Source of the DNA: Taibaiella sp.
GTDB taxonomy: Bacteria; Bacteroidota; Bacteroidia; Chitinophagales; Chitinophagaceae
Length of the DNA stretch: 64,000 nucleotides
Direction: 5' to 3'
Assembly (NCBI GenBank): GCA_019638495.1
Contig: JAHBTQ010000002.1
Location: forward strand, 744,001 to 808,000
Shown here: in pieces, positions 1 through 64,000 of the stretch
How positions within the stretch are numbered: position 1 is the stretch's first letter
Layout of the letters: each line of letters starts with the position of its first letter
Notes under the pieces: model-generated
Told to the model about the DNA's origin: nothing
The model's database searches: none
Seen by the model: the letters and a program-made list of their open reading frames with translations, nothing else
Program-made: the position numbers and the translations under genes

Positions 1-738
1 GTTCCCGATATGCAGGCCATGCAAGGCGATGACTATTCCATACTTGCAGCCAATGTGCTACCCATGATGCTTGATGCCTGCAAAGTCTACAAAGGCAAAT
101 ACCTTGATAGCCTGAGGGCCTGGGACTATCAACTTCGCCCCTACAGCATGTGTGGCACCGTTTTCCAGCACTGGTGGAAGATACTCTACTCCAGCATATG
201 GATGGACGACCTGCCAAATGTGCCGGGAGAAACGCTGCCACTAGCAGAGCGCACCATGCAGCTAATGCTCACAGACAGCACTTTGCGTTTCTATGACGAC
301 CCAAGAACTGCCAAACGGGAAACCCTCGCCGACATCATTCGCCGCAGCTACTACCAAACCTCCCAGGCACTGGCAGAAAAAGAAAAGAAAGGGTCGCTTG
401 ACTGGTACAAGGTGAAGAACACCGGCGTAAGGCACCTCGCTAAGCTGGACGCGTTCAGCTATACAGGTTTGGAGACGGGCGGCTGGGGTAATACCATAAA
501 CGCCATGAAAGAAGACCACGGCCCATCATGGCGAATGGTGGTGCAGATGGGTAAAGAAATAGAAGCCTATGGCATCTATCCCGGCGGCCAGTCTGGCAAC
601 CCCGGCAGTAAGTACTATGCCAACTACCTACCTATGTGGGTAAAAGGACAGTACAACAAGTTGCACTTCTACCCGGCAGGCAAAGCAGAAAACAGTGCTG
701 CAAAATATGTGTGGACCCTAAAACCGGCAAGCAAATGA
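1..738 (+). CDS. Penicillin acylase family protein, C-terminal part (5' truncated by window)
   Basis: The reading frame is open from base 1, so only the last 245 or so codons are present. The sequence ends in a GGQSGNPGSKYY...YLPMW block followed by a hydrophobic/aromatic tail, which is the usual C-terminal signature of the Ntn-hydrolase penicillin/cephalosporin acylase family (large beta-subunit). The catalytic N-terminal serine of the beta chain lies outside the window, so activity cannot be judged. Family members are exported and cleave amide bonds of acylated substrates such as beta-lactams or acyl-homoserine lactones; the substrate here is unknown. The stop codon overlaps the start of the next gene (ATGA), suggesting translational coupling. 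Confidence 0.8.
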   Translation, partial: VPDMQAMQGDDYSILAANVLPMMLDACKVYKGKYLDSLRAWDYQLRPYSMCGTVFQHWWKILYSSIWMDDLPNVPGETLPLAERTMQLMLTDSTLRFYDDPRTAKRETLADIIRRSYYQTSQALAEKEKKGSLDWYKVKNTGVRHLAKLDAFSYTGLETGGWGNTINAMKEDHGPSWRMVVQMGKEIEAYGIYPGGQSGNPGSKYYANYLPMWVKGQYNKLHFYPAGKAENSAAKYVWTLKPASK

Positions 739-1079
739 GGATGCCCGTAACCATAATAGCGATAATAGTCATTGCTTTCATAGTCGGCACCATCACGCCG
801 TGGTGGTCGGTGGCTGTGGTGGCATTCCTGGTAGGATTACTCGCGGGTCATAAACCCGGGCTTGGCTTCCTGGCCGGCTTCCTGGCTGTGGGACTCTACT
901 GGCTGTGCCTGGCATTGTATCGCGATGCTGCTAATGAACATATCCTGGCTGGCCGCATGGCTGCCTTGTTCCACCTGCCCGGCTCTTATACCTTTGCAGG
1001 CGTCACCGCTATCATTGGTGCGCTGGTCGGCGGATTGGCTGCCTGGGCCGGATCGCTACTGTCTACACGCAAAAGATAA
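735..1079 (+). CDS. Small integral membrane protein, function unknown
   Basis: About 114 residues. The ATG at 735 overlaps the TGA of the acylase gene in an ATGA, and a second ATG sits at 741; either could be used. The protein is nearly all hydrophobic, with about four predicted transmembrane segments (residues about 5-20, 25-45, 48-63 and 85-107) and a basic C-terminal tail (STRKR). I do not recognise the family. The overlap with the acylase gene suggests co-expression, but no functional link is visible. Confidence 0.6.
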   Translation: MRMPVTIIAIIVIAFIVGTITPWWSVAVVAFLVGLLAGHKPGLGFLAGFLAVGLYWLCLALYRDAANEHILAGRMAALFHLPGSYTFAGVTAIIGALVGGLAAWAGSLLSTRKR

Positions 1080-1154
1080 TATTGTAGTAACTTTGCCGCG
1101 GTGCCAAACCTCGAGGCTGCAAAGGGTAAGCAATTACCTGTTTTGCAGCAACAA

Positions 1155-1182
1155 CAATGCCCCGGCGAAAGTTGGGGCATTG
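1155..1182 (+). terminator. Hairpin downstream of the small membrane protein gene
   Basis: Nine-base-pair stem CAATGCCCC/GGGGCATTG around a 10-nt loop. No T-run follows, so it is only a possible terminator or mRNA 3' structure. Confidence 0.35.
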
Positions 1183-1215
1183 CCATTTGGAGTACCAATG
1201 CGGTAAAACTTAACA

Positions 1216-1235
1216 CCTGCCTGGCGGCAGGCAGG
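1216..1235. repeat. Short palindromic GC-rich repeat
   Basis: CCTGCC-TGGC-GGCAGG followed directly by another CAGG. It is a compact GC-rich hairpin just before the lipoprotein gene and reads like a dispersed intergenic palindrome, but no second full copy was seen in this window. Confidence 0.35.
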
Positions 1236-1249
1236 CAAAGGGCACAAAG

Positions 1250-1699
1250 ATGGAGTTAAGAGACAGAACACAAAGCATATTTACGGCAGGGTTGGTAGCG
1301 ACTCTACTCATCACCTTGCTCGCCGCATGTAGTGACCGCAGCAACACACCCACCGCCACGGACGATACCATGGTGGCAGTGAGCCGGACAGAGTGCCCCT
1401 CAACCGATATAAACGGGACATGGCGGCTGCTCTACACCACAAAGGATGGCAAAACCACCATGGCGGCAGAGCCGACCACTCTCACTATTACTGATTGCAG
1501 CAACAGCATAACGCACACCGACGCCCACACATGCTCTGAATCTTTCACCGTCTACCGCATGAAGCGCTACTGCGCCGACTACCAGCTCACCTACCCTAAT
1601 GATTCCATTGCCTGCATCACTCTGCACGGGGACACCCTAGCCATGGGCGAGTGCAACAACTTTGGGGAAACGAGGTGGTATTATGGGAGGGTGAAGTAG
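1250..1699 (+). CDS. Lipoprotein, lipocalin-like size and layout
   Basis: 149 residues. A hydrophobic signal segment (about residues 13-26) ends in the lipobox LLAAC, so the mature protein should be lipidated at Cys27. The mature part starts INGTWRL about 30 residues further on, a pattern seen in small lipocalin-like lipoproteins of Bacteroidota, and contains several Cys residues that could form disulfides. There is no clear operon partner. The lipocalin suggestion rests only on the GTW-type motif and size; the specific function is unknown. Confidence 0.6.
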   Translation: MELRDRTQSIFTAGLVATLLITLLAACSDRSNTPTATDDTMVAVSRTECPSTDINGTWRLLYTTKDGKTTMAAEPTTLTITDCSNSITHTDAHTCSESFTVYRMKRYCADYQLTYPNDSIACITLHGDTLAMGECNNFGETRWYYGRVK

Positions 1700-1784
1700 C
1701 AATGATTCCTGACACATGACCTGCAAACAAAGGTTTTATACCGTTTATTCGTCTTTTAAAAGAGTAATTTAGAACACACCCGCA

Positions 1785-3062
1785 ATGAAAAAACCTCTAT
1801 TTCCTCTAATTGCTATCATTTGCCTTTCATTATCGGCAAGCGCACAACCATGGACACTCATTCCCAATGACCTGGTAATGACCTACCTGGGCTCAGTGTC
1901 CATTGGCGATGCCCATACTGTTTACGTCACAGGTAATAACGCCTGGGCAGACAGCTCCTCGTTTTTGAAGAGCACCGATGGCGGTTTGTCATTTCATCAT
2001 ATAAGCACCTCATTCCTGCCGCCCGGCCATACAGCTCACACTGTATCTTTTCTCAACGCAGATACCGGGTACGTTGTCTCCTATAGCACCTATGGCAGTT
2101 CTCCCACGTCTGATGGCACCATCCACCGCACAACAGATGGCGGCTTATCCTGGACGACAGTGATATCAGGCATAACGCAAATGATAGTGAAGTTGAAATT
2201 TGCTGATGCCAATACCGGGTACGCCGTCGCTACTAACAACGCCGGCAATCCATATTCCATATACCGTACTATCAATGGTGGCGTCTCATGGTCATGGTGG
2301 TACACCGCTCCTTCCAATATGGAGTTCTCAGATTTAATACTGGTCGATGCTAACACTGCCTTCATTCTGGGTAATAATGATACCGGCGACGCAACTATCA
2401 CGCGTATATCCGGAGGGGCCATCAGTACCACATCCACGTTCCCATCCTACAGTTATTTCAAGCTGGGGCATTTCTCATCGGCTTCAGAAGGCACGGTCAT
2501 TGCAGTTATCGGTGGGTCCGCACCTGCCCAGCACATCCTCAAAACATCTGATGGCGGTGTATCCTGGACCACTTCCTACATGACCGACTTCGTATCGCTA
2601 AACGCGATAGGCATTGACAATGACGGCAGCGGCTTTATTGTAGGTGGGAGAAACTTCAGTACACCGGACAAAGGCGCATCATGGTCGCCACTGAACGACA
2701 CTGCATTCTACGGCTACGGAGTGCACTATGACATTGCAATCAGAGACGGTTTACGCATCATAGTGGGCCAGTCCGGCGGTATTTGGAGGCAAGTGTCAAC
2801 TACAAGTGTAGCGGAAAGCAAAATAGACATCATCGCTGACATATTCCCGAACCCAATATCACATTCGGCAGAGATTGAGTTTGGCAAAACACTAACCAGG
2901 GGTACTATTAAGTTGTATGACATGACTGGCAGACTTATCCACTCGGCCGCGGTAGATGGCAACCGCGCTACGCTTAATGCCGCCAACCTGGCGCCGGGCA
3001 TTTATACTCTGCAAGTGACTGCTGACGAATGCAACATGACAAAGAATATCGTGGTGAGGTAG
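1785..3062 (+). CDS. Secreted protein with BNR/Asp-box beta-propeller repeats and T9SS sorting domain
   Basis: 425 residues with an N-terminal signal peptide ending ASAQ. The body has recurring STDGGLSF/TTDGGLSW/SDGGVSW motifs (Asp-box repeats of sialidase/Ycf48-type beta-propellers) spaced along residues 50-330. The last 75 or so residues have the IFPNP...YDMTGRL...LAPGIYTLQV pattern of the type IX secretion system C-terminal sorting domain. The protein is therefore expected to be exported across the outer membrane and either anchored or released. No sialidase catalytic residues were identified, so an adhesive or structural role is as likely as an enzymatic one. Confidence 0.85.
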   Translation: MKKPLFPLIAIICLSLSASAQPWTLIPNDLVMTYLGSVSIGDAHTVYVTGNNAWADSSSFLKSTDGGLSFHHISTSFLPPGHTAHTVSFLNADTGYVVSYSTYGSSPTSDGTIHRTTDGGLSWTTVISGITQMIVKLKFADANTGYAVATNNAGNPYSIYRTINGGVSWSWWYTAPSNMEFSDLILVDANTAFILGNNDTGDATITRISGGAISTTSTFPSYSYFKLGHFSSASEGTVIAVIGGSAPAQHILKTSDGGVSWTTSYMTDFVSLNAIGIDNDGSGFIVGGRNFSTPDKGASWSPLNDTAFYGYGVHYDIAIRDGLRIIVGQSGGIWRQVSTTSVAESKIDIIADIFPNPISHSAEIEFGKTLTRGTIKLYDMTGRLIHSAAVDGNRATLNAANLAPGIYTLQVTADECNMTKNIVVR

Positions 3063-3340
3063 CACCAATAAGGCAGCATAAACAAACCAACTTCCGTAAA
3101 TTGTAGTCATGCGCTCACCCCAGATCACCGCTTACTCTGCTGCAATTTTCATTGCAGCCTGCTAAGCACCGTGAAATGTAGATGATACAAATTCAAATTG
3201 ATCAGAATTGAAACTACTCGCACAATTGGCGCATCTATAACGGAGGAATTCTTCGTAGTCCGGATGATAATTGGCATGTTGAAATCGGCACTTCAGTAAG
3301 TCCATCAAATAGTACCTTAGCTACTTTACAAACAACAAGT

Positions 3341-3805
3341 ATGAGCATTGCAAACGAGATAGCACGCCAATTGAGAGAAGTACACTACGGCGGTAACATG
3401 ACTGGAGCAAACCTTAAAGAGCAATTAGATGGGCTGACCTGGGAACAAGCAACCAAACAGGTACATTCCCTGAATACGATTGCGTTACTTACGTTCCATA
3501 TCAATTACTATGAGGCCGGACTGATACAGGCACTGCAGACCGGAGCGCTGACCATAAGTGACAAATACAGCTACGACATGCCCACAGTCACATGTGCTGC
3601 AGACTGGACACAACTTAGAGAAAAAGCGCTTAGCGATGGTGAGACATTTGCAAAACAAATAGAACAACTAACCGACGCTGAAATTGCCGGTCCGTTCCTC
3701 GACGGTAAATATGGATCGACATACCGAAACCTTACCGGCATGATAGAACACATGCACTACCACCTGGGGCAAATAGCCATTATCAGGAAGATGGTTGTTG
3801 GTTAA
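3341..3805 (+). CDS. DinB-like four-helix protein
   Basis: 154 residues. Histidines positioned along helices (HINYYEAGL near residue 50; HMHYHLGQIAIIRK near the C-terminus) match the DinB/YfiT-like metal-binding four-helix-bundle family. Members include thiol-S-transferases and many uncharacterised proteins; the reaction here is unknown. The gene is monocistronic and faces the DUF805 gene downstream. The start at 3341 is the only ATG that gives the expected family length. Confidence 0.7.
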   Translation: MSIANEIARQLREVHYGGNMTGANLKEQLDGLTWEQATKQVHSLNTIALLTFHINYYEAGLIQALQTGALTISDKYSYDMPTVTCAADWTQLREKALSDGETFAKQIEQLTDAEIAGPFLDGKYGSTYRNLTGMIEHMHYHLGQIAIIRKMVVG

Positions 3806-3877
3806 TTGGTAGCTGGGTTAAGAGAAAACACTTGCATTGGCCAATTGCCAAATTGTCAAATTGCGTCAATTGCCGAA

Positions 3878-4219
3878 TTACCCACGGGCCTTCGGTCCAT
3901 ACTTATTATCCTCTTCATGCCCGTCAAGGCAGCAGAGATACTGACCATAGATTGGTACAAACAGAATCCAGCCTGTGCGATTAATGTCCTGCATACGGCG
4001 CACCCCTACGGTAATGAGTGGTAACAGCACTGCAGCCAGGTAACAGAGGTCCACACCGTTTTGCTTTAGTATAATGTCGTGGAAGCCCGCTGCCTCAGCG
4101 CCGAAATGGATGGACAGGCTGATCGCAATATTTATGAAAGTGAAATACCAGTACTCACTGCGGCTGGCGCGCCCATGAAACTTAGCATAATTCTTCCATG
4201 CCCTGAAGTAATATTTCAT
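3878..4219 (-). CDS. DUF805 family inner-membrane protein
   Basis: The start at 4219 (MKYYFRAWKNYAKF) is preferred over the longer frame to 4261 because DUF805 proteins begin with exactly this kind of motif. It gives 113 residues. Hallmarks are GRASRSEYW near residue 20 and a late VRRMQDINRTGW segment, with hydrophobic stretches between them that suggest about three to four membrane segments. The function of the family is unknown. The gene runs convergently with the DinB-like gene. Confidence 0.85.
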   Translation of the reverse strand: MKYYFRAWKNYAKFHGRASRSEYWYFTFINIAISLSIHFGAEAAGFHDIILKQNGVDLCYLAAVLLPLITVGVRRMQDINRTGWILFVPIYGQYLCCLDGHEEDNKYGPKARG

Positions 4220-4419
4220 GTCTGTAAATTTTAGAAATAAAGATAGAAAACATATTCTCATACCGCATAATATTTTTATGCCTCACAAGTATAAAACTGC
4301 CGTTGCACATATAATTGTGGATAACTTGGGGAGACACTCATTAACCCTACTTTTAGAAATCCCTACTTTTGGCACGCCCCAACTTTCTGCTAAGTGGGAA
4401 TAAAAGAGCATTGAAGAGC

Positions 4420-6318
4420 ATGTCAGAACTAATACCACAATATAACGAAGACAGTATTAAATCGCTTGACTGGCGCGAGCACATTCGCTTGCGTCCAGGT
4501 ATGTATATAGGCAAACTGGGCGATGGCAGCAGTGTCGATGATGGTATCTACGTATTGGTAAAGGAGGTAGTGGACAATTCGATAGATGAGTTTGCCATGG
4601 GTGTGGGCAAGCGTATAGAATTGAAGGTAGCCGACGGTGAGGTGATGGTACGTGACTACGGCCGTGGCATACCCCTGGGAAAGGTAGTAGATGTTGTGAG
4701 CAAGATTAACACGGGCGCCAAATACGATAGCAAAGCGTTCCAGAAATCGGTAGGTCTGAATGGTGTGGGTACAAAAGCAGTGAACGCACTCAGCACTTAC
4801 TTCAAGGTTTCATCATTCCGCGATGGCCGCACCAAGACTGCAGAATTCGAGCGCGGCATATTAACTAAGGAACACAAGGAAGCGGCTACTACCGAACCAA
4901 ACGGCACACAAGTTGTATTTCGCCCGGATGGTACTGTGTTCAAGCACTACCACTTCCTGCACGAGTACCTGGAAAACCAGGTATGGAACTACTGCTTCCT
5001 CAATGCGGGCCTGCTCATACACTTCAACGGACGCAACTATGTTTCAAAGAACGGCCTGCTTGACTTGCTAACTCGCAGGACCAATGCTGAGAGCCTGCGC
5101 TACCCTATCATTCATCTTAAGGGCGATGATATAGAAGTAGCTATTACCCATAATGGTGACTATGGCGAGGATATTTATTCTTTCGTGAACGGACAGCATA
5201 CTACACAGGGTGGCACACACCAGGCAGCCTTCAGGGAGGCTTTCGTAAAGACCATTCGCGACTTCTATAAAAAAGACTACGATGCGGCCGACATCCGGCA
5301 GAGTATCTGTGCGGCAATATCGGTGCGCGTTCAGGAACCCGTGTTTGAGTCACAAACAAAGACCAAGTTGGGTTCTCAATACGTGTCTGAAGGTGGCCCT
5401 TCTATGAAGGCATTTGTACTGGAGTTCCTGGGAAAGGACCTGGATAATTTCCTACATAAGAATCCTGCAACGGCAGACGCCTTGAAAAAAAGGATAGAGC
5501 AGAGCGAGCGCGAACGCAAAGAACTATCCGGCATCAGGAAGCTGGCCAACGAGCGCGCTAAAAAAGCAAACCTCCATAACAAGAAATTAAGGGATTGCCG
5601 CATTCACCTGAATGATGAACCGCCAACAAAAGGCCGGGACGAGTATAACCAGAAACAACTGGAGTCAACCATATTCATTACCGAGGGCGATAGCGCCAGC
5701 GGAAGTATTACAAAAAGCCGCAGTGTGGAATCTCAAGCAGTTTTCAGCTTGAGGGGTAAACCACTGAACTGCTACGGACTAACAAAGAAGGTAGTGTATG
5801 AAAACGAGGAGTTCAACCTGCTGCAGCATGCGCTGAACATTGAAGAGGGCATGGAAGGACTGCGTTATAACAATATTGTTATTGCCACTGATGCCGATGT
5901 GGACGGTATGCACATCCGTCTGCTCATCATGACGTTCTTCCTGCAGTTCTTCCCCGACCTGGTGCGTGGAAACCACGTGTACATTCTGCAGACACCACTC
6001 TTCCGCGTGCGGAATAAGCAGAAGACTATCTATTGCTATACTGACGAAGAGCGACAGCGCGCCATTCATGAGCTGGGTAGCAAGGCAGAGATAACCCGAT
6101 TTAAAGGTTTGGGTGAAATTAGCCCCGAAGAGTTTGCCCAGTTCATAGGCGACGACATCAGGAAAGATCCTGTATTGCTATCGCAGGATGCGCAGATACA
6201 AAAACTGCTGGAGTACTATATGGGCAAAAACACACCGGACAGACAGCAGTTTATCATCAACAATCTGCGCGTGGAAAAAGACCTGGCCGAAGAGCTTGGT
6301 GTTGAAGTAGAAGCTTAA
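4420..6318 (+). CDS. parE: DNA topoisomerase IV subunit B (type IIA topoisomerase ATPase subunit)
   Basis: The start at 4420 ([11 protein letters not shown]) is preferred over 4369 because the extra 17 residues are not family-like. The 632-residue protein has the GHKL ATPase region ([37 protein letters not shown]), the transducer domain, and the TOPRIM motifs TEGDSASGS and [10 protein letters not shown]. Its moderate length and lack of a long GyrB insert favour ParE over GyrB. It would decatenate daughter chromosomes together with ParC. No parC gene is adjacent; the next gene is convergent. Confidence 0.9.
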
Positions 6319-6324
6319 AACAAA

Positions 6325-6355
6325 CAGAAGCCCAGGCAACTTGCCGGGGCTTCTG
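6325..6355. terminator. Hairpin between convergent parE and the SMR gene
   Basis: Nine-base-pair stem CAGAAGCCC/GGGCTTCTG with a GC-rich loop, directly after the parE stop. Placed between two convergent genes, it can serve both. Confidence 0.65.
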
Positions 6356-6377
6356 CCATATATTGTGTTTCCACGTA

Positions 6378-6704
6378 CTAGTGAGACACCCATTTCAACC
6401 CTACGACTGACCCTATCAAGGTAACAATAAAGAACAATCTCCAAAACGTAGCCGGCTCCTTAAAAAGCCAGATGCCTACTACTGCTGTGCCAACTGCACC
6501 TATACCGGTCCACACGGCGTAGGCAGTTCCTATGGGCAAGCTCTGTGTGGCCTTTACAAGTAGCGCCATGCTAATGATAAGTGCAACCAGGAAACTGCCA
6601 TACCAGATATAAGTTTCTGTACCCGATGCCAGCTTTGCCCTGCCCAGGCAGTAGGCAAATGCCGTCTCAAACAGTCCCGCAACAACCAGATATACCCAAT
6701 TCAT
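6378..6704 (-). CDS. sugE: SMR-family guanidinium exporter (Gdx/SugE type)
   Basis: 108 residues with four transmembrane helices. The essential membrane glutamate lies at position 13 (AGLFETAFAY), and the PIGTAYAVWTGIGAVG block is diagnostic of the SugE/Gdx branch of small multidrug resistance transporters. Characterised Gdx proteins export guanidinium in exchange for protons as antiparallel dimers. There is no paired SMR partner and no recognisable guanidine riboswitch upstream. The gene starts about 1.2 kb before a TlpA-like gene on the same strand, whose stop lies 27 bp upstream. Confidence 0.88.
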   Translation of the reverse strand: MNWVYLVVAGLFETAFAYCLGRAKLASGTETYIWYGSFLVALIISMALLVKATQSLPIGTAYAVWTGIGAVGTAVVGIWLFKEPATFWRLFFIVTLIGSVVGLKWVSH

Positions 6705-6731
6705 ACGGTTGCGAAAATACGTCGTCAGATG

Positions 6732-7925
6732 TTAGCGGGCAGATAAGACTGTGAATTTCACATAGCCTTGAGACATAGAGAACGTAAGTCCCACCGACCT
6801 CCGCAACCATGTAATTAAGTCGTCTCCGGACATGGAGTAATACTTGTTGCCAAGTTCAAAGACGTCCACATACAGATCCTCAGCCAGTGCCGGGCACTCT
6901 ATTATCTTGCCTGTGCTCTTCTCTATTTTGGCACAGATGTCACTAAGCGTTTCATAGGTTTTCATCTTCGGGTCGTCATCAGCCACCTTTGTAGCGTCAA
7001 TCAGCTTCGCGCTATCATATACGGGCGACCAAACAGTAGTTTCCTTACTTTCAATCATCACTTTTGCAGAAAATGTCTCTGAGACCATTGCTTCTATATT
7101 TGTTTTCGCCCGGGCCAAGTCGTATCCGGCCTTCCTGTAGAATATTACGTCCCACCTGGTATCAGAGTCGGCAAGGTTATCTATTACCCGTCGGTCCGAA
7201 GGCAACTCCTTTGTAAAGGCCAGTATTTCTTTCCGGGAAACACCGAGCAGGGTAACCCCCACCTCGCCGCGCCAGTCCTTCCAGCCGCTACCCCCGTTTT
7301 CAGACACGGCCTTTCTTACCACCTCATATCGTTGGTAGCCCATCTTCTTCATATCGAAGCTACCGGTAACCACGGGATCTTCCCCGCCACCCCAGCTACC
7401 CAACCGTCCGGTGGCTTCTCGAGTCTTATCTCCAGTCACCACTTCGCCCTTTAGCAACGCGGTAAGCATATCCGGTGTAAGGGAAAATGGAGTACCCTCA
7501 AATACAACAACCCCTTTGTCATTAATAATAAAAGTGGTTGGCCGGGATTTCACACCAAACGCTTTGAATGTCTTTCCGTCCTTATCCACCCCTACGATAC
7601 CTGCTATAGGGTGAGCAGCAATGAAGGCACTTACCTTATCTGCCATTTCGTCGCTTATTGAGATGAAGTCCATTTTCCCGGCGAACCATTCTGCGAGTTC
7701 ATTAAGATGCGGGATATTACGAACGCAGGGGGTACACCACGTCGCCCAGAATTCTATCAGCAAGAACTTCCCTTTGGGTGGCGTATACACGACCTGTTTG
7801 CCGTCGCGGAAGGCAGTTGAAAGCGACACCACAGGCGCCTTCTTATTAAGAAATTTCTGAGCATTTGCCGGTGACGCAAGGATGCAAATCAATGCGGCGA
7901 CGAAAAGTGAGCGGTACATGGGCAT
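6732..7925 (-). CDS. TlpA-like thiol-disulfide oxidoreductase with long C-terminal extension
   Basis: 397 residues. A signal peptide (about residues 1-22, ending ANAQ) is followed by a thioredoxin fold with the active site WCTPC at about residues 64-68 and the cis-Pro loop SRPTTFI. The roughly 200-residue C-terminal part (from about 195) has no redox motif; its LLGVSRKEILAF...VIDN segment vaguely resembles DUF3738-type domains found fused to thioredoxins in Bacteroidota. The protein is periplasmic, probably reducing disulfides or acting in cytochrome or extracytoplasmic protein maturation. An alternative ATG lies two codons downstream. Confidence 0.75.
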   Translation of the reverse strand: MPMYRSLFVAALICILASPANAQKFLNKKAPVVSLSTAFRDGKQVVYTPPKGKFLLIEFWATWCTPCVRNIPHLNELAEWFAGKMDFISISDEMADKVSAFIAAHPIAGIVGVDKDGKTFKAFGVKSRPTTFIINDKGVVVFEGTPFSLTPDMLTALLKGEVVTGDKTREATGRLGSWGGGEDPVVTGSFDMKKMGYQRYEVVRKAVSENGGSGWKDWRGEVGVTLLGVSRKEILAFTKELPSDRRVIDNLADSDTRWDVIFYRKAGYDLARAKTNIEAMVSETFSAKVMIESKETTVWSPVYDSAKLIDATKVADDDPKMKTYETLSDICAKIEKSTGKIIECPALAEDLYVDVFELGNKYYSMSGDDLITWLRRSVGLTFSMSQGYVKFTVLSAR

Positions 7926-8022
7926 TTGATTTTAGTTGCGCAAAACAACTACACATTGCCATATAATCCGGGGGGAATGAGGATAGAAAAAAGGATGAAA
8001 ATAGATGTACACCTATTGACAA

Positions 8023-9042
8023 TCAAGCATATCGTGCGATCGCGGCAACCTCCTTGCGGTTGCGAATACCCGTTTTCTGGTATATCCTGCTCACGTGGGT
8101 TTTTACGGTGCTTACCTCAATGTTATGCTTGTTTGCTATCTCCTTGTTCGAAAGACCTTCATGTACCATCTTCAAGATTTCGCGCTCCTTGATGGAAAGT
8201 GTTTCGATCATTTCCCTGGCCTTTTGCTCCATGATCATGTTTGTGTCAGCAACCTTACGTTTGCCAAACAGGAGATAAACGTTTACAAAAACAGAAAGCA
8301 ACAGCAATGAAAAAAGCAGAATATTGATCTGCCGGCCGCGATCCGCCGAAGATGGAAGCTGATCAAGTTCTGCCATTTTTACCAGTTGGCGGGTATAGAC
8401 CGACTGTGGCAACCGTGCCTTGGCGCTGGCCGCTATATCAGACAAGTCATCGCCAGTTGCTTCAGCCAGATACCCTGTGTAAAAGCCGCTGATTCCTTGT
8501 GCCGACTTGCTCAAATCCAGCATTTGTTTTTTGAAAGTAGCTTCAAGAAACTCTTTCTTACTCTCGCCAATATCGCCGTTTATAGCAATAAGATATTGAG
8601 CTCGGAGCCGGCTGATCTGCGACAACATGTTGTTTTCTGTCGTTGTCACATGGTAGCTAGAAGACATAGAACAAAAGTCGTCGCATGTAACGGTTTCTTG
8701 TGTTGAATTGTCAAGGGCAAGTAGAATATAGTTAGGGTTAGCCCCTCCGATTATGGAGGTCTTAATCCCTGCTGAACGGGTGGCGTATAATCGGTAAAAG
8801 AGCTTTTCAGCGGGCAGATCATCACCTCTAAGTGTAAATGTTCCATCCGGTGACACATCTGCTGATGCGATGAGATTTTGCGCATTCGCATCCTGGAATC
8901 CCTCGATATCCCTGATGACTTCAAGGTAGACACGCGGATGATAACATGCGCTCATGTGACCAAGGGACCCCGTAACTGTGTAGCCAAACAGAGACCATGA
9001 GAAGAGCAAAAGAACAATTAGAAGAAGGCGATTGAGTTTCAT
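8023..9042 (-). CDS. Membrane-anchored LuxR-type regulator with periplasmic sensor region
   Basis: 339 residues. An N-terminal signal/anchor (residues 1-20) precedes a periplasmic region of about 210 residues, then a single transmembrane helix (ILLFSLLLLSVFVNVYLLF, about 242-260). A cytoplasmic LuxR helix-turn-helix follows at the C-terminus (LSIKEREILKMVHEG, SNKEIANK, VSTVKTHVSRIYQK). There is no receiver domain, so it would sense directly across the membrane. It is divergently transcribed from a TPR histidine kinase gene with only about 110 bp between the starts. The ligand is unknown. Confidence 0.8.
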   Translation of the reverse strand: MKLNRLLLIVLLLFSWSLFGYTVTGSLGHMSACYHPRVYLEVIRDIEGFQDANAQNLIASADVSPDGTFTLRGDDLPAEKLFYRLYATRSAGIKTSIIGGANPNYILLALDNSTQETVTCDDFCSMSSSYHVTTTENNMLSQISRLRAQYLIAINGDIGESKKEFLEATFKKQMLDLSKSAQGISGFYTGYLAEATGDDLSDIAASAKARLPQSVYTRQLVKMAELDQLPSSADRGRQINILLFSLLLLSVFVNVYLLFGKRKVADTNMIMEQKAREMIETLSIKEREILKMVHEGLSNKEIANKHNIEVSTVKTHVSRIYQKTGIRNRKEVAAIARYA

Positions 9043-9155
9043 GAACGTAAATTAAAAAATACAGCACAAGTAATAGATGAATATCTCCAAATCTATATTT
9101 AATACACAAATTATATTGACTATATTTGAGGCCCCGCACGATATTTCTCCAATCG

Positions 9156-11285
9156 ATGAAACATATATTGAAACAGGCACTGCCTGTAATATTTTTTTTA
9201 TTGGCGGCAAATCAAGCGACGGGCAAGAAGATTGATAGTTTACATCACCTCCTCCACTCTACTGCCCTTGCAGATAGCACACGAATAAATTTGCTTGCAG
9301 AGGTCGCAAATGAATACCGAGCCATTTCCCCTGACTCAATATTTCACTTCGCACAACTGGGCATTGATCTTGCAAATAAGACAGGGTATGACCATGGAAA
9401 AGCCCGATGCCTGGTCGCAAAAACACTGGCAAATCTGATACTGGGGCAATACGATAGCGCGATGGTCGATGCCCGAAATGCAATCTCGATTTTTGAAAGC
9501 ACGAAAGATACGATAGGACTTAGTGATAGCTATTATTACCTGGCAGCAGCTACCTATAGCCTGTCAAAGTACCATGAGGCTATAGAATACTACAAGAAAA
9601 CGGTGGCTATTAGTGACAAGCCCGGAAACGAAGACCGTGTGGGAGACGCTTTAGACAACATAGGTATATCCTACAGTACGGTCGGGAATTTCTCCGAATC
9701 GTTGAAATACTATCTTGAAGGATTAAAAGTAAGAGAGCGCACTGGCGATGCAGCCGCTATCGCCACAAGCCTGGGTAATATAGGCAGGGTTTATGCAAGC
9801 CTCGGCGACAAAAAGAAAGCATTCGAATTCATTAACCGCAGTCTCGAAAAGCAGCGTGGATCCCCTCCACAGGTACTGATGCTGAACTATGAAAACGCCG
9901 GCAACGTATACCTTACGGCCAAGGACACCGTAGCCGCGCTGAATGTGTTTAAAGAAGCGCTGAGTTGCGCCCGCGCCGCAAACATGTCCGCCGAGTATAG
10001 CAGGATAATGGTAAACACCGCGGAAGTGTTACTAGACATGAGCCGCGTTAACGAAGCTGAGAATTACTACAACGAGGCTGTGGAACTCGGTAGGCAGGTT
10101 CCGAATATGCCAGCAGTAGATGCTATGATCCATCGTGGACTGGGACGTATCTACAGTATTAAGGGCCGACATAAAGAAGCTATAACTGAGCTAAAAAAGG
10201 CGTTTACCATGCTAAGCGCCGACGGCATGACAGACCATGCCAACGAAACCACGCGCAATCTCGCAACTGCATATGGCCGGGCCGGCGATTATGAAAACGC
10301 TTACAGAACTCTGATGGAGTACTATACTGGTCGCGACAGTATAATGAACGAAGAAACACAGGAACAGGGTCAGCAACTCCAATATGAATATGACCTCTGG
10401 AAGAAAGAGGCGGAAATAAAACTCCTGGAAAAAGACAAAGCAATAGCCCAAAGCAGAGCTGAAAAGCAAAATGCCGTATCGCTGGGCCTTGGAGCAGTAT
10501 TGCTGCTTTCAATAATTCTCATCATAATGATGTACGGCAGCCGGCAGCGCGCAAAGAGAGCACAAAGAAAAATTACAGAACAGGCGGCAACTCTCTCGGT
10601 ACTCAACAACTATAAGGACAAAATATTCTCGGTTATTTCTCACGATATGCGCAGCCCTATTACGGCACTTGACACTTCGCTGGCCATGCTAGATGAGAAT
10701 GTGATAAGCCCGGGAGAGTTTGCAGAGCTTAAGGCAATGCTACATCGGCAATTGGCCTCGGTAAGTGTGTCATTAGACAACTTGCTGAAGTGGGCTGCAA
10801 GCAACATTAAAGGCAAAAGAACCCTAAAAAAGGAACGGGTAGAGATTGCACCACTGGTGTTGCGAAACCTTGCCCTCATGCAGTACATAGCTGATGAGAA
10901 GCGTATTAAGATTGAAAACGAAGTGAGCCCGTCAGCTGCAGCAATGGCTGACGCCGGTGACATCGATGTTATTGCGCGCAACCTTTTGTCAAATGCATTA
11001 AAGTTCACCCCAAGTGGTGGTGTTGTCCAGATCACCACGACCCGCGCAGACGGAAAATTACTCCTGACGGTTAAAGACACGGGAATAGGCATGGATGCCG
11101 AAAGACTTGGTAAACTCTTCTCGCTTGAACACCAGCTAAGTACCAGCGGAACCGCCGGCGAACAAGGAATGGGGATAGGCCTCCTTATGTCTACAGAGTT
11201 TGCGAAAGCAAACGGTGGAGCAATAACCGCAGAGAGCACACCCGGGGAAGGAAGTGCATTTACGCTGGAACTTCCTGCCGCATAA
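9156..11285 (+). CDS. TPR-repeat sensor histidine kinase
   Basis: The start at 9156 (MKHILKQALPV) gives a clean signal peptide; the ATG at 9126 would add ten unlikely residues. The 709-residue protein has an exported region of about seven tetratricopeptide repeats (residues about 60-390), a coiled coil, one transmembrane helix (AVLLLSIILIIMMYG), a HisKA H-box (ISHDMRSPITALD) and a HATPase_c domain with N box (NLLSNALKF), G1 (DTGIGMD) and G2 (GMGIGL). No receiver or response regulator lies next to it; the divergent LuxR gene is the obvious candidate partner in signalling, but it has no receiver domain. Confidence 0.85.
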   Translation: MKHILKQALPVIFFLLAANQATGKKIDSLHHLLHSTALADSTRINLLAEVANEYRAISPDSIFHFAQLGIDLANKTGYDHGKARCLVAKTLANLILGQYDSAMVDARNAISIFESTKDTIGLSDSYYYLAAATYSLSKYHEAIEYYKKTVAISDKPGNEDRVGDALDNIGISYSTVGNFSESLKYYLEGLKVRERTGDAAAIATSLGNIGRVYASLGDKKKAFEFINRSLEKQRGSPPQVLMLNYENAGNVYLTAKDTVAALNVFKEALSCARAANMSAEYSRIMVNTAEVLLDMSRVNEAENYYNEAVELGRQVPNMPAVDAMIHRGLGRIYSIKGRHKEAITELKKAFTMLSADGMTDHANETTRNLATAYGRAGDYENAYRTLMEYYTGRDSIMNEETQEQGQQLQYEYDLWKKEAEIKLLEKDKAIAQSRAEKQNAVSLGLGAVLLLSIILIIMMYGSRQRAKRAQRKITEQAATLSVLNNYKDKIFSVISHDMRSPITALDTSLAMLDENVISPGEFAELKAMLHRQLASVSVSLDNLLKWAASNIKGKRTLKKERVEIAPLVLRNLALMQYIADEKRIKIENEVSPSAAAMADAGDIDVIARNLLSNALKFTPSGGVVQITTTRADGKLLLTVKDTGIGMDAERLGKLFSLEHQLSTSGTAGEQGMGIGLLMSTEFAKANGGAITAESTPGEGSAFTLELPAA

Positions 11286-11420
11286 CTGCTTATAAATTAG
11301 GTTTTCGAGAGCGCTGATTTTAGCTTTTTCTCTTACAGTTATACTGTTATCTTTAAGGGAACAGCACTACAAACGTGCACTATCGCCAGGTGCAAACACG
11401 CATTAAAGATCACACTCCCA

Positions 11421-13196
11421 ATGAAACACACCTACAGCTCGGGCATAATAGGAAATTGCGCATATATAGCCCATGTAAACAATGATACAAATATCTCATG
11501 GCTCTGTTGGCCACGATTTGATAGCGATTTCGTTTTCGGGGGTCTGCTGGACAAAGAAAAGGGAGGCACTTTCTCTGTATTGCCCGACGGAGAATATAAG
11601 ACCAATCATCAATACCTCGAAAACACCAACGTGATCGTGACGGAAGTCACAAACGCTGACGGTACCTACCGGGTAACTGACTTTGCCCCGAGGTTCAGGC
11701 TTTACGAGCGACATTACCGTCCGTTGATGTTAATTCGGAAAATTGAACCTATTTCCGGCAATCCGCGAGTATGTGTGAGATGTGAACCGGTAGCTGAATA
11801 CGGATCCAGGAAACTGCAGCCGCTGCTGGGCAGCAACCACCTGGAATTCGAAGGACTCGGGATGCCGCTGCGCCTCACAACCAACTTCTCACTCAACTTC
11901 ATAATATCGGGTCAGAGCCAGGTGCTGAGCGAAACAAAATACCTGGTGCTGACCTATGGGTTACCGCTGGAAGCTCCGCTTGAAATAACAGTTGAAGACT
12001 TCCTGAAACGCACCATTACTTACTGGCGCGACTGGATAAAAACGACCGGCATCAGCAATATGTACCAGCAACAGGTGATACGCTCCTCGCTGGCGTTGAA
12101 GTTGCACCAATATGAGGACACTGGCGCCCTGATAGCGGCCAGCACCACCAGCTTGCCGGAAACGCATATGGAGGGACGAAACTGGGACTATCGCTACTGC
12201 TGGCTGCGGGACACATACTACATTCTTAACGCGTTCAACAACATTGGCCACTTTGAAGAGGCAGAGCGCTATGCCCACTTCATTGCTAATCTTGTAGTAC
12301 GAGACAAGAACCGCTATGACCCGCTATACACTATAACAGGCTCATCAGAAATAAAAGAATTTAAGATACCCTTGGAAGGCTACCTTGGCAACCAGCCGGT
12401 GCATATAGGCAACAAGGCCTCAGAGCAGGTGCAGAATGACAGCTATGGGCAGGTGCTGCTTTCCCTGCTACCTCTTTATACAGACCGCAGGTTTACGTTT
12501 GCTGAGCGGCATGACTCTGAGTGGTGGCTCGCCGCGATACTTGATAAAATTGAAAGGACTATTGACGAGGCCGATGCCGGTATATGGGAATTCAGGAACA
12601 CCACCCAACACCACTGCTACACAAACCTGTTTCAGTGGGCGGGATGCAAGGCAGCGATAAAGATGGCCACCAACATAGCGAACAAAAAGCTGGAGGAAAG
12701 GGCCACCCGTCTGCTGGAGAAGGCAGCCGAAAAAATTGAAGCCTGTTATGATCCGGTACGAAAGGTTTATACCCAGGCAATAGGTTCCAAAAACCTGGAT
12801 GCCAGCACCCTGCAACTGATCATGATGAACTACCTGGACCACAACTCTGAGCGAGCAAAGGACCACCTTGCAGCGGTGGAAGCAGAACTAAAAACGGACC
12901 ATGGTTTATTTTACCGCTATCTACATGAAGACGACTTTGGCAAACCGAAGAATACATTTCTATTCACCGCCTTCTGGTATGTAGAGGCGCTGGCCTGCGT
13001 GGGCCGAACAGAGGAAGCAATTGCAAGCTTTGAAAACCTGATGCAATATGCCAACCATATGGGACTGATGAGCGAAGACGTATGTGCCGAGGACGGCAGC
13101 CAATGGGGTAACTTCCCACAGGCATACAGCCATGTGGGGCTTATGAACGCTGCACACCGGATAGCCAAGAAGCTGGATAGACCCGCGTTTTTTTAA
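11421..13196 (+). CDS. Glycoside hydrolase family 15 protein (glucoamylase/trehalase type)
   Basis: 591 residues without a signal peptide. The N-terminal beta-sandwich begins with SGIIGNCAYIAHV and SWLCWPRFDSD, typical of bacterial GH15. The (alpha/alpha)6 catalytic barrel shows the GRNWDYRYCWLRD motif, where a barrel acid is expected, and the late EDGSQWGNFPQAYSHVGL segment. Members hydrolyse alpha-glucosidic bonds in intracellular oligosaccharides or trehalose. The substrate cannot be assigned from sequence reading. The gene is monocistronic. Confidence 0.85.
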   Translation: MKHTYSSGIIGNCAYIAHVNNDTNISWLCWPRFDSDFVFGGLLDKEKGGTFSVLPDGEYKTNHQYLENTNVIVTEVTNADGTYRVTDFAPRFRLYERHYRPLMLIRKIEPISGNPRVCVRCEPVAEYGSRKLQPLLGSNHLEFEGLGMPLRLTTNFSLNFIISGQSQVLSETKYLVLTYGLPLEAPLEITVEDFLKRTITYWRDWIKTTGISNMYQQQVIRSSLALKLHQYEDTGALIAASTTSLPETHMEGRNWDYRYCWLRDTYYILNAFNNIGHFEEAERYAHFIANLVVRDKNRYDPLYTITGSSEIKEFKIPLEGYLGNQPVHIGNKASEQVQNDSYGQVLLSLLPLYTDRRFTFAERHDSEWWLAAILDKIERTIDEADAGIWEFRNTTQHHCYTNLFQWAGCKAAIKMATNIANKKLEERATRLLEKAAEKIEACYDPVRKVYTQAIGSKNLDASTLQLIMMNYLDHNSERAKDHLAAVEAELKTDHGLFYRYLHEDDFGKPKNTFLFTAFWYVEALACVGRTEEAIASFENLMQYANHMGLMSEDVCAEDGSQWGNFPQAYSHVGLMNAAHRIAKKLDRPAFF

Positions 13197-13213
13197 CAAT
13201 GACCACCACGTAT

Positions 13214-13702
13214 TTACTTTTCGATCCTGATGTCAATGGCATTGGTAGAAACGCCGTTTACTGCACAGGTACTTAGTGAGTGCTTCTTGTTTTCAGAAGG
13301 GCTTGCCGGAAAACACCAGTTGCACTTAAAGTCGGTGTATCCATATTTATTGATAAGGAAGGTGCGGCTTATAGATGGAATGTAAATCTGCCATTCATAT
13401 CGATCAGGCAAACCGAAACTATAATTGGTTGATTCGCCTGTTGTACTGACGCTACCCGATTGAAACCTTACCAATGTATACTTACCTCCCTCAAACCTTG
13501 TGGAATCAATTTGTACTGCAGCCGCGACTTTAGTAAATGACGAGCCAATCTCATATCCCGTTGTATAAATCGTATCGATTTCCGACGGTTCGAAGCCATA
13601 AAAGTAAATCTGCAGGTCACTGTATTCGTAGCAATATTTCTGTGTGCAGCATCCGGAGAGGAAAATTGCCAAAAGGCATATAGAAACCAATTTGAGAAAC
13701 AT
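13214..13702 (-). CDS. Small lipoprotein, function unknown
   Basis: The start at 13702 (MFLKLVSICLL) places a signal peptide directly before the lipobox FLSGC; the longer frame to 13735 would add a non-signal-like stretch. The protein is about 162 residues. The mature region is Cys- and Tyr-rich near the N-terminus (CCTQKYCYEYSD), which suggests disulfides. It has no recognisable domain. It faces the GH15 gene tail to tail with only 17 bp between stops. Confidence 0.6.
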   Translation of the reverse strand: MFLKLVSICLLAIFLSGCCTQKYCYEYSDLQIYFYGFEPSEIDTIYTTGYEIGSSFTKVAAAVQIDSTRFEGGKYTLVRFQSGSVSTTGESTNYSFGLPDRYEWQIYIPSISRTFLINKYGYTDFKCNWCFPASPSENKKHSLSTCAVNGVSTNAIDIRIEK

Positions 13703-13943
13703 AGGGTAATTTTTGTAATCAACGCAATTTAGCAAACTGAATTAATGATTTAGACACTACAGCTACAATGATAATAATTTAATTAAAGAGAAATCAAACA
13801 TAATGTGTAAATGATCGTCGTAAACCGCAAAAGAAGTCTAAAAAGGACGCAGCACATTTGCAAAATGAATATTATGTGCCCCGATAACGGGCATGAGCAC
13901 TAACGACACATTAGCTCAAAAAACGCAAATCAACTGCCTCCAA

Positions 13944-14156
13944 TCAAAGCAGCCTGCAGTTGGTAAAACCATCTACTGACGGATCTCCCTCGTACCCTTT
14001 GCAGGCTTTATTTGCGGAGCTCTTCTTGGTTTGTTTGATTTCGGTTTGCATACCGTTACCAGTCAAGCCACCATCGCACTTACACGTATAATCTTTTTTG
14101 CTACAGCCCGAAACTGTAATACTAGAAACTACTAAAAATAGATAGGCAAACTTCAT
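13944..14156 (-). CDS. Very small cysteine-containing lipoprotein
   Basis: 70 residues. A signal peptide (MKFAYLFLVVSSI) ends in the lipobox TVSGC. The mature part has five more Cys/Asp-rich positions (DYTCKCDGG, KACKGYEGD, FTNCRLL), similar in layout to other tiny Bacteroidota lipoproteins. No function can be assigned. Confidence 0.6.
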   Translation of the reverse strand: MKFAYLFLVVSSITVSGCSKKDYTCKCDGGLTGNGMQTEIKQTKKSSANKACKGYEGDPSVDGFTNCRLL

Positions 14157-14228
14157 ATTGCTAGGTTATTGTTTGCAAATAAAACGCCAGCAATGCGAAA
14201 GAAGTATAAATATTTTCAAAAAAATAAA

Positions 14229-14250
14229 AAGCTGCCCACAGGAGCAGCTT
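14229..14250 (-). terminator. Rho-independent terminator after tRNA-Gln
   Basis: Stem AAGCTGC/GCAGCTT. On the minus strand it is followed by TTTTATTTTTTT, directly downstream of the tRNA gene. Confidence 0.75.
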
Positions 14251-14262
14251 GTACGTATTAAG

Positions 14263-14333
14263 TAGTTCCATCTGGATTCGAACCAGAACAAACAGAACCA
14301 AAATCTGTTGTGCTACCGTTACACCATGGAACT
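14263..14333 (-). tRNA. tRNA-Gln (anticodon UUG)
   Basis: Read on the minus strand, a 7-bp acceptor stem AGTTCCA/TGGAACT, a D arm with the GGTGTAACGGTAGC pattern, an anticodon stem ACAGA/TCTGT around the loop TTTTGGT (anticodon TTG), and a T arm with GGTTCGAATCC form a complete cloverleaf with discriminator A. CCA is not encoded. Confidence 0.93.
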
Positions 14334-14399
14334 GAATGGCATCCGGTTGTGGGCGGCAAAGGTAATGACCCTTTGCTGAAAAAACAAGAAAAAATGCGG

Positions 14400-16058
14400 C
14401 TACGCTTCTACCAGTTCGCGGGCGCTGCTTATGGCAGCATCTGAGGGAACTTCACCACCTATCATACGTGCGATAGCGAGAACGCGCTCGTCGCTATCCA
14501 ATACACGCACACGGGTTGAAAGGCGACCACCGGTTTCTGCTTCCTTGTAGACATAAAAGTGTCGGGAACCGCGTGCTGCTACCTGGGGTTGATGCGTGAT
14601 CACTATTACCTGGCGGTGCTTTGCGAGCTCTCGCAGCAATAGACCCACCTGGCGGGCTGCTTCACCGGATATACCGGTATCCACCTCGTCAAAGATAAGT
14701 GTCGGCAGCTCCAGGGCATCGGCCACAAGCGACTTGATACATAACATTATCCGGCTCATTTCACCGCCTGACGCAGCCTTGTGCAGCAGCTGAAATTTAC
14801 CGCTTTTGTTGGCGTCCAACAGGAAACTGATGTTATCTATGCCATGCGGCCCAACCTCTACCCTCCCCATCGACACATCAAAAAGCGCATTGGGCATTCC
14901 CACCAATGTCAATCGCTCATTCACCCGTTTTATGAATCCTGAGGTGGCTTTTTTGCGGGCCGCAGATAGCTTTTCAGCGTCTGTCAAAACCGCGCTATAT
15001 AGAGCCGCCAACTCTTTAGCCAAATTGTCAATATCGTTGTCCAGGCCCGTTGCAGCCTGCAACTCACCCTCCAGCTTTTCGCGAATTGCCAGCAAGCCCC
15101 CGGTGTCTGTAACGCCGTGCTTTTTCAGCAGCCGGTTGCCAAGGTCTACCCTTTGCTGCAGTTCATCCATGCGCGCCGGATCCAGATTCACCTTATCGCT
15201 GAGCGATTCCAGTTCATCGGCAATATCCTTTAGTTCGGCATGCACTGAAGATAAGCGGGACTGGAGGTCTGCCACACCGGTCACAAGCTCAGCTATTGAC
15301 CCAAGATGCTGGCTTATGCGCTTCAATTCATTCACCATTGGTTGCTCACCGCCGGCGATTGCCTCCCTTGCACCATTCAGCACGCCCAAAATACGTTCTG
15401 CATGGGCCATCTGTTTCAGGTGCTGCTCAGCATCTTCTATTTCATTTTCTCTGAAGTCTGCCTGTGCTAATTCATCAAAAAGATATTGCTTGTAGTCAGC
15501 CTCCTGCTGAGCCTGTGCCTGTCGCGCCTTCTTTTCGGCCAGTATCCTTTGCGTGGCCTTATATTTTGTATAAGCCTGCCGATAGGCTGACGCTACAGAC
15601 TGCGTTCCTGCGATAGCATCAATAGCGTTTACAACAAAATCATCTTCCTCCAGGGCCAGGTGGCCAAACTGCTGCTGAAGGTCCACTAAAAGTGATGTAA
15701 GCTCATTAAGGACCGGCAACGTCACCGGCGTATCATTTATAAACGCCCGAGACTTGCCTGAAACAGCAATTTCGCGACGGATGATGCAGACCGGTTCAAA
15801 ATCAAGTCCCGCCTCATCAACTGCACGCCTAAATGCATCATTGCCACTCACATCAAAATGCCCCTCAATTACGGATTTCTCTTCTTTATTAATTAGGACC
15901 GAAGTATCGGCACGCTCACCCAGAATAAGTGATAATGCCCCAAGAATAATACTCTTACCGGCACCCGTTTCACCAGTAAGCGTATTAAGCCCCGGATGCG
16001 GTGAAAGGGTAAGACGGTCTATGATTGCATAATTGCTGATAACCAGTTGCTGCAGCAT
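14400..16058 (-). CDS. recN: DNA repair protein RecN
   Basis: The start at 16058 (MLQQLVISNYAIIDRL) is the conserved RecN beginning; the longer frame to 16088 adds ten residues without support. About 552 residues with Walker A GETGAGKSIILGAL near residue 30, long central coiled coils (about 150-370), the ABC signature region AASGGEMSRIMLCIK, Walker B PTLIFDEVDTGISG and the ITHQPQVAARG switch histidine. RecN is an SMC-like ATPase that handles DNA ends in double-strand-break repair. The gene starts 50 bp from the divergent methyltransferase gene. Confidence 0.95.
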   Translation of the reverse strand: MLQQLVISNYAIIDRLTLSPHPGLNTLTGETGAGKSIILGALSLILGERADTSVLINKEEKSVIEGHFDVSGNDAFRRAVDEAGLDFEPVCIIRREIAVSGKSRAFINDTPVTLPVLNELTSLLVDLQQQFGHLALEEDDFVVNAIDAIAGTQSVASAYRQAYTKYKATQRILAEKKARQAQAQQEADYKQYLFDELAQADFRENEIEDAEQHLKQMAHAERILGVLNGAREAIAGGEQPMVNELKRISQHLGSIAELVTGVADLQSRLSSVHAELKDIADELESLSDKVNLDPARMDELQQRVDLGNRLLKKHGVTDTGGLLAIREKLEGELQAATGLDNDIDNLAKELAALYSAVLTDAEKLSAARKKATSGFIKRVNERLTLVGMPNALFDVSMGRVEVGPHGIDNISFLLDANKSGKFQLLHKAASGGEMSRIMLCIKSLVADALELPTLIFDEVDTGISGEAARQVGLLLRELAKHRQVIVITHQPQVAARGSRHFYVYKEAETGGRLSTRVRVLDSDERVLAIARMIGGEVPSDAAISSARELVEA

Positions 16059-16107
16059 GGGCTCAAAATTAGTGAGAACAGTGAACAACGAACACTATTT
16101 TTGCGTC

Positions 16108-17277
16108 ATGAAGTGCTACCTGAGAAAGAAAGCGGGAGACCGCGTGGTGAATGGTCACCCATGGATATTTGGCAACGAGCTTGGTGATTCTGATGGCACC
16201 GCCGAAGCGGGCGATATTGTGGAGGTGTATTCATATAATGGCTCATTTGTAGGCAAGGGATATATTAACCCGGCATCGCAGATCCGCATAAGGCTTCTGA
16301 CACGCGATAAAGACGAGGTGATCGACGACAAGTTCTTTGCACGCCGCATACGCGAGGCATGGGAATACCGCAAGCAAATAGGTTATGTGGAAAATTGCCG
16401 CCTGATTTTTGGCGAGGCAGACCAACTGCCGGCCCTCATCATAGATAAGTTCAATGACTATTTCGTTATTCAGACGCTGGCGCTGGGAATTGACAAGTGG
16501 AAAGACGCAATAGTAAAAGCGTTGAACAAGATATTTGAACCCAAGGGTATTTACGAGCGTAACGATGTGCCGGTACGAACGCTGGAAGGGCTGCCACAAC
16601 AGAAGGGATATCTATCTGAGCCTTTTGACACGAACATTATACTTAATGAAAATGGCCTGAAGTTTCATGTAGATATAGAAAATGGACAGAAAACGGGCTA
16701 TTTCCTGGACCAACAGGACAACCGTCGCGCCATTGAACACATAGTAAAGGGCGGCAATGTGCTGGAGGCATTCTGTTATACCGGCACCTTCTCTATGCAT
16801 GCCGCCCACTATGGAGCAAAGAGCGTATTGGGACTGGACATATCAGAGAATGCGGTAGCGACCGCCCGCAGGAATGCTGAACTGAACGGGTTTACAGACA
16901 TCTGCAAATTCCAGGCAGTCAACGCATTCGACGTGCTGAAAGCATGGGGCAAGGAGGGCAAACGTTTTGATACCGTAATGCTGGATCCCCCAGCCTTTAC
17001 CAAGAGCAGAGAGAACATACAGAAAGCCATTACCGGCTACAAGGAAATAAACCTGCGTGGAATGAAACTGGTAAAACCAGGTGGTTTTCTGGTTACGGCA
17101 TCATGTACAAACCTGGTGCCACCGGAATTGTTCCTGCAAATCATTGGGATGGCGGCAAAAGATGCAAAACGCACGCTGAGGCAGGTATGCTGGCAAACAC
17201 AGGCTGCAGACCACCCTATCATGTGGAACATCCCCACGACGCAATACCTGAAATTCCTGATAGTTCAGGTTCTTTAA
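16108..17277 (+). CDS. rlmI: RlmI/RlmK-type class I rRNA (cytosine-C5) methyltransferase
   Basis: The start at 16108 (MKCYLRKKAGDRVVNGHPW) is the family start. The 389-residue protein has an N-terminal PUA domain (HPWIFGNELG), then a Rossmann methyltransferase domain with SAM-binding motifs VLEAFCYTGTFSMHAA and GLDISENAV, the catalytic-loop motif MLDPPAFTKS, and SCTNLV. Family members make m5C1962 in 23S rRNA. The assignment to RlmI rather than another PUA-containing methyltransferase is by overall motif layout. Confidence 0.85.
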   Translation: MKCYLRKKAGDRVVNGHPWIFGNELGDSDGTAEAGDIVEVYSYNGSFVGKGYINPASQIRIRLLTRDKDEVIDDKFFARRIREAWEYRKQIGYVENCRLIFGEADQLPALIIDKFNDYFVIQTLALGIDKWKDAIVKALNKIFEPKGIYERNDVPVRTLEGLPQQKGYLSEPFDTNIILNENGLKFHVDIENGQKTGYFLDQQDNRRAIEHIVKGGNVLEAFCYTGTFSMHAAHYGAKSVLGLDISENAVATARRNAELNGFTDICKFQAVNAFDVLKAWGKEGKRFDTVMLDPPAFTKSRENIQKAITGYKEINLRGMKLVKPGGFLVTASCTNLVPPELFLQIIGMAAKDAKRTLRQVCWQTQAADHPIMWNIPTTQYLKFLIVQVL

Positions 17278-17283
17278 GCAGGG

Positions 17284-17736
17284 TTATCCGTTATATGCGT
17301 CGTCGAGTGCAACCATGTCCAGCTTCACCATTTTTAGCATGGCCTGCATTACGCGGTTCGCTTTTTCGCGGTCAGGATCAGAAAGGTAGCGGCCCAGGTT
17401 TTCGGGTATAATTTGCCAGGAGAGACCGAAACGGTCTTTTAGCCACCCACATGCCTGCTCCTGGCCACCGTTCTGTAGCAAGCCATTCCAATATGCGTCT
17501 ACCTCTTCCTGCGTTTTACAGTCTACCATCAGGGAGATGGCTTCGGTGAATTTGAAGCGTGGCCCGCCATTCAGAAAGTGAAACTGCTGTCCGAAAAGCT
17601 CGAGCGTACCACTGAATACCTTACCATCCATTCGCTGAATGCTCACGATCCTGCCATCTTTGAATACCGACAGGTATAGATTCATTGCCTCTTCGGCATT
17701 ATTATCAAACCAGAGAAAGGGAGTGATCTTCTGCAT
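17284..17736 (-). CDS. VOC-superfamily PhnB-like protein
   Basis: The start at 17736 (MQKITPFLWFDNNAEEA) is the typical family start. 150 residues of the glyoxalase/PhnB fold (3-demethylubiquinone-9 3-methyltransferase-like): FLWFDNNAEEAMNLYLSVF, the central GQQFHFLNGGP, and the CGWLKDRFGLSWQIIP segment. Metal ligands and substrate cannot be assigned. It is convergent with the methyltransferase gene, with 6 bp between the stops. Confidence 0.85.
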   Translation of the reverse strand: MQKITPFLWFDNNAEEAMNLYLSVFKDGRIVSIQRMDGKVFSGTLELFGQQFHFLNGGPRFKFTEAISLMVDCKTQEEVDAYWNGLLQNGGQEQACGWLKDRFGLSWQIIPENLGRYLSDPDREKANRVMQAMLKMVKLDMVALDDAYNG

Positions 17737-17775
17737 GCTCCTGGAATTTATGAATTCCAAAATTAGCAAGAAAAA

Positions 17776-17792
17776 GCCCGGACAAGCCGGGC
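17776..17792 (-). terminator. Terminator after the response-regulator gene
   Basis: Stem GCCCGG/CCGGGC. On the minus strand it is followed by a run of five T, 47 bp past the receiver gene stop. Confidence 0.7.
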
Positions 17793-17838
17793 CAATTACG
17801 TCGCAAATGCAGCCTGAAGCCGACTTTATCTTGCAGCA

Positions 17839-18270
17839 TTAGTTCGTCGGTGTCCAGCCAAGCTTTTTATTAAGCACATGCACCATAAGTTTTATTGACT
17901 CACGGGTCAGCGGCTTTATGAGATAATACTCCACATATTTGTTTGCTCTCGCCCTGTCCATATCCGACTTGTCCAGCGAGGAGGACAGAATATAAATCCG
18001 AATACGACTTTTGGTCAACTCGTCCAGCTTATCAAACTCTTCGAGGAATGCCCAGGCATTCATCTCAGGCATCATAATATCAAGGAGGAGGATAGCGTGA
18101 TGGTCAACCGAAGATTGAGCAAACGTTGTATTTACATATTCAAAACCCGCTAACGGGTTGTGGAAGGATACAATATTGGCGCTCGGGTAGACTTTGTTCA
18201 GTATCACCGTGCAGAGCTTGTTGTTCAGCTTGTCGTCGTCGATAATGATAAAGTTGTCAAGAAAATTCAT
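17839..18270 (-). CDS. Stand-alone response regulator receiver protein
   Basis: 143 residues comprising only a CheY-like receiver: the acidic pocket IIIDDDK near the N-terminus, phospho-acceptor aspartate in LLLDIMMPEM, a conserved S/T at the end of beta-4 (ILSSSL) and lysine in YLIKPLTRE. There is no output domain, so it probably relays phosphate or acts by protein-protein contact. The kinase partner is not nearby. Confidence 0.85.
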   Translation of the reverse strand: MNFLDNFIIIDDDKLNNKLCTVILNKVYPSANIVSFHNPLAGFEYVNTTFAQSSVDHHAILLLDIMMPEMNAWAFLEEFDKLDELTKSRIRIYILSSSLDKSDMDRARANKYVEYYLIKPLTRESIKLMVHVLNKKLGWTPTN

Positions 18271-18510
18271 AGAAACAGAATTAAGAAAATGATAACCTAC
18301 CAGAGTCTATACAAAGCTACGGACGTTCATATCGCAAAACAGCATAAATCTTACAAAGCCATGGTTAAAATCGCAAATAATCGATTGTTAAAGGTTTTGC
18401 AGGATATAAATTTGAACACTAAATGCAAAAATATACTTCAATAACAAATTGATTATCAATATAAATTGCGTGGACGAGAAAATAATTACTATACCCCCTG
18501 CAGGTAAAAC
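18271..18510. other. Intergenic region without a recognised gene
   Basis: AT-rich gap between the receiver gene and the yebC terminator. No ORF, RNA gene or repeat was recognised. It presumably carries the receiver-gene promoter. Confidence 0.4.
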
Positions 18511-18542
18511 AAAAAGTCCATGTCGCTTTCGCGATATGGACT
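18511..18542 (-). terminator. Rho-independent terminator of yebC
   Basis: Stem AGTCCAT/ATGGACT with the inner TCGC/GCGA pair. On the minus strand it is followed by TTTTTG. Confidence 0.8.
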
Positions 18543-18570
18543 CTTATATTTCTTCAAAAACGACTTTATA

Positions 18571-19281
18571 CTACGCCATGCTGTGGAAAACATGCTGAAC
18601 GTCATCGTCCTGCTCCAGGCGCTCTATCAGTTTAAACACATCTTCAGACTGGGCGTCAGAAACTTCCATTGGGTTCAAAGGAATCCATTCCAACTCAGAT
18701 GAAATTGGAGTTAATCCCTTCTCTTCCAATGCCTTCTGCATGTTACCGAAATCAGTAAATCCGCAACGGATAATGATGTTACCTTCGCTATCCTCTCCCA
18801 CTTCCTCCAGTCCATAATCAATAAGTTCCAGCTCCATGTCATCCATATTTACGCCTTCCGGCTTCAGTTTGAAGACACCAAGGTGTTTAAATAGGAATGC
18901 TACAGAACCGCTGTTGCCAAGCGCACCACCGCCCTTATTAAAGTGCGAGCGAACGTTTGCAACTGTTCGGGTAGTGTTGTCGGTAGCGGTAACAACAAGT
19001 ATCGCTACCCCATGCGGCGCATATCCCTCGTAAAGAACCTCGTCATAGTTAGAAGTGTCTTTTCCTAATGCGTTCTTGATCGCCGCTTCGATCCTATCCT
19101 TAGGCATGTTCACGCCCTTGGCATTCTGCATCACACGACGCAGCATCGGGTTGTTGTTAGCATCTGGCCCGCCCTTCTTTACAGCTATTGCTATTTCCTT
19201 TCCAATCCTGCTGAATTGTTTAGCCATGCGGTCATAACGCGCAAACATGGCCGACTTACGTACTTCAAATATCCTACCCAT
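18571..19281 (-). CDS. yebC: YebC/PmpR-family transcription/translation factor
   Basis: 236 residues starting MGRIFEVRKSAMFAR, with the conserved FSRIGKEIAIAVKKGG, NMPKDRIEAAIKNA, YEGYAPHGVAILV and FNKGGGALG blocks that define the family. Originally described as a transcription regulator; recent work on family members connects it with relief of ribosome stalling. It sits 47 bp upstream of rsmG on the same strand in gene order, probably as a separate unit. Confidence 0.93.
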   Translation of the reverse strand: MGRIFEVRKSAMFARYDRMAKQFSRIGKEIAIAVKKGGPDANNNPMLRRVMQNAKGVNMPKDRIEAAIKNALGKDTSNYDEVLYEGYAPHGVAILVVTATDNTTRTVANVRSHFNKGGGALGNSGSVAFLFKHLGVFKLKPEGVNMDDMELELIDYGLEEVGEDSEGNIIIRCGFTDFGNMQKALEEKGLTPISSELEWIPLNPMEVSDAQSEDVFKLIERLEQDDDVQHVFHSMA

Positions 19282-19328
19282 ATGGTTTATTAAGAGGTAA
19301 TGTTTTCCGGTCGCAAAAGTAAGAAATG

Positions 19329-19982
19329 TTACAGTTTGGGGATATACACCACGTACTTTTCTTCAAATGAAGGTTCAGGGAATATGTCGTGTACGCTCCA
19401 GGCTTGAACAATTCGTTTCAAACCGGTCTCGGCAATTTCATTTCTGAGGTCGCCGCCTTTCAGGCATATCAGCCCATTCGGCAGTTCCTCACCCTTTTGC
19501 CCACGCACCAGTTTAGCGTTCACCCAGCGCCAAAGGTCGTTTAGCGGTGCCACTGCACGGGAAACAGCATAGTCAAATGTTTGCCCTTTTATCTCCTCGA
19601 CACGTGTGTGAACGGCAGTAACATTTTTCAAACCTATTGCCGAAGCTACCTCCTGCACCACTTTGATCTTTTTGCCAATACTGTCGGCGAGCAGAAATTC
19701 CACTTCGGGGTAGAAAATGGCCAATGGGATACCGGGGAACCCACCACCGGTGCCAATATCTATAATCCTCGCTCCATTATCGAATGGACAAATAGCTGCA
19801 AGCGCTAATGAATGCAGCACATGTTTTTCGTAAAGAGAGTCGATATCCTTTCGGGAAATCACGTTGATCTTCTCATTCCATTCCTTGTACACGCCTTCAA
19901 GCGCCTGCAATTGCTGCAGTTGCAAGGGTGAAAAGTCGCTGAAATATTTAAGGACTATGTCCAGGTTGTTTTGTTCTTCCAT
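19329..19982 (-). CDS. rsmG: 16S rRNA (guanine527-N7)-methyltransferase RsmG
   Basis: 217 residues. Motifs are NVISRKDIDSLYEKHVLHSL, the SAM-binding IIDIGTGGGFPGIPLAI and VSRAVAPL. This enzyme methylates N7 of G527 in 16S rRNA and is cytoplasmic. Its start codon lies inside the end of the upstream glycosyltransferase gene (28-bp overlap), so the two are probably co-transcribed, although they have no obvious functional link. Confidence 0.95.
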   Translation of the reverse strand: MEEQNNLDIVLKYFSDFSPLQLQQLQALEGVYKEWNEKINVISRKDIDSLYEKHVLHSLALAAICPFDNGARIIDIGTGGGFPGIPLAIFYPEVEFLLADSIGKKIKVVQEVASAIGLKNVTAVHTRVEEIKGQTFDYAVSRAVAPLNDLWRWVNAKLVRGQKGEELPNGLICLKGGDLRNEIAETGLKRIVQAWSVHDIFPEPSFEEKYVVYIPKL

Positions 19983-21040
19983 GCTATATATGGCAGGAGC
20001 GCAAAGTTATACATCATCCACCCAATGTCGAACACGGGCAACAGGAATAGAACATCTTTCTCGTAAACAGCGCGCGCAGCACGGTATTGCGCCAGCCAAA
20101 GTAATGTGCATCTGGCCCCCCAAAGCCAGCATACAGTGCCGGCTGCCGGAGTAACTAACAATAAAAAGAATGACAGCCACCCTGCTGCATGGCTTAATCC
20201 GTAGGCACCCAGCAACAATTTCACATGCAACCGGTAGTATTTACCCGTAGACAAGTGTCTTTGTTTTTGCGCGTACCAGTCGGCCCAGGTAGCCTTAGCT
20301 GTTGTGACTGTAAACGAAGCGGGATCATCCTGTATAGCGTAGTTTTCGCGTGTTGCAGTACAGCGCACCAGCATATCATCATCGCCCTGCGGTAAGGCAG
20401 TCCAGACCGGGTCGTTCATCGCGCGCCGCATAGCCTGCTTGGTGCAGGCAAGATTTCGCCCAACGGCCATATAGGGCGCCCCACCCCGCGCCATAACACA
20501 CATCTGCAGCCAGGTATGCACCGTTTCCCAACGTGTAAACGAATTAAGCACACCCGACCCTTTACGATAGCCGCCGTATCCTGCTACAATTTCCTTGGCG
20601 CCATTAAGCTGCCCAGTCATCAGCCTAATCCATTGGTCGGTTGCAGGTTTGCAATCCGCGTCGGTGAATAGAAGCTTTTCATGCGCTGCAGCAGCCACAG
20701 CCTCCGCTATCAGCCTCTTTTTGCCGTTACCACCATCAGTCACCTCCAGTACTATGAGCTTACCATATTTACCCTTATACTCCGTTAAAACGGACATAGA
20801 ATCGTCCGTTGAGCCATCATTAACTACAATGACCTCGAACTTAGCATATCGCTGTTCTAAAATAATGGGCAGGTTTTGCCGAAGATTTTCCGCCTCGTTT
20901 CTCGCACAGATGATAACCGAGACGCCATCTCCATCAACTTCTTCCACTGGCTGCATCTTTCGCCCTCCTCGCAGCAGGAACAGCAGTCCAAAGTCGAGCT
21001 GGACAATTACACAAAGAAGGAAGATGTAGAAAAGCAACAC
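19955..21040 (-). CDS. Membrane glycosyltransferase, family 2
   Basis: 361 residues. An N-terminal membrane helix (about 1-22) is followed by a GT-A domain with VSVIICARNEAENL, VNDGSTDDS, a DXD-type TDADC and GDDDM, and a Q..RH variant of the QxxRW motif (QKQRHLSTG). About three C-terminal transmembrane helices follow. This is the layout of membrane-bound processive or single-transfer GT2 enzymes acting on envelope polymers or lipids. The acceptor is unknown. The gene overlaps rsmG by 28 bp. Confidence 0.85.
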   Translation of the reverse strand: MLLFYIFLLCVIVQLDFGLLFLLRGGRKMQPVEEVDGDGVSVIICARNEAENLRQNLPIILEQRYAKFEVIVVNDGSTDDSMSVLTEYKGKYGKLIVLEVTDGGNGKKRLIAEAVAAAAHEKLLFTDADCKPATDQWIRLMTGQLNGAKEIVAGYGGYRKGSGVLNSFTRWETVHTWLQMCVMARGGAPYMAVGRNLACTKQAMRRAMNDPVWTALPQGDDDMLVRCTATRENYAIQDDPASFTVTTAKATWADWYAQKQRHLSTGKYYRLHVKLLLGAYGLSHAAGWLSFFLLLVTPAAGTVCWLWGARCTLLWLAQYRAARAVYEKDVLFLLPVFDIGWMMYNFALLPYIAWKNKTTWT

Positions 21041-21244
21041 GCGATAAAGGTAATAGCAATTGCAAACCGCGCGAATATCTCAGGCTTATACACGGCACCA
21101 TTAACAATAAAATCACTATATCTATATCTTCAGATACGAAAAACACTTGGCCATTAGCGCCGTAATTGGTTCACCGGGAAAGAAATGGATGCCGCTGGGA
21201 GTTGTCGGCTACCCCTTAAACGCACCAGAATTGAGGTTATTGAT

Positions 21245-21955
21245 CTACCTATGGAGCCGGTATTCCCTGTAATTAGCCCTAACCCATGCTTTCAGTTCCA
21301 GTTCTGTAGCTGCACGAGCAAAATCATATTCCATGGGATAATGATTGATGAAAGTGGCAATGCTATCCGGGTCTTTCAGATCGATAAGTAAAGCAACAAC
21401 CTCCAAATTGTAACGCGAGTCGATAAATTTGACTTCATCGTCAGATACGAAGCCTTTTCGGAATTTCTTTGCTTGTTTACCATTACCGGTAATCTTATCG
21501 GCCAGCCAACCAAAGCAGCCGCTGCATCCCAGGCCTGTATATCTTGGTTTTGGCGTTAGCGGGCGGGTAAGTTCGTGACCATACATCTCATGACGTTCTG
21601 CTGAATCGCGCTGGTATTTTGTACGCGAAGAAATTATGACACGCTGTAGCATCACCTCGTTGGGCACGAGTTTCACCACCATTCTTTGCCCATCGTCAAC
21701 AGCAACAATTACGGTACCTGCCTCGAAAGACATATGCGAAAACGTGAGCACATGTCCTCGTTCCGCTATTATGCTGAAATGACCATCTGCATCTGAGAGT
21801 GCAACCGCGCCGGTTTTTTTGTTCACTACAGACGCATTCACGACTGGCTGCTCGTGCTCAGAATCCAGTACAACGCCTTTTACCACTTGCCCCAAACTGG
21901 CAAGCCTGGCAGCTAAGGCAAGGAATACAAACAGCAAACGCATGTGCACTCTCAA
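21245..21955 (-). CDS. Exported protein with carboxypeptidase-regulatory-like domain
   Basis: 236 residues. The signal peptide ends near ASLGQ. Residues about 24-105 form a CarboxypepD_reg-like beta-sandwich (VKGVVLDSEHEQPVVNASV...SDADGHFSI), as seen at the N-termini of TonB-dependent transporters but without a receptor barrel here. The C-terminal part (GCSGCFGWLADKI, then a helical stretch) is unrecognised. It probably lies in the periplasm or on the outer membrane. An internal ATG at the fifth codon is also possible. Confidence 0.65.
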   Translation of the reverse strand: MRVHMRLLFVFLALAARLASLGQVVKGVVLDSEHEQPVVNASVVNKKTGAVALSDADGHFSIIAERGHVLTFSHMSFEAGTVIVAVDDGQRMVVKLVPNEVMLQRVIISSRTKYQRDSAERHEMYGHELTRPLTPKPRYTGLGCSGCFGWLADKITGNGKQAKKFRKGFVSDDEVKFIDSRYNLEVVALLIDLKDPDSIATFINHYPMEYDFARAATELELKAWVRANYREYRLHR

Positions 21956-22056
21956 AATTACTCTGAGTTGCGATAAACCATAAGATTTTCGAATACTTTA
22001 ACGTAGGGTAATGCTTTGCCGCCATATTGCTATTTTTACACTCAAGCGCAATCGAC

Positions 22057-22728
22057 ATGGACGTAGCTATCGAACCGAGCTGGAAACAAGAACTAACCCA
22101 AGAATTTGAAAAACCCTACTTCGGACATATCGTCCATTTTCTGAAAGAAGAAAAGAAATTGGGTAAGGTCATCTACCCGCCCGGCCCGCAAATATTCAAT
22201 GCCTTTGAATACACTCCCTTCAGCCGGGTGAAGGTTGTCATATTGGGACAAGACCCATACCACAACCCCGGCCAGGCGCATGGTTTATGCTTTTCGGTCG
22301 CAGATGGTGTTCAGCCACCGCCTTCGCTCGTCAACATTTTCAAAGAAATCCAGACCGACCTTGGCGTGAGTATAAATAACACAGGCAACCTGGAAAAATG
22401 GGCGAAACAGGGCGTACTACTACTAAATGCAGCATTGACCGTCGAAGCCCATAATGCCAATTCCCACAGCCAAATTGGCTGGCACACATTTACAGACGAG
22501 GTGATCAGAAAAGTATCAGAACACCGAGAGCACGTCGCATTTCTATTATGGGGACGGTTTGCCCAAAATAAGTCGGTTCTGATTGACAGCTCCAGGCACC
22601 TTATTCTGAAGGCGGCACACCCATCTCCACTATCGGCCTTTAACGGCTTCTTTGGCTGTGGACATTTCAGCAAAACAAATGCCTACCTGCAGCAAAACGG
22701 GCAGAGCCCTATCGACTGGGCGCTTTAG
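22057..22728 (+). CDS. ung: Uracil-DNA glycosylase, family 1
   Basis: The start at 22057 ([13 protein letters not shown]) fits the family; the frame to 22027 adds ten residues. 223 residues with the water-activating motif [13 protein letters not shown] (Asp66), the uracil-recognition region and the DNA-intercalation motif [14 protein letters not shown]. It removes uracil from DNA in base-excision repair. The polysaccharide deacetylase gene follows 39 bp downstream on the same strand. Confidence 0.95.
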
Positions 22729-22767
22729 TGCTCACAATAGCAGAACTGAATTTACGTTCTTAGGAAT

Positions 22768-23397
22768 ATGCAGACATACAAGGTCAAAACACCGCGCTGG
22801 TTAAAACGCATACTGCCACATGGTATGGTCTGGGAAATAGCTGACAGAAACGCTGTTTACTTAACCTTTGATGATGGCCCTAACCCGTCGGTTACCCCCT
22901 TTGTGCTGGCCCAACTGGAGCAATACAACGCAAAAGCGACATTCTTCTGTGTAGGAAACAACGTTGCCCGCTACCCGGAGGTTTTCAAAGCGGTTAAAGC
23001 CGCAGGACATACTACCGGCAACCATACCTACAACCACCTGAACGGCTGGCATACAAGCAGCGCTCATTATCTGAGAAATATTGCCCAGGCAGACAAGCAC
23101 ATAGAGAGCAGGCTTTTTCGCCCACCTTACGGCCGGATCAAGCTGACCCAATACCGGAAACTGTTAAGAAGATATCCTGACTGGAAAGTATATATGTGGG
23201 ACATCCTCAGCGGCGACTTTGACACCTCTATCACAGGACAGCAGTGCCTCACGAACGTGCTGGAGGCATTGGAGCCGGGCTCAATAGTAGTTTTTCATGA
23301 CAGCGACAAAGCGAGGGAACGCCTGGAAGTGGCACTACCAGGAGTGCTGAAATATTGCCGCGACCGCGCGTGGGAGATGAAGGCGCTACCGGCTTAA
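22768..23397 (+). CDS. NodB-type polysaccharide deacetylase
   Basis: 209 residues with the canonical carbohydrate-esterase-4 motifs: TFDDGPNPS (catalytic Asp and metal Asp), GNHTYNH (metal histidines), RPPYG and the late VVFHDSD. There is no clear signal peptide, which leaves location uncertain. It may deacetylate peptidoglycan or another N-acetylated envelope polymer. The TatD gene follows 32 bp downstream on the same strand. Confidence 0.88.
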   Translation: MQTYKVKTPRWLKRILPHGMVWEIADRNAVYLTFDDGPNPSVTPFVLAQLEQYNAKATFFCVGNNVARYPEVFKAVKAAGHTTGNHTYNHLNGWHTSSAHYLRNIAQADKHIESRLFRPPYGRIKLTQYRKLLRRYPDWKVYMWDILSGDFDTSITGQQCLTNVLEALEPGSIVVFHDSDKARERLEVALPGVLKYCRDRAWEMKALPA

Positions 23398-23429
23398 AGC
23401 ATTAAGCTACACTACCCTACCTTTGCAAC

Positions 23430-24194
23430 ATGATTTTTACCGATACGCATACCCATCTCTACGACGAGCGATTGATGCAAGACGAAAACCAGGTGCAACG
23501 TGCTATCGATGCCGGAGTAACGTGTATGTACATGCCTAACTGTGATAGCGAAACCATACCGGGCATGCTGAAACTGGCAGATATGTACCCCGACAACTGC
23601 CTACCTATGATGGGCCTGCATCCATGCTACGTTAAAGAAGGATTTCGCAAAGAGCTGGACATCGTGGAACAACAGCTCGACGCAAGAAAATACTATGCCG
23701 TGGGTGAGATAGGACTCGATTACTATTGGGATTTGACCTTCAAAACAGAGCAGATTGACGCATATGAATACCAGATCAAACTAGCGCTGAAACACCAACT
23801 ACCCATCGTCGTGCACAGCCGCGAGTCTACACAAGACTGTATTGATGTGGCAAGAAGAAATCAGAACGGATCACTGAAGGGTATTTTCCATTGTTTCAGC
23901 GGCACACTGGCAGAGGCAAGGCAGATCATAGACATGGGGCTATACCTGGGGATAGGCGGCGTGGTAACGTATAGCAAGGGCACCTTGCCCGAAATCGTTA
24001 AAGAGATTCCTCTTGAGTCGATAGTCCTTGAAACAGATGCGCCCTACCTATCACCGGTGCCTCACAGGGGCAAACGAAACGAGAGTAGCTACATACCCAT
24101 AATAGCATCAAAAATTGCAGATCTGAAAGGTTTATCTGTAGAGGATGTGGCACGGATAACGACCGAAAATGCACAAAAGGTTTTTGCCAAATAA
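23430..24194 (+). CDS. TatD-family metal-dependent hydrolase
   Basis: 254 residues. The amidohydrolase-fold metal ligands are visible: TDTHTHLYD at the start, the catalytic-site Glu in VGEIGLDYYWD, HSRES, FHCFSG and ETDAPYLSPVPHRGKRN. Family members are Mg-dependent 3'-5' exonucleases or deoxyribonucleases. It starts 32 bp after the deacetylase gene. Confidence 0.92.
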   Translation: MIFTDTHTHLYDERLMQDENQVQRAIDAGVTCMYMPNCDSETIPGMLKLADMYPDNCLPMMGLHPCYVKEGFRKELDIVEQQLDARKYYAVGEIGLDYYWDLTFKTEQIDAYEYQIKLALKHQLPIVVHSRESTQDCIDVARRNQNGSLKGIFHCFSGTLAEARQIIDMGLYLGIGGVVTYSKGTLPEIVKEIPLESIVLETDAPYLSPVPHRGKRNESSYIPIIASKIADLKGLSVEDVARITTENAQKVFAK

Positions 24195-24233
24195 CATACA
24201 TCCTTTATCAAAGCAACTTACTACTTTTAGATC

Positions 24234-24830
24234 GTGAAAATCAAATTTCAGATAGGAATACTGGCACTGGCCTTGATGTCAGTTTTTTCATTGCAGTCTT
24301 GTAAGGAAGAAGATGAAAAGCTGAAAGAGGACTTTTCTAATGTCAACGGCAGCTATTTTTCTGTCAGGCAGTTTGCCCTTGACCAGTGGAACACGTTCTA
24401 CGGAGAACCGTTCCTGATAGTAAAATCGGTTCGGGTAAATGAAGGACGGTATGACAGTAGCTACACTACCTCCGATACTTTGAACTGGGGTAAAATATTC
24501 AAAGTTTTCTTTGCTACTGATATCAGCGACCGCAAGTTTCTCGGCAAGTACAAGTACACTCAATTTGAAGACGCGCAAGACGAAACGCTGAACCTGTTTT
24601 ACGAAGCGCTGGACGATGACCTTTATACACGGAAACTGCTTATCACCGCAGACCAGTATAGTCATAAAGTTCGAGGCATATATATTGAGGCAGTTGAAAA
24701 CTCTGTAGGCGATGCCAAAATCATGAAGCTTTACTATAAGCCCATGAAGCGCATACAAATACAGGAAACCGAAAGCCCCATGATGGGAGAAAAAAAGCAC
24801 ACCGTAACAGAGTACGAATTTATACGGTAG
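24234..24830 (+). CDS. Lipoprotein of unknown function
   Basis: 198 residues, starting with GTG at 24234 (MKIKFQIGILAL). The signal peptide ends in the lipobox SLQSC, followed by an acidic linker (KEEDEKLKEDF). The remainder is mixed alpha/beta with no recognised domain. It sits between tatD and uvrC on the same strand, with 22 bp to uvrC. Confidence 0.65.
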   Translation: MKIKFQIGILALALMSVFSLQSCKEEDEKLKEDFSNVNGSYFSVRQFALDQWNTFYGEPFLIVKSVRVNEGRYDSSYTTSDTLNWGKIFKVFFATDISDRKFLGKYKYTQFEDAQDETLNLFYEALDDDLYTRKLLITADQYSHKVRGIYIEAVENSVGDAKIMKLYYKPMKRIQIQETESPMMGEKKHTVTEYEFIR

Positions 24831-24852
24831 GACCGCTTGTGGAGAGTGAGCT

Positions 24853-26664
24853 ATGACGAGAGATGAATTTGCAGAGATAATTAAGACCCTTCCGCATTCG
24901 CCCGGATGCTATAAGTACTATAGTTCTGAAAACGAGCTACTTTATGTGGGCAAGGCAAAAGACCTGCGTAAACGCGTAAGCTCCTACTTCAACAAGACGG
25001 TGGACAACCTGAAGACCAGGAAGCTGGTGCTGCTTATCCATTCCATTGATTTTACAGTTACCGAAACGGAGCACGACGCCTTCCTGCTTGAGAACTCACT
25101 CATTAAGCATTTCCAGCCACGCTTTAACATAGCGCTCAAAGACGACAAGACTTACCCTTACATTGTCATCAAAAACGAGCCATTCCCGCGCGTATTTCTT
25201 ACCCGGCGTATGATAAGGGACGGCTCGGAATACCTGGGGCCATTTACGGGTGTCCTACAGGTGAGGGAGATGCTGGAGATGGTAAAAAACAACATTCCTC
25301 TTCGCACCTGCAACCTGAATCTCTCCCCTGCCAACATTGCAAAAGGCAAGTACAAAGTATGCCTCGAATACCACATTGGCAATTGTAAGGGCCCATGCCA
25401 GGGTTTCCAGACAGCTGAGGACTATGCAACGAATCTGCAACAGGTGCGCCACATTCTAAGAGGAAACATAAACGATGTGGTGCGTCACCTGAAACAGGAA
25501 ATGGCTGAACATGCTGCGGCGCTGCAGTTTGAAAAAGCCCAGGTAACTAAACAAAAGATCGATTCGCTGCTCACATACAACTCCCGCTCTACGGTTGTTA
25601 ACCCGCGTTTGGGAAACCTTGACGTTGCCTGCATTATTGACGACGACAAAAACTACTATGTCAACTATATGATGGTGAGTATGGGTGCCATCATCCACGT
25701 AAAAACGGTAGCCATAGAAAAGATACTTGACGAACAGGAGGAAGATGTACTGGCGCTGGCGCTGGATAATATGCGGGACACATTTCAGAGCAATGCGGAT
25801 GAGGCGATCTGCTCTCTGCAAGTAGAAGTTACGAACGCGGACATGAAAGTAACTGTGCCCAAGGCCGGCGACAAGAAGAAACTGCTGGAGATGAGCATAA
25901 AAAATGCAGAGATATTCAGGGAAGATGTAAAAAGAAGGAATACCCTGATGCTGCATGAAAGGACAAACGAAGAGAACATTGCCGTTCTGGAAGAACTTCA
26001 GGACTCGTTGCAGCTAAAGGACTTACCGGTGCACATAGAGTGTTTTGACAACTCAAACTTCCAGGGTGCGTATCCCGTAGCAGCCATGGTGCTGTTTCGA
26101 AACGGGCAACCTTCCAACAAGGAGTACAGGCACTTCCACATAAAAACGGTAGAGGGCATCAACGACTTTGCCTCTATGACCGAGGTCGTGTACCGCAGGT
26201 ACAAACGCCTCACAGAGGAGAACAAACCGCTGCCGCAACTCGTTATCATAGACGGAGGAAAAGGCCAGCTCGGAGCCGCATTAGAGAGCATAGAAAAGCT
26301 GGGAATTACTGGAAGGATGGCTATCGTTGGGCTTGCGAAGCGGGAAGAATCTATTTTCTTTCCGGGTGATAGCGACCCCATCCAGTTGCCATTTGACAGT
26401 CCGGCGCATCTGCTGATAAGGCGTATACGCGACGAGGTGCACAGATTTGGCATCACCTTTCACCGGCAAACGAGAAGCAAGGGTACCTTTAAGAATGAAC
26501 TTGAAGGCATACCCGGTATAGGCGAGAAAACTGCGACTGACCTGCTTAAAGAATTCCGTTCTGTGAAAAACATAAAAACATTGACTGAGCGCGAATTGAC
26601 GCGGGTTATTGGCGCCTCAAAAGCACGTGTAGTTTGGGAGTATTTCAATACCACCACCGAATGA
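24853..26664 (+). CDS. uvrC: Excinuclease ABC subunit C
   Basis: 603 residues. An N-terminal GIY-YIG nuclease domain (PGCYKYYSSENELLYVGKAKDLRKR) is followed by a cysteine segment, a UVR helical domain (about 205-240, NDVVRHLKQEM...FEKAQ), an RNase H-like nuclease domain (ECFDNSNFQGA, VIIDGGKGQLGAA, RDEVHRFGI) and C-terminal helix-hairpin-helix motifs (EGIPGIGEKTATDLL). It makes both incisions in nucleotide excision repair, 3' and 5' of the lesion. Confidence 0.95.
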   Translation: MTRDEFAEIIKTLPHSPGCYKYYSSENELLYVGKAKDLRKRVSSYFNKTVDNLKTRKLVLLIHSIDFTVTETEHDAFLLENSLIKHFQPRFNIALKDDKTYPYIVIKNEPFPRVFLTRRMIRDGSEYLGPFTGVLQVREMLEMVKNNIPLRTCNLNLSPANIAKGKYKVCLEYHIGNCKGPCQGFQTAEDYATNLQQVRHILRGNINDVVRHLKQEMAEHAAALQFEKAQVTKQKIDSLLTYNSRSTVVNPRLGNLDVACIIDDDKNYYVNYMMVSMGAIIHVKTVAIEKILDEQEEDVLALALDNMRDTFQSNADEAICSLQVEVTNADMKVTVPKAGDKKKLLEMSIKNAEIFREDVKRRNTLMLHERTNEENIAVLEELQDSLQLKDLPVHIECFDNSNFQGAYPVAAMVLFRNGQPSNKEYRHFHIKTVEGINDFASMTEVVYRRYKRLTEENKPLPQLVIIDGGKGQLGAALESIEKLGITGRMAIVGLAKREESIFFPGDSDPIQLPFDSPAHLLIRRIRDEVHRFGITFHRQTRSKGTFKNELEGIPGIGEKTATDLLKEFRSVKNIKTLTERELTRVIGASKARVVWEYFNTTTE

Positions 26665-26684
26665 CAACCTAAATAATTTCCCTT

Positions 26685-27041
26685 ATGTGGATAATGATCA
26701 GCGGACCTTACCGTAGCGGCACAGACGACCCAATGATCTGGGCGGGTAACCTTGCTAAAATGAACGAGGTTGCCAATCAATTACTTCTTAAAGGCCACAT
26801 TCCGATCATTGGTGTAAATATGGCGCTACCGGTCATTGACGCTGCGGGGCAAGATCGATATGATGCTGTCATGATGCCGATATCACTGGCCCTGGCCGAA
26901 AGGTGTGATGCTGTTCTGCGAATTGGCGGGACCTCCGCAAATGCAGATAGAGAGGTGGCGTTGTTCAAAAGGAAAGGACTGCCCGTTTATCTATCAGTTG
27001 ATGAAATACCCTACAGTGATGAGACGGGTGGACCCGGATAA
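26685..27041 (+). CDS. DUF4406-like nucleoside-deoxyribosyltransferase-fold protein
   Basis: 118 residues starting MWIMISGPYRSGTDDP, with a Rossmann-like layout (AERCDAVLRIGGTSANADREVALFKRKGLPVY) typical of DUF4406 and nucleoside 2-deoxyribosyltransferase-like proteins. The reaction is unknown. It lies 20 bp after uvrC and overlaps the convergent lipoprotein gene by about 31 bp at the 3' ends. Confidence 0.7.
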   Translation: MWIMISGPYRSGTDDPMIWAGNLAKMNEVANQLLLKGHIPIIGVNMALPVIDAAGQDRYDAVMMPISLALAERCDAVLRIGGTSANADREVALFKRKGLPVYLSVDEIPYSDETGGPG

Positions 27042-27799
27042 TTGTAGCTCCTGCCATCCCACGTCCTGATAAAAAAATTGGATTGCGGATGTAGATATGC
27101 ATAGTCACTCACCATACGTTGCAGGCTATCTGAAATGCCGCCATAGTTGTACAAAAAGTCTTTACGATAGAGGAATAGGTTCACGCCGTTATACGCAACA
27201 GTGAGCGTGCCAGAACGGATGGTAAAATAGTGATATTCCCCGTCTGGTAGCGTCAATGCCATTGCTCCCCTTTGCGCCAGGTCATTTGTAAAACTGTCTG
27301 CTATGGTGACATTAGAGGTGGCGGCATACATTACGTTTCCCCAGATAGTCCCGGATGGAATACGGGAACAAACAGAATCAGACACCGAAAGATTATCCAG
27401 CTTTTCGAACGTAATGCTCACTTTTTGCTCAGCAATCGTAAGTGTTCCTGTACTAAGACGGTTACCATTTTTCACTTTGAGGCTGTAGACCCCTTCGGCT
27501 AAGTTACCCAGGCCGAAGCTCTTGTCTACCCTGCGAGGCGCATACTTACAATTGGGAGGTGAGACCATGCCTGAAACGGTGAGTATAACTTCGCTTCCCG
27601 AGACCGATGACTCCCCCTGCAACACCGAGGAGCCGCAAGTGATACTGTTTTCGGTTTGGAGCACTAACACTACTTGCCTGGAATTGAAATTGAGCTCCTC
27701 ATACACACTGATGCTCATGGGCACATTGAAGTCGGGTTGCTTCTTTTTACAAGCTGTAACAATGAGCAGAAATACAGATAGGGAAAGAATCTTCTTCAT
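27011..27799 (-). CDS. Lipoprotein of unknown function
   Basis: 262 residues. The signal peptide ends in the lipobox IVTAC followed by a KKKQ linker. The body is predicted mostly beta-strand (repeated short hydrophobic/Thr-Ser-rich strands), consistent with an envelope-associated beta-sandwich protein. It overlaps the convergent DUF4406-like gene at the 3' end. It is the last gene before the AT-rich cassette. Confidence 0.6.
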   Translation of the reverse strand: MKKILSLSVFLLIVTACKKKQPDFNVPMSISVYEELNFNSRQVVLVLQTENSITCGSSVLQGESSVSGSEVILTVSGMVSPPNCKYAPRRVDKSFGLGNLAEGVYSLKVKNGNRLSTGTLTIAEQKVSITFEKLDNLSVSDSVCSRIPSGTIWGNVMYAATSNVTIADSFTNDLAQRGAMALTLPDGEYHYFTIRSGTLTVAYNGVNLFLYRKDFLYNYGGISDSLQRMVSDYAYLHPQSNFFIRTWDGRSYNYPGPPVSSL

Positions 27800-27878
27800 G
27801 AGAACATCTCCTTTAGGATGTGTTACGGAATAAAGTAAAATTAGGCAAGTTTGATGGTTGACTGAGCAGAAAGCCCGG

Positions 27879-27915
27879 AATTAAAAGGGCCGCAATAAAT
27901 GCAGCCCTTTTAATT
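27879..27915. terminator. Strong hairpin at the left edge of the AT-rich region
   Basis: Perfect 12-bp inverted repeat AATTAAAAGGGC/GCCCTTTTAATT with an additional inner GC/GC pair. The flanking A/T runs would let it terminate transcription in both directions. Confidence 0.75.
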
Positions 27916-27927
27916 CTCTTGATATCT

Positions 27928-27945
27928 TGACCAAAATCTGACCAA
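27928..27945 (+). repeat. Copy of a motif that precedes the tyrosine recombinase gene
   Basis: TGACCAAAATCTGACCAA, followed shortly by an ATG whose frame closes after 14 codons. Nearly the same motif with one extra C lies at 62,820-62,838 directly before the tyrosine recombinase start. No recombinase gene is present here. Confidence 0.6.
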
Positions 27946-27975
27946 AACATGCATCATCATTATAAAACAAGCATT

Positions 27976-28073
27976 ATAGCTCGAACAGTGTAGAGTGGAT
28001 GGGGGAAATGTCGAACCAGATCTTTGAAGACTTGGCGAAAATTTACGAAGTGGCAAATAATCTTAATCTATAA
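27976..28073 (+). repeat. Left direct repeat flanking the two-gene cassette (ORF-tail-like)
   Basis: Begins TAGCTCGAACAG and, after a short insertion, continues GGGAAATGTCGAACCA into an open frame of 21 codons (MSNQIFEDLAK..., stop TAA at 28071). A diverged copy lies at 29,727-29,811. Between the copies many codon changes are synonymous, so this looks like the 3' end of a conserved reading frame rather than random sequence. Confidence 0.65.
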
Positions 28074-28129
28074 TTGAAGAATAGCGATGGAAATGGAGCA
28101 TCATTTTTTCAATTGATTTTATGTTGTTT

Positions 28130-28762
28130 TTACTGTTGTTGACCAAATCGAGCTTGAAAGTTTGCCCGTCTTCTATGTCCGACTATCTCATCAACTAAAT
28201 TCCTTAAATGGTCGCGTGGTTCAAATATATTACCAACTTCAAACTCAGTCTTATTTACCTTTTGATGAATTACATCTATTATCACTTCCGCCCGTTGACA
28301 TAGGAATTGTAAATTAGCCATAGACACACCGAAGGGCACTATTATTCTTCCTCTGTCTGTGTGAGCTATTGAGGTATCACGTTGAACAAGTATATTTTCA
28401 ACTATTTTATTGCCATTGTTTGTTTCTTCATTGTAAGTTATATCAATTTCGCTCAACAGCGCCTTAATTTCATTAGCAGTAAATAGGTCTGGCCTGGTAC
28501 TTAACCTGTCAATAAATGCTCGCAATGCAAAATGGTTATTCTTGTCGGTTTTAGTTGCAGGAAACAGCTTCGTTAATTCCAAAACAGTTAAACGCCAATA
28601 AGCAAAAATAGAAGTGCGAAGAAAAGCGTTATTGTCAATGATTTCACCTTCCATTCCAAAGATGGTTTGATGTAGGTATTCTAACACAAAGAATGAAGAG
28701 AATGCAATTTTAGCTATTCCAATTACCTCATCGAGGTCGGCTTTAATTTCTTGATCAGTCAT
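28130..28762 (-). CDS. AbiU2-like HEPN-domain protein
   Basis: 210 residues, mostly alpha-helical. Residues 128-134 (RDTSIAH, R-x5-H) followed by TDRGR match the HEPN RNase-type motif and the way AbiU2-like proteins show it. HEPN proteins with this motif are often metal-independent RNases acting in toxin-antitoxin or abortive-infection systems. The gene start overlaps the stop of the upstream PD-(D/E)XK gene by 4 bp (ATGA), so the two are translationally coupled. It is AT-rich relative to the preceding 27 kb. AbiU2 membership is by motif only. Confidence 0.6.
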   Translation of the reverse strand: MTDQEIKADLDEVIGIAKIAFSSFFVLEYLHQTIFGMEGEIIDNNAFLRTSIFAYWRLTVLELTKLFPATKTDKNNHFALRAFIDRLSTRPDLFTANEIKALLSEIDITYNEETNNGNKIVENILVQRDTSIAHTDRGRIIVPFGVSMANLQFLCQRAEVIIDVIHQKVNKTEFEVGNIFEPRDHLRNLVDEIVGHRRRANFQARFGQQQ

Positions 28763-29664
28763 AAGTCATTTTTTTTTGCTGTTGATTTCAATGGCACATC
28801 TTTAGCTGCTCGTAAGTTCCTTTTCCTTTTACCTTTTCCGAATATTACTATTGGCTTCCAACTATGAGGGACTTCTGACAATTCGAATTCTGCATTTACT
28901 TGATCAATTGTTAGATAATTGTCAGTCATATAAATGACAGCATAAAAGGTTTTCCAGTCTTCAGATCCTGCATATCCTTGAATATCTTCAAACACTCCAC
29001 CTATTACGGTTTTAGCTTCTTCAGCAGAATCTACAAATTTGTATTCTACTGCACTTTTCAAACGTTTGATTCCTATGTCTGGCTTATATGTCTTTGAGAC
29101 TTTTGCAATAGGTATTTCTCTTACGGTATCTGGAAATACATGAATCAATGTTTGATAAACCTCTTTTCGAACAATTGCCTCGTTTGTTGGTTCTATCTCC
29201 CTGTCAGAAAGTATTTTCGGAATTCCCCGTAATATTTGTTCTAATAAAAGTTTCGCTTCTATTCCCTCATTTTTGTCATTTTTTTCTAACTGAACGTGTG
29301 CGATCATTGCGTCAACATGCTTTCTTAAGACAGACTCGACTGGAGAATACAGAACATCTACATATGAGATATATTCCAATTCACTAAACTTGTTTTCGTA
29401 TTTGGAAAGTTCGGCGGAAAGTTTACCACTCATCCCAGGCAGACCAATATATTCATACGCAAAGTGTATTTTAAGTAAAATTGAGTCAAGAATATCTACG
29501 AGCCGTTCTTTGTTAAACTCCTTTTCTTCGTCATATACATCTTCACCCCCATGGTAATACATTTCATTTAATTCAACTGTTGCAATAGAACCTACAAGTT
29601 TCCGAGCTTCTAGCAAATCATCCTGAATGTTTTTATAAAAATTGGCGAAATCAAAGTCTCTCAT
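28759..29664 (-). CDS. PD-(D/E)XK nuclease-like protein, paired with the HEPN gene
   Basis: 301 residues. A helical N-terminal part (1-150) precedes a nuclease-like core: Asp196 in YKPDIGI and Glu207/Lys209 in AVEYKF, spaced as in PD-(D/E)XK endonucleases, followed by a core strand-helix pattern (FEDIQGYAGSEDWKTFYAVIYM). The layout resembles the DpnII/MboI-type C-terminal REase domain, here without a methyltransferase. It is the first gene of a two-gene unit with the HEPN gene and is probably a DNA-targeting effector or sensor of a defence module. The catalytic assignment is by motif reading only. Confidence 0.6.
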   Translation of the reverse strand: MRDFDFANFYKNIQDDLLEARKLVGSIATVELNEMYYHGGEDVYDEEKEFNKERLVDILDSILLKIHFAYEYIGLPGMSGKLSAELSKYENKFSELEYISYVDVLYSPVESVLRKHVDAMIAHVQLEKNDKNEGIEAKLLLEQILRGIPKILSDREIEPTNEAIVRKEVYQTLIHVFPDTVREIPIAKVSKTYKPDIGIKRLKSAVEYKFVDSAEEAKTVIGGVFEDIQGYAGSEDWKTFYAVIYMTDNYLTIDQVNAEFELSEVPHSWKPIVIFGKGKRKRNLRAAKDVPLKSTAKKNDL

Positions 29665-29695
29665 TTAGCTGAAGTTTAGAATTCACAAAATACAA

Positions 29696-29723
29696 AAAAG
29701 GCAACCATTTCTGATTGCCTTTT
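29696..29723. terminator. Hairpin on the right side of the cassette
   Basis: Stem AAAAGGCAA/TTGCCTTTT around a 10-nt loop. T-runs lie on both strands, so it can end the efflux operon transcript coming from the right as well as plus-strand transcripts. Confidence 0.75.
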
Positions 29724-29726
29724 CTT

Positions 29727-29811
29727 AGTAGGCTCGACAGGGGAAATGTCGAACCAAATATGGGAAGATTTGATTGAAATTTATAAGGTGGCAAAGAAAC
29801 TGAACCTTTGA
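29727..29811 (+). repeat. Right direct repeat flanking the two-gene cassette (ORF-tail-like)
   Basis: TAGGCTCGACAGGGGAAATGTCGAACCA continues into a 21-codon open frame (MSNQIWEDLIE..., stop TGA at 29809-29811), a diverged copy of 27,976-28,073. About 14 of 21 encoded residues agree. The rest of the gap to 30,065 holds only a 16-codon frame and no recognised gene. Confidence 0.65.
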
Positions 29812-30065
29812 AATTTCAATTGAAAATAGACCATGTTAATGCAATGTGTCTGTAATTTTATAGATGACTGAAGAGATCATACAACAATTAAAAATCTATA
29901 CCAAGGTAAAATAGAGACGCAGTTTATCATTTTTGAGTCACCGCTTTTTTTTGTCGCATTCTTTTGTCCGGGTTCGTGCTTTAGTTTTAGGTATTTACCA
30001 GATGCTATTGAAATACCCATATTGTAGTTTATACATGTAGATTAAGCGCATTATTTACCTTTCTT

Positions 30066-33000
30066 CTATTCCTTGTGCATCTTCATATTTTTTTTATATG
30101 TGAATTTTTCTTTTAACTGGTCTACTAAATAATATACCATCGGAACTAAAAACACTGTCAAAATTAATGATGAAAGAAGACCACCAATAATAACCCAAGC
30201 AAGCCCGTTTTTCCATTCTGCGGCTGTTCCAGTTGCCATTGCAATAGGGAGCATACCGACAACCATTGAAATCGTTGTCATTAGAATGGGTCTCATGCGC
30301 CCTTTTCCGGCAATTATTAGAGCTTCCTTAAAGTGTTTGCCTTCTGCTTTCAATTGATTGGTAAAATCCACAATTAGAATAGCATTTTTTACTACTAAAC
30401 CCATTAGCATTATCAGACCAAGCAATGCGAACAAACTCAAATTGCTTAAAGACAAATTCAATGCAAGGAATGCACCAATTGCCGCTACTGGAATAGAAAA
30501 CAAAACTACAAATGGATAAACAAAACTATCATAAAGTGCCACCATAATCAGGTAAATCAGCAAAAATGAGATCAGCAACACGGAACCTAAAGCTCCAAAA
30601 CTATCATTCTGTCTTTTAATGTCGCTACCCCAGGTCATTTGTATACCATTAGGTAACGGATTTTCCTTGAGATAGGATACTACATCATCCGCTACAGTTC
30701 CTGAAGGTCTTCCCAAAGCGTCAGAAGTTAGTGTAACCGCTGGTTGGCGGTCTTTCCTTTCTAAAAGAGACGGAGAATTGTCTTGCTCAACAGTTGCAAA
30801 TTGTGAAACTTCCACAGGCAACCCCATAGGGTTGATGATCGAAAGTTGTTGAACATCTTCATAATTTTGTCGTGAGAATTTATCTAACCAAATTCTTACA
30901 GGGAATTCTATGCCATTATCTGTTAATGTTGCATCGTCATTACCGGTAAACGCTGTTCTTAGGTTCAATCCAACATAAGCCGTTGTCAAGCCCAATCGTT
31001 GCATTTTATCCTTGTCTGGAATTATTTTGTATTCCGGACTACCTGCTTCTACAGATAAGCGAACATTATCAGCACCTGGTATTTTTTCAATTATGGTTTT
31101 TAGTTCTTCACCGGTTTTCATCACCAAGTTCAAATTACTCCCGCTTAATGTAATTTCTATAGGTGCTGATCGAGGTATTAAACCTAAAGCAGCCATTGAA
31201 TAATTTATACTCGGAAATTTCGACTTTAAGTCGGCTCTAAGTTTTTTCATAAATGTTTCTGTCGGCACATTTTTGAGTTCTTTTTTGGACTTCAATTGAA
31301 TCGTAAATTCTGTTTTATTTGCAGAACCTACACCCAAACTTCCTATTCCTGTGCTTGGTCCACCAATGTTGCTGAATACCGTAGCTACTTCAGGTTGTTG
31401 AATAATGTATGTTTCAATTTTTTGAGCAATATTATTGTTTCGCTGAATAGAAGTTGATTTGTCAAATTCCAAAGCCATTTTGAATTTTCCTTGGTCGCCT
31501 GTTGAGATCAGTTCTTTTCCAATAATTCCTTGCTTCATAATTCCTAACGTAATTACAAAAAGCAACAAAATAACTCCTGTAAAAATGAGTTTATGACTCA
31601 AAACCCATTCTAATTGCCTGCCGTACCAATTGGTGAAAGTTTCTAATTGATGCTCAAACCCAAGCAAGAAACGATTGAAATTGTTAGTTGGCTGTAAATC
31701 TTCCTTCTTACCAATACGCGATGCCAGCCAAGGTGTAAGCGTAAAACCTACCAATAAGCTGGTAAGAGTAGAAGTCACTACAACTACTGAAAACTGTTTG
31801 AGCATGTCGGCAACAAACACTTGCAAAAAAAGAATTGGCAAAAACACGACAACATCAACCAATGTGATAGATATTGCAGCGTAGCCTATTTCTGTTCGTC
31901 CATCCATGGCTGCAACTCGTTTGTCTTTTCCTTTGTCTAAGTGCTTTTGAATGTTCTCCAATACTACCACTGCATCATCCACCAAAATGCCTATGATTAA
32001 TGACATTGCAAGCAAGGTCATAAGGTTGAGTGTGTAACCCAGCAGCCACATCACTGCAAATGCTGTAACTAAAGAAGTTGGGATGGCTACAATTACAATT
32101 AAAGAATTTCTGAAACTTCTTAGAAATAAAAGCATTACCAATGAAACCAATAAAACTGCTAATATCAAATCAAATACGACAGAATCTACTGCAGCAATGG
32201 TGTTGTCTGTGCTATCGTCTGCTATTATAAATTTCACACCAGAAATAGAATTTTGCTGTTCGATGTATTTAAATCTTTCTTTAACTAATTTTGAAACATC
32301 AACGGCATTAGCATCACCTTGTTTTTTCAGCATTAAACCAATGCCGTTTTTGCCATTATAGCGACTAATAGAAGTTGTTTCTTTTATGCCATCAATAACC
32401 TCTGCTACATCTTTCACATAAACTGGACTGCCTAAAACAGGCATTCCCACCTGAACATTTTTAATGTCGTTTAATGATTTGAATTTTCCAGTTAAACGAA
32501 CTGAATTATTTTCGTTTTCAGTTTGTACTTTGCCGGCAGGTAAATCTATGCCTGATCGATTAATGGCTTCAACAACCTGAACCATTGAAATTTTGTATAT
32601 TTTCAGTTTGTCCTGACTAATTTTCACTTGAACTTCTCTTTCTTCTCCTCCTAATATTGTGATCTCCGCAACGCCCTTTATTTGTTGGATTTGTGGTAGA
32701 TAATCATCTTTTAATTTTTGATAAAACTCTGTGGCAGACAAATTACTTGTTGCACTTATAGACATTATCGGCAAATCATTTGGGGAAACTTTACTCATCA
32801 CAGGGCTTAAAATGTCCTGTGGTAGATCTTTGCGAATGTTATCAATGTAGCGTTGGGCATCTTGCATTGTTTTATCTAAATCCGTGCCGTATTTCAGATT
32901 TGCAATGATGATAGATGCATTAGGTAGTGATTTTGTTACCAGGTAATCAACCCCTTCCAAGTTGGATAATGCATCTTCTATTTTTCGTGAAACTGATGTT

Positions 33001-33179
33001 TCTACTTCATTGGGTTCGGCACCTGGATATACTGTTTTAATTACCACTACTGGTTGATTAAAGTCAGGCATTAATTCGTAACTCAGATTTTTATATCCTA
33101 TAAAACCCAACAAAGTAAATACGCTGAACAGAACTATTATCAACGACGGACGTTTAATTGAAATTTCTGTAATATTCAT
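30066..33179 (-). CDS. RND-family efflux transporter, HAE1 type (inner-membrane pump)
   Basis: 1037 residues with the RND duplicated layout: TM1 at the N-terminus, a large periplasmic porter domain, TM2-6, a second porter domain and TM8-12. The proton-relay Asp pair is visible in TM4 (IGILVDDAVVVLENI). Full-length for the hydrophobe/amphiphile efflux (AcrB-like) family. It would pump a drug, dye or organic substrate from the periplasm or inner membrane out through the TolC-like gene two steps upstream. It is the last gene of the minus-strand operon, 14 bp after the MFP gene. Confidence 0.92.
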   Translation of the reverse strand: MNITEISIKRPSLIIVLFSVFTLLGFIGYKNLSYELMPDFNQPVVVIKTVYPGAEPNEVETSVSRKIEDALSNLEGVDYLVTKSLPNASIIIANLKYGTDLDKTMQDAQRYIDNIRKDLPQDILSPVMSKVSPNDLPIMSISATSNLSATEFYQKLKDDYLPQIQQIKGVAEITILGGEEREVQVKISQDKLKIYKISMVQVVEAINRSGIDLPAGKVQTENENNSVRLTGKFKSLNDIKNVQVGMPVLGSPVYVKDVAEVIDGIKETTSISRYNGKNGIGLMLKKQGDANAVDVSKLVKERFKYIEQQNSISGVKFIIADDSTDNTIAAVDSVVFDLILAVLLVSLVMLLFLRSFRNSLIVIVAIPTSLVTAFAVMWLLGYTLNLMTLLAMSLIIGILVDDAVVVLENIQKHLDKGKDKRVAAMDGRTEIGYAAISITLVDVVVFLPILFLQVFVADMLKQFSVVVVTSTLTSLLVGFTLTPWLASRIGKKEDLQPTNNFNRFLLGFEHQLETFTNWYGRQLEWVLSHKLIFTGVILLLFVITLGIMKQGIIGKELISTGDQGKFKMALEFDKSTSIQRNNNIAQKIETYIIQQPEVATVFSNIGGPSTGIGSLGVGSANKTEFTIQLKSKKELKNVPTETFMKKLRADLKSKFPSINYSMAALGLIPRSAPIEITLSGSNLNLVMKTGEELKTIIEKIPGADNVRLSVEAGSPEYKIIPDKDKMQRLGLTTAYVGLNLRTAFTGNDDATLTDNGIEFPVRIWLDKFSRQNYEDVQQLSIINPMGLPVEVSQFATVEQDNSPSLLERKDRQPAVTLTSDALGRPSGTVADDVVSYLKENPLPNGIQMTWGSDIKRQNDSFGALGSVLLISFLLIYLIMVALYDSFVYPFVVLFSIPVAAIGAFLALNLSLSNLSLFALLGLIMLMGLVVKNAILIVDFTNQLKAEGKHFKEALIIAGKGRMRPILMTTISMVVGMLPIAMATGTAAEWKNGLAWVIIGGLLSSLILTVFLVPMVYYLVDQLKEKFTYKKNMKMHKE

Positions 33180-33193
33180 TTTTTGCTTTGATT

Positions 33194-34264
33194 TTATTTA
33201 ACTGATACACTTGCACCGTCAAAAAGATTTATAAATCCATCTGTGACAATTACATCACCTTCATTTAATCCGCTTGATACAACTACTTTATTCTGTATCC
33301 TTTTCGAAATAGTGATACTATACAATATAGACTTGCCGTTTTTAATCAAATAGATTTGTGGTTGATCTGCCGATCCTACTATTGCTGATGCAGGAATAAT
33401 TATGCCCTTTTCCTGGGTGGTATTTTTCAAATTCACTTTGCCAAACATCCCTGATTTTATTTTCAAATCTGGTGTATTATTTACCGTAAACTGAATTTGA
33501 AAGCTATTACCCATATTTGCTTTACTGCCTATCATGGTTGCCTTTCCGGTTAATAGGATATCAGAATAAGCGTCTACTATTAGAGAATAGCTTTGGTTTA
33601 TTTTGAATTTGCTCAACTCATTTTCGGGAACATTTACTGTGAATTTTAAAATTTTGATGTCCGTTATTTGGAGTAATGGAACCCCGGGAGCAGCGAATGC
33701 TCCCTCTTCACTTAATTTTGCAGTAACTACACCGTCAAAAGGTGCTTCAACAGTGGTTTTGTTTATTTGTTCAAGCAATGTGGCTCTTTGCACTTTTGCA
33801 GATCTTAACCCTAATTCTGTTTTCTCTAACTGAACACCTTGTATGGCATCGGCTTTAGCTAAAATCGTATATCGATTTAAATCAGCTTCAAAGCCTTCAA
33901 TTTGCACCTCAATAGTTTGTAGTTGCAGTTTCAATAGTGTATTATCTAATCGCACTAATGATTGTCCTTTGTTTACCACACTTCCTACATCTACTAATAC
34001 CTCTTTTATTTTTCCTTGTAAATCTGCACTTATTTTCGTTTCCTTTTTAGGTTCAAATGTTCCTGAATAAGAAGATTCAACATTCACATTTTCTATTTGC
34101 AACGTGTCCGCCTGAACATTGATAGCTTGTGCTTTATCGTACTGATAAACTTTGCTTTGCGTAGTTTCTTTGTTGTTTTTTAATTTGATTACTATCAAGG
34201 CAATAAGTGCCAGTGGTATTATAAAGTATAGTGATTTCCTGAGGAGCGATGTTTTCGTATTCAT
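33194..34264 (-). CDS. Efflux RND periplasmic adaptor subunit (membrane fusion protein)
   Basis: 356 residues. An N-terminal membrane anchor (about 10-26) is followed by a lipoyl/barrel-sandwich half (AQGKIKEVLVDVGSVVNKGQSLVRLD-type pattern around 85-110), an alpha-hairpin, the returning lipoyl half (TVEAPFDGVV), a beta-barrel and a membrane-proximal domain. It bridges the inner-membrane pump and the outer-membrane channel. Tightly packed: 14 bp from the RND gene and 8 bp from the TolC gene. Confidence 0.92.
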   Translation of the reverse strand: MNTKTSLLRKSLYFIIPLALIALIVIKLKNNKETTQSKVYQYDKAQAINVQADTLQIENVNVESSYSGTFEPKKETKISADLQGKIKEVLVDVGSVVNKGQSLVRLDNTLLKLQLQTIEVQIEGFEADLNRYTILAKADAIQGVQLEKTELGLRSAKVQRATLLEQINKTTVEAPFDGVVTAKLSEEGAFAAPGVPLLQITDIKILKFTVNVPENELSKFKINQSYSLIVDAYSDILLTGKATMIGSKANMGNSFQIQFTVNNTPDLKIKSGMFGKVNLKNTTQEKGIIIPASAIVGSADQPQIYLIKNGKSILYSITISKRIQNKVVVSSGLNEGDVIVTDGFINLFDGASVSVK

Positions 34265-34272
34265 TGTAATAT

Positions 34273-35607
34273 TTATTTAGATGTTGAGATATTGCCAGTT
34301 AGTTTTTTAAGCTCTAAATCTGCTTTTAGATAATCGATTACTGCTGATAAGTAGGTTTGTTGTGCTTCTCTCAATGCATTATCTGCAAGTACAATGTCTG
34401 TTAAGCTTGCCATTCCTTCTTTTTGTTGAAGTTCCGTTTGCTCATAAATTGTCTTAGCCAGTTTGATTTGTTCTAAAGTAGTTGCAACTGATTTTTGGGC
34501 AACCAATGTTTGCAGTTTTGCGTTTTCAACCTGCATATGATTTTGTTCGGTAAGTAGGCCAGATTGAAGTTCACTGTTTTGAAGTTCAAGTTTTTTCTGA
34601 CTAATTTTCCGCTGTGTAACAGTTCCGTTGAACAATGGATAGGATAATAGAATTCCTGCAAAGCCAATGGGATAAAAATTCAAAAATGAGTTTGGCAGTC
34701 CATTATACCCAAATCCGGTAGTGCCATAAGTACCGATAAGATTGAGCGAAGGCAACAACCTTGATTTGTTTAGTGTGCTTAGTTCACTCGATAGTAGTCG
34801 GTTTTGCGCCTTTAATATTCGAATGTCCAAAATGGACGAAGGTGTATATTCATTTGTGTTTTGATATTGAATGTCCGCTTCAATTTGTAGTTTGTGCTCC
34901 ATGGATACACCCATTGCAAATTTCAAAGCATTTAGAACTTGCTCATATTTACTTCTTATATTCTCCTTTTGTGTGGCAAGTTGTGATATTTGCAATTTTA
35001 CCTTGCTTACATCTGTCCCTTTAGCAAGCAATTGTTCATGGAGTAGTTGAATGTTTTTTAATAGCCTTTCAGCATTTATAAGGTTACTGTCAATAAAAGC
35101 CATCTGATGCTGCAAAATTTGAGCATTGTAGTACAGGTTAGAAATTTCAAAATAGATTTGTTCTTCCGTCTTTTGGTATTGCAATTCTGTTATTTCCGAT
35201 AGGATTTTTGTGGTTTGAATGGCTCCGTAAATTTGCGGATTGTAAACAGACATTGACAACTGCAAATTTGCGTTGATGTTGTGCGGAACACCAAATTGAG
35301 CTTCTTTAAACTGTCCATCAGGTGCTGTTGGGCTAAATGTTGACAGAGGCATTAACTGATAGGGAAGGTTTGTGAAATACTTGTAGTCGGCATTCACAGT
35401 TACCTTCGGAACTAAATTTGCTTTTGCTTCTTTCGCTTTTTGCTCACCAATGGCAATACTATTTCTACTCATTTGCAGGCTTTTATTTCGAACCTGTGCC
35501 GTATCAATACACTGCTGCAATGTCCATACCTGGGCTTGCGCTCTATAAACTCCTATTAAAAACAACAGCAGTAGCAATGCCTGTTTGTGAATGTTTACTA
35601 ACTTCAT
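34273..35607 (-). CDS. TolC-family outer membrane efflux protein
   Basis: 444 residues with a signal peptide ending RAQA and a mature start QVWTLQQCIDTAQ. Two internally repeated OEP halves of long coiled helices (about 60-220 and 270-430) are separated by a hydrophobic/aromatic beta section (YGTTGFGYNGLPNSFLNF), as in TolC. It forms the trimeric outer-membrane duct of the tripartite pump. Confidence 0.92.
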   Translation of the reverse strand: MKLVNIHKQALLLLLFLIGVYRAQAQVWTLQQCIDTAQVRNKSLQMSRNSIAIGEQKAKEAKANLVPKVTVNADYKYFTNLPYQLMPLSTFSPTAPDGQFKEAQFGVPHNINANLQLSMSVYNPQIYGAIQTTKILSEITELQYQKTEEQIYFEISNLYYNAQILQHQMAFIDSNLINAERLLKNIQLLHEQLLAKGTDVSKVKLQISQLATQKENIRSKYEQVLNALKFAMGVSMEHKLQIEADIQYQNTNEYTPSSILDIRILKAQNRLLSSELSTLNKSRLLPSLNLIGTYGTTGFGYNGLPNSFLNFYPIGFAGILLSYPLFNGTVTQRKISQKKLELQNSELQSGLLTEQNHMQVENAKLQTLVAQKSVATTLEQIKLAKTIYEQTELQQKEGMASLTDIVLADNALREAQQTYLSAVIDYLKADLELKKLTGNISTSK

Positions 35608-35620
35608 TAGTCAATTTTTT

Positions 35621-35908
35621 TTACTTAATGAGCAATAATTGGCTTTCAATCGTTCCTTCTACCCAATGTTTTACCATTGGCGCAATGTTTACATAGTCTC
35701 CCGGCATTAGTGTAACTTTTAAGCCATTTTCATTTTCAAAAATCACCTCTCCTTCCATACATATCAGAAGCGCTGGTGTTTTTGTTATGTGTTCTTTTAA
35801 TATCCCGCCTCGCAAAATTTGTATGGCGGTTGCATTGCCCAGTTCACTTTTAAAAAGAGCAATTGCTGAAACTGGTTTTTCCTGTGTATGTAGTTCTTTT
35901 ATGTTCAT
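35621..35908 (-). CDS. Small single-domain cupin protein
   Basis: 95 residues forming one cupin barrel: ATAIQILRGGILKEHITKTPALLICMEGEVIF, MPGDYVNI, and APMVKHWVEG, although the first cupin histidine pattern is incomplete. It may bind a metal or small ligand and could sense or modify a pump substrate; nothing more specific is visible. The start codon overlaps the stop of the upstream lipoprotein gene (ATGA). Confidence 0.75.
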   Translation of the reverse strand: MNIKELHTQEKPVSAIALFKSELGNATAIQILRGGILKEHITKTPALLICMEGEVIFENENGLKVTLMPGDYVNIAPMVKHWVEGTIESQLLLIK

Positions 35909-36366
35909 TGGAAATATTGATTAAATGTTGTGAATGAAATCTGGATGTTGTCAAATTGCTTTGATGCTTCGGTGTCGTCTTTGGCTTCTGAAAGTTCATT
36001 TACCATATCAATGTAGGGCAACAGCCATTTGTGTAGTTCATCGTGGGCCTGGCCTTCCATTGTACAATTGGACGTAAGTATTTCGATGTTGGATTGTAAC
36101 TTTTCGGCTAGTGATTTGTAGTCTTTTTGTTGAGCTTTAGAGAAAGAAATGACATCGTTTTCCATATTACGGATATGAGTTATCATATTTGCATCTACCT
36201 TCCATTTTTCTCCATTGTTAAGTTCAATGGTTTGTATTTCAGCTTTATGCTCATGTTCTTCGTGAGTAGCGGGTTCGGTTTGCTCGTTTGATGTTTCGTT
36301 TGGGGTATTACCACAACTGAAAAGAAAAAAACTGAGCGCAGCAAGTAAGATCGTTATCTTCTTCAT
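35905..36366 (-). CDS. Lipoprotein with His-rich linker, efflux-operon component
   Basis: 153 residues. The lipobox FLFSC at residues 14-18 is followed by an acidic/histidine linker (ATHEEHEHKAE) and a helical domain with scattered His and Met (DANMITHIRNMENDV, EGQAHDELHKW). The histidine clusters hint at metal binding. It overlaps both neighbours by 4 bp, so it belongs to the efflux operon. Confidence 0.65.
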   Translation of the reverse strand: MKKITILLAALSFFLFSCGNTPNETSNEQTEPATHEEHEHKAEIQTIELNNGEKWKVDANMITHIRNMENDVISFSKAQQKDYKSLAEKLQSNIEILTSNCTMEGQAHDELHKWLLPYIDMVNELSEAKDDTEASKQFDNIQISFTTFNQYFQ

Positions 36367-36752
36367 GATCTCTTTTTTGTTATTGTGAAATGTGCAATGA
36401 TTGCAAATACAAGGGTTACAGAAATTCTAAACACCATTGCTTTTATTGTTTTTGCTTCGTAGATAACACCAGAATTGGCGTGAAATAGAAGCCCTACAAA
36501 AGCCGATACTAGAATAAGCGTTGAGATTCCTAAGAGTGCAGCTGTCCATTTGCTACCTTTGACATACCCATACGCAGCGAAAAAATATATAATGCTACTG
36601 ATGAAATTTGACCAAACCACAAACAAAACGTAATTGCCCTCTTTGGCTCTAATACCAAACAAATCAAATATTACTGATGTGCTAAGGAAAAAGGTAAGCA
36701 ATCCAAACCCTGCCAGGAGTGCTGCTAATATGTATGGAATGTATTTTTTCAC
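36363..36752 (-). CDS. Four-helix membrane protein, efflux-operon component
   Basis: 129 residues with about four transmembrane segments and few charged residues. No family was recognised. The 4-bp overlap with the lipoprotein gene and the 90-bp gap to tetR place it within the same minus-strand operon. Confidence 0.6.
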   Translation of the reverse strand: MKKYIPYILAALLAGFGLLTFFLSTSVIFDLFGIRAKEGNYVLFVVWSNFISSIIYFFAAYGYVKGSKWTAALLGISTLILVSAFVGLLFHANSGVIYEAKTIKAMVFRISVTLVFAIIAHFTITKKRS

Positions 36753-36842
36753 TTTCTATGGTTTTACTATTTCTACAGTTTAATGCATTGTATAGAATTA
36801 CGGTCCTAAAAAATAACCGTTTCATTTTTGGGGCAGTTCATT

Positions 36843-37436
36843 CTAATGCTTGTTTCTTATTAATGTCAATACTGATTGTATCATTTTGTCCCCATTTGTC
36901 TTTATGTCAAATTGAAAATTTGCTACTCGCCATTTGAACATTTGAAGGCGAAACGTCCCCATTACAATATGCATCAGCTCATCATTGGTTATTTCATTAG
37001 TAAATGTTTTCTTTTCTTGCCCTTCCATTATTATCGGCATCAGGTGCTTTATCTTTACACCCATAATTTCCAATATTGTTTCATTGATCCGTTGGCTTTC
37101 TTCCATTAGCCCGTCAGAAAATACAGCAACTACATAGTGAGGGTTCTTTTCGAAAAAAGAAAATTGGCTCTGAAAAAGGGTTACAAACTTTTCTTCTGGT
37201 GTTTGTTCAGCAGAAATTGCCTTAGTGTATCGCTCGTCCATATTCCTGGCAAGATATTTAAGCAATGCAATGATGATTTCTTCCTTGCCCGTAAAATGCC
37301 TGTATATAGCACTTTCCGAGAATTTCATTTCTTTAGCCAAGTTCTTTATTGTCAAACCACTAATACCCGAAACGGTTAGTATCTTGCCCGCTGCTCCTAT
37401 AATTTCAAGTTGCCTGTCTGAAATTGTTGTTGTCAT
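36843..37436 (-). CDS. TetR/AcrR-family transcriptional regulator
   Basis: The start at 37436 (MTTTISDRQLEIIGAAGKIL) is the normal beginning; the long frame to 37607 runs into the preceding gene and is not family-like. About 197 residues: a TetR HTH in residues 8-55 (VSGISGLTIKNLAKEM, SESAIYRHFTGKEEII) and a helical ligand domain. It probably represses the operon by binding the perfect palindrome at 37,877-37,892. It is encoded as the second gene of the efflux operon, so it would be autoregulated. Confidence 0.88.
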   Translation of the reverse strand: MTTTISDRQLEIIGAAGKILTVSGISGLTIKNLAKEMKFSESAIYRHFTGKEEIIIALLKYLARNMDERYTKAISAEQTPEEKFVTLFQSQFSFFEKNPHYVVAVFSDGLMEESQRINETILEIMGVKIKHLMPIIMEGQEKKTFTNEITNDELMHIVMGTFRLQMFKWRVANFQFDIKTNGDKMIQSVLTLIRNKH

Positions 37437-37447
37437 ATTTAATAATT

Positions 37448-37858
37448 TTAAGCAATTATTTGTTTCATTTTTAAGAAAGCCACACCTAACCATATGACTG
37501 AGGTGGTCATTGCTATTGCTCCAATTAATACTAAGGCAGGAGGTAACCCCAGATACACTTCGGTCAATATTCCAATTGGCATTAATAAACCTGTCAGTGC
37601 CAACCAAGATATGGCTTTCACGTTTTGGAGTTTGTCATTGAATTGAAGAAGCAAGTAGCCAATCAGGATGTTTAAAAATGCGAACAAATTTCCGTGAACA
37701 TGTGCAAGCCTAGTTTCGAAATGTTTGCCAATACTATACGAATTTGCCCATTCTGTTTTGCCTGGAGCAAAGTCCCGAAGGTATATTAGTAGAAAGCCAT
37801 AAGCCATAAAAAATCCCATTGTCAAGAAGCCAATCGCAATGTTGTTTTTTCCTTTCAT
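37448..37858 (-). CDS. Four-TM membrane protein with an HxHG motif, first gene of the efflux operon
   Basis: 136 residues with four hydrophobic segments (about 8-25, 48-70, 78-99 and 104-127). The segment ETRLAHVHGNLFAFLN carries a histidine pair in a membrane helix, similar in style to the LLHGHSHFAFSGW helix of the larger membrane protein at 47,914-49,149. This suggests haem or metal binding, not proven. It has an FNR-like site and a TAnnTTTG -7 element upstream. It reads into tetR 12 bp downstream. Confidence 0.55.
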   Translation of the reverse strand: MKGKNNIAIGFLTMGFFMAYGFLLIYLRDFAPGKTEWANSYSIGKHFETRLAHVHGNLFAFLNILIGYLLLQFNDKLQNVKAISWLALTGLLMPIGILTEVYLGLPPALVLIGAIAMTTSVIWLGVAFLKMKQIIA

Positions 37859-37876
37859 TTTGCCCTAATTTATAGT

Positions 37877-37892
37877 GAGTGAATATTCACTC
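37877..37892. promoter_or_regulatory. Candidate TetR operator
   Basis: Perfect 16-bp palindrome GAGTGAATATTCACTC between the -7 element (37,895-37,902) and the ATG at 37,858, where a bound repressor would block transcription of the operon that encodes the TetR protein. Confidence 0.7.
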
Positions 37893-37894
37893 TG

Positions 37895-37902
37895 CAAATG
37901 TA
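37895..37902 (-). promoter_or_regulatory. Bacteroidota -7 promoter element of the efflux operon
   Basis: On the minus strand TACATTTG, an exact match to TAnnTTTG. Its centre lies 32 bp downstream of the FNR-like site centre. Confidence 0.6.
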
Positions 37903-37923
37903 GACTATCTGATGTTACAAAAC

Positions 37924-37937
37924 ATGACAGATATCAT
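37924..37937. promoter_or_regulatory. FNR-like site upstream of the efflux operon
   Basis: ATGAC-AGAT-ATCAT, perfect in the two TGA/TCA arms. Centre 72 bp from the start codon at 37,858 and about 40 bp upstream of the inferred transcription start. Confidence 0.65.
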
Positions 37938-37978
37938 ACTTTGAGATGATGCTAATCTAGATGGGAAACCTGCAATCT

Positions 37979-38098
37979 ATCTTCATTCCCTATTGGATTT
38001 TCCACACAAGTTGAAGGCCGAAATGATGAGCTCTAGAAAAATCGGCATTTGCTGGATCTCGTTTTATCGGATTGTGTTCATTCATGTATTGATATTTT
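37979..38098 (-). pseudogene. Duplicated 5' fragment of the hemerythrin gene
   Basis: About 119 bp matching 38,534-38,653 with roughly nine mismatches. It includes the first 31 or so codons of the hemerythrin-domain gene in the same orientation (MNEHNPIKRDPA...HHFGLQL) and a little upstream sequence. The rest of the gene is absent, so this is a truncated copy lying just past the end of the intact gene. The remaining sequence to 38,148 holds nothing recognised. Confidence 0.8.
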
Positions 38099-38148
38099 CC
38101 CGCCCTAGAACAAAATGCATAAAGAAATGTGCAAACGACTCTAATATT

Positions 38149-38640
38149 CTAACGACTCTCTTTTATCCAAAATTGATCTAACCACTCAACATCTGACAGG
38201 GCATTCTTCCGTACCAGTTCAACGCCGACTCGGGCTAACAAGTCTTTGGTAGTTGTGTCTTGAATGTAGTTGAATAGCTCCCTTTCTTCAAATCTGATAT
38301 GCAGCTCAAGCACATTTGCGAACTGTTCGAATAGCGCCGAATATTGTGAGTCCTTAATTATACACTCTTTCAAGTTTCTGATTTCTTTGTGCTCAGATTC
38401 TGCCCTTGTCCTAAGCGGGTCGTCGGTTTTAAGTAGCGGGAACAAATAACGCTCTTCATCCCTGAAATGTGGCTCCAGCTCATGCACTATAGAAAAAAGA
38501 ACATAGCTGCATATTCGCGTTACCGAAATATTGTTCTTTATTCCGTATCGGATTTTCCACACAAGTTGAAGGCCGAAATGATGAGCTCTAGATAAATCGG
38601 CAATTGCCGGATCCCGTTTTATCGGATTATGTTCATTCAT
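38149..38640 (-). CDS. Hemerythrin HHE-domain protein
   Basis: 163 residues. A four-helix bundle with the di-iron ligand pattern of hemerythrin-like proteins: SRAHHFGLQL near residue 19, HELEPHFRDEERYLFP in the middle, ESEHKEI, and LELHIRFEERELF later. It would bind O2 or NO, or repair iron centres. It overlaps the end of the RIC gene by 8 bp. Its own 5' end is duplicated 555 bp downstream. Confidence 0.85.
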   Translation of the reverse strand: MNEHNPIKRDPAIADLSRAHHFGLQLVWKIRYGIKNNISVTRICSYVLFSIVHELEPHFRDEERYLFPLLKTDDPLRTRAESEHKEIRNLKECIIKDSQYSALFEQFANVLELHIRFEERELFNYIQDTTTKDLLARVGVELVRKNALSDVEWLDQFWIKESR

Positions 38641-39379
38641 GCATTGATATTTTTTCCATCCTCAACGCTTTAGGAAATAGAATGTTATTTTCAAGGTGTA
38701 TGTGCAGGAATAAATCGTCCTGAAATTCTTTTAGTTTTCGATAGGCAACGTCGTAAGTGGTACATCCGTCTGCTGGCGTCGTGTAGTTATCACTTAATTC
38801 TGCAATCTTGAAGAAGCGTTCCCCTTCAGCAACGTGTTCATCCTGCATCATTCCGATCGGGTTTGATAAAGTGCCAAAGAAAAAGGGTTTCATTGTTTGG
38901 TTTTTGCTCCTTGCGGTTTCCACAAGCTTCTTGATAGCCGGGAATAATATTGTTTCTTCTTTTACCATATGGTGTGTCAATTCTTGGGTGCAGCCGTCAA
39001 ACAATTGGTATATCTCAGTAAGCTCGGGATGCCTTGCGCCATGCACACTGTTTATCTTATGCAGATAGCTCAGAATAACCTGAATATTATCTCTGACATA
39101 TTTGTGGTGTGTCTGCTCAATATGTTGAGCAAGATCATCCAGCTCCAATGACTGGTACATATCTTCGTCGATAGGAACTGTGCTATTCATTTTCTCTGCT
39201 ACTTCGTGTTCTACTGTTGCAAGATCCAGATTCTTCTCTAGGCAGACATCCGCCAGAAGCCTGTTTCCCTTGCAGCAAAAGTCTATGCCGTATTTTTTAA
39301 AGACATCCGCCGTTTTGTAATTATTGGCAACCATATTCCCAATGGTTATTCCAGGTTCGGTTGTTGTTTCTATGGTCAT
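38633..39379 (-). CDS. ric: RIC-type (YtfE/ScdA/NorA) iron-sulfur-cluster repair di-iron protein
   Basis: The start at 39379 (MTIETTTEPGITIGNM) is the proper family start; the frame to 39460 adds 27 residues lying across a promoter. About 248 residues: an N-terminal ScdA_N domain with KYGIDFCCKGN, then a hemerythrin-like domain with HHKYVRDN, VHGARHPEL, HHMVKEETILFP, QDEHVAEGERFF and HIHLENNILFP. RIC proteins restore iron centres damaged by NO or oxidative stress. An FNR-like site lies 62 bp upstream. The hemerythrin gene overlaps its end. Confidence 0.9.
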   Translation of the reverse strand: MTIETTTEPGITIGNMVANNYKTADVFKKYGIDFCCKGNRLLADVCLEKNLDLATVEHEVAEKMNSTVPIDEDMYQSLELDDLAQHIEQTHHKYVRDNIQVILSYLHKINSVHGARHPELTEIYQLFDGCTQELTHHMVKEETILFPAIKKLVETARSKNQTMKPFFFGTLSNPIGMMQDEHVAEGERFFKIAELSDNYTTPADGCTTYDVAYRKLKEFQDDLFLHIHLENNILFPKALRMEKISMHE

Positions 39380-39404
39380 TGTGCTTTTATTTATTGATTC
39401 AGCG

Positions 39405-39412
39405 CAAAGTAA
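39405..39412 (-). promoter_or_regulatory. -7-like element of ric
   Basis: On the minus strand TTACTTTG, close to TAnnTTTG. Its centre is 33 bp from the FNR-like site centre at 39,441. Confidence 0.4.
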
Positions 39413-39434
39413 CGCTGTGGCCTTTAAACGAAAT

Positions 39435-39448
39435 ATGTCCAGGGTCAT
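39435..39448. promoter_or_regulatory. FNR-like site upstream of ric
   Basis: On the minus strand ATGAC-CCTG-GACAT: one arm perfect, the other 4/5. The centre is 62 bp from the ric start codon. Confidence 0.5.
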
Positions 39449-39498
39449 ATTCAGCAACAAGTATCAAAAATCGATAGTTTCCTAATAAAAGTTCTATT

Positions 39499-39512
39499 AT
39501 GACTTGAATCAT
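39499..39512. promoter_or_regulatory. FNR-like site upstream of the fasciclin gene
   Basis: ATGAC-TTGA-ATCAT inside the longer palindrome TTATGACTTGAATCATAA. Centre 73 bp before the ATG at 39,579. A -7-like TACTTTTA follows at 39,535-39,542. Confidence 0.65.
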
Positions 39513-39578
39513 AAATTGCTTCATCTCGGGAAGTTACTTTTATGTTGCATTCTATTATTAACACTTTAACGCTTTTTT

Positions 39579-40142
39579 ATGAAAAAAATCACAGTTCCCC
39601 TGCTTTTTGCGTTCTGCATATTTCTTACTTCCTGTGGCAGCAATGGGCAAGGCAGCGAAGAAACAAATACACCTGATGCGACGCAGGAAACTGGAGCCGG
39701 ACAGTCGGCTGTGCAGGATGATGCTTCGCAGAAAAACATTGTGCAGGTTGCGTCAGGAAGCAAAGATCATACTACTCTTGTTGCGGCCGTAAAGGCAGCT
39801 GATCTGGTTAATGCATTAAGTAATGCTGGGCCATTCACCGTTTTCGCACCAACAAATGCGGCATTTGAGAAGCTGCCGGCGGGAACCGTTGAAAACCTGC
39901 TAAAGCCAGAAAATAAAGATGCGCTTGCTGATGTGTTACAATATCACGTAACTATTGGCATTTATAATGCTGAACAATTGACTGACGGCCGTTCACTCGG
40001 GCAGGTAAATGGAGGCAATATTAAAATTTCAAATGTAGATGGAAAGGTAATGGTAAACGGAACTGCGGCGGTAATCGCTTCCATTCCCACTTCTAATGGA
40101 ATAATCCATGTAATAGATGGGGTGCTCTTACAACCCAAATAA
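39579..40142 (+). CDS. Fasciclin (FAS1)-domain lipoprotein
   Basis: 187 residues. The lipobox LTSC at about residue 19 is followed by a low-complexity linker (to about 45) and one FAS1 domain: HTTLVAAVKAADLVNALSNAGPFTVFAPTNAAFEKLPAGTVENLL and the late GIIHVIDGVLL H2 motif. It is exposed in the envelope. FAS1 proteins usually mediate adhesion, but this one sits under an FNR-like site between nitrogen-stress genes, which suggests a redox- or NO-linked role. It is transcribed opposite to ric. Confidence 0.9.
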   Translation: MKKITVPLLFAFCIFLTSCGSNGQGSEETNTPDATQETGAGQSAVQDDASQKNIVQVASGSKDHTTLVAAVKAADLVNALSNAGPFTVFAPTNAAFEKLPAGTVENLLKPENKDALADVLQYHVTIGIYNAEQLTDGRSLGQVNGGNIKISNVDGKVMVNGTAAVIASIPTSNGIIHVIDGVLLQPK

Positions 40143-40164
40143 TATACGTTTTAAATCGTTGGAG

Positions 40165-40200
40165 AGGGCTGCGGGAACTTCCTGCAGCCCTTTTCTTTCG
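40165..40200 (+). terminator. Terminator of the fasciclin gene
   Basis: Stem AGGGCTGC/GCAGCCCT followed by TTTCTTTC, starting 23 bp past the stop. Confidence 0.8.
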
Positions 40201-40231
40201 GTTACGTGCACATTATCGACGCTTAGTAGGT

Positions 40232-40600
40232 TCAACTTGCGCCACCTAGTTTTATTTGCATGACTGTGGAAATACTCAGTGCCCTTTGCTTCGCCAACTC
40301 TGCCTTTTCGCCTGTGAAAAGTTCGTCCACCGTCGAAATAAATAAGTCCTGCCACTCCTTAAAATGTTCCGGCGTAAGATGGGTCTTTCGGTCAAGAGCC
40401 TGGTGAACCTTTAATGGATTGCCCGTATAGCCCCCTGTGTAAAATAGAGTATTTTCCCAGAATGAGTACATAACTGGGAGATGATGCTCCCAATTTACAT
40501 GAGCAAACATAAAACCAATAACAGGATCAGATTTTACTTTGTCATAAAATGTGTCAATCAGCACTTCAATCTCTTTCTTTCCTATAATATCAGTTTTCAT
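40232..40600 (-). CDS. Group III truncated haemoglobin, last gene of the nosLDFY operon
   Basis: 122 residues. The sequence fits group III trHb (P-type): DTFYDKVKSDPVIGFMF, NWEHHLPVMYSFWENTLF, GNPLKVHQAL, THLTPEHFKEWQDLF. Haem-binding His is expected in the second half. These proteins often detoxify or sense NO. It begins 2 bp after nosY and is therefore co-transcribed with the nos accessory genes. Confidence 0.88.
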   Translation of the reverse strand: MKTDIIGKKEIEVLIDTFYDKVKSDPVIGFMFAHVNWEHHLPVMYSFWENTLFYTGGYTGNPLKVHQALDRKTHLTPEHFKEWQDLFISTVDELFTGEKAELAKQRALSISTVMQIKLGGAS

Positions 40601-40602
40601 AT

Positions 40603-41370
40603 TCAGAGGTCTTTTCGGTTAAACTTTTTCAAAGAAAATAGCAATGGGATTGCCGCCCACAAAAACATCACGAAAATGGAAATAATCAGGCCCATTTCGG
40701 TGCCGTAAAAGCTTTTGAATACGGCACCCGTGTATCCCATGAGTGCCGAAACATCCATCTTAAGCAGTATGAGGATACGCCCGAGGTCTATCGGATTAAG
40801 ACCGCTTATTACTATCATCGCTTTTTCGAGCGGATAGTCGGCAAACTGAAATAAGAGGAAGAGTACCAGCCCATCGAATAAAAGGGAAAAGTAGATCCAC
40901 AATAAGATGGAGAACCCTATTCCTTTAGCCTTGTCCCGCGTGCTAACAGCCGCAAGCATAGCAATAGCTACAAATATTATCGAAATCAACAGACCCATCA
41001 ACATCATTGTCATTCCCGTGGCCGAGGGCTCATAAATTAAAACGGGAATGCCAGCACCTACAGTAAATGCCAGAGATAGTGCACTTGCCAGCCCTACGAA
41101 AATGCTTAGCCAGATACTCTTACGTTTAATAGGCTGACTGACCAGCAATTCAATAAATTCCGAGCTGTTGTATATATAAATTGTTGAGAAAATAATGCAC
41201 ACCAAGGGTACAATAAACAGAATGAGATTGAGCAGACTTAGCATGCCCTTTTGTGTATTGTCTTCGAGACTGAAGACACTAAACGTGATGGCAAACAGAA
41301 ATAGGGTATAACCTAGGACAATTTTGTTTTTGAGGATGTCGAGCAATATGTATTTTACGATTTTTGTCAT
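40603..41370 (-). CDS. nosY: NosY, ABC transporter permease for nitrous oxide reductase maturation
   Basis: 255 residues with about six transmembrane helices, of the ABC-2-type permease family. It follows nosF with TAATG overlap and sits in the order nosD-nosF-nosY. With NosF it forms the transporter that supplies sulfur or another component for assembly of the CuZ centre of NosZ in the periplasm. Confidence 0.85.
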   Translation of the reverse strand: MTKIVKYILLDILKNKIVLGYTLFLFAITFSVFSLEDNTQKGMLSLLNLILFIVPLVCIIFSTIYIYNSSEFIELLVSQPIKRKSIWLSIFVGLASALSLAFTVGAGIPVLIYEPSATGMTMMLMGLLISIIFVAIAMLAAVSTRDKAKGIGFSILLWIYFSLLFDGLVLFLLFQFADYPLEKAMIVISGLNPIDLGRILILLKMDVSALMGYTGAVFKSFYGTEMGLIISIFVMFLWAAIPLLFSLKKFNRKDL

Positions 41371-42077
41371 TATTTTTTATTTGTCATAAAATGAGCAATT
41401 GCCCTTGATAATTTTGTTTCTCCGGTTTCTTCCTTTATGTCGCTTAGTGTTTTGTACAATAATATACTGCCGTCTTGCATGTAAAGGATGTGAGAAACTA
41501 ATTCGTCTAATTCGCTTAGAATATGTGAGGTTATGAGTATCAGTTTCCCTTTTTCTTTTTCTGCGAGCACCTTTTCTTTTAAGACCTCGGACGCAACTGG
41601 ATCCAACCCTGCGGTTGGTTCGTCGAGAATAAGAATCTGCGGCTGAAAAAGGAACGCAATTGAGGCACTTACCTTTTGCATAGTTCCGCCCGACAGTGTT
41701 CCCATTCGTTTGTTGTAAAGTTGTTTAAGTCCAAATGCATTTATCAGATCATCATCCGTCGTTGTTTCGCTCTGCCGTATATCCGTCAGCATTTCGATTA
41801 CCTGTCCGATTTTCATATTCTCTGGATACCTGCCTACTTGCGGCATATATCCAATGACGTCCCTGTATTCCCATCCTCCCGCAATATCCTTTCCTAAAAT
41901 GTATATGCTTCCGGAATCTGATACTACCATGCCGAGGATGGACTTGATAAAAGTAGTTTTGCCACAGCCGTTAGGGCCAATTAGTGCAATGCACTGGCCC
42001 GCGCTGCTTTTGAAAGAAACATCGTTAAGGACCTTTAATTTGCCGAAGCTTTTACAAACATTTTTGGCCTCAATCAT
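41370..42077 (-). CDS. nosF: NosF, ABC transporter ATP-binding protein
   Basis: 235 residues with Walker A GPNGCGKTTFIKSIL, Q-loop region VIGYMPQ, signature LSGGTMQKVS, Walker B ILILDEPTAGLDP and switch His in TSHILSELD. Located between nosD and nosY with 4-bp and 1-bp overlaps, it is the energising subunit of the NosDFY complex. Confidence 0.92.
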   Translation of the reverse strand: MIEAKNVCKSFGKLKVLNDVSFKSSAGQCIALIGPNGCGKTTFIKSILGMVVSDSGSIYILGKDIAGGWEYRDVIGYMPQVGRYPENMKIGQVIEMLTDIRQSETTTDDDLINAFGLKQLYNKRMGTLSGGTMQKVSASIAFLFQPQILILDEPTAGLDPVASEVLKEKVLAEKEKGKLILITSHILSELDELVSHILYMQDGSILLYKTLSDIKEETGETKLSRAIAHFMTNKK

Positions 42078-43312
42078 AACTTAATTGGTTTCATTAAAGG
42101 GTAGTTATCTTTAAGACTTTCTGGTGTGAGACTTGGAATTACCCGTTCAGACCGGTCTAGTAGTGTAGTAATAAGGCTTCGAAAAAGCATCATAGCTGGT
42201 GGGTTTTTCTCTACTACCATACTGAACATGCTCACCGGCCTGTAAGGCACGTCGCCTATTTTGTTCTTATCCAGGTCATAGCCTTCGTATTTATCCCAGT
42301 AGTTATTATCGAATGTATTGAGAACGAGTGAGCCACTTGTTCCGACATCAAATGTATTTCCGAGAAAGTTGTTGTTTGTAAGTGCAATATCCATACAGCT
42401 GGATTGAATCTTAAGCCCCCAGCCGTTCTCTTTGAAATTGTTGTTACACATTTTCACCCGGCTGACACCCTCCATAAATATGCCACTAGTATTGCGCTCA
42501 AAGTAGTTGCCGTCTATGTAGCTATCCGATATTTCCTTTAACAATATTCCGTAAGATCCATCTCCCCAGTTCTCTATAAAGTAATTGTGAAACATTTTGA
42601 CTTTGTTCGAGAACATAACAGATACACCTGCACCATTATTCTCGAAAATATTTGCAGCATAAGTGTCGCTGTTCGAAAACATAAAATGCAGACCGTATCG
42701 GATATTCTTGACGGAAATGTTTCTCCATATTATAGAATTGGTAACAAATTCAAAGTAGATGCCGTCCCGATGACCGCTAATTTTATTTCCAATCACCTGA
42801 ATACTATCACCTTTCCAGCAATGCACTCCATTGCCGCTTTGTTGTTCCTGCAGCTGATGTGCGGTCATTGTGTTGTTTCGGATGATGCAGTTTGTACAAT
42901 TCTGCAGATAGATGCCGAAGAAGCAATCAACAAGAATGTTATTTACAATCGTTACATGATGGCTGTCGTAAATTTTTATCCCGGCGAAATCGACAATACT
43001 GGATATCCCTGAGTTTCGGATCTCGAAACCGTAAATTGTAACATTGTCAGCTTTGACCGATACGTTTTGAAATTTATGTTCGCCATCAAGTACAGGGCGG
43101 CCAATACCAATAAGCACTACTTGCTTATTGATGGTAAGATTCTGTTCATTATAAATACCCTTTTCTACCCAAATTGTATCTTTGTCTTTTGCACGAAATA
43201 AGCCTTCTGTTATGGTTTTGAGCATTTGTTGCTTTCCCACTCTCAGCCCCGAACCACTAGCTAAATAGTGGCAAAACAGAAAAAACAGCGATATGGGTAT
43301 GATCTTTTTCAA
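42074..43312 (-). CDS. nosD: NosD, periplasmic right-handed beta-helix protein for NosZ copper-site assembly
   Basis: 412 residues. A signal peptide ends at about SGSG, followed by many short repeats of the parallel beta-helix type (IRNNTMTAH, VIGNKISGHRDGIYFEFV, SVMFSNKVKMFHNYFIENWGDG, YIDGNYFERNTSGIF). NosD is the periplasmic component that hands sulfur or copper to apo-NosZ. The start overlaps the stop of nosL (ATGA). Confidence 0.92.
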   Translation of the reverse strand: MKKIIPISLFFLFCHYLASGSGLRVGKQQMLKTITEGLFRAKDKDTIWVEKGIYNEQNLTINKQVVLIGIGRPVLDGEHKFQNVSVKADNVTIYGFEIRNSGISSIVDFAGIKIYDSHHVTIVNNILVDCFFGIYLQNCTNCIIRNNTMTAHQLQEQQSGNGVHCWKGDSIQVIGNKISGHRDGIYFEFVTNSIIWRNISVKNIRYGLHFMFSNSDTYAANIFENNGAGVSVMFSNKVKMFHNYFIENWGDGSYGILLKEISDSYIDGNYFERNTSGIFMEGVSRVKMCNNNFKENGWGLKIQSSCMDIALTNNNFLGNTFDVGTSGSLVLNTFDNNYWDKYEGYDLDKNKIGDVPYRPVSMFSMVVEKNPPAMMLFRSLITTLLDRSERVIPSLTPESLKDNYPLMKPIKL

Positions 43313-44325
43313 TATATCTTTTCCCAGCTTGTTTGTTCACCATGAAAAGTAGCCATTGCAAAATCCAAACTATCCTGATTGCTAAAAGCTGCCAGGTGTC
43401 CGTTCATTGGGCACTTTAGCTCTTTGCTTTTCAGTAATAAGCTGCTTTTTGCTTCAACTAGTGAATGACTTCCAGAGAAGTCCGTGAAATAGGCAGTTGC
43501 GTTTTTCACTTTATCCTTATCCAACGATTTTGAGAATGCATTTAAACAAACAATGTCGTCAAACTTATAGGCCTTGCCTGTGCTTATCAATAGCTCTGCG
43601 CCAAATCTAGGATCAGAAATGGTCATTCTGCAATAGTCACAATTATCTACCCCTATCTTTATGGGAATAGGCGCTGGGCTGCAACTAGTCAATAGTAAGG
43701 CAGGCAATAGCAACAGTAGTAGTTGACCATTTAGCGTGCGAAGCCTGTATACATTTTTCAATTCCAATACAAAGCAAAACAAGAGTGCTGCACCGCAAGC
43801 AATAAATAGCCACCCGCCAATATCGGGAATAGAATAGGCTCCAAAATTAAGAAGCTGTTTAAATCCTATTAGCGGCGGCTGATATGCCATTCCGGGTACC
43901 ACTATTGCCGCATGCGGGTCTAAATTGTGGCCATAGTCATATTCCCATTTCCAAAAGTCTACCATGGCTATTACCCCAAAAGCTACAAATGAAAAGAACG
44001 CAGCGTTAAGCATTTTTCTTTTATTGAGCAGGGCGACGGCAAAGAACAACAATGCAAATAGCGTAACAATGTATGGCAGCACAGTAAATTCAATGAAGTC
44101 TTCGGAATGCAGGGTCTTCATACCTATGTAGTGGTTAAGGCCATTAATGATCGCCACATCTCCTTTAATGCCGTTGGCATGAATTGCAAGGCTCAGTCCT
44201 TCTGGATATTGTGGTGCATTTAGTTCTATCCGCCACATTGGGACAAACAATACCCCGATGAGACAAATACCGCAAATTGCCACGATAACTCTTGTCATTA
44301 ACCTCAAATTGTTACTGCTCTTCAT
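43309..44325 (-). CDS. nosL: NosL fused to an N-terminal multi-TM membrane domain
   Basis: 338 residues. The C-terminal 130 or so residues are NosL: a lipobox-like LLTSC, then DNCDYCRM (Cu(I)-binding Cys/Met motif), FDDIVCLNAF and LVEAKSSLLLKS. The N-terminal about 205 residues contain five or more membrane segments of unknown function (VVPGMAYQPPLIGFKQLLNFGAYSIPDIGGWLF is a characteristic stretch). NosL is a copper chaperone for NosZ. The fused membrane half may be a separate copper-handling module. No in-frame start near the lipobox suggests a split gene. Confidence 0.85.
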   Translation of the reverse strand: MKSSNNLRLMTRVIVAICGICLIGVLFVPMWRIELNAPQYPEGLSLAIHANGIKGDVAIINGLNHYIGMKTLHSEDFIEFTVLPYIVTLFALLFFAVALLNKRKMLNAAFFSFVAFGVIAMVDFWKWEYDYGHNLDPHAAIVVPGMAYQPPLIGFKQLLNFGAYSIPDIGGWLFIACGAALLFCFVLELKNVYRLRTLNGQLLLLLLPALLLTSCSPAPIPIKIGVDNCDYCRMTISDPRFGAELLISTGKAYKFDDIVCLNAFSKSLDKDKVKNATAYFTDFSGSHSLVEAKSSLLLKSKELKCPMNGHLAAFSNQDSLDFAMATFHGEQTSWEKIY

Positions 44326-44359
44326 GATAGTGTCTTTAAAAAAAACCGTAAAAAAAAAA

Positions 44360-44403
44360 TCAGCTTACCACATCAGAAAAATTGCTCTGTTATGGTAAGC
44401 TGA
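44360..44403 (-). terminator. Hairpin and T-run between nosZ and nosL
   Basis: On the minus strand TCAGCTTACCA pairs with TGGTAAGCTGA (11 bp) around a 22-nt loop and is followed by a run of about ten T. It can partly terminate nosZ transcription before the nosLDFY-trHb genes. Confidence 0.8.
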
Positions 44404-44456
44404 ATCTGATTCTATATACTAGACAACCAAACCGGTTATGCCTTCAACACTCAGCA

Positions 44457-46448
44457 TTACTTACCTTCGGCGGTTTCAGCAGCAGGCATGTTTTTGCCAG
44501 TACTGAATAACAAGGGTACGTTACTACCAGACGGAGAAACCCGGACATAGCCAGACATTTCCTGATGTAAGGCACTACAAAAGTCGGTGCAATAGAATGG
44601 AGAAATACCCACTTTGTCAGGCACCCATTTCAATGTTTGGGTTTCACCTGGCATAATCAGTAGTTCGGCCGTGAGGGCACCCTTTATAGCAAAACCATGA
44701 GGTACATCCCAGTCTTGCTCTAGATTTGTGACGTGAAAATAGACCTCGTCGCCCATCCTTATTCCTTCGATATTATCTGGTGTAAGGTGTGATCTGATGG
44801 CTGTCATGTATACATGTACTATTTTCCCTTCACGCACAACCTTAGTTGTGCCCTCTCCATTTGATACGTATTGATTTGCGTTCTCTTCAAGCTTATAAAA
44901 TTTCACTGAGTTGCCTTTTATAACATCTGCGCTTACCGCCTGGGCGTAGTGCGGTTCTCCAATGGTTGGGAAATCGAGAATCAACTGCATTTTATCCCCG
45001 CTTATGTCATAGATCTGTGCACTTTGCGATAGTTCAGGCCCGGTTGGCAGGAACCTGTCTTTTGTGATTTTATTATATGCGATCAGGTATTTGCCATTGG
45101 GTTTCCTGGAGTCACCACCCGGCACACAAATATGTCCGACCGAATAAAATGTTGGCGCTCTGTCGACAACTTTCAAATCCTTGATATTCCACTTTACCAC
45201 CTCGCTTGAAACAAACATGGATGTATACGCATTTCCTCTTCCATCAAATTCGGTATGCAAAGGGCCAAGACCAGGCTTTTTCACTTCGCCATATAGTACA
45301 GCATCATATTTAAGCACCGGTATGCCGCCAAATTCGCCTTCATATGCTTTGTCGGCAATAGCCTTCTGCAACTTATCGAAACTAAAAACAGGTATTAACG
45401 CAGCGAGTTTTCCGCTTCCCACTATGTATTCACCGGTTGGATCAACATCACATCCGTGAGGAGATTTTGGACATGGAAAGAAGTAGCAAATGTCTTTCAG
45501 GTCAGCCACATCCAGTACGGTAACTTCTGTTCTTATTTCGGAGGTAGCTGTGTGCGATTTCTCATCATAGTAGTTATGGGCGTACTTTACCGCCTGTTTT
45601 CTACCCTTGCCAGCCTTGACATACTCTTCTGCTTTCTTCCAATTTACAGCCATTATAAAGTCTTTATCCTTCTGCGAGGCGTTAACTTCAAGCAATGTAT
45701 TAGCCTGTTCTGTATTATAGCAACTGAAGAAGAACCAGCCATGGGATTTCCCCTTGCCGGCATGAGAAAGGTCGAAATTTACAGCAGGGCACAAAAGCTG
45801 AAAAGCAATTTCCATTTTGCCATCTTCTTTGCCAACACTTATGAAGCTTATATGTGCTTTGAAATTCTGCTTATAAGTATTTATTGGAACATCTCCATCT
45901 TTGTTGTCAGGGGGGACGCTGAAACGTGTGCCTGCAACCACGTATTCAGTATTTTCTGTAATGAAAGGCGAACTATGGTTGCCACCGCTATTTGGCAATT
46001 CAATTATCTCGGCAGTCCTGAAAGTTTTCAAATCAACCCTTCCTACTCTTGGAGTATTGTTCGCATTTACAAACACCCACCGTCCATCAATTTCACCATT
46101 GGTCTGCGACATCTCTACGTGGTGCAAATCATCCCATGGCACGCTACCATGCGAAGTTGAAAGCATCGGCTTGGTTTCTTCGCTATAGCCATACCCCTTT
46201 TCCGGATCAACAGAAAAAACTGGAATTACCCGCAATAACCTTCCGCTTGGCAAGCCGTATACACTTAGCTGTCCGCTAAATCCGCCTGAGACAAAATTGT
46301 AGAATCCATCGTACTTACCGGGTGCAACATATGACTTGGACGCTGCATCACCAGTTACGGCATTTCCTGCGTTTTTAGGTTTGCAGGCATTTATTCCCAC
46401 TATCAGCCCTGTGGCTGTTATGACGGAGAGGTATTTGAGGTAATTCAT
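44457..46448 (-). CDS. nosZ: Nitrous oxide reductase NosZ, clade II, lipoprotein signal type
   Basis: 663 residues. An N-terminal hydrophobic segment ends in lipobox-like INAC (residues 20-23): a Sec/lipoprotein export signal rather than a Tat signal, as is typical of clade II (atypical) NosZ. The seven-bladed beta-propeller carries CuZ-type histidines (DDLHHVEMS and others). The C-terminal cupredoxin CuA motif C-x3-C-x3-H-x2-M is complete (Cys620, Cys624, His628, Met631; FYCTDFCSALHQEM). It reduces N2O to N2 in the periplasm. A cytochrome c gene precedes it by about 40 bp. Confidence 0.96.
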   Translation of the reverse strand: MNYLKYLSVITATGLIVGINACKPKNAGNAVTGDAASKSYVAPGKYDGFYNFVSGGFSGQLSVYGLPSGRLLRVIPVFSVDPEKGYGYSEETKPMLSTSHGSVPWDDLHHVEMSQTNGEIDGRWVFVNANNTPRVGRVDLKTFRTAEIIELPNSGGNHSSPFITENTEYVVAGTRFSVPPDNKDGDVPINTYKQNFKAHISFISVGKEDGKMEIAFQLLCPAVNFDLSHAGKGKSHGWFFFSCYNTEQANTLLEVNASQKDKDFIMAVNWKKAEEYVKAGKGRKQAVKYAHNYYDEKSHTATSEIRTEVTVLDVADLKDICYFFPCPKSPHGCDVDPTGEYIVGSGKLAALIPVFSFDKLQKAIADKAYEGEFGGIPVLKYDAVLYGEVKKPGLGPLHTEFDGRGNAYTSMFVSSEVVKWNIKDLKVVDRAPTFYSVGHICVPGGDSRKPNGKYLIAYNKITKDRFLPTGPELSQSAQIYDISGDKMQLILDFPTIGEPHYAQAVSADVIKGNSVKFYKLEENANQYVSNGEGTTKVVREGKIVHVYMTAIRSHLTPDNIEGIRMGDEVYFHVTNLEQDWDVPHGFAIKGALTAELLIMPGETQTLKWVPDKVGISPFYCTDFCSALHQEMSGYVRVSPSGSNVPLLFSTGKNMPAAETAEGK

Positions 46449-46490
46449 AAAAACAGTATTTTTTGTTATTTAATTGTTTGCGACTATTCG

Positions 46491-46979
46491 CTAATTGACA
46501 CCGTCGTTCTTGCGCATAAACTCATAGACTGCGCGGGCTTCATCATCGCTGATATTTTGATTGGGCATTCTCACCAAACAAATTTCCAATTGTGCCTGTG
46601 CTTGGGGGTCTTTGTCTAGCATAACATCGGGGTTAGTTGCAAAATTCATTATCCACTCTGCGGTGTGCCGCTTAGTTACATCCTTCCACCCAGGGCCTAC
46701 GAGTTTTTCATCAGTAAGTTTATGGCAACTAGTACATTTTACCTCATATACTTTGTTTCCGTTTGTCGCCATAGCTTCATCTAGTTTTGGACTAATGTCC
46801 ACATTCGAGAATTTCCCTTCACCCCGCTCAGGGTCATATGAGGGATTCGCATTGGCGGCGGCCTGTGCCTCCGGAGATCCGCCTTCCATTACGTATGGGT
46901 TTTTTTCTTCGTCTGAACTATTTCCGCCACATGCAGCCAATATGCTGCAGATAACAGCCAAATACATTAGTTTTTTCAT
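46491..46979 (-). CDS. Cytochrome c lipoprotein preceding nosZ
   Basis: 162 residues. The lipobox LAAC at about residue 15-18 is followed by a linker and a single class I cytochrome c domain with CTSCH, the distal VRMPNQNISDDEARAVYEFM (axial Met in RMPNQ). It probably delivers electrons to NosZ. It begins the nosZ transcription unit, 42 bp upstream of nosZ. An FNR-like site lies 68 bp before its start codon. Confidence 0.9.
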   Translation of the reverse strand: MKKLMYLAVICSILAACGGNSSDEEKNPYVMEGGSPEAQAAANANPSYDPERGEGKFSNVDISPKLDEAMATNGNKVYEVKCTSCHKLTDEKLVGPGWKDVTKRHTAEWIMNFATNPDVMLDKDPQAQAQLEICLVRMPNQNISDDEARAVYEFMRKNDGVN

Positions 46980-47010
46980 GTCTGTAATTTGTTTGATTGA
47001 AATAATACCA

Positions 47011-47018
47011 CAAGATTA
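47011..47018 (-). promoter_or_regulatory. -7-like element of the cytochrome c-nosZ unit
   Basis: On the minus strand TAATCTTG, one mismatch from TAnnTTTG. Its centre is 33 bp from the FNR-like site. Confidence 0.4.
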
Positions 47019-47040
47019 GCACAGTATTCAGCCATAGTTT

Positions 47041-47054
47041 ATGCGTTCAATCAT
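47041..47054. promoter_or_regulatory. Degenerate FNR-like site upstream of cytochrome c-nosZ
   Basis: On the minus strand ATGAT-TGAA-CGCAT: one arm perfect, the other 3/5, embedded in TTATG...CATAA. Centre 68 bp from the start codon. Confidence 0.45.
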
Positions 47055-47166
47055 AAACTAAAATTTTCGGCTGGTTTTTTCTCCTTCCCAATCAGCAAAA
47101 AAAGGTATTGAAAGCCCTACTGGCAAAGAGTTTGGGCAAAAAATATCAGCAGTAAAAAAAATAAAC

Positions 47167-47180
47167 ATGATTTAAATCAT
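47167..47180. promoter_or_regulatory. FNR-like site upstream of the Crp/Fnr gene
   Basis: Perfect palindrome ATGATTTAAATCAT (extended to CATGATTTAAATCATG), centre 76 bp before the ATG at 47,249. TATACTTTG follows at 47,206-47,214. Confidence 0.65.
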
Positions 47181-47248
47181 GATTATAAATGTGCGCCGTC
47201 ATAGCTATACTTTGTTCATGTAATAATTTTACACAATAATATATCTGT

Positions 47249-47884
47249 ATGATGATAGACATTGATTTGTTACTGACATTAGGTGCTACTTATAAAAAGG
47301 TTAGTCAGGGTGAGATAATATTTATGGAGGGTAGCAGGTGCAATTTCTATCATCAATTGGTATGTGGAAAAATAAGATGGAACAACATAAATGATGAGGG
47401 AAAGGAGTACCTCCAATCAATGGTGGAGCCCGGAGAAAGTTTTGGTGAGTTGCCCTTATTTGATGAAGGGCCATATGTAGCCTCTGCTACTGCTGAGGAA
47501 GATTCCGTCATTATCAAACTGCACATATCTACCTTCCACCAGTTGCTTGCAGAGTATCCGGAAATACTGATGTCTTTTTCAAAACTACTTGCTCAGCGCC
47601 TTAAGTTTAAGTTCTTTATGCTCAAGGATCTTCTTTGCAAAGAACCCGAGGAACGTATTTCCTCACTGCTCACCTACTTGCGGCAGACAAAGCATAACAT
47701 TTGCGCTGAATGCGGCAAGGTAAAGCTAACTCGTCAGCAGATAGCTAATATGACGTGCCTTCGCGTAGAGACGGTAATCAGGGCGATGAGAAACATGAAC
47801 GACCGGGGCGATATATCCATCCGTAAGGGAAAGGTTTATTGTGGGAATATGACTCCAGTCATATCTGATCGTTGCTCGAATTAG
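47249..47884 (+). CDS. Crp/Fnr-family transcription regulator of the denitrification region
   Basis: 211 residues. An N-terminal cyclic-nucleotide-binding-like beta-roll (PGESFGELPLFDEGPYVASATA) precedes a dimerisation helix and a winged HTH (LTRQQIANMTCLRVETVIRAM). The recognition helix keeps the Glu and Arg (VETVIR) that in FNR contact TGA half-sites, which fits the ATGAY-N4-RTCAT boxes nearby. Cysteines are numerous (RCNFY, LVCGK, LLCKE, ICAECGK, MTC, KVYCG), including CAEC at the hinge to the HTH, so direct redox or NO sensing is possible. Downstream genes follow within 30-60 bp. Confidence 0.88.
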   Translation: MMIDIDLLLTLGATYKKVSQGEIIFMEGSRCNFYHQLVCGKIRWNNINDEGKEYLQSMVEPGESFGELPLFDEGPYVASATAEEDSVIIKLHISTFHQLLAEYPEILMSFSKLLAQRLKFKFFMLKDLLCKEPEERISSLLTYLRQTKHNICAECGKVKLTRQQIANMTCLRVETVIRAMRNMNDRGDISIRKGKVYCGNMTPVISDRCSN

Positions 47885-47913
47885 TTGCTTTGTGGCAAAT
47901 TACGAGATAAGGG

Positions 47914-49149
47914 ATGAATTTAAAGAAATGGGTGCTGCTGGCCTTCGTAAACCTGTTGATCGTATCTGTACTGGGGGTTATTCTCAGGTACAAGATTGCT
48001 TTTTCACTGGCATTTATCGACCAGAAGAAATTATTACATGGTCATTCTCATTTTGCGTTTAGCGGTTGGGTGTCCTTGGCATTAATGGCATTCATTGTTT
48101 CCCGCCTTTCAGCATACACGGGTCAAAACCTTGTCAAAAGATACAACCGGATACTAGTTGCTAATTTGATTTGCGCCTATGGCATGCTGGTCAGCTTCCC
48201 GATTCAGGGATACGGGTTGTTTTCTATCCTGTTTTCTACCACCTCACTATTTGTATCTTACTGGTTTGCTATACAAGTATGGAGAGATATAAATAACATT
48301 TTACAGAAAAGTATAGCTCTGTTATGGTTCAAAGCGGCGACGCTTTTTAATGCGCTGGCTTCTATTGGTGCATTTGCGCTTGCATTTATGATGGCAACCA
48401 AAACCGTGCACCAGACCTGGTATCTGGGATCGGTGTATTTTTTCCTTCATTTCCAGTATAATGGTTGGTTTTCATTTACGATATTGGGCCTATTGTTTGA
48501 AAAACTACAGGATACAGAAACGCCTGTGCACCAACTAAAAAAGATATTCTGGTTGTTTGCCTTGTCATGCGGGCCAGCCTTTTTCCTGTCTGCACTTTGG
48601 CTGCCAATTCCTTCGGTTGTGTATTTTCTGGTGGTATTAGCTGCGGTAGCGCAGGTTGCCGCGTGGATATGGACTATTAAAGTTCTGTACGCAAAAAGAA
48701 TAGCTATGCAACGGCAAATTCCTAAACTTGCTCTGCTGACACTGAAATTATCGCTGTTTGCAATGACCATAAAACTATTCCTTCAACTAGGGTCTACAAT
48801 ACCATCTCTCAGCGACTTGGCGTTTGGGTTCAGGCCTATCGTTATCGGGTATCTTCATTTGGTGCTGCTTGGGTTTACCAGCTTATTTATCCTAGGGTAT
48901 GCTATGTATTCGGGCATTGTGCCATCGGGAAACAAGAGCAAAATAGGTATCATTGTATTCATTTCGGGCATTTTCCTCAATGAGATTGCGCTTATGGTGC
49001 AGGGCGTAGCTGCCATGAGCTATACTGTGGTACCGTATATTAATGAAGCACTATTGGTAGCGGCCGTTGTTTTATTTGCTGGTTTATTGGTGCTCAATAT
49101 ATCTTTTCGAAAGAATCTTATGAATACAGATTCCATGACTTTACAATAG
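47914..49149 (+). CDS. Histidine-containing multi-TM protein of unknown function
   Basis: 411 residues with about ten to twelve transmembrane helices. Helices carry LLHGHSHFAFSGW (about residues 41-53), YFFLHFQYNGWFSF (about 177-190) and IGYLHLVLLGF (about 306-316). These resemble histidine-bearing helices of haem-copper oxidase and NO reductase subunits I, but no full subunit-I signature is present. It starts 29 bp after the Crp/Fnr gene and precedes the NorC-like gene, so it is probably in the same operon and may bind haem. It is not NnrS by its motifs. Confidence 0.65.
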   Translation: MNLKKWVLLAFVNLLIVSVLGVILRYKIAFSLAFIDQKKLLHGHSHFAFSGWVSLALMAFIVSRLSAYTGQNLVKRYNRILVANLICAYGMLVSFPIQGYGLFSILFSTTSLFVSYWFAIQVWRDINNILQKSIALLWFKAATLFNALASIGAFALAFMMATKTVHQTWYLGSVYFFLHFQYNGWFSFTILGLLFEKLQDTETPVHQLKKIFWLFALSCGPAFFLSALWLPIPSVVYFLVVLAAVAQVAAWIWTIKVLYAKRIAMQRQIPKLALLTLKLSLFAMTIKLFLQLGSTIPSLSDLAFGFRPIVIGYLHLVLLGFTSLFILGYAMYSGIVPSGNKSKIGIIVFISGIFLNEIALMVQGVAAMSYTVVPYINEALLVAAVVLFAGLLVLNISFRKNLMNTDSMTLQ

Positions 49150-49211
49150 CATTAATAAACCTGGCATTGATTATTAGCCACATTATTACAGTATCTAAAT
49201 AATGAAAGAAA

Positions 49212-49562
49212 TTGAAAAAGGTCGCAACAATATCTATACTGCTTGTGCTGTATGCAGCGTATAGTAGCTGGATCTACACATCTGGCACCGCTATTGCCGC
49301 AACGATGACTACCGAAGCCATGCGGGGCAAACAATTATGGCAGCGACTCAATTGCCAGACTTGCCACCAGTTGTATGGTTTGGGTGGCTATATGGGGCCC
49401 GACCTCACAACAGTAATTACAGATAAAGGCAGGGGTGCCGCTTATGCCAGGGGAATGATGCTAAGTGGCGGAAGACAAATGCCCAATTATCATCTTTCTG
49501 TCCAGGATGCAGACATGTTGCTTGCCTACCTGTCTTATGTCAACGGCACTCAATCACGATAA
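49212..49562 (+). CDS. norC: NorC-like membrane-anchored cytochrome c
   Basis: 116 residues. An N-terminal anchor helix (about 5-20) is followed by a short cytochrome c domain: LWQRLNCQTCHQLYGLGGYMGPDLTTV (CxxCH and the GGYxGPD loop typical of NorC) and the axial Met in GRQMPNY. It ends 10 bp before the NorB-like gene, so the pair probably forms a NorCB-type complex. Confidence 0.88.
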   Translation: MKKVATISILLVLYAAYSSWIYTSGTAIAATMTTEAMRGKQLWQRLNCQTCHQLYGLGGYMGPDLTTVITDKGRGAAYARGMMLSGGRQMPNYHLSVQDADMLLAYLSYVNGTQSR

Positions 49563-49572
49563 TCCTAATACC

Positions 49573-50889
49573 ATGAAACAAAAAGCGATTGCAAACAGGT
49601 TTATTGTGCTTGGTTTTGCCTGTCTTCTATTGAGTATCTCCTTTGGCCTTATCGCCAGCTTTAAATATTTAATACCGAATTTCCCCGACGACATCCTTTC
49701 TTTTCAACATACCCGCCCGTTACATGTATTTCTGGCTGTAAGCTGGATTTTTGCTGCTGTTACAGGAATAATATACAGGTACATACCAGATATATCTGGC
49801 AGGCCTCTTTATTCTGTGCCACTGGCAAAAACTCATTTCTCACTTCAGCTTGCAACCATCGTTATCGCTGTTTCCGGATTTTTTACGGGACATTTCTCTG
49901 GCCGGGAATATCTCGAATTTCCGCCGTGGATAACCGTAATAATAATATTGTATTGGATAATGTTCGTCACGAATTTTGTATTGACTGTAAAACCGGTGCT
50001 TAAAACAGCACCAGTATACGTGTGGATGTGGTGTACCGGGCTTTTATTTTTCCTCATCACTATTGTTGAGGCGAACCTATGGCTACTGCCTCACTTCAAT
50101 AATAATATTGTGCGCGACATTACCGTGCAGTGGAAAGCAAACGGCAGCATGGTAGGCGCATGGAATATGTTGATCTACGGTTCTACCATGTTTGCTATGC
50201 AGCAAATAACAGGAGATAGCAAAATGGGATACAACAAGATTTCGTTTGCGTTCTACTTTCTGGGGCTTACCAATCTCATGTTCAATTGGGGGCACCATAC
50301 TTACGTGGTACCGGCCCACCCGGCGGTAAAACAGGTTGCATATATTATTAGCATGACGGAATTGGCTTTCCTGGCCAATATCATGCTGAATTGGCGAGCC
50401 AACTTTAGCAAAAAACCAATTGAAGCGTACCGTCTATCCTTTCTTTTTTTCAGGGCAGCAGACATTTGGGTACTACTGAACCTGATACTGGCAATAGCCA
50501 TTTCAATTCCCTATATCAATCAATATACGCACGGCACGCAGATTACCGTGGCGCATGCCATGGGGGCCACAATTGGCATCAATAGCCTGTTACTTATGGG
50601 GTCGGTAACATTCCTTTTCGAAAAGCAAATGAAAAGCAAATGGAACAAAACTATATTGCGTGGGCTGAGGGCTATTCATGTCTCTTTGTTGTTTTTCTGG
50701 ATTTCCTTGATAGGTGCAGGCGTTATGCGCGCAGTTGCCCTTTACCAACACTACTATTTTGCACAGGTTTCCAAACGGATGCTTCCCTTTTTACAGCTAT
50801 TTTCGATGTCCGGTATCTTTCTGGCAATAGGTATTGGTGTGGTTTCCTACATGTTCATAAAGGTCATTTCTTCACATATATCTATATAG
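49573..50889 (+). CDS. NorB-like haem-copper oxidase subunit I with altered metal ligands
   Basis: The start at 49573 (MKQKAIANRFIVLGF) follows norC by 10 bp; the frame to 49465 overlaps norC and is not family-like. About 438 residues, roughly 12 helices. Alignment by eye with cNorB keeps His51 (low-spin haem ligand, RPLHVFL), the His241-His242 pair (NWGHHTY) and His328 (TVAHAMG, haem b3 ligand) with the preceding YTHGTQ. Two positions differ: the helix-VI FeB ligand His is Asn190 or the next Gly (QWKANGSMVGAW), and the second low-spin haem ligand (HGH in cNorB) is Met330 (HAM). NO reduction is therefore uncertain; it could be a diverged NOR or a related electron-transfer subunit. Confidence 0.8.
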   Translation: MKQKAIANRFIVLGFACLLLSISFGLIASFKYLIPNFPDDILSFQHTRPLHVFLAVSWIFAAVTGIIYRYIPDISGRPLYSVPLAKTHFSLQLATIVIAVSGFFTGHFSGREYLEFPPWITVIIILYWIMFVTNFVLTVKPVLKTAPVYVWMWCTGLLFFLITIVEANLWLLPHFNNNIVRDITVQWKANGSMVGAWNMLIYGSTMFAMQQITGDSKMGYNKISFAFYFLGLTNLMFNWGHHTYVVPAHPAVKQVAYIISMTELAFLANIMLNWRANFSKKPIEAYRLSFLFFRAADIWVLLNLILAIAISIPYINQYTHGTQITVAHAMGATIGINSLLLMGSVTFLFEKQMKSKWNKTILRGLRAIHVSLLFFWISLIGAGVMRAVALYQHYYFAQVSKRMLPFLQLFSMSGIFLAIGIGVVSYMFIKVISSHISI

Positions 50890-51203
50890 CTGCCGGGCGA
50901 AATATTAGCTACCATTGGGTAGAAGGCGTATGTATGACCATCATTTAATTCGGCCCGTTGCTTTCTCACAATAAATTACGCACCTGCACTCGTCTTTTTC
51001 AAAAAGCATACAAACAGCTGGAAGATGGTGTCCAGGAACAATAAATGCAGATGGTACATATTTTGCAAACCTCCTACCCACTTGCATGACTATGTTTGGT
51101 TGCGCAAGCAAGCGAAAAGTACCTGACAGATGCCCTGTCCTAGCAGTTGTCCTATCCGGAATTTGACTATAAATATAATTTCGAAAACTTACAGGCAGAG
51201 CAT
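50890..51203. other. Intergenic region before the orphan operon
   Basis: About 310 bp without a recognised gene, RNA or repeat. The regulatory part begins with the FNR-like site that follows. Confidence 0.4.
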
Positions 51204-51217
51204 ATGACTAAGGTCAT
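51204..51217. promoter_or_regulatory. FNR-like site upstream of the three-gene operon
   Basis: ATGAC-TAAG-GTCAT, both arms perfect. A GACCTTTG -7-like element follows 33 bp later (51,240-51,247). The centre is 82 bp before the ATG at 51,293. This geometry supports 51,293 rather than 51,233 as the start. Confidence 0.6.
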
Positions 51218-51292
51218 AAGTTATCACAAGGGATGCTACGACCTTTGAATTCTTATACAACAGGCACAAATGCCAATATAAGAATCAACAAA

Positions 51293-53098
51293 ATGCATAC
51301 ATTTCATATCCCGGTTCTAGGCTTAAGTTATTCAGTGGATACGCCATTAAAAGTAGCTAGATATGGCATCTCTTCTGTTGTGTCAATCATCGAAGATGAA
51401 TTGGTAGAGAAAATGAGGGCGCACCATTGCCTAAAAAGCGGCGAACCTTATACGGCAATTACAACAAACATAGATGACTACAGGGCGAAACGCATTACGG
51501 CCTACCTGAATCTTCTCAATAAATTGGTGAAGCTTCAGCACCTCTCCGTGAAGAAAATGCCATTTGATGAGGGTAGTGACATAGTAAGGTATTTTGAAAT
51601 GCTCTCCGATTCCGACGCTGCTAAGAAGTTATTTAATGAAATGACGCGATTGCCGGAAGGAGCGCAAAAGGTACTGCTACAGCAGCGGTTGCGTGAGCAA
51701 ATTGAGGCTGGAGCAATTGACGTAAATATTATGGCAAAAGTGGACAATCTGAATCATCAGAAGGATGGTACACCACTGCCTGTAGAATACTCGGATGCGC
51801 TCTCTGCGTTGCGGGGTTTCGCTAACAGCGACCTTCAATCATCGGTGGTTCTTTCCGCTGGTTACAATCCAAGACTATACAGCTACCTCGAAAACTTTAG
51901 TGACTTTTTTCCCGGAGAAGACAATCTACTCAGAAAAAGAATTATCCTGAAGGTAAGTGATTATCGATCAGCATTGATACAAGGGAAAATACTAGCGAAG
52001 AAGGGTGTTTGGGTTTCCGAGTTCAGGATAGAATCGGGTCTGAACTGCGGCGGGCATGCCTTCGCCACAGATGGCTTCCTGCTCGGACCTATCTTAGAAG
52101 AGTTCCGGCAAAAAAGGACAGAGCTTGCTGCAGAGTTACTGGAACTTTGTAATAAGGCCAATGAAACAAAAGGCAACAATAGATTTAGCACACCGCCTTC
52201 GATGAGGATTACCGTACAAGGTGGTATTGGCACAGCAAATGAAGATGCATTTCTCAGGGAATATTACCAGCTTGATGGAACAGGATGGGGGAGCCCTTTT
52301 CTATTGGTGCCCGAAGCCACAAATGTGGATTACGGCACACTGGATCAACTTGCAACCGCTGCAAAAAGCGACTATTACTTAAGCTATGCGTCGCCGCTCG
52401 GAATACCGTTTCATAATTTTAGAAAAAGCACATCAGAACAACAGCGGATTGAACGAGTAAGAAAGGGACGACCCGGTAGCCCATGCTACAAGAAATTTCT
52501 TTCGTCAAATACTGAATTTACCACCACGCCTATTTGTACGGCTTCACGGCAATACCAGGATCTTAAAATCAAACAACTGAAAGAAAGAGCCCTTCCCGCT
52601 GACGAGTATAAGGCCGAACTGGACAGAGTCACAGAGAAAGACTGCCTTTGTGAAGGTCTGTCTTCGTCTGCATTGCTTAAGGACGGCATACACACTTCCC
52701 ACAATCTCAAAGCTGTAACCATATGTCCGGGTCCAAATCTGGCATTCTTTTCAGGTACATTTACCCTGTCTGATATGATAAGTCATATTTATGGCAGGAA
52801 GAACATACTCAATCCATTACCTCGCCCGAATATGTTCATTAACGAATTGAACCTTTATGTCGACTACCTCAAAAATGAGATTGATAAATGCGCACACATA
52901 CTGAACCAGAAACAGGAGAAATTTCTCAATTCATTTCGTGCCAATCTGCTCAATGGAATAAATTATTACAAAACATTGGCACCCGATCTGAAAAAGGAAA
53001 CAGCAGAATACATAGATAGAATGATGTGTCAGTTATGCGATTATCAAAACCAGCTGAACACTTTGTCGATAACTGCCGAAGTGCCGGTACAACAATAG
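51293..53098 (+). CDS. Uncharacterised roughly 600-residue protein, possible flavin/TIM-barrel enzyme with Cys clusters
   Basis: The start at 51293 (MHTFHIPVLGLSYSVDTPLKVARYG) is preferred over 51233, which would lie at the inferred transcription start. 601 residues. IPVLGLSYSVDTPLKVARYGISS at the N-terminus and VQGGIGTANEDAFL in the middle recall the phosphate-binding loops of nitronate-monooxygenase/2-nitropropane-dioxygenase-like FMN barrels. Cysteines lie in GLNCGGH, GSPCYKK, TPICTAS, KDCLCEG and TICPGPN and could bind a metal or Fe-S centre. I recognise the family as recurrent in Bacteroidota but without a known function. It starts a three-gene operon with PRODH and a PLP decarboxylase. 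Confidence 0.65.
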   Translation: MHTFHIPVLGLSYSVDTPLKVARYGISSVVSIIEDELVEKMRAHHCLKSGEPYTAITTNIDDYRAKRITAYLNLLNKLVKLQHLSVKKMPFDEGSDIVRYFEMLSDSDAAKKLFNEMTRLPEGAQKVLLQQRLREQIEAGAIDVNIMAKVDNLNHQKDGTPLPVEYSDALSALRGFANSDLQSSVVLSAGYNPRLYSYLENFSDFFPGEDNLLRKRIILKVSDYRSALIQGKILAKKGVWVSEFRIESGLNCGGHAFATDGFLLGPILEEFRQKRTELAAELLELCNKANETKGNNRFSTPPSMRITVQGGIGTANEDAFLREYYQLDGTGWGSPFLLVPEATNVDYGTLDQLATAAKSDYYLSYASPLGIPFHNFRKSTSEQQRIERVRKGRPGSPCYKKFLSSNTEFTTTPICTASRQYQDLKIKQLKERALPADEYKAELDRVTEKDCLCEGLSSSALLKDGIHTSHNLKAVTICPGPNLAFFSGTFTLSDMISHIYGRKNILNPLPRPNMFINELNLYVDYLKNEIDKCAHILNQKQEKFLNSFRANLLNGINYYKTLAPDLKKETAEYIDRMMCQLCDYQNQLNTLSITAEVPVQQ

Positions 53099-53101
53099 AC
53101 G

Positions 53102-54289
53102 ATGATCCCCGATATTGATAATACAGAAATTGCTTTCAGGTACCGAACGGACAATGAGTTGAAACGTGCCCATTTCCTGTTCTCTTGCATATCCTCGCCG
53201 CTGCTTACAAAATTTGGGATAAAGGCTGTACAAGCCGCAATGGCATTGCATTTACCCATTGACGGGATATTAAAGCGAACCATTTTCACGCAATTCTGCG
53301 GAGGCGAGACACTCGAAGAAACAGCAAAAACCGCTGCCCTGTCAGGCAAATATAATGTAGGGAGCATTTTAGATTATGGTGTTGAAGGCGCAGAAGGAGA
53401 ACCTGAATATGACAGAGCTGTTGAAGAGTGTATCAGAGCCATTCGCTTTGCGGCGGCCAATAAGGACATACCGTTTGTAAGCATGAAGATCACAGGCTAC
53501 TGCCGGTTTGGGCTACTTGTAAAAATGCATAACGGTACTCCACTGATCATAACCGAAGAGCAGGAGTGGCAGAGAGTAGGCAATCGGATCAACGAAATAT
53601 GCACGACGGCCGCTAGTTGCAATGTCATGGTATTGATAGATGCGGAAGAAACCTGGATACAGGATCCCTGCAACGAGATTACTGTGCAAATGATGCTAAA
53701 GTTCAATCATGGTAAAGTAGTAGTCTTCAATACATTTCAGATGTATTGCCACGGCACATTATCCTATCTGACTGAAGCTATAAAGCACGCTACCGACAAT
53801 GACTACTTGCTTGGGGCAAAACTGGTAAGGGGAGCCTACATGGAAAAAGAGCGTGCGCACGCAAGGCAATGGCAATACGCAGATCCCATTCAGCCAGACA
53901 AGGAGTGTACTGACAAAGATTATGATGAGGCCGTGCGGCTTTGCCTGCAAAGCTTGGATCGTTTGTCGTTGTTCATTGGCACCCATAACGAGCAAAGTTG
54001 CTTGAAGGCGGTGGAGCTTATGAACAAATGTGGCATTGCGAGCAATGACGACCGATTGATATTTTCGCAGCTTTTTGGAATGAGCGACCACATCTCCTTC
54101 AATTTTGCGTCGGCAGGTTACCGCGTGGCAAAATATTTGCCGTATGGCCCTGTCAAAAATGTGGTCCCTTACCTTTTGAGACGCGCTACGGAAAACACAT
54201 CTGTTGCCGGACAAACATCTCGTGAGCTTTCCCTGATAAGGAAAGAGACGAAAAGGAGAAGTTTATCCATGTCAACAGACCGCAAATAA
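53102..54289 (+). CDS. Proline dehydrogenase-family FAD enzyme
   Basis: 395 residues. PRODH TIM-barrel motifs are complete: GSILDYGVEG, SMKITGYCRFG, LIDAEETWIQ, FNTFQMYCHGT, GAKLVRGAYMEKER, GTHNEQS and the C-terminal YLPYGPVKNVVPYLLRRATENT. The enzyme would oxidise proline to P5C and reduce a quinone or FAD acceptor. No P5C dehydrogenase is adjacent. The gene begins 3 bp after the upstream gene. Substrate could be proline or a related cyclic amino acid. Confidence 0.88.
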   Translation: MIPDIDNTEIAFRYRTDNELKRAHFLFSCISSPLLTKFGIKAVQAAMALHLPIDGILKRTIFTQFCGGETLEETAKTAALSGKYNVGSILDYGVEGAEGEPEYDRAVEECIRAIRFAAANKDIPFVSMKITGYCRFGLLVKMHNGTPLIITEEQEWQRVGNRINEICTTAASCNVMVLIDAEETWIQDPCNEITVQMMLKFNHGKVVVFNTFQMYCHGTLSYLTEAIKHATDNDYLLGAKLVRGAYMEKERAHARQWQYADPIQPDKECTDKDYDEAVRLCLQSLDRLSLFIGTHNEQSCLKAVELMNKCGIASNDDRLIFSQLFGMSDHISFNFASAGYRVAKYLPYGPVKNVVPYLLRRATENTSVAGQTSRELSLIRKETKRRSLSMSTDRK

Positions 54290-54319
54290 TAGAATATTGG
54301 ACGCCTAATTGTTAGTTTA

Positions 54320-55558
54320 ATGGAAATGAAGTATTGGAAGAAGTTGTCGCACAAGGAGCAGGATACCAGAATTACGGAAGCTCTGGAGATAAATATTAAC
54401 TACAGGGATATTGTTCCGATAGGAATCCCGGTTTCAAAACTTGATTCCAATGTTTTCTATGAGCACGCTTCGTTTCTTAAAGAGGCCCCGTTGTTAAGGG
54501 CGTTTATTCAGAACCCCAACCACATTGGATGCCATACGTTGGGTGTTTCAGAACCCTTCTTTGAGGGCACGCAGCAACTGGAGCGGGAAGTAATTGAATT
54601 ACTTAGTGTCGACCTCCTGAAAGCTGGCGACAATAGTTGCGATGGGTATATTGCAACGGGTGGAACAGAAGCCAATATCCAGGCGGCATGGATATACCGC
54701 AACTATTTTGTTGAAAATTTTAGTGCAAGGATTGAGGAAATTGCGCTGCTCAGTTCTCTCGACACGCACTATTCTGTAACTAAGGCCGCAAACCTTCTCA
54801 ATGTTCGCTCTATAGGGATACCAGTGAATGATGAGACAAGGATGATAGTTCCCGAATATCTGGACGGTGCAATTGAGCGTGCAAAAGCAGACGGTGTTAA
54901 GTATTTTATCGTTATTTCAAATATGGGGACAACCATGTTTGGTAGCGTTGATGATCCTGATCTTTATGCCGCACACCTTTCAAAGTATGATGTTGAGTAT
55001 AAAATACATGTCGACGGTGCATTCGGAGGATTTGTTTTTCCCGTAAGTTGTCCGGAAAATAATGTAAACTTCCTTAATCCTAATGTTTCATCGATAACGC
55101 TCGACGCACATAAAATGCTCCAGGCTCCTTATGGCACAGGTGTTTTTCTTGTGCGAAAAGGAATGATGCAATTTGTATGCACCAGGGAGGCCAAATACGT
55201 TAGCGGAATGGATATTACGCTTAGTGGCAGCCGTTCAGGGACAAACGCAATTGCGGTGTGGATGATTCTGTTTACCTATGGCGCCCACGGATGGTTTGAA
55301 AAGATCAGCAAATTGTTACTCCGTACAAAATGGCTGTGTACACAACTGGATATGATCAATGTTGGTTACTACAGACATCCATGTTTGAATATTGTGACGA
55401 TAAGGGCAGAGTATATACCTGTTCATATTGCAGGCAAATACGGAATGGTACCCGATACCCATACCGAAATGCCGAACTGGTATAAAATTGTGGTTATGGA
55501 TCACGTTGAGATTGAGTATTTGCAAAAGTTCATTGAGGAATTGACTGCTCAGATATAG
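54320..55558 (+). CDS. Group II PLP-dependent amino-acid decarboxylase
   Basis: 412 residues. Fold type I features: YIATGGTEANIQAA, the aspartate segment IHVDGAFGGF, and the PLP-binding lysine in TLDAHKMLQAPYGTG. Closest in style to histidine/tyrosine-type group II decarboxylases of bacteria; no transporter for an amine/amino-acid exchange is nearby, so acid resistance is not obvious. It starts 30 bp after the PRODH gene and closes the operon. Substrate unknown; it could act on a product of the two upstream enzymes. Confidence 0.85.
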   Translation: MEMKYWKKLSHKEQDTRITEALEININYRDIVPIGIPVSKLDSNVFYEHASFLKEAPLLRAFIQNPNHIGCHTLGVSEPFFEGTQQLEREVIELLSVDLLKAGDNSCDGYIATGGTEANIQAAWIYRNYFVENFSARIEEIALLSSLDTHYSVTKAANLLNVRSIGIPVNDETRMIVPEYLDGAIERAKADGVKYFIVISNMGTTMFGSVDDPDLYAAHLSKYDVEYKIHVDGAFGGFVFPVSCPENNVNFLNPNVSSITLDAHKMLQAPYGTGVFLVRKGMMQFVCTREAKYVSGMDITLSGSRSGTNAIAVWMILFTYGAHGWFEKISKLLLRTKWLCTQLDMINVGYYRHPCLNIVTIRAEYIPVHIAGKYGMVPDTHTEMPNWYKIVVMDHVEIEYLQKFIEELTAQI

Positions 55559-55831
55559 TAACTGAGAATTATCTTTCACTTAAATTGCCAATCGCCAGAA
55601 TTGCCCGTAAAAATACCGGGAAACTCGTTTGGATTTGTTCAAGTTTCGTTAACGTGTTACTATCTAAAGTTGTCTGTGCTTTTTCTGAGCGGCATCCAAC
55701 AGTAAGTCAAAAGCACAAGCAGTTCATCATGTCATTTTTTTTCGTCTCAAGTCTAATCCGATTCAAAATTTATGATAATTGTCAGCCAAATCATAGCCAT
55801 GGCCTCATTTATCCCAAGTTACCCGGCTAAC

Positions 55832-56299
55832 TCAGTAAATTTTCTGCCGCATTTCGGATATAAGTACACCGTCCTCATACACCCATTCCGGCAGGCAATA
55901 AAAGTTGCCCCGTACACCCGGCAATTTGTAAGGGATAAGCCGTTTCGATTTTATAGCTGAGGTAAGCGACGGCGATAGGAACTTTTCCCTACTTTCTTTT
56001 TCATGAAGCACAGGCTCTCTTCGCAGCAGCAGCGCAATAATCTCGGCTGAACGAAGCGGTTTGTTTGCTTTGGCTACAATAAAAACGATTTTACTTACCC
56101 ACGTTCTACTTTTGTTGTATTCATCTTTCGGGTTTACATGGCTTTCCAATAGTAGCCGCAGTTTTATATTCTCGTTTTCCTTCTGATGTAATTGATCTTT
56201 CGTGCTACTAAGCTCTTTTTGCGTATCTGCAAGCTTCTTTTTCAGCCTTTCGAGCTTGATTTCCAGGAATGACGGCGGATTCTGACTGTTTTTCTCCAT
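55832..56299 (-). CDS. Coiled-coil protein with C-terminal winged-helix-like domain
   Basis: The start at 56299 (MEKNSQNPPSFLEIKLERL) is preferred; the ATG at 56338 is possible. About 155 residues: a coiled coil (about 10-55) followed by a helical/wHTH-like region (VSKIVFIVAKANKPLRSAEIIALLLRREP...) and a C-terminal aromatic tail. No family was recognised; it might bind DNA. It lies just downstream of the SMC-like ATPase gene on the same strand (gap about 190 bp). Confidence 0.55.
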   Translation of the reverse strand: MEKNSQNPPSFLEIKLERLKKKLADTQKELSSTKDQLHQKENENIKLRLLLESHVNPKDEYNKSRTWVSKIVFIVAKANKPLRSAEIIALLLRREPVLHEKESREKFLSPSLTSAIKSKRLIPYKLPGVRGNFYCLPEWVYEDGVLISEMRQKIY

Positions 56300-56487
56300 G
56301 ATGGTAAAGGTTTTTTGAATGCCCGCAAACATTTTCAAACCAAATCTAATTGTAATCGAATTTCCCCGCTTGATTTTGGTGTCGAAATATGTGTTTAATC
56401 TAAATCCCCCTCGAATGGTTTACAGTTGTTCATAGATAAAGTAGGAGTTATAAATTTAGATGTTTCCAATGCCGATAACTACTTAAA

Positions 56488-58446
56488 TTAAAATCCACGA
56501 TAATAAGGTATTAACGGCGGGTATTCCTCACTATCCGGCATCATATGCCTTACCAACACCTTTAAATTTAACTCTTCAGCGGGCTCACAGTATTCCTTAT
56601 CAATTATGATTATTTGGGTTTGCGACAATTCTCCTGCTGCCAGTTGGAAAAGCAGATCGTGGAAGCCTTCAAATTGTTCACGGTTTTCGCGCTCACTGAT
56701 ATTCTTCATCGGTGAATCTATGATAAGCAAGTTTGGTAATAAAGCGCCGACTTCAACTGCCAGTCGATGCAAAGAAATGGCAAAACAGGCTTTAAACAGG
56801 GTCTTCTTGCCGCCACTGCTCAGGTTGGCAAATGATGTAACGGTGATATCGCCTTGAACAGGGTCAAAGACTTCCGGAAGAAAATCTTTGTGGCTAATTC
56901 TGACGCTGTGACCTTTCTTGATGCCCGGAACTTTTGCTCTCAACAGGGAATCCAAAAAAAGTTCCTGCAGCCGTGTAAGGTTAGTCAAGTCAGACTCAGC
57001 CCCCTTCCGCGCATCCTCAAGGTCCTTTCTGACGCGCTTTTCCTCGACCTCAGTTGCAATGGCATTTCCGCTCAATTCAGCAAGCTTTTTCGGCAATATC
57101 ACCAAACGTTCGAGGTTGGCAATCTTTTGCGCGATTTCCGCCTGTCTTCTTTCGAACGTCAGGGCATGGGTCAGATATGCGGAATCATATCGCTTCATGT
57201 TCTCATTGATGCTGGAATCAATTCTTGACCGCTCTTCCTTTAGTTCCTCAATTCTTCTTTGCATTGCACGCAACTGCGCTGTATGTAAGGCAATGGATTG
57301 CTCAAGCTCGGAGACGCGAGTCTTGGAGTCCTGCGCAATAACCTCGCTCGAAATGGCCTCAGGGCTTTCGACGGGCTCAGTCTGACCACAAACAGTGCAT
57401 TCATTTTCTTGTCGCTCAGGTAGTTTTTGTGCACATCTGGGACAAGTTATGAATTCGACACCACCGAGGACAGCTCTTGCCGCAGCGACCCGATGCACTT
57501 TCAGACCCAACATCACAATCTCGTTCTTGTGCCGTACATGTTGGTCAACTATTTTTTTAACCTGAGCAATATCGTCGTCGAGTGCATCTATCTCATAGGC
57601 GATATTCCTTGCTCTGTCTTTCAGAGCAATTGTTGCATGTGGAGCTTCGAGATATTTGCCTCGTTGTTTTTGTAGCTCAGCCTGAACCTCATGCGCTTCC
57701 GTTTTTAGTTCCTCAATTTTTGCCTGAATCTCCGCTTCGTTGCCCACCTCGACATCTTTTAGTACCTCCCGCAAAGATTTGGCAGCTTCGGTATACTGAT
57801 GCCGAAGCATTATCAATCGCTGCAATTCCGACTCAAGCGCGGCAACCACTTCCTGATGAAAGCCCAGAATGAACCGCAATACGTCTCGGCTTTTGAGACG
57901 TTTAAATGGATTCGCATCTTCTCCGAGATGAAAGAAGTCGCTGTCAAAACTGTCCTGATCGAGATAGCAAAACCACAAAAGGTCTCTGATGCTTAGCCGT
58001 TCAAGTACAGTGTCAGGCTTCAGTTTGCTTTTTCTGACCAGCGGAGGATTGAGACTCGAAAGATAAAAGATAAAGTCGGAAAGAACTTCTACTTCAGAGC
58101 CTGGTATTACGACGCCATCCGGCACCCGGCTTGGCATAACCACGTCCTGGGAACCATCTTCATCATTCCACGAACACAAGACTTGATCAGAGTCGCGCAT
58201 GCGCTCTATCCTGACTTCCTTGTCGTTAATAAATAAATGCAGAGCCGCCGAGATAAATTCCGATTGCAATGCAGGGGAAAAATCCAGATCAGCCCCAAGA
58301 CAGTAGTCGATCAGACGCGCGATGCTGGACTTGCCCGCGCCCATTTGCCCGTAGAAGTAGGTAATGTCCTCCAAAGGCAGAATCTCCTGCGTTTTTGTGA
58401 ATTTAAGGGCAAGATGACGGAGATGTATAGAAATTTGCTTGTTCAT
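56488..58446 (-). CDS. SMC-like ABC ATPase of a Lamassu / ABC-three-component defence system (LmuB-like)
   Basis: The start at 58446 (MNKQISIHLRHLALKF) overlaps the stop of the middle-component gene (ATGA). About 652 residues: Walker A YGQMGAGKSSIARLIDYCL (about 33-41), coiled coil to about 330, a zinc-hook-like ECF of C335-x2-C338 and C350-x2-C353, a second coiled coil to about 480, then the signature region LSSGGKKTL (about 542-550) and Walker B LLIIDSP (about 573-579). Such LmuB/DUF3732-type ATPases sense DNA and control a nuclease effector. Full length. Confidence 0.85.
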   Translation of the reverse strand: MNKQISIHLRHLALKFTKTQEILPLEDITYFYGQMGAGKSSIARLIDYCLGADLDFSPALQSEFISAALHLFINDKEVRIERMRDSDQVLCSWNDEDGSQDVVMPSRVPDGVVIPGSEVEVLSDFIFYLSSLNPPLVRKSKLKPDTVLERLSIRDLLWFCYLDQDSFDSDFFHLGEDANPFKRLKSRDVLRFILGFHQEVVAALESELQRLIMLRHQYTEAAKSLREVLKDVEVGNEAEIQAKIEELKTEAHEVQAELQKQRGKYLEAPHATIALKDRARNIAYEIDALDDDIAQVKKIVDQHVRHKNEIVMLGLKVHRVAAARAVLGGVEFITCPRCAQKLPERQENECTVCGQTEPVESPEAISSEVIAQDSKTRVSELEQSIALHTAQLRAMQRRIEELKEERSRIDSSINENMKRYDSAYLTHALTFERRQAEIAQKIANLERLVILPKKLAELSGNAIATEVEEKRVRKDLEDARKGAESDLTNLTRLQELFLDSLLRAKVPGIKKGHSVRISHKDFLPEVFDPVQGDITVTSFANLSSGGKKTLFKACFAISLHRLAVEVGALLPNLLIIDSPMKNISERENREQFEGFHDLLFQLAAGELSQTQIIIIDKEYCEPAEELNLKVLVRHMMPDSEEYPPLIPYYRGF

Positions 58447-58997
58447 AGTTCGATCCCTTGACCCCACTTAAGGGAGTTAATTTCTGGTATAACTTCATAA
58501 ACAAAATCCTTCAAGGCTGTCGCGCTTTTTGAACCGACTGCCATGTAGACAATGTTACTTCGCGTTTTGATGTCTTTGTAATATTCGTCCGTTCCCAGTA
58601 ATTCCACAACTGCCTTGCCCGCACCCGTCAACCCTAAGTGCACTGTCCTCCCATTAAGAAAGGTAACGGCAAGGCCCTTCGATACCAAAAGGCCGATCCA
58701 GCGTCTGTAACGGTCGTCCCATGGGCCGTACCTGAATCTCACCATTTTTGATTCAATGGATGTTCGCTCGTAATCTTTGATATCCGCTTTTGCTGCTGTC
58801 TTGTTCAGGTAATGCAGCATGCGCTCGAGGCAATTTGGATACCTGAGGAAGAAGTCAAGTTTAGCCAGTTTGGTGATGCCTTCAATCGTTTTGCCAGCAC
58901 GACGATCTGCTTCTGAAAGCAAAAAAAGTAGACGTGCCAAATGGATCTCGTCGTTCTGTTCGGCCATGGCCGCAGCTTTGATAAGTTTAATACTCAT
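58443..58997 (-). CDS. Middle component of the Lamassu / ABC-three-component system (LmuC-like)
   Basis: 184 residues, mainly helical, rich in charged residues, with the recurring style of ABC-3C middle components: DEIHLARLLFLLSEAD, FFLRYPNCLERMLHYL, SKMVRFRYGPWDDRYRRWIGLLVSKGLAV. It overlaps both neighbours by 4 bp, so the three proteins are translationally coupled. It probably bridges the ATPase and the nuclease. Confidence 0.75.
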   Translation of the reverse strand: MSIKLIKAAAMAEQNDEIHLARLLFLLSEADRRAGKTIEGITKLAKLDFFLRYPNCLERMLHYLNKTAAKADIKDYERTSIESKMVRFRYGPWDDRYRRWIGLLVSKGLAVTFLNGRTVHLGLTGAGKAVVELLGTDEYYKDIKTRSNIVYMAVGSKSATALKDFVYEVIPEINSLKWGQGIEL

Positions 58998-60271
58998 GCT
59001 GCATCTATTTTAAATTTCTCGCTCCACCAGATCGAACAGTTTTCTGTTAGCAGACCACCAATTCCAATCAGCGATTCATATGGTTGGTGTGCAACAAGTT
59101 CTGGGGTTCGAGTGACAAGATCTTTCAGCCGTGCAGAAAATTTAGCATAGACAAGTCGTCCATAATCAGGGTTGTCTGGTTTCAATTCAAGCATTACTTC
59201 ATTTTCAGCTTCGTCGAATTCAGCCTGAACGACACTTTCGAGCTGCGTCAAAAGCTTGATGGTGTCGCCTCCAGGTTCGTATCCTTTTTCCAACAGACTT
59301 TGCTCAGTGGACAATACCCGCCGCGTCATCGTTTTCAGCATATTCTCAAGGCTGCCCTTTTCCATCTTCTGCTGAAGAACTGGCTTACCTTTGCTCTGAC
59401 TTTCGAGTGAAAGTGTGGTTTCAAAAGGCTGATACCTGAATACAACTTCGCCGTTGCCACTGATACATTCTTGTACATCGTCAATTGTCAGTCGCTTTCC
59501 TTCCATCACCGTCTGTGCTACAGCATTTTCTATCGGTAGATGCTGAAGCGGGTTGTCAAGTTGAAGCGAGGAGGCAAGATAAACCCGCTGGATAATTTCG
59601 TCTCTGATTTTATTCAGGGTGGCGCGACCCATATGTGCACAGCCATTGCACTTAGTCAGGTGGTTATGAGATATATCTGTGTCAAAATTATCCCTTGGCG
59701 GACCTTTGACAAGCTGTGTTTTTTTCAGGACAGCAAGCAAATCATTCTCGGAGCATTTAAACTCTTCGCTGAGTGACGTCAGGACATCTGCAAATAAAAA
59801 CGGAGTCATTGGTGCGCCATCAGACAACGCCACCGAATCCAGCAGCAACACAAGGCTTTTTTTTATTTTTTTTCTATCGGCAATATCCCATCCACACTTC
59901 ATGAATTCCGCGTTGGACACAATGGCATATTTTGTAATGGCATTGCCAAACTGTAAATGCAGTTTGACAAACCTATGAATGGAACGTTTAACCTCATCGT
60001 CGGTCAAATCCCAATCGCCGTTCTCCGGGCGCCTTGTTTTTATCTGAAAGGCTTCAAACTTTGAGTCGTTGCATTCTGCGAGTATGTCTTCATGATGCTC
60101 ACACCATATGGCCTTATATCTTAGGCTTCCCGAAAAGCCTGCAATCAAAAGAATGGTGCCATAGCCATGTTGATAGCGAAAATTACGTTGGGTCTCGTCT
60201 CCAGGATCACCAATAGCTAAGACTTCCGCGGGACTGATTTTGCCTTCAATGTTTGGTTCTTGGTTACTCAT
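58994..60271 (-). CDS. DUF4297/Cap4-like nuclease effector of the Lamassu / ABC-three-component system (LmuA-like)
   Basis: 425 residues. Residues about 24-110 match the Cap4-type PD-(D/E)XK dsDNA nuclease pattern of DUF4297: GDETQRNFRYQHGYG, Glu58 in WCEHHEDI (Asp62), and FQIKTR (Gln76-x-Lys78), the last probably catalytic. The C-terminal about 250 residues are helical with a CNGC pair. It is the first gene of the three-gene unit. In Lamassu systems such an effector degrades DNA on phage infection. The catalytic assignment is by motif only. Confidence 0.78.
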   Translation of the reverse strand: MSNQEPNIEGKISPAEVLAIGDPGDETQRNFRYQHGYGTILLIAGFSGSLRYKAIWCEHHEDILAECNDSKFEAFQIKTRRPENGDWDLTDDEVKRSIHRFVKLHLQFGNAITKYAIVSNAEFMKCGWDIADRKKIKKSLVLLLDSVALSDGAPMTPFLFADVLTSLSEEFKCSENDLLAVLKKTQLVKGPPRDNFDTDISHNHLTKCNGCAHMGRATLNKIRDEIIQRVYLASSLQLDNPLQHLPIENAVAQTVMEGKRLTIDDVQECISGNGEVVFRYQPFETTLSLESQSKGKPVLQQKMEKGSLENMLKTMTRRVLSTEQSLLEKGYEPGGDTIKLLTQLESVVQAEFDEAENEVMLELKPDNPDYGRLVYAKFSARLKDLVTRTPELVAHQPYESLIGIGGLLTENCSIWWSEKFKIDAA

Positions 60272-60592
60272 GAGAAAATTTGTACAGATACAGTTGATTC
60301 AAAAGACAATATACCGGACGCCAATAAAGTTGTAATGAATTTCTGCTCATTGAGGATAGATGGGTCAAGCATACAACAAATAAAACGGAAAGATATAAAA
60401 TATGTGATTGATAATGATGTTTTACAGGATTACTGCTTGCTTAAAATTGACTACAATATGATTTCTTCCAATTACAGTCCATAATCGTCTATTCATTTTT
60501 CGCTTGCAATAGCTATTTCCACTCAAATCCAATATGTTTTCAAACATCGGCAAACATTTTCAATCATTTTCAATTGGTTTTCAAACATTTTT

Positions 60593-60610
60593 CAAATCCC
60601 CCGCAAATGG
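60593..60610. repeat. Left arm of an 18-bp inverted repeat
   Basis: CAAATCCCCCGCAAATGG. The exact reverse complement lies at 60,758-60,775. The 147-bp spacer holds no gene. Confidence 0.8.
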
Positions 60611-60757
60611 ATTTTGAATGGTTGTCTCGTAAGCCGAAGCCATACTGTACCATCCATTCCTAAGCTCCCAAATCTGCCATCATAACATGACACGCCAAGC
60701 CATGCCAAACGCCTATTTGACAAACTGAAAATAAATATACATTGCACTATTTGAAAA

Positions 60758-60775
60758 CCATTTGCGGGGGATTTG
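60758..60775. repeat. Right arm of the 18-bp inverted repeat
   Basis: CCATTTGCGGGGGATTTG, exact reverse complement of 60,593-60,610. It lies about 90 bp before the small gene that precedes the serine recombinase. Confidence 0.8.
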
Positions 60776-60863
60776 CGGCGATTTAGACGAGCATTAGATT
60801 TCATTTAAGCCGGAAAATTTGTTAAAAATGACCAATTTTCTGGTGTGCCAATTGTAGTACAAT

Positions 60864-61112
60864 ATGGTAAATCATTTTGGCATGAAAAGAAAACTACTTG
60901 GCGTAAATTCGTATGACCGGACACATGACATTACCCCGGAAGAGGTAAGGCAATTTGCAAGATTTAAAGACTACACTGATGAACAGGTAAATGAACTGAT
61001 AGACACAATAAAGAAATACACTCGGTTTATTTATAATGTGGTTTCTAAAAGGAAAAAATCTGGCAGAATAATTGCACTACACATTGATAATCAACAAACT
61101 AAAGCAGCATGA
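60864..61112 (+). CDS. Small protein encoded upstream of and overlapping the serine recombinase gene
   Basis: 82 residues; an ATG at codon 7 is also possible. It is charged, mostly helical, with no recognised domain (ITPEEVRQFARFKDYTDEQVNELIDTIKKY). Its stop overlaps the recombinase start (ATGA), so the two are translationally coupled and this may be a regulator or partner of the recombinase. Confidence 0.55.
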   Translation: MVNHFGMKRKLLGVNSYDRTHDITPEEVRQFARFKDYTDEQVNELIDTIKKYTRFIYNVVSKRKKSGRIIALHIDNQQTKAA

Positions 61113-62731
61113 GCGACATTTCACTATTCAAAACCTTTGCAAAAGGCTCACACAAGGCAAAAACTGGAGGCAGTAACTGTGTTATTTACACTCGCGTTTC
61201 AACCAAAGAGCAAGCCGACAACAATTTAAGCCTTGATACACAGAAGAAGGCTTGTGAAATGTTTGCTAAAAAGGGGAACCTCCAAATTATGGGCAGCTTC
61301 GGCGGCACGTTTGAGAGTGCAAAGACCGATGAAAGAAAGCAGTTCAACAACATGCTATCTTTTCTGAAGAAGAGCAGGGAGAAAATATCACACATCATAG
61401 TGTACAGCGTTGATAGGTTCAGCCGGTCTGGTGCTAATGCCATTTACATTGCCGAGCAATTGAAAAAGCAGGGTATAGTTGTTTGCTCTGTAACACAACC
61501 AACCGATGCATCAACGGCAAGTGGAAGTCTGCAACAAAATATACAGTTCATATTTAGCGAGTACGAAAACCAACAGCGCAGGGAGAAATGCATGGCTGGT
61601 GTTAAGGAAATGCTGCTGCGCGGTGAATGGCCAACTGCGCCTCCTATTGGTTACGACATTGTCAAGTCCAATGGTAAGCGGTCTATCGTGCTCAATAAGG
61701 ATGGTAAGCTACTCAAAAAGGCGTTCCACTGGAAGGTCAAGGAAAAGGTATCCAGCGAGGAGATTATCAGGAGGCTTGCTGCTCAGGGGCTAAAAATAAC
61801 TAATCAGAGAATCTCAGCGTTTTTCCGCAATCCGTTTTATTGTGGCCTTATGGTCCATACAGCATTGGAAGGACACGTAATAGAAGGTAATCATGAGAAG
61901 ATGATCTCTAAAGAGCTATTCCTTGAAGCAAATGACGTTCTATCTGAAAACAAGCAAGGCTATCGCACTAATCCAGAGAATGAAGAGATACCGCTTAAAC
62001 GGTTTTATAAGTGCGATGAGTGTGGGCAGTTTCTTAGGGCATACAAGGCTTACAAGAACCAGAAGTATTATTACAAATGCAACACAAAGGGATGCAACTG
62101 CAATATGAGGGCTGATACTCTTCACGAACGTTTTGCTCAAACGTTGTCAGAGTACTGCCTTGAATTTGATGAGGCGATGCAGTACCTGATAAAAGAGCAA
62201 ATGATTGTGGAATACAATAAGTCGAATGAGCAGAAAGAAGAGAACATTCAGAATATCGAAAAGCAATTAACGGAGGTAGATAAGAAGTTGGAACGCCTAG
62301 AAGAACGATATGTTTTGGAGGAAATAACCAAGGATATGTTCGATAAATTCAAGGCGAAATTCGTTGACGAAAAGAAGGATATTGAAAAGGAACGGACAAA
62401 ATTTGGGAATAGGGTGTCGAACCTTGATTTATACATAGATACAGCCTTTAGAACATCCTCGAAACTCGCTCCAGAATGGGCTTCCGCTGATTACAACGAC
62501 AGACAAGAGCTTCAGTATATGGTCTTTCCAGAAGGAATATACTACAATCGTAAAAAAGACGAGTGTCGAACCCCGAAAGTTAATGTAGCATTCCGCTACT
62601 TTGCACGACTGGCAAGGCTTTCAGGGGAAAAAGAAAAGAGGGAACTGCAATTTGAATTGCATGTTCCCTCTTCTGTAGCCTCGTCAGGGCTACAAAACAA
62701 CTCCGCATCCTCACTCGTTATTCACCCTTAA
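61109..62731 (+). CDS. Large serine recombinase
   Basis: 540 residues. Resolvase-type catalytic domain with CVIYTRVSTKEQ (catalytic Ser31) and the VYSVDRFSRSG arginine motif; a recombinase domain (RGEWPTAPPIGYDI, ITNQRISAFFRNPFYCGLM), a zinc-ribbon (CDECGQFLRA...CNTKGCNC), a coiled coil (about 370-440) and a C-terminal region. Full-length for the integrase/transposase-type large serine recombinases. It would integrate or excise an element. A strong hairpin lies inside its final codons. Confidence 0.92.
   Translation: MSDISLFKTFAKGSHKAKTGGSNCVIYTRVSTKEQADNNLSLDTQKKACEMFAKKGNLQIMGSFGGTFESAKTDERKQFNNMLSFLKKSREKISHIIVYSVDRFSRSGANAIYIAEQLKKQGIVVCSVTQPTDASTASGSLQQNIQFIFSEYENQQRREKCMAGVKEMLLRGEWPTAPPIGYDIVKSNGKRSIVLNKDGKLLKKAFHWKVKEKVSSEEIIRRLAAQGLKITNQRISAFFRNPFYCGLMVHTALEGHVIEGNHEKMISKELFLEANDVLSENKQGYRTNPENEEIPLKRFYKCDECGQFLRAYKAYKNQKYYYKCNTKGCNCNMRADTLHERFAQTLSEYCLEFDEAMQYLIKEQMIVEYNKSNEQKEENIQNIEKQLTEVDKKLERLEERYVLEEITKDMFDKFKAKFVDEKKDIEKERTKFGNRVSNLDLYIDTAFRTSSKLAPEWASADYNDRQELQYMVFPEGIYYNRKKDECRTPKVNVAFRYFARLARLSGEKEKRELQFELHVPSSVASSGLQNNSASSLVIHP
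62637..62671. terminator. Hairpin within the 3' end of the recombinase gene
   Basis: AGAGGGAAC/GTTCCCTCT with inner GCAATT/AATTGC. On the minus strand TTTTCTTTTT follows. It may terminate transcripts running towards lower coordinates or be an element end. Confidence 0.6.
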
Positions 62732-62819
62732 TTACTCTGAACACCCTACCAGCAAGCACTTTGCTAAAAATGTTCATCGTAGTTACTTCGTAAATAATAC
62801 ATACATTTACATGAAATCC

Positions 62820-62838
62820 TGACCAAAATCCTGACCAA
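62820..62838 (+). repeat. Motif before the tyrosine recombinase start
   Basis: TGACCAAAATCCTGACCAA, directly preceding the ATG at 62,838. Near-identical copy at 27,928-27,945. Confidence 0.6.
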
Positions 62839-64000
62839 TGGCCACACTTCGTTTCACGCCAAAGAAGAAGACAAACGGCACCTGTCACATTATGGCAGTC
62901 ATACAGGATGGCCCGTCAGAATACTCACGATACACCGGCTATTCCATACCCGATGCGTCCATAACCGTCAAAGGCAAAAAAGAACTCAAATACTGGAATG
63001 CAAACAGCAGCCGCGTCCGTTCGCTCGATCCAGACGAAACCGCCGAGATAAACAAACTGCTGGCCGACTGGGAAACTGCTTTCAAAGCATACATTTCAGC
63101 CTGCAACATCAACCAGCAACCCATCGACGTCATTAAGTTCCGCGACTCACTCGGCAAGGTAAATCAAACCCTCGTCCAGGTCCGTCACAAAAGCTCACCC
63201 CTTCTCGTTGATATAATAGAGCAATACCTGCAGGCAATAGCAAGCACCCATAAGGACCGCACCTCCAGCAAGTTCACCGTACTCAAAGCCAACATACTCA
63301 AATACCAGGAAGCCCGTGGCACCACCATTCACGTGTCCGACGTCGATCATGACTTTTACATGGACTTCTGCAAATGGTGCATCTCCAGTGAGAACAACTT
63401 CAACCCTACCCTCAATAAAAAGCAGGGCAATATCGTCACGGTCCTCACCTATGCGCAGAAACATTTCAAGCTACCCCTCACAAACCAATACCTGAACATC
63501 CACCGGTGGAAAGAGACCGCAGCAAAGAAATATGCACTCCACCCGGAGGAACTGGCTACCCTCAGGGCATTCACACCCACAAACACATATCACGCCATGG
63601 TGCTAGATGCATTCCTGCTCGCCACTGAAACAGGGCTACGCCATTCCGATATCATACAGCTCAAAGCCGCACACATTAAAACCCGCGTCACCACATCAGG
63701 CACCTTCCAGTACATCGATATCACCGCATTCAAAGGAGACAAAAACACATCCGTACCCGTGTCAAACCTTGCATCACAGGTCATAGAGAAATACTACCAC
63801 CCCACAGACTGTCTGTTTCATTTCGACTATTCGCAGTCCACATCTCGCACCCTCAAATCCATTTTTGAGCACCCCGATGTAAACCTCAATAGGCCCTGCG
63901 AAATTGTTCAGATACAAGGCGTTCAGCGTGTCCGGGAAGTATTACCCCTGCACGACGTCATTTCCTTCCACATGGGCCGCAATACCTACATCACGCGCCT
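62838..64000 (+). CDS. Tyrosine recombinase/phage-type integrase (3' truncated by window)
   Basis: Open frame of 387 complete codons to the window end with no stop. An N-terminal arm-binding/SAM-like region (to about 215) precedes a catalytic domain with the first conserved Arg in TETGLRHSDIIQL (about residue 272), a lysine region (FKGDKN) and the H-x-x-R motif in ISFHMGRNTYITR (about 376-386). The final His/Tyr catalytic part is beyond the window. It is typical of Bacteroidota integrases. It was absent from simple complete-ORF listing because it has no stop in the window. Confidence 0.9.
   Translation, partial: MATLRFTPKKKTNGTCHIMAVIQDGPSEYSRYTGYSIPDASITVKGKKELKYWNANSSRVRSLDPDETAEINKLLADWETAFKAYISACNINQQPIDVIKFRDSLGKVNQTLVQVRHKSSPLLVDIIEQYLQAIASTHKDRTSSKFTVLKANILKYQEARGTTIHVSDVDHDFYMDFCKWCISSENNFNPTLNKKQGNIVTVLTYAQKHFKLPLTNQYLNIHRWKETAAKKYALHPEELATLRAFTPTNTYHAMVLDAFLLATETGLRHSDIIQLKAAHIKTRVTTSGTFQYIDITAFKGDKNTSVPVSNLASQVIEKYYHPTDCLFHFDYSQSTSRTLKSIFEHPDVNLNRPCEIVQIQGVQRVREVLPLHDVISFHMGRNTYITR

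Follow-up and report, generated by a model that had tools for sequence, protein, structure and literature searches.

The NorB-like locus

The window, i.e., the whole stretch of 64,000 nucleotides analysed here (Taibaiella sp., contig JAHBTQ010000002.1, positions 744,001 to 808,000), contains a gene resembling the large subunit of cytochrome c-type NO reductase (cNOR), which we call P0001. It lies in the following surroundings:

44457-46448, minus strand: nosZ, Sec-dependent (clade II) N2O reductase (TIGR04246, 917.7 bits), divergent from the norB-like operon
46491-46979, minus strand: cytochrome c gene, adjoining nosZ
47249-47884, plus strand: Crp/Fnr-family regulator, which opens the co-directional run
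47914-49149, plus strand: 411-residue membrane protein without Pfam or NCBIfam match, with an HCO-like predicted fold; it tracks nosZ across genomes
49212-49562, plus strand: norC-like gene, membrane-anchored monohaem cytochrome c, directly 5' of the norB-like gene
49573-50889, plus strand: norB-like gene P0001, 438 residues, HCO-fold membrane subunit with HxM for HxH and a helix VI without the FeB histidine

The regulator, the 411-residue protein, NorC and, as the last gene, the NorB-like protein are thus encoded co-directionally in this order; cytochrome c, nosZ and nosL are oriented divergently from them. A promoter and terminator scan of the window yielded counts little above those of shuffled sequence. 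The nosL gene (43309-44325, minus strand) encodes 338 residues, made up of an N-terminal membrane segment of several helices and, fused to it, the NosL domain; the long form is also seen in related loci. On the other side, at 51233-53098 (plus strand), a 621-residue protein without Pfam or NCBIfam match is encoded, and its gene is kept 3' of the norB-like gene in loci L032, L038 and L039. In the window it is followed by an apparent proline dehydrogenase (53102-54289) and an apparent PLP-dependent decarboxylase (54320-55558), both read by eye.

The translation of P0001 starts with MKQK and comprises 438 amino acids. It contains the domain of the haem-copper superfamily (Pfam COX1, PF00115, 6e-30). 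Its best sequence matches are the NorB chains of cNOR, 4xyd_A (2.6e-14) and 3o0r_B (1.9e-9); no family cut-off of NCBIfam was reached. Of the structure prediction with haem placement that an earlier note on this DNA had proposed, the fold is in hand: the AlphaFold model (pLDDT 86, pTM 0.89) is that of a cNOR NorB, and Foldseek returned 3o0r_B as the top PDB match (TM 0.86) to this multi-helix HCO fold. The adjoining gene is a proper NorC, as had been claimed, with a CxxCH motif, a downstream MP methionine ligand and an N-terminal membrane anchor. Such a cNOR-type partner gene adjoins the norB-like gene in nearly all homologous loci.

Ligand residues

A histidine sextet, made up of a bis-His low-spin haem and a three-His metal site, is treated as the signature of the haem-copper superfamily (PMC3413370). 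The corresponding positions in P0001 are:

49723-49725, plus strand: codon of His51, the low-spin haem b ligand in helix II, retained and invariant
50128-50166, plus strand: helix VI motif Q186-W-K188-A-N-G191-S-M-V-G-A-W-N198, with G191 at the FeB His position
50293-50298, plus strand: His241-His242, both FeB-type histidines of helix VII, retained and invariant
50359-50361, plus strand: Glu263, equivalent of cNOR E280, invariant
50554-50562, plus strand: His328-Ala-Met330, with the proximal haem b3 His kept and an invariant Met where HxH has its second His

Conservation was judged from an alignment of 56 P0001 homologues, with identities down to about 37%, gathered from relatives and from named genomes. 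His51, His241, His242, His328 and Met330 are invariant (56/56), and HxM takes the place of the cNOR HxH in every homologue. Helix VI of P0001, VQWKANGSMVGAWNML, is devoid of histidine. Residues 179-213 are His-free in 55 of the 56 homologues, and the sole exception (L016) has its His at the start of this stretch, far from the ligand position; nowhere in helix VI do the 56 homologues offer a histidine near that position. Instead, they share the invariant motif Q-W-K-x-x-G-x-x-V-G-x-W-N. Profile-profile alignments with both cNOR and CcoN as templates put the lost FeB His opposite the invariant Gly191; residue 190 varies within the family (N/L/M/Y/S), so that the ligand position is Gly191 and not N190. 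What the earlier note had read by eye is thereby borne out throughout: the FeB His of helix VI is gone, Met330 replaces the second His of the HGH motif, and His51, His241-His242 and His328 are kept. A histidine elsewhere in helix VI at the FeB position, which the note had named as evidence against its reading, did not turn up; the alignments have Gly191 there.

The carboxylates are likewise affected. We take the residue numbers and roles in P. aeruginosa cNOR (E211, E215, E280) from established knowledge of that structure. According to the profile alignment, E211 falls on a one-residue deletion in the family, while E215 is replaced by the invariant Asn198. The GRE(F/Y)LE calcium-site motif and THGT are retained. 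Leu235, six residues before the HH pair, occupies the place of the active-site Tyr of CcoN; the CuB His of helix VI and the Tyr of helix VII that mark a C-type (cbb3) O2 reductase are hence replaced by Gly191 and Leu235. Additional members from a phylum-wide sample have the identical ligand set wherever it is readable. The ligand set is a conserved family trait, not the decay of one gene, and the pattern across the homologues is far beyond chance; a chance substitution is ruled out by its conservation throughout the family.

A separate family

The family is mostly found in Chitinophagaceae and other Bacteroidota. Named carriers are Cloacibacterium normanense, Amniculibacterium aquaticum, Flavisolibacter ginsengisoli and the acidobacterium Sulfidibacter corallicola. 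Its profile matches cNOR with an E-value of 2.5e-33, CcoN with 9e-28 and qNOR with 4e-6; cNOR and CcoN are also the nearest fold matches. The phylogeny against NOR and oxidase families that had been suggested as a check was calculated with 62 rows; it has long branches, modest sampling, an unspecified root and no B-family reference NOR, and places the family in a single clade (support 100/99), apart from cNOR (99/95), qNOR (100/100) and the CcoN-type oxidases. Whatever its exact sister in this tree may be, the family is not nested inside cNOR. Dozens of columns, including the new residues, are invariant across the deep clade. The family, then, is old, separately branching and strongly conserved. 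With moderate confidence we regard P0001 as the large subunit in a complex of NorC and NorB-like proteins and place it on a branch of its own, strongly conserved, within the C-type part (cNOR/qNOR/cbb3) of the haem-copper superfamily.

With the NorB of cNOR (P. aeruginosa 3o0r, R. denitrificans 4xyd) the protein shares the fold, the length, the NorC partner, the equivalents of H51, H328, HH and E280, and the GREFLE and THGT motifs; it differs by the missing FeB His, the missing E211 and E215, HxM for HxH, the lack of NorD (see below) and its separate clade. With CcoN of the cbb3 oxidases it has in common the fold, the helix VI register, i.e., no E211 insertion, and the C-type relationship, yet it lacks the helix VI His, has Leu in place of the helix VII Tyr and Met in place of a low-spin haem His, and its partner is of the NorC type instead of CcoO/CcoP. 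The eNOR, sNOR, gNOR, nNOR and bNOR are also HCO members with altered active-site residues, but these are related to B-family oxidases (PMC11388526), whereas the closest profile and fold matches of P0001 point to the C-type branch. Identity with nNOR was set aside, since nNOR is described as related to the B family (PMC11388526).

A literature search that did not cover the primary HCO family survey yielded no description of a norB-like family with HxM and Gly191; an earlier mention is possible. The survey by Murali et al. (PNAS 2024) reportedly mentions further uncharacterised HCO families. In one MAG an in-frame TAG splits the norB-like sequence (L003 and L037, 66% identity) between residues 297 and 300; either a pseudogene or an assembly error could be the cause.

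Metal insertion

In cNOR, insertion of FeB depends on NorQ and NorD; when produced without NorQDEF, the enzyme has its full set of haems but neither FeB nor activity (PMC9976466). When 197 genomes were searched with a NorD from Bacteroidota, exactly five gave a hit (G071, G083, G088, G119, G161), and these are the five with a canonical cNOR. None of the 30 genomes with a norB-like gene and without canonical cNOR contains it (Fisher p = 3e-6, although the genomes are related and do not count as 30 independent events). A look at the loci of the latter genomes did not reveal a NorQ cluster either. In G083 and G161, norQ and norD are flanked by the canonical norCB on one side and by the norCB-like pair on the other.

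The acidic residues D220 and E222 of cNOR are needed for NorD-dependent activation and have a role in NorD docking (PMC9976466). If one counts on from the His of helix VI, using P. denitrificans numbering, they map to positions 216 and 218 of the family, which are acidic in 15/56 and 0/56 homologues, respectively. The absence of NorD is, however, no proof of absence of the metal, because qNOR inserts FeB without NorQ or NorD (PMC9976466). The FeB-free cNOR is haemylated NorCB without FeB, i.e., the state predicted for the P0001 complex. There (PMC9976466) it is an artefact of the missing chaperones with the ligands intact, whereas in P0001 and its relatives a ligand itself has been lost across a natural family.

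Genomic company and physiology

Recurrent neighbours of the norB-like gene are ScdA-type di-iron repair proteins, regulators of the Crp/Fnr and NsrR-like Rrf2 types, nos genes and ccoI/ccoNO, where the names of unlabelled neighbour clusters rest on sequence reading. This NO-linked company speaks for an NO-responsive complex. Of the 33 carriers, 26 have NosZ; of the 164 non-carriers, 71 do (Fisher p = 2e-4). With seven carriers devoid of nosZ and 71 nosZ genomes devoid of the norB-like gene, the latter is not a required part of the nos system; the same counts rule it out as the required electron donor of nosZ.

NirK occurs in eight of the 33 carriers. Seven of these have another plausible NOR: a cNOR in three, a qNOR in one and a B-family-like HCO in three. 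The last three have Gln or Asn at an active-site position, fitting the signatures of eNOR and sNOR (PMC8756737, Table A4), an assignment that is based on signature residues, NCBIfam naming being weak. In the eighth, G051, no other NOR was found. The idea that the norB-like protein is the sole respiratory NOR of denitrifiers is weakened by these findings. The HCO genes of the window genome are confined to aa3, ccoNO and P0001; neither NirK nor qNOR was detected in it. As an aside, L173, L174 and L175 (genomes G136, G053 and G183) encode an HCO whose active-site residue in helix VI is Gln (HSSQQ in L174). L174 also has HFK where oxidases have HFH, which suggests an eNOR-like enzyme whose low-spin haem has a changed ligand.

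Physiological data are available for a likely carrier. The genotypes of Cloacibacterium CB-01 and CB-03 have been read as NO to N2O to N2 (PMC9239227), but CB-01, with its annotated cNor, displayed only "minor NO reductase activity" (PMC11168931). In C. normanense the member of the norB-like family is the only NorB relative of the genome, and we infer that the "cNor" of CB-01 belongs to this family.

What the complex may do

The loss of FeB ligands, the lack of NorD and the frequent second NOR favour the view that the protein is not a canonical NO reductase. Annotation would name the norB-like gene of nitrous-oxide-respiring Bacteroidota an NO reductase, probably wrongly. On balance, and with about as much doubt as conviction, we see in it an NO-responsive, FeB-free NorCB paralogue with a His/Met low-spin haem that is not a respiratory NO reductase; its substrate is putative. 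A His/Met haem b is expected to have a raised potential. Electrons would pass from a periplasmic donor via the haem c of NorC to the His/Met-ligated, probably high-potential haem b, and from there to a five-coordinate haem b3, which would bind NO without a neighbouring FeB. From such binding a role as NO-responsive scavenger or as low-turnover NO-reacting haem enzyme would follow as the most likely one. The complex would protect N2O and O2 respiration; the respiratory coupling of 2 NO to N2O would not be its task. The earlier note had left the choice between a diverged NO reductase with a possible His/Met haem and a subunit that has given up NO reduction. Of the former, the altered haem coordination is supported by the family-wide invariance of Met330, as far as residues can tell; the diverged single gene has turned into a separate old family, in which two active-site carboxylates have gone as well. 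As to the latter, the evidence favours a protein other than the canonical NO reductase, which sets the two options apart only in part.

The most serious competitor is a genuine NO reductase with a rebuilt site, in which a non-haem metal is held by His241 and His242 together with Lys188, Gln186 or Asn198 and 2 NO still yield N2O. The invariance of His241, His242 and Glu263 counts against a metal-free reading, because these residues would be unnecessary without metal or proton chemistry. The new invariant polar residues of helix VI, Lys188, Gln186 or Asn198, could help to bind a metal; the NorC partner is conserved and the operon context is one of NO and N2O. G051, with NirK and no other NOR found, also speaks for a NOR, and eNOR, sNOR and gNOR show that active-site residues can be changed (PMC8756737, Table A4). 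Against it stand the restriction of NorD to genomes with canonical cNOR, the presence in most nirK carriers of another plausible NOR, beside which it would be redundant, and the minor activity of CB-01 (PMC11168931). We consider a rebuilt NO reductase unlikely, if worth keeping in mind.

Quite improbable is a non-catalytic subunit for electron transfer or NO sensing, e.g., a haem wire or a regulator tied to N2O respiration. The association with nosZ and the position beside nos genes, in the window as at many loci, point to it, but the mismatches in both directions of that association and the invariant proximal His of haem b3 count against it.

Still less probable is a different reaction at the altered site, such as dismutation of NO to N2 and O2 or NO oxidation, in principle similar to that of NO dismutase (NOD). 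The raised potential expected of a His/Met haem b would agree with it. NOD and the P0001 family have both lost one FeB His and active-site Glu: in NOD one coordinating His is changed to Asn and a near-site Glu to Gln (PMC3413370), in the family one His and two Glu are gone. The substitution patterns nevertheless differ. NOD is a single fused chain of the qNOR type in which the other histidines are kept (PMC3413370), whereas the family is not near qNOR, retains NorC and has a changed low-spin haem as well; moreover, a dismutase requires no electron donor.

That P0001 is a decaying, functionless copy of cNOR, as the lost canonical ligands and the one homologue split by a TAG stop might suggest, is ruled out for practical purposes by the invariant columns over a deep clade, the intact reading frames and the linkage to NorC in nearly all loci.

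For the preferred NO-responsive paralogue, a bolder and distinctly tentative proposal is that of a new type of reaction centre: an HCO enzyme performing NO chemistry at haem b3, with an FeB-free site or a Lys/Gln/Asn metal site and a natural His/Met haem b. With a conserved branch that breaks both signatures of the superfamily, the contributions of FeB and of the haem b ligand can be tested in a natural system. There is also a practical side. The annotated "cNor" of N2O-respiring Bacteroidota may well not be an NO reductase, and the Cloacibacterium strains that have been put forward for inoculating soils against N2O emissions are among those with such a "cNor"; if it is not an NO reductase, predictions of which organisms make N2O and which only consume it change.

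The 411-residue neighbour

The protein encoded at 47914-49149 was modelled by AlphaFold with a pLDDT of 89 and matches CcoN of cbb3 oxidases (TM about 0.75). His44, His46, His179 and His315 are invariant. Since the HH pair of helix VII is absent and a Tyr apparently occupies, by eye, the position of the haem b3 His, it may be an HCO-fold protein that binds one low-spin haem. It does not form an obligate pair with the norB-like gene, which is ruled out by its tracking nosZ instead: the gene is present in 83 of the 97 genomes that have nosZ and in 7 of the 100 that do not (p about 1e-31), and in view of this co-occurrence it may be an unrecognised gene linked to clade II nos.
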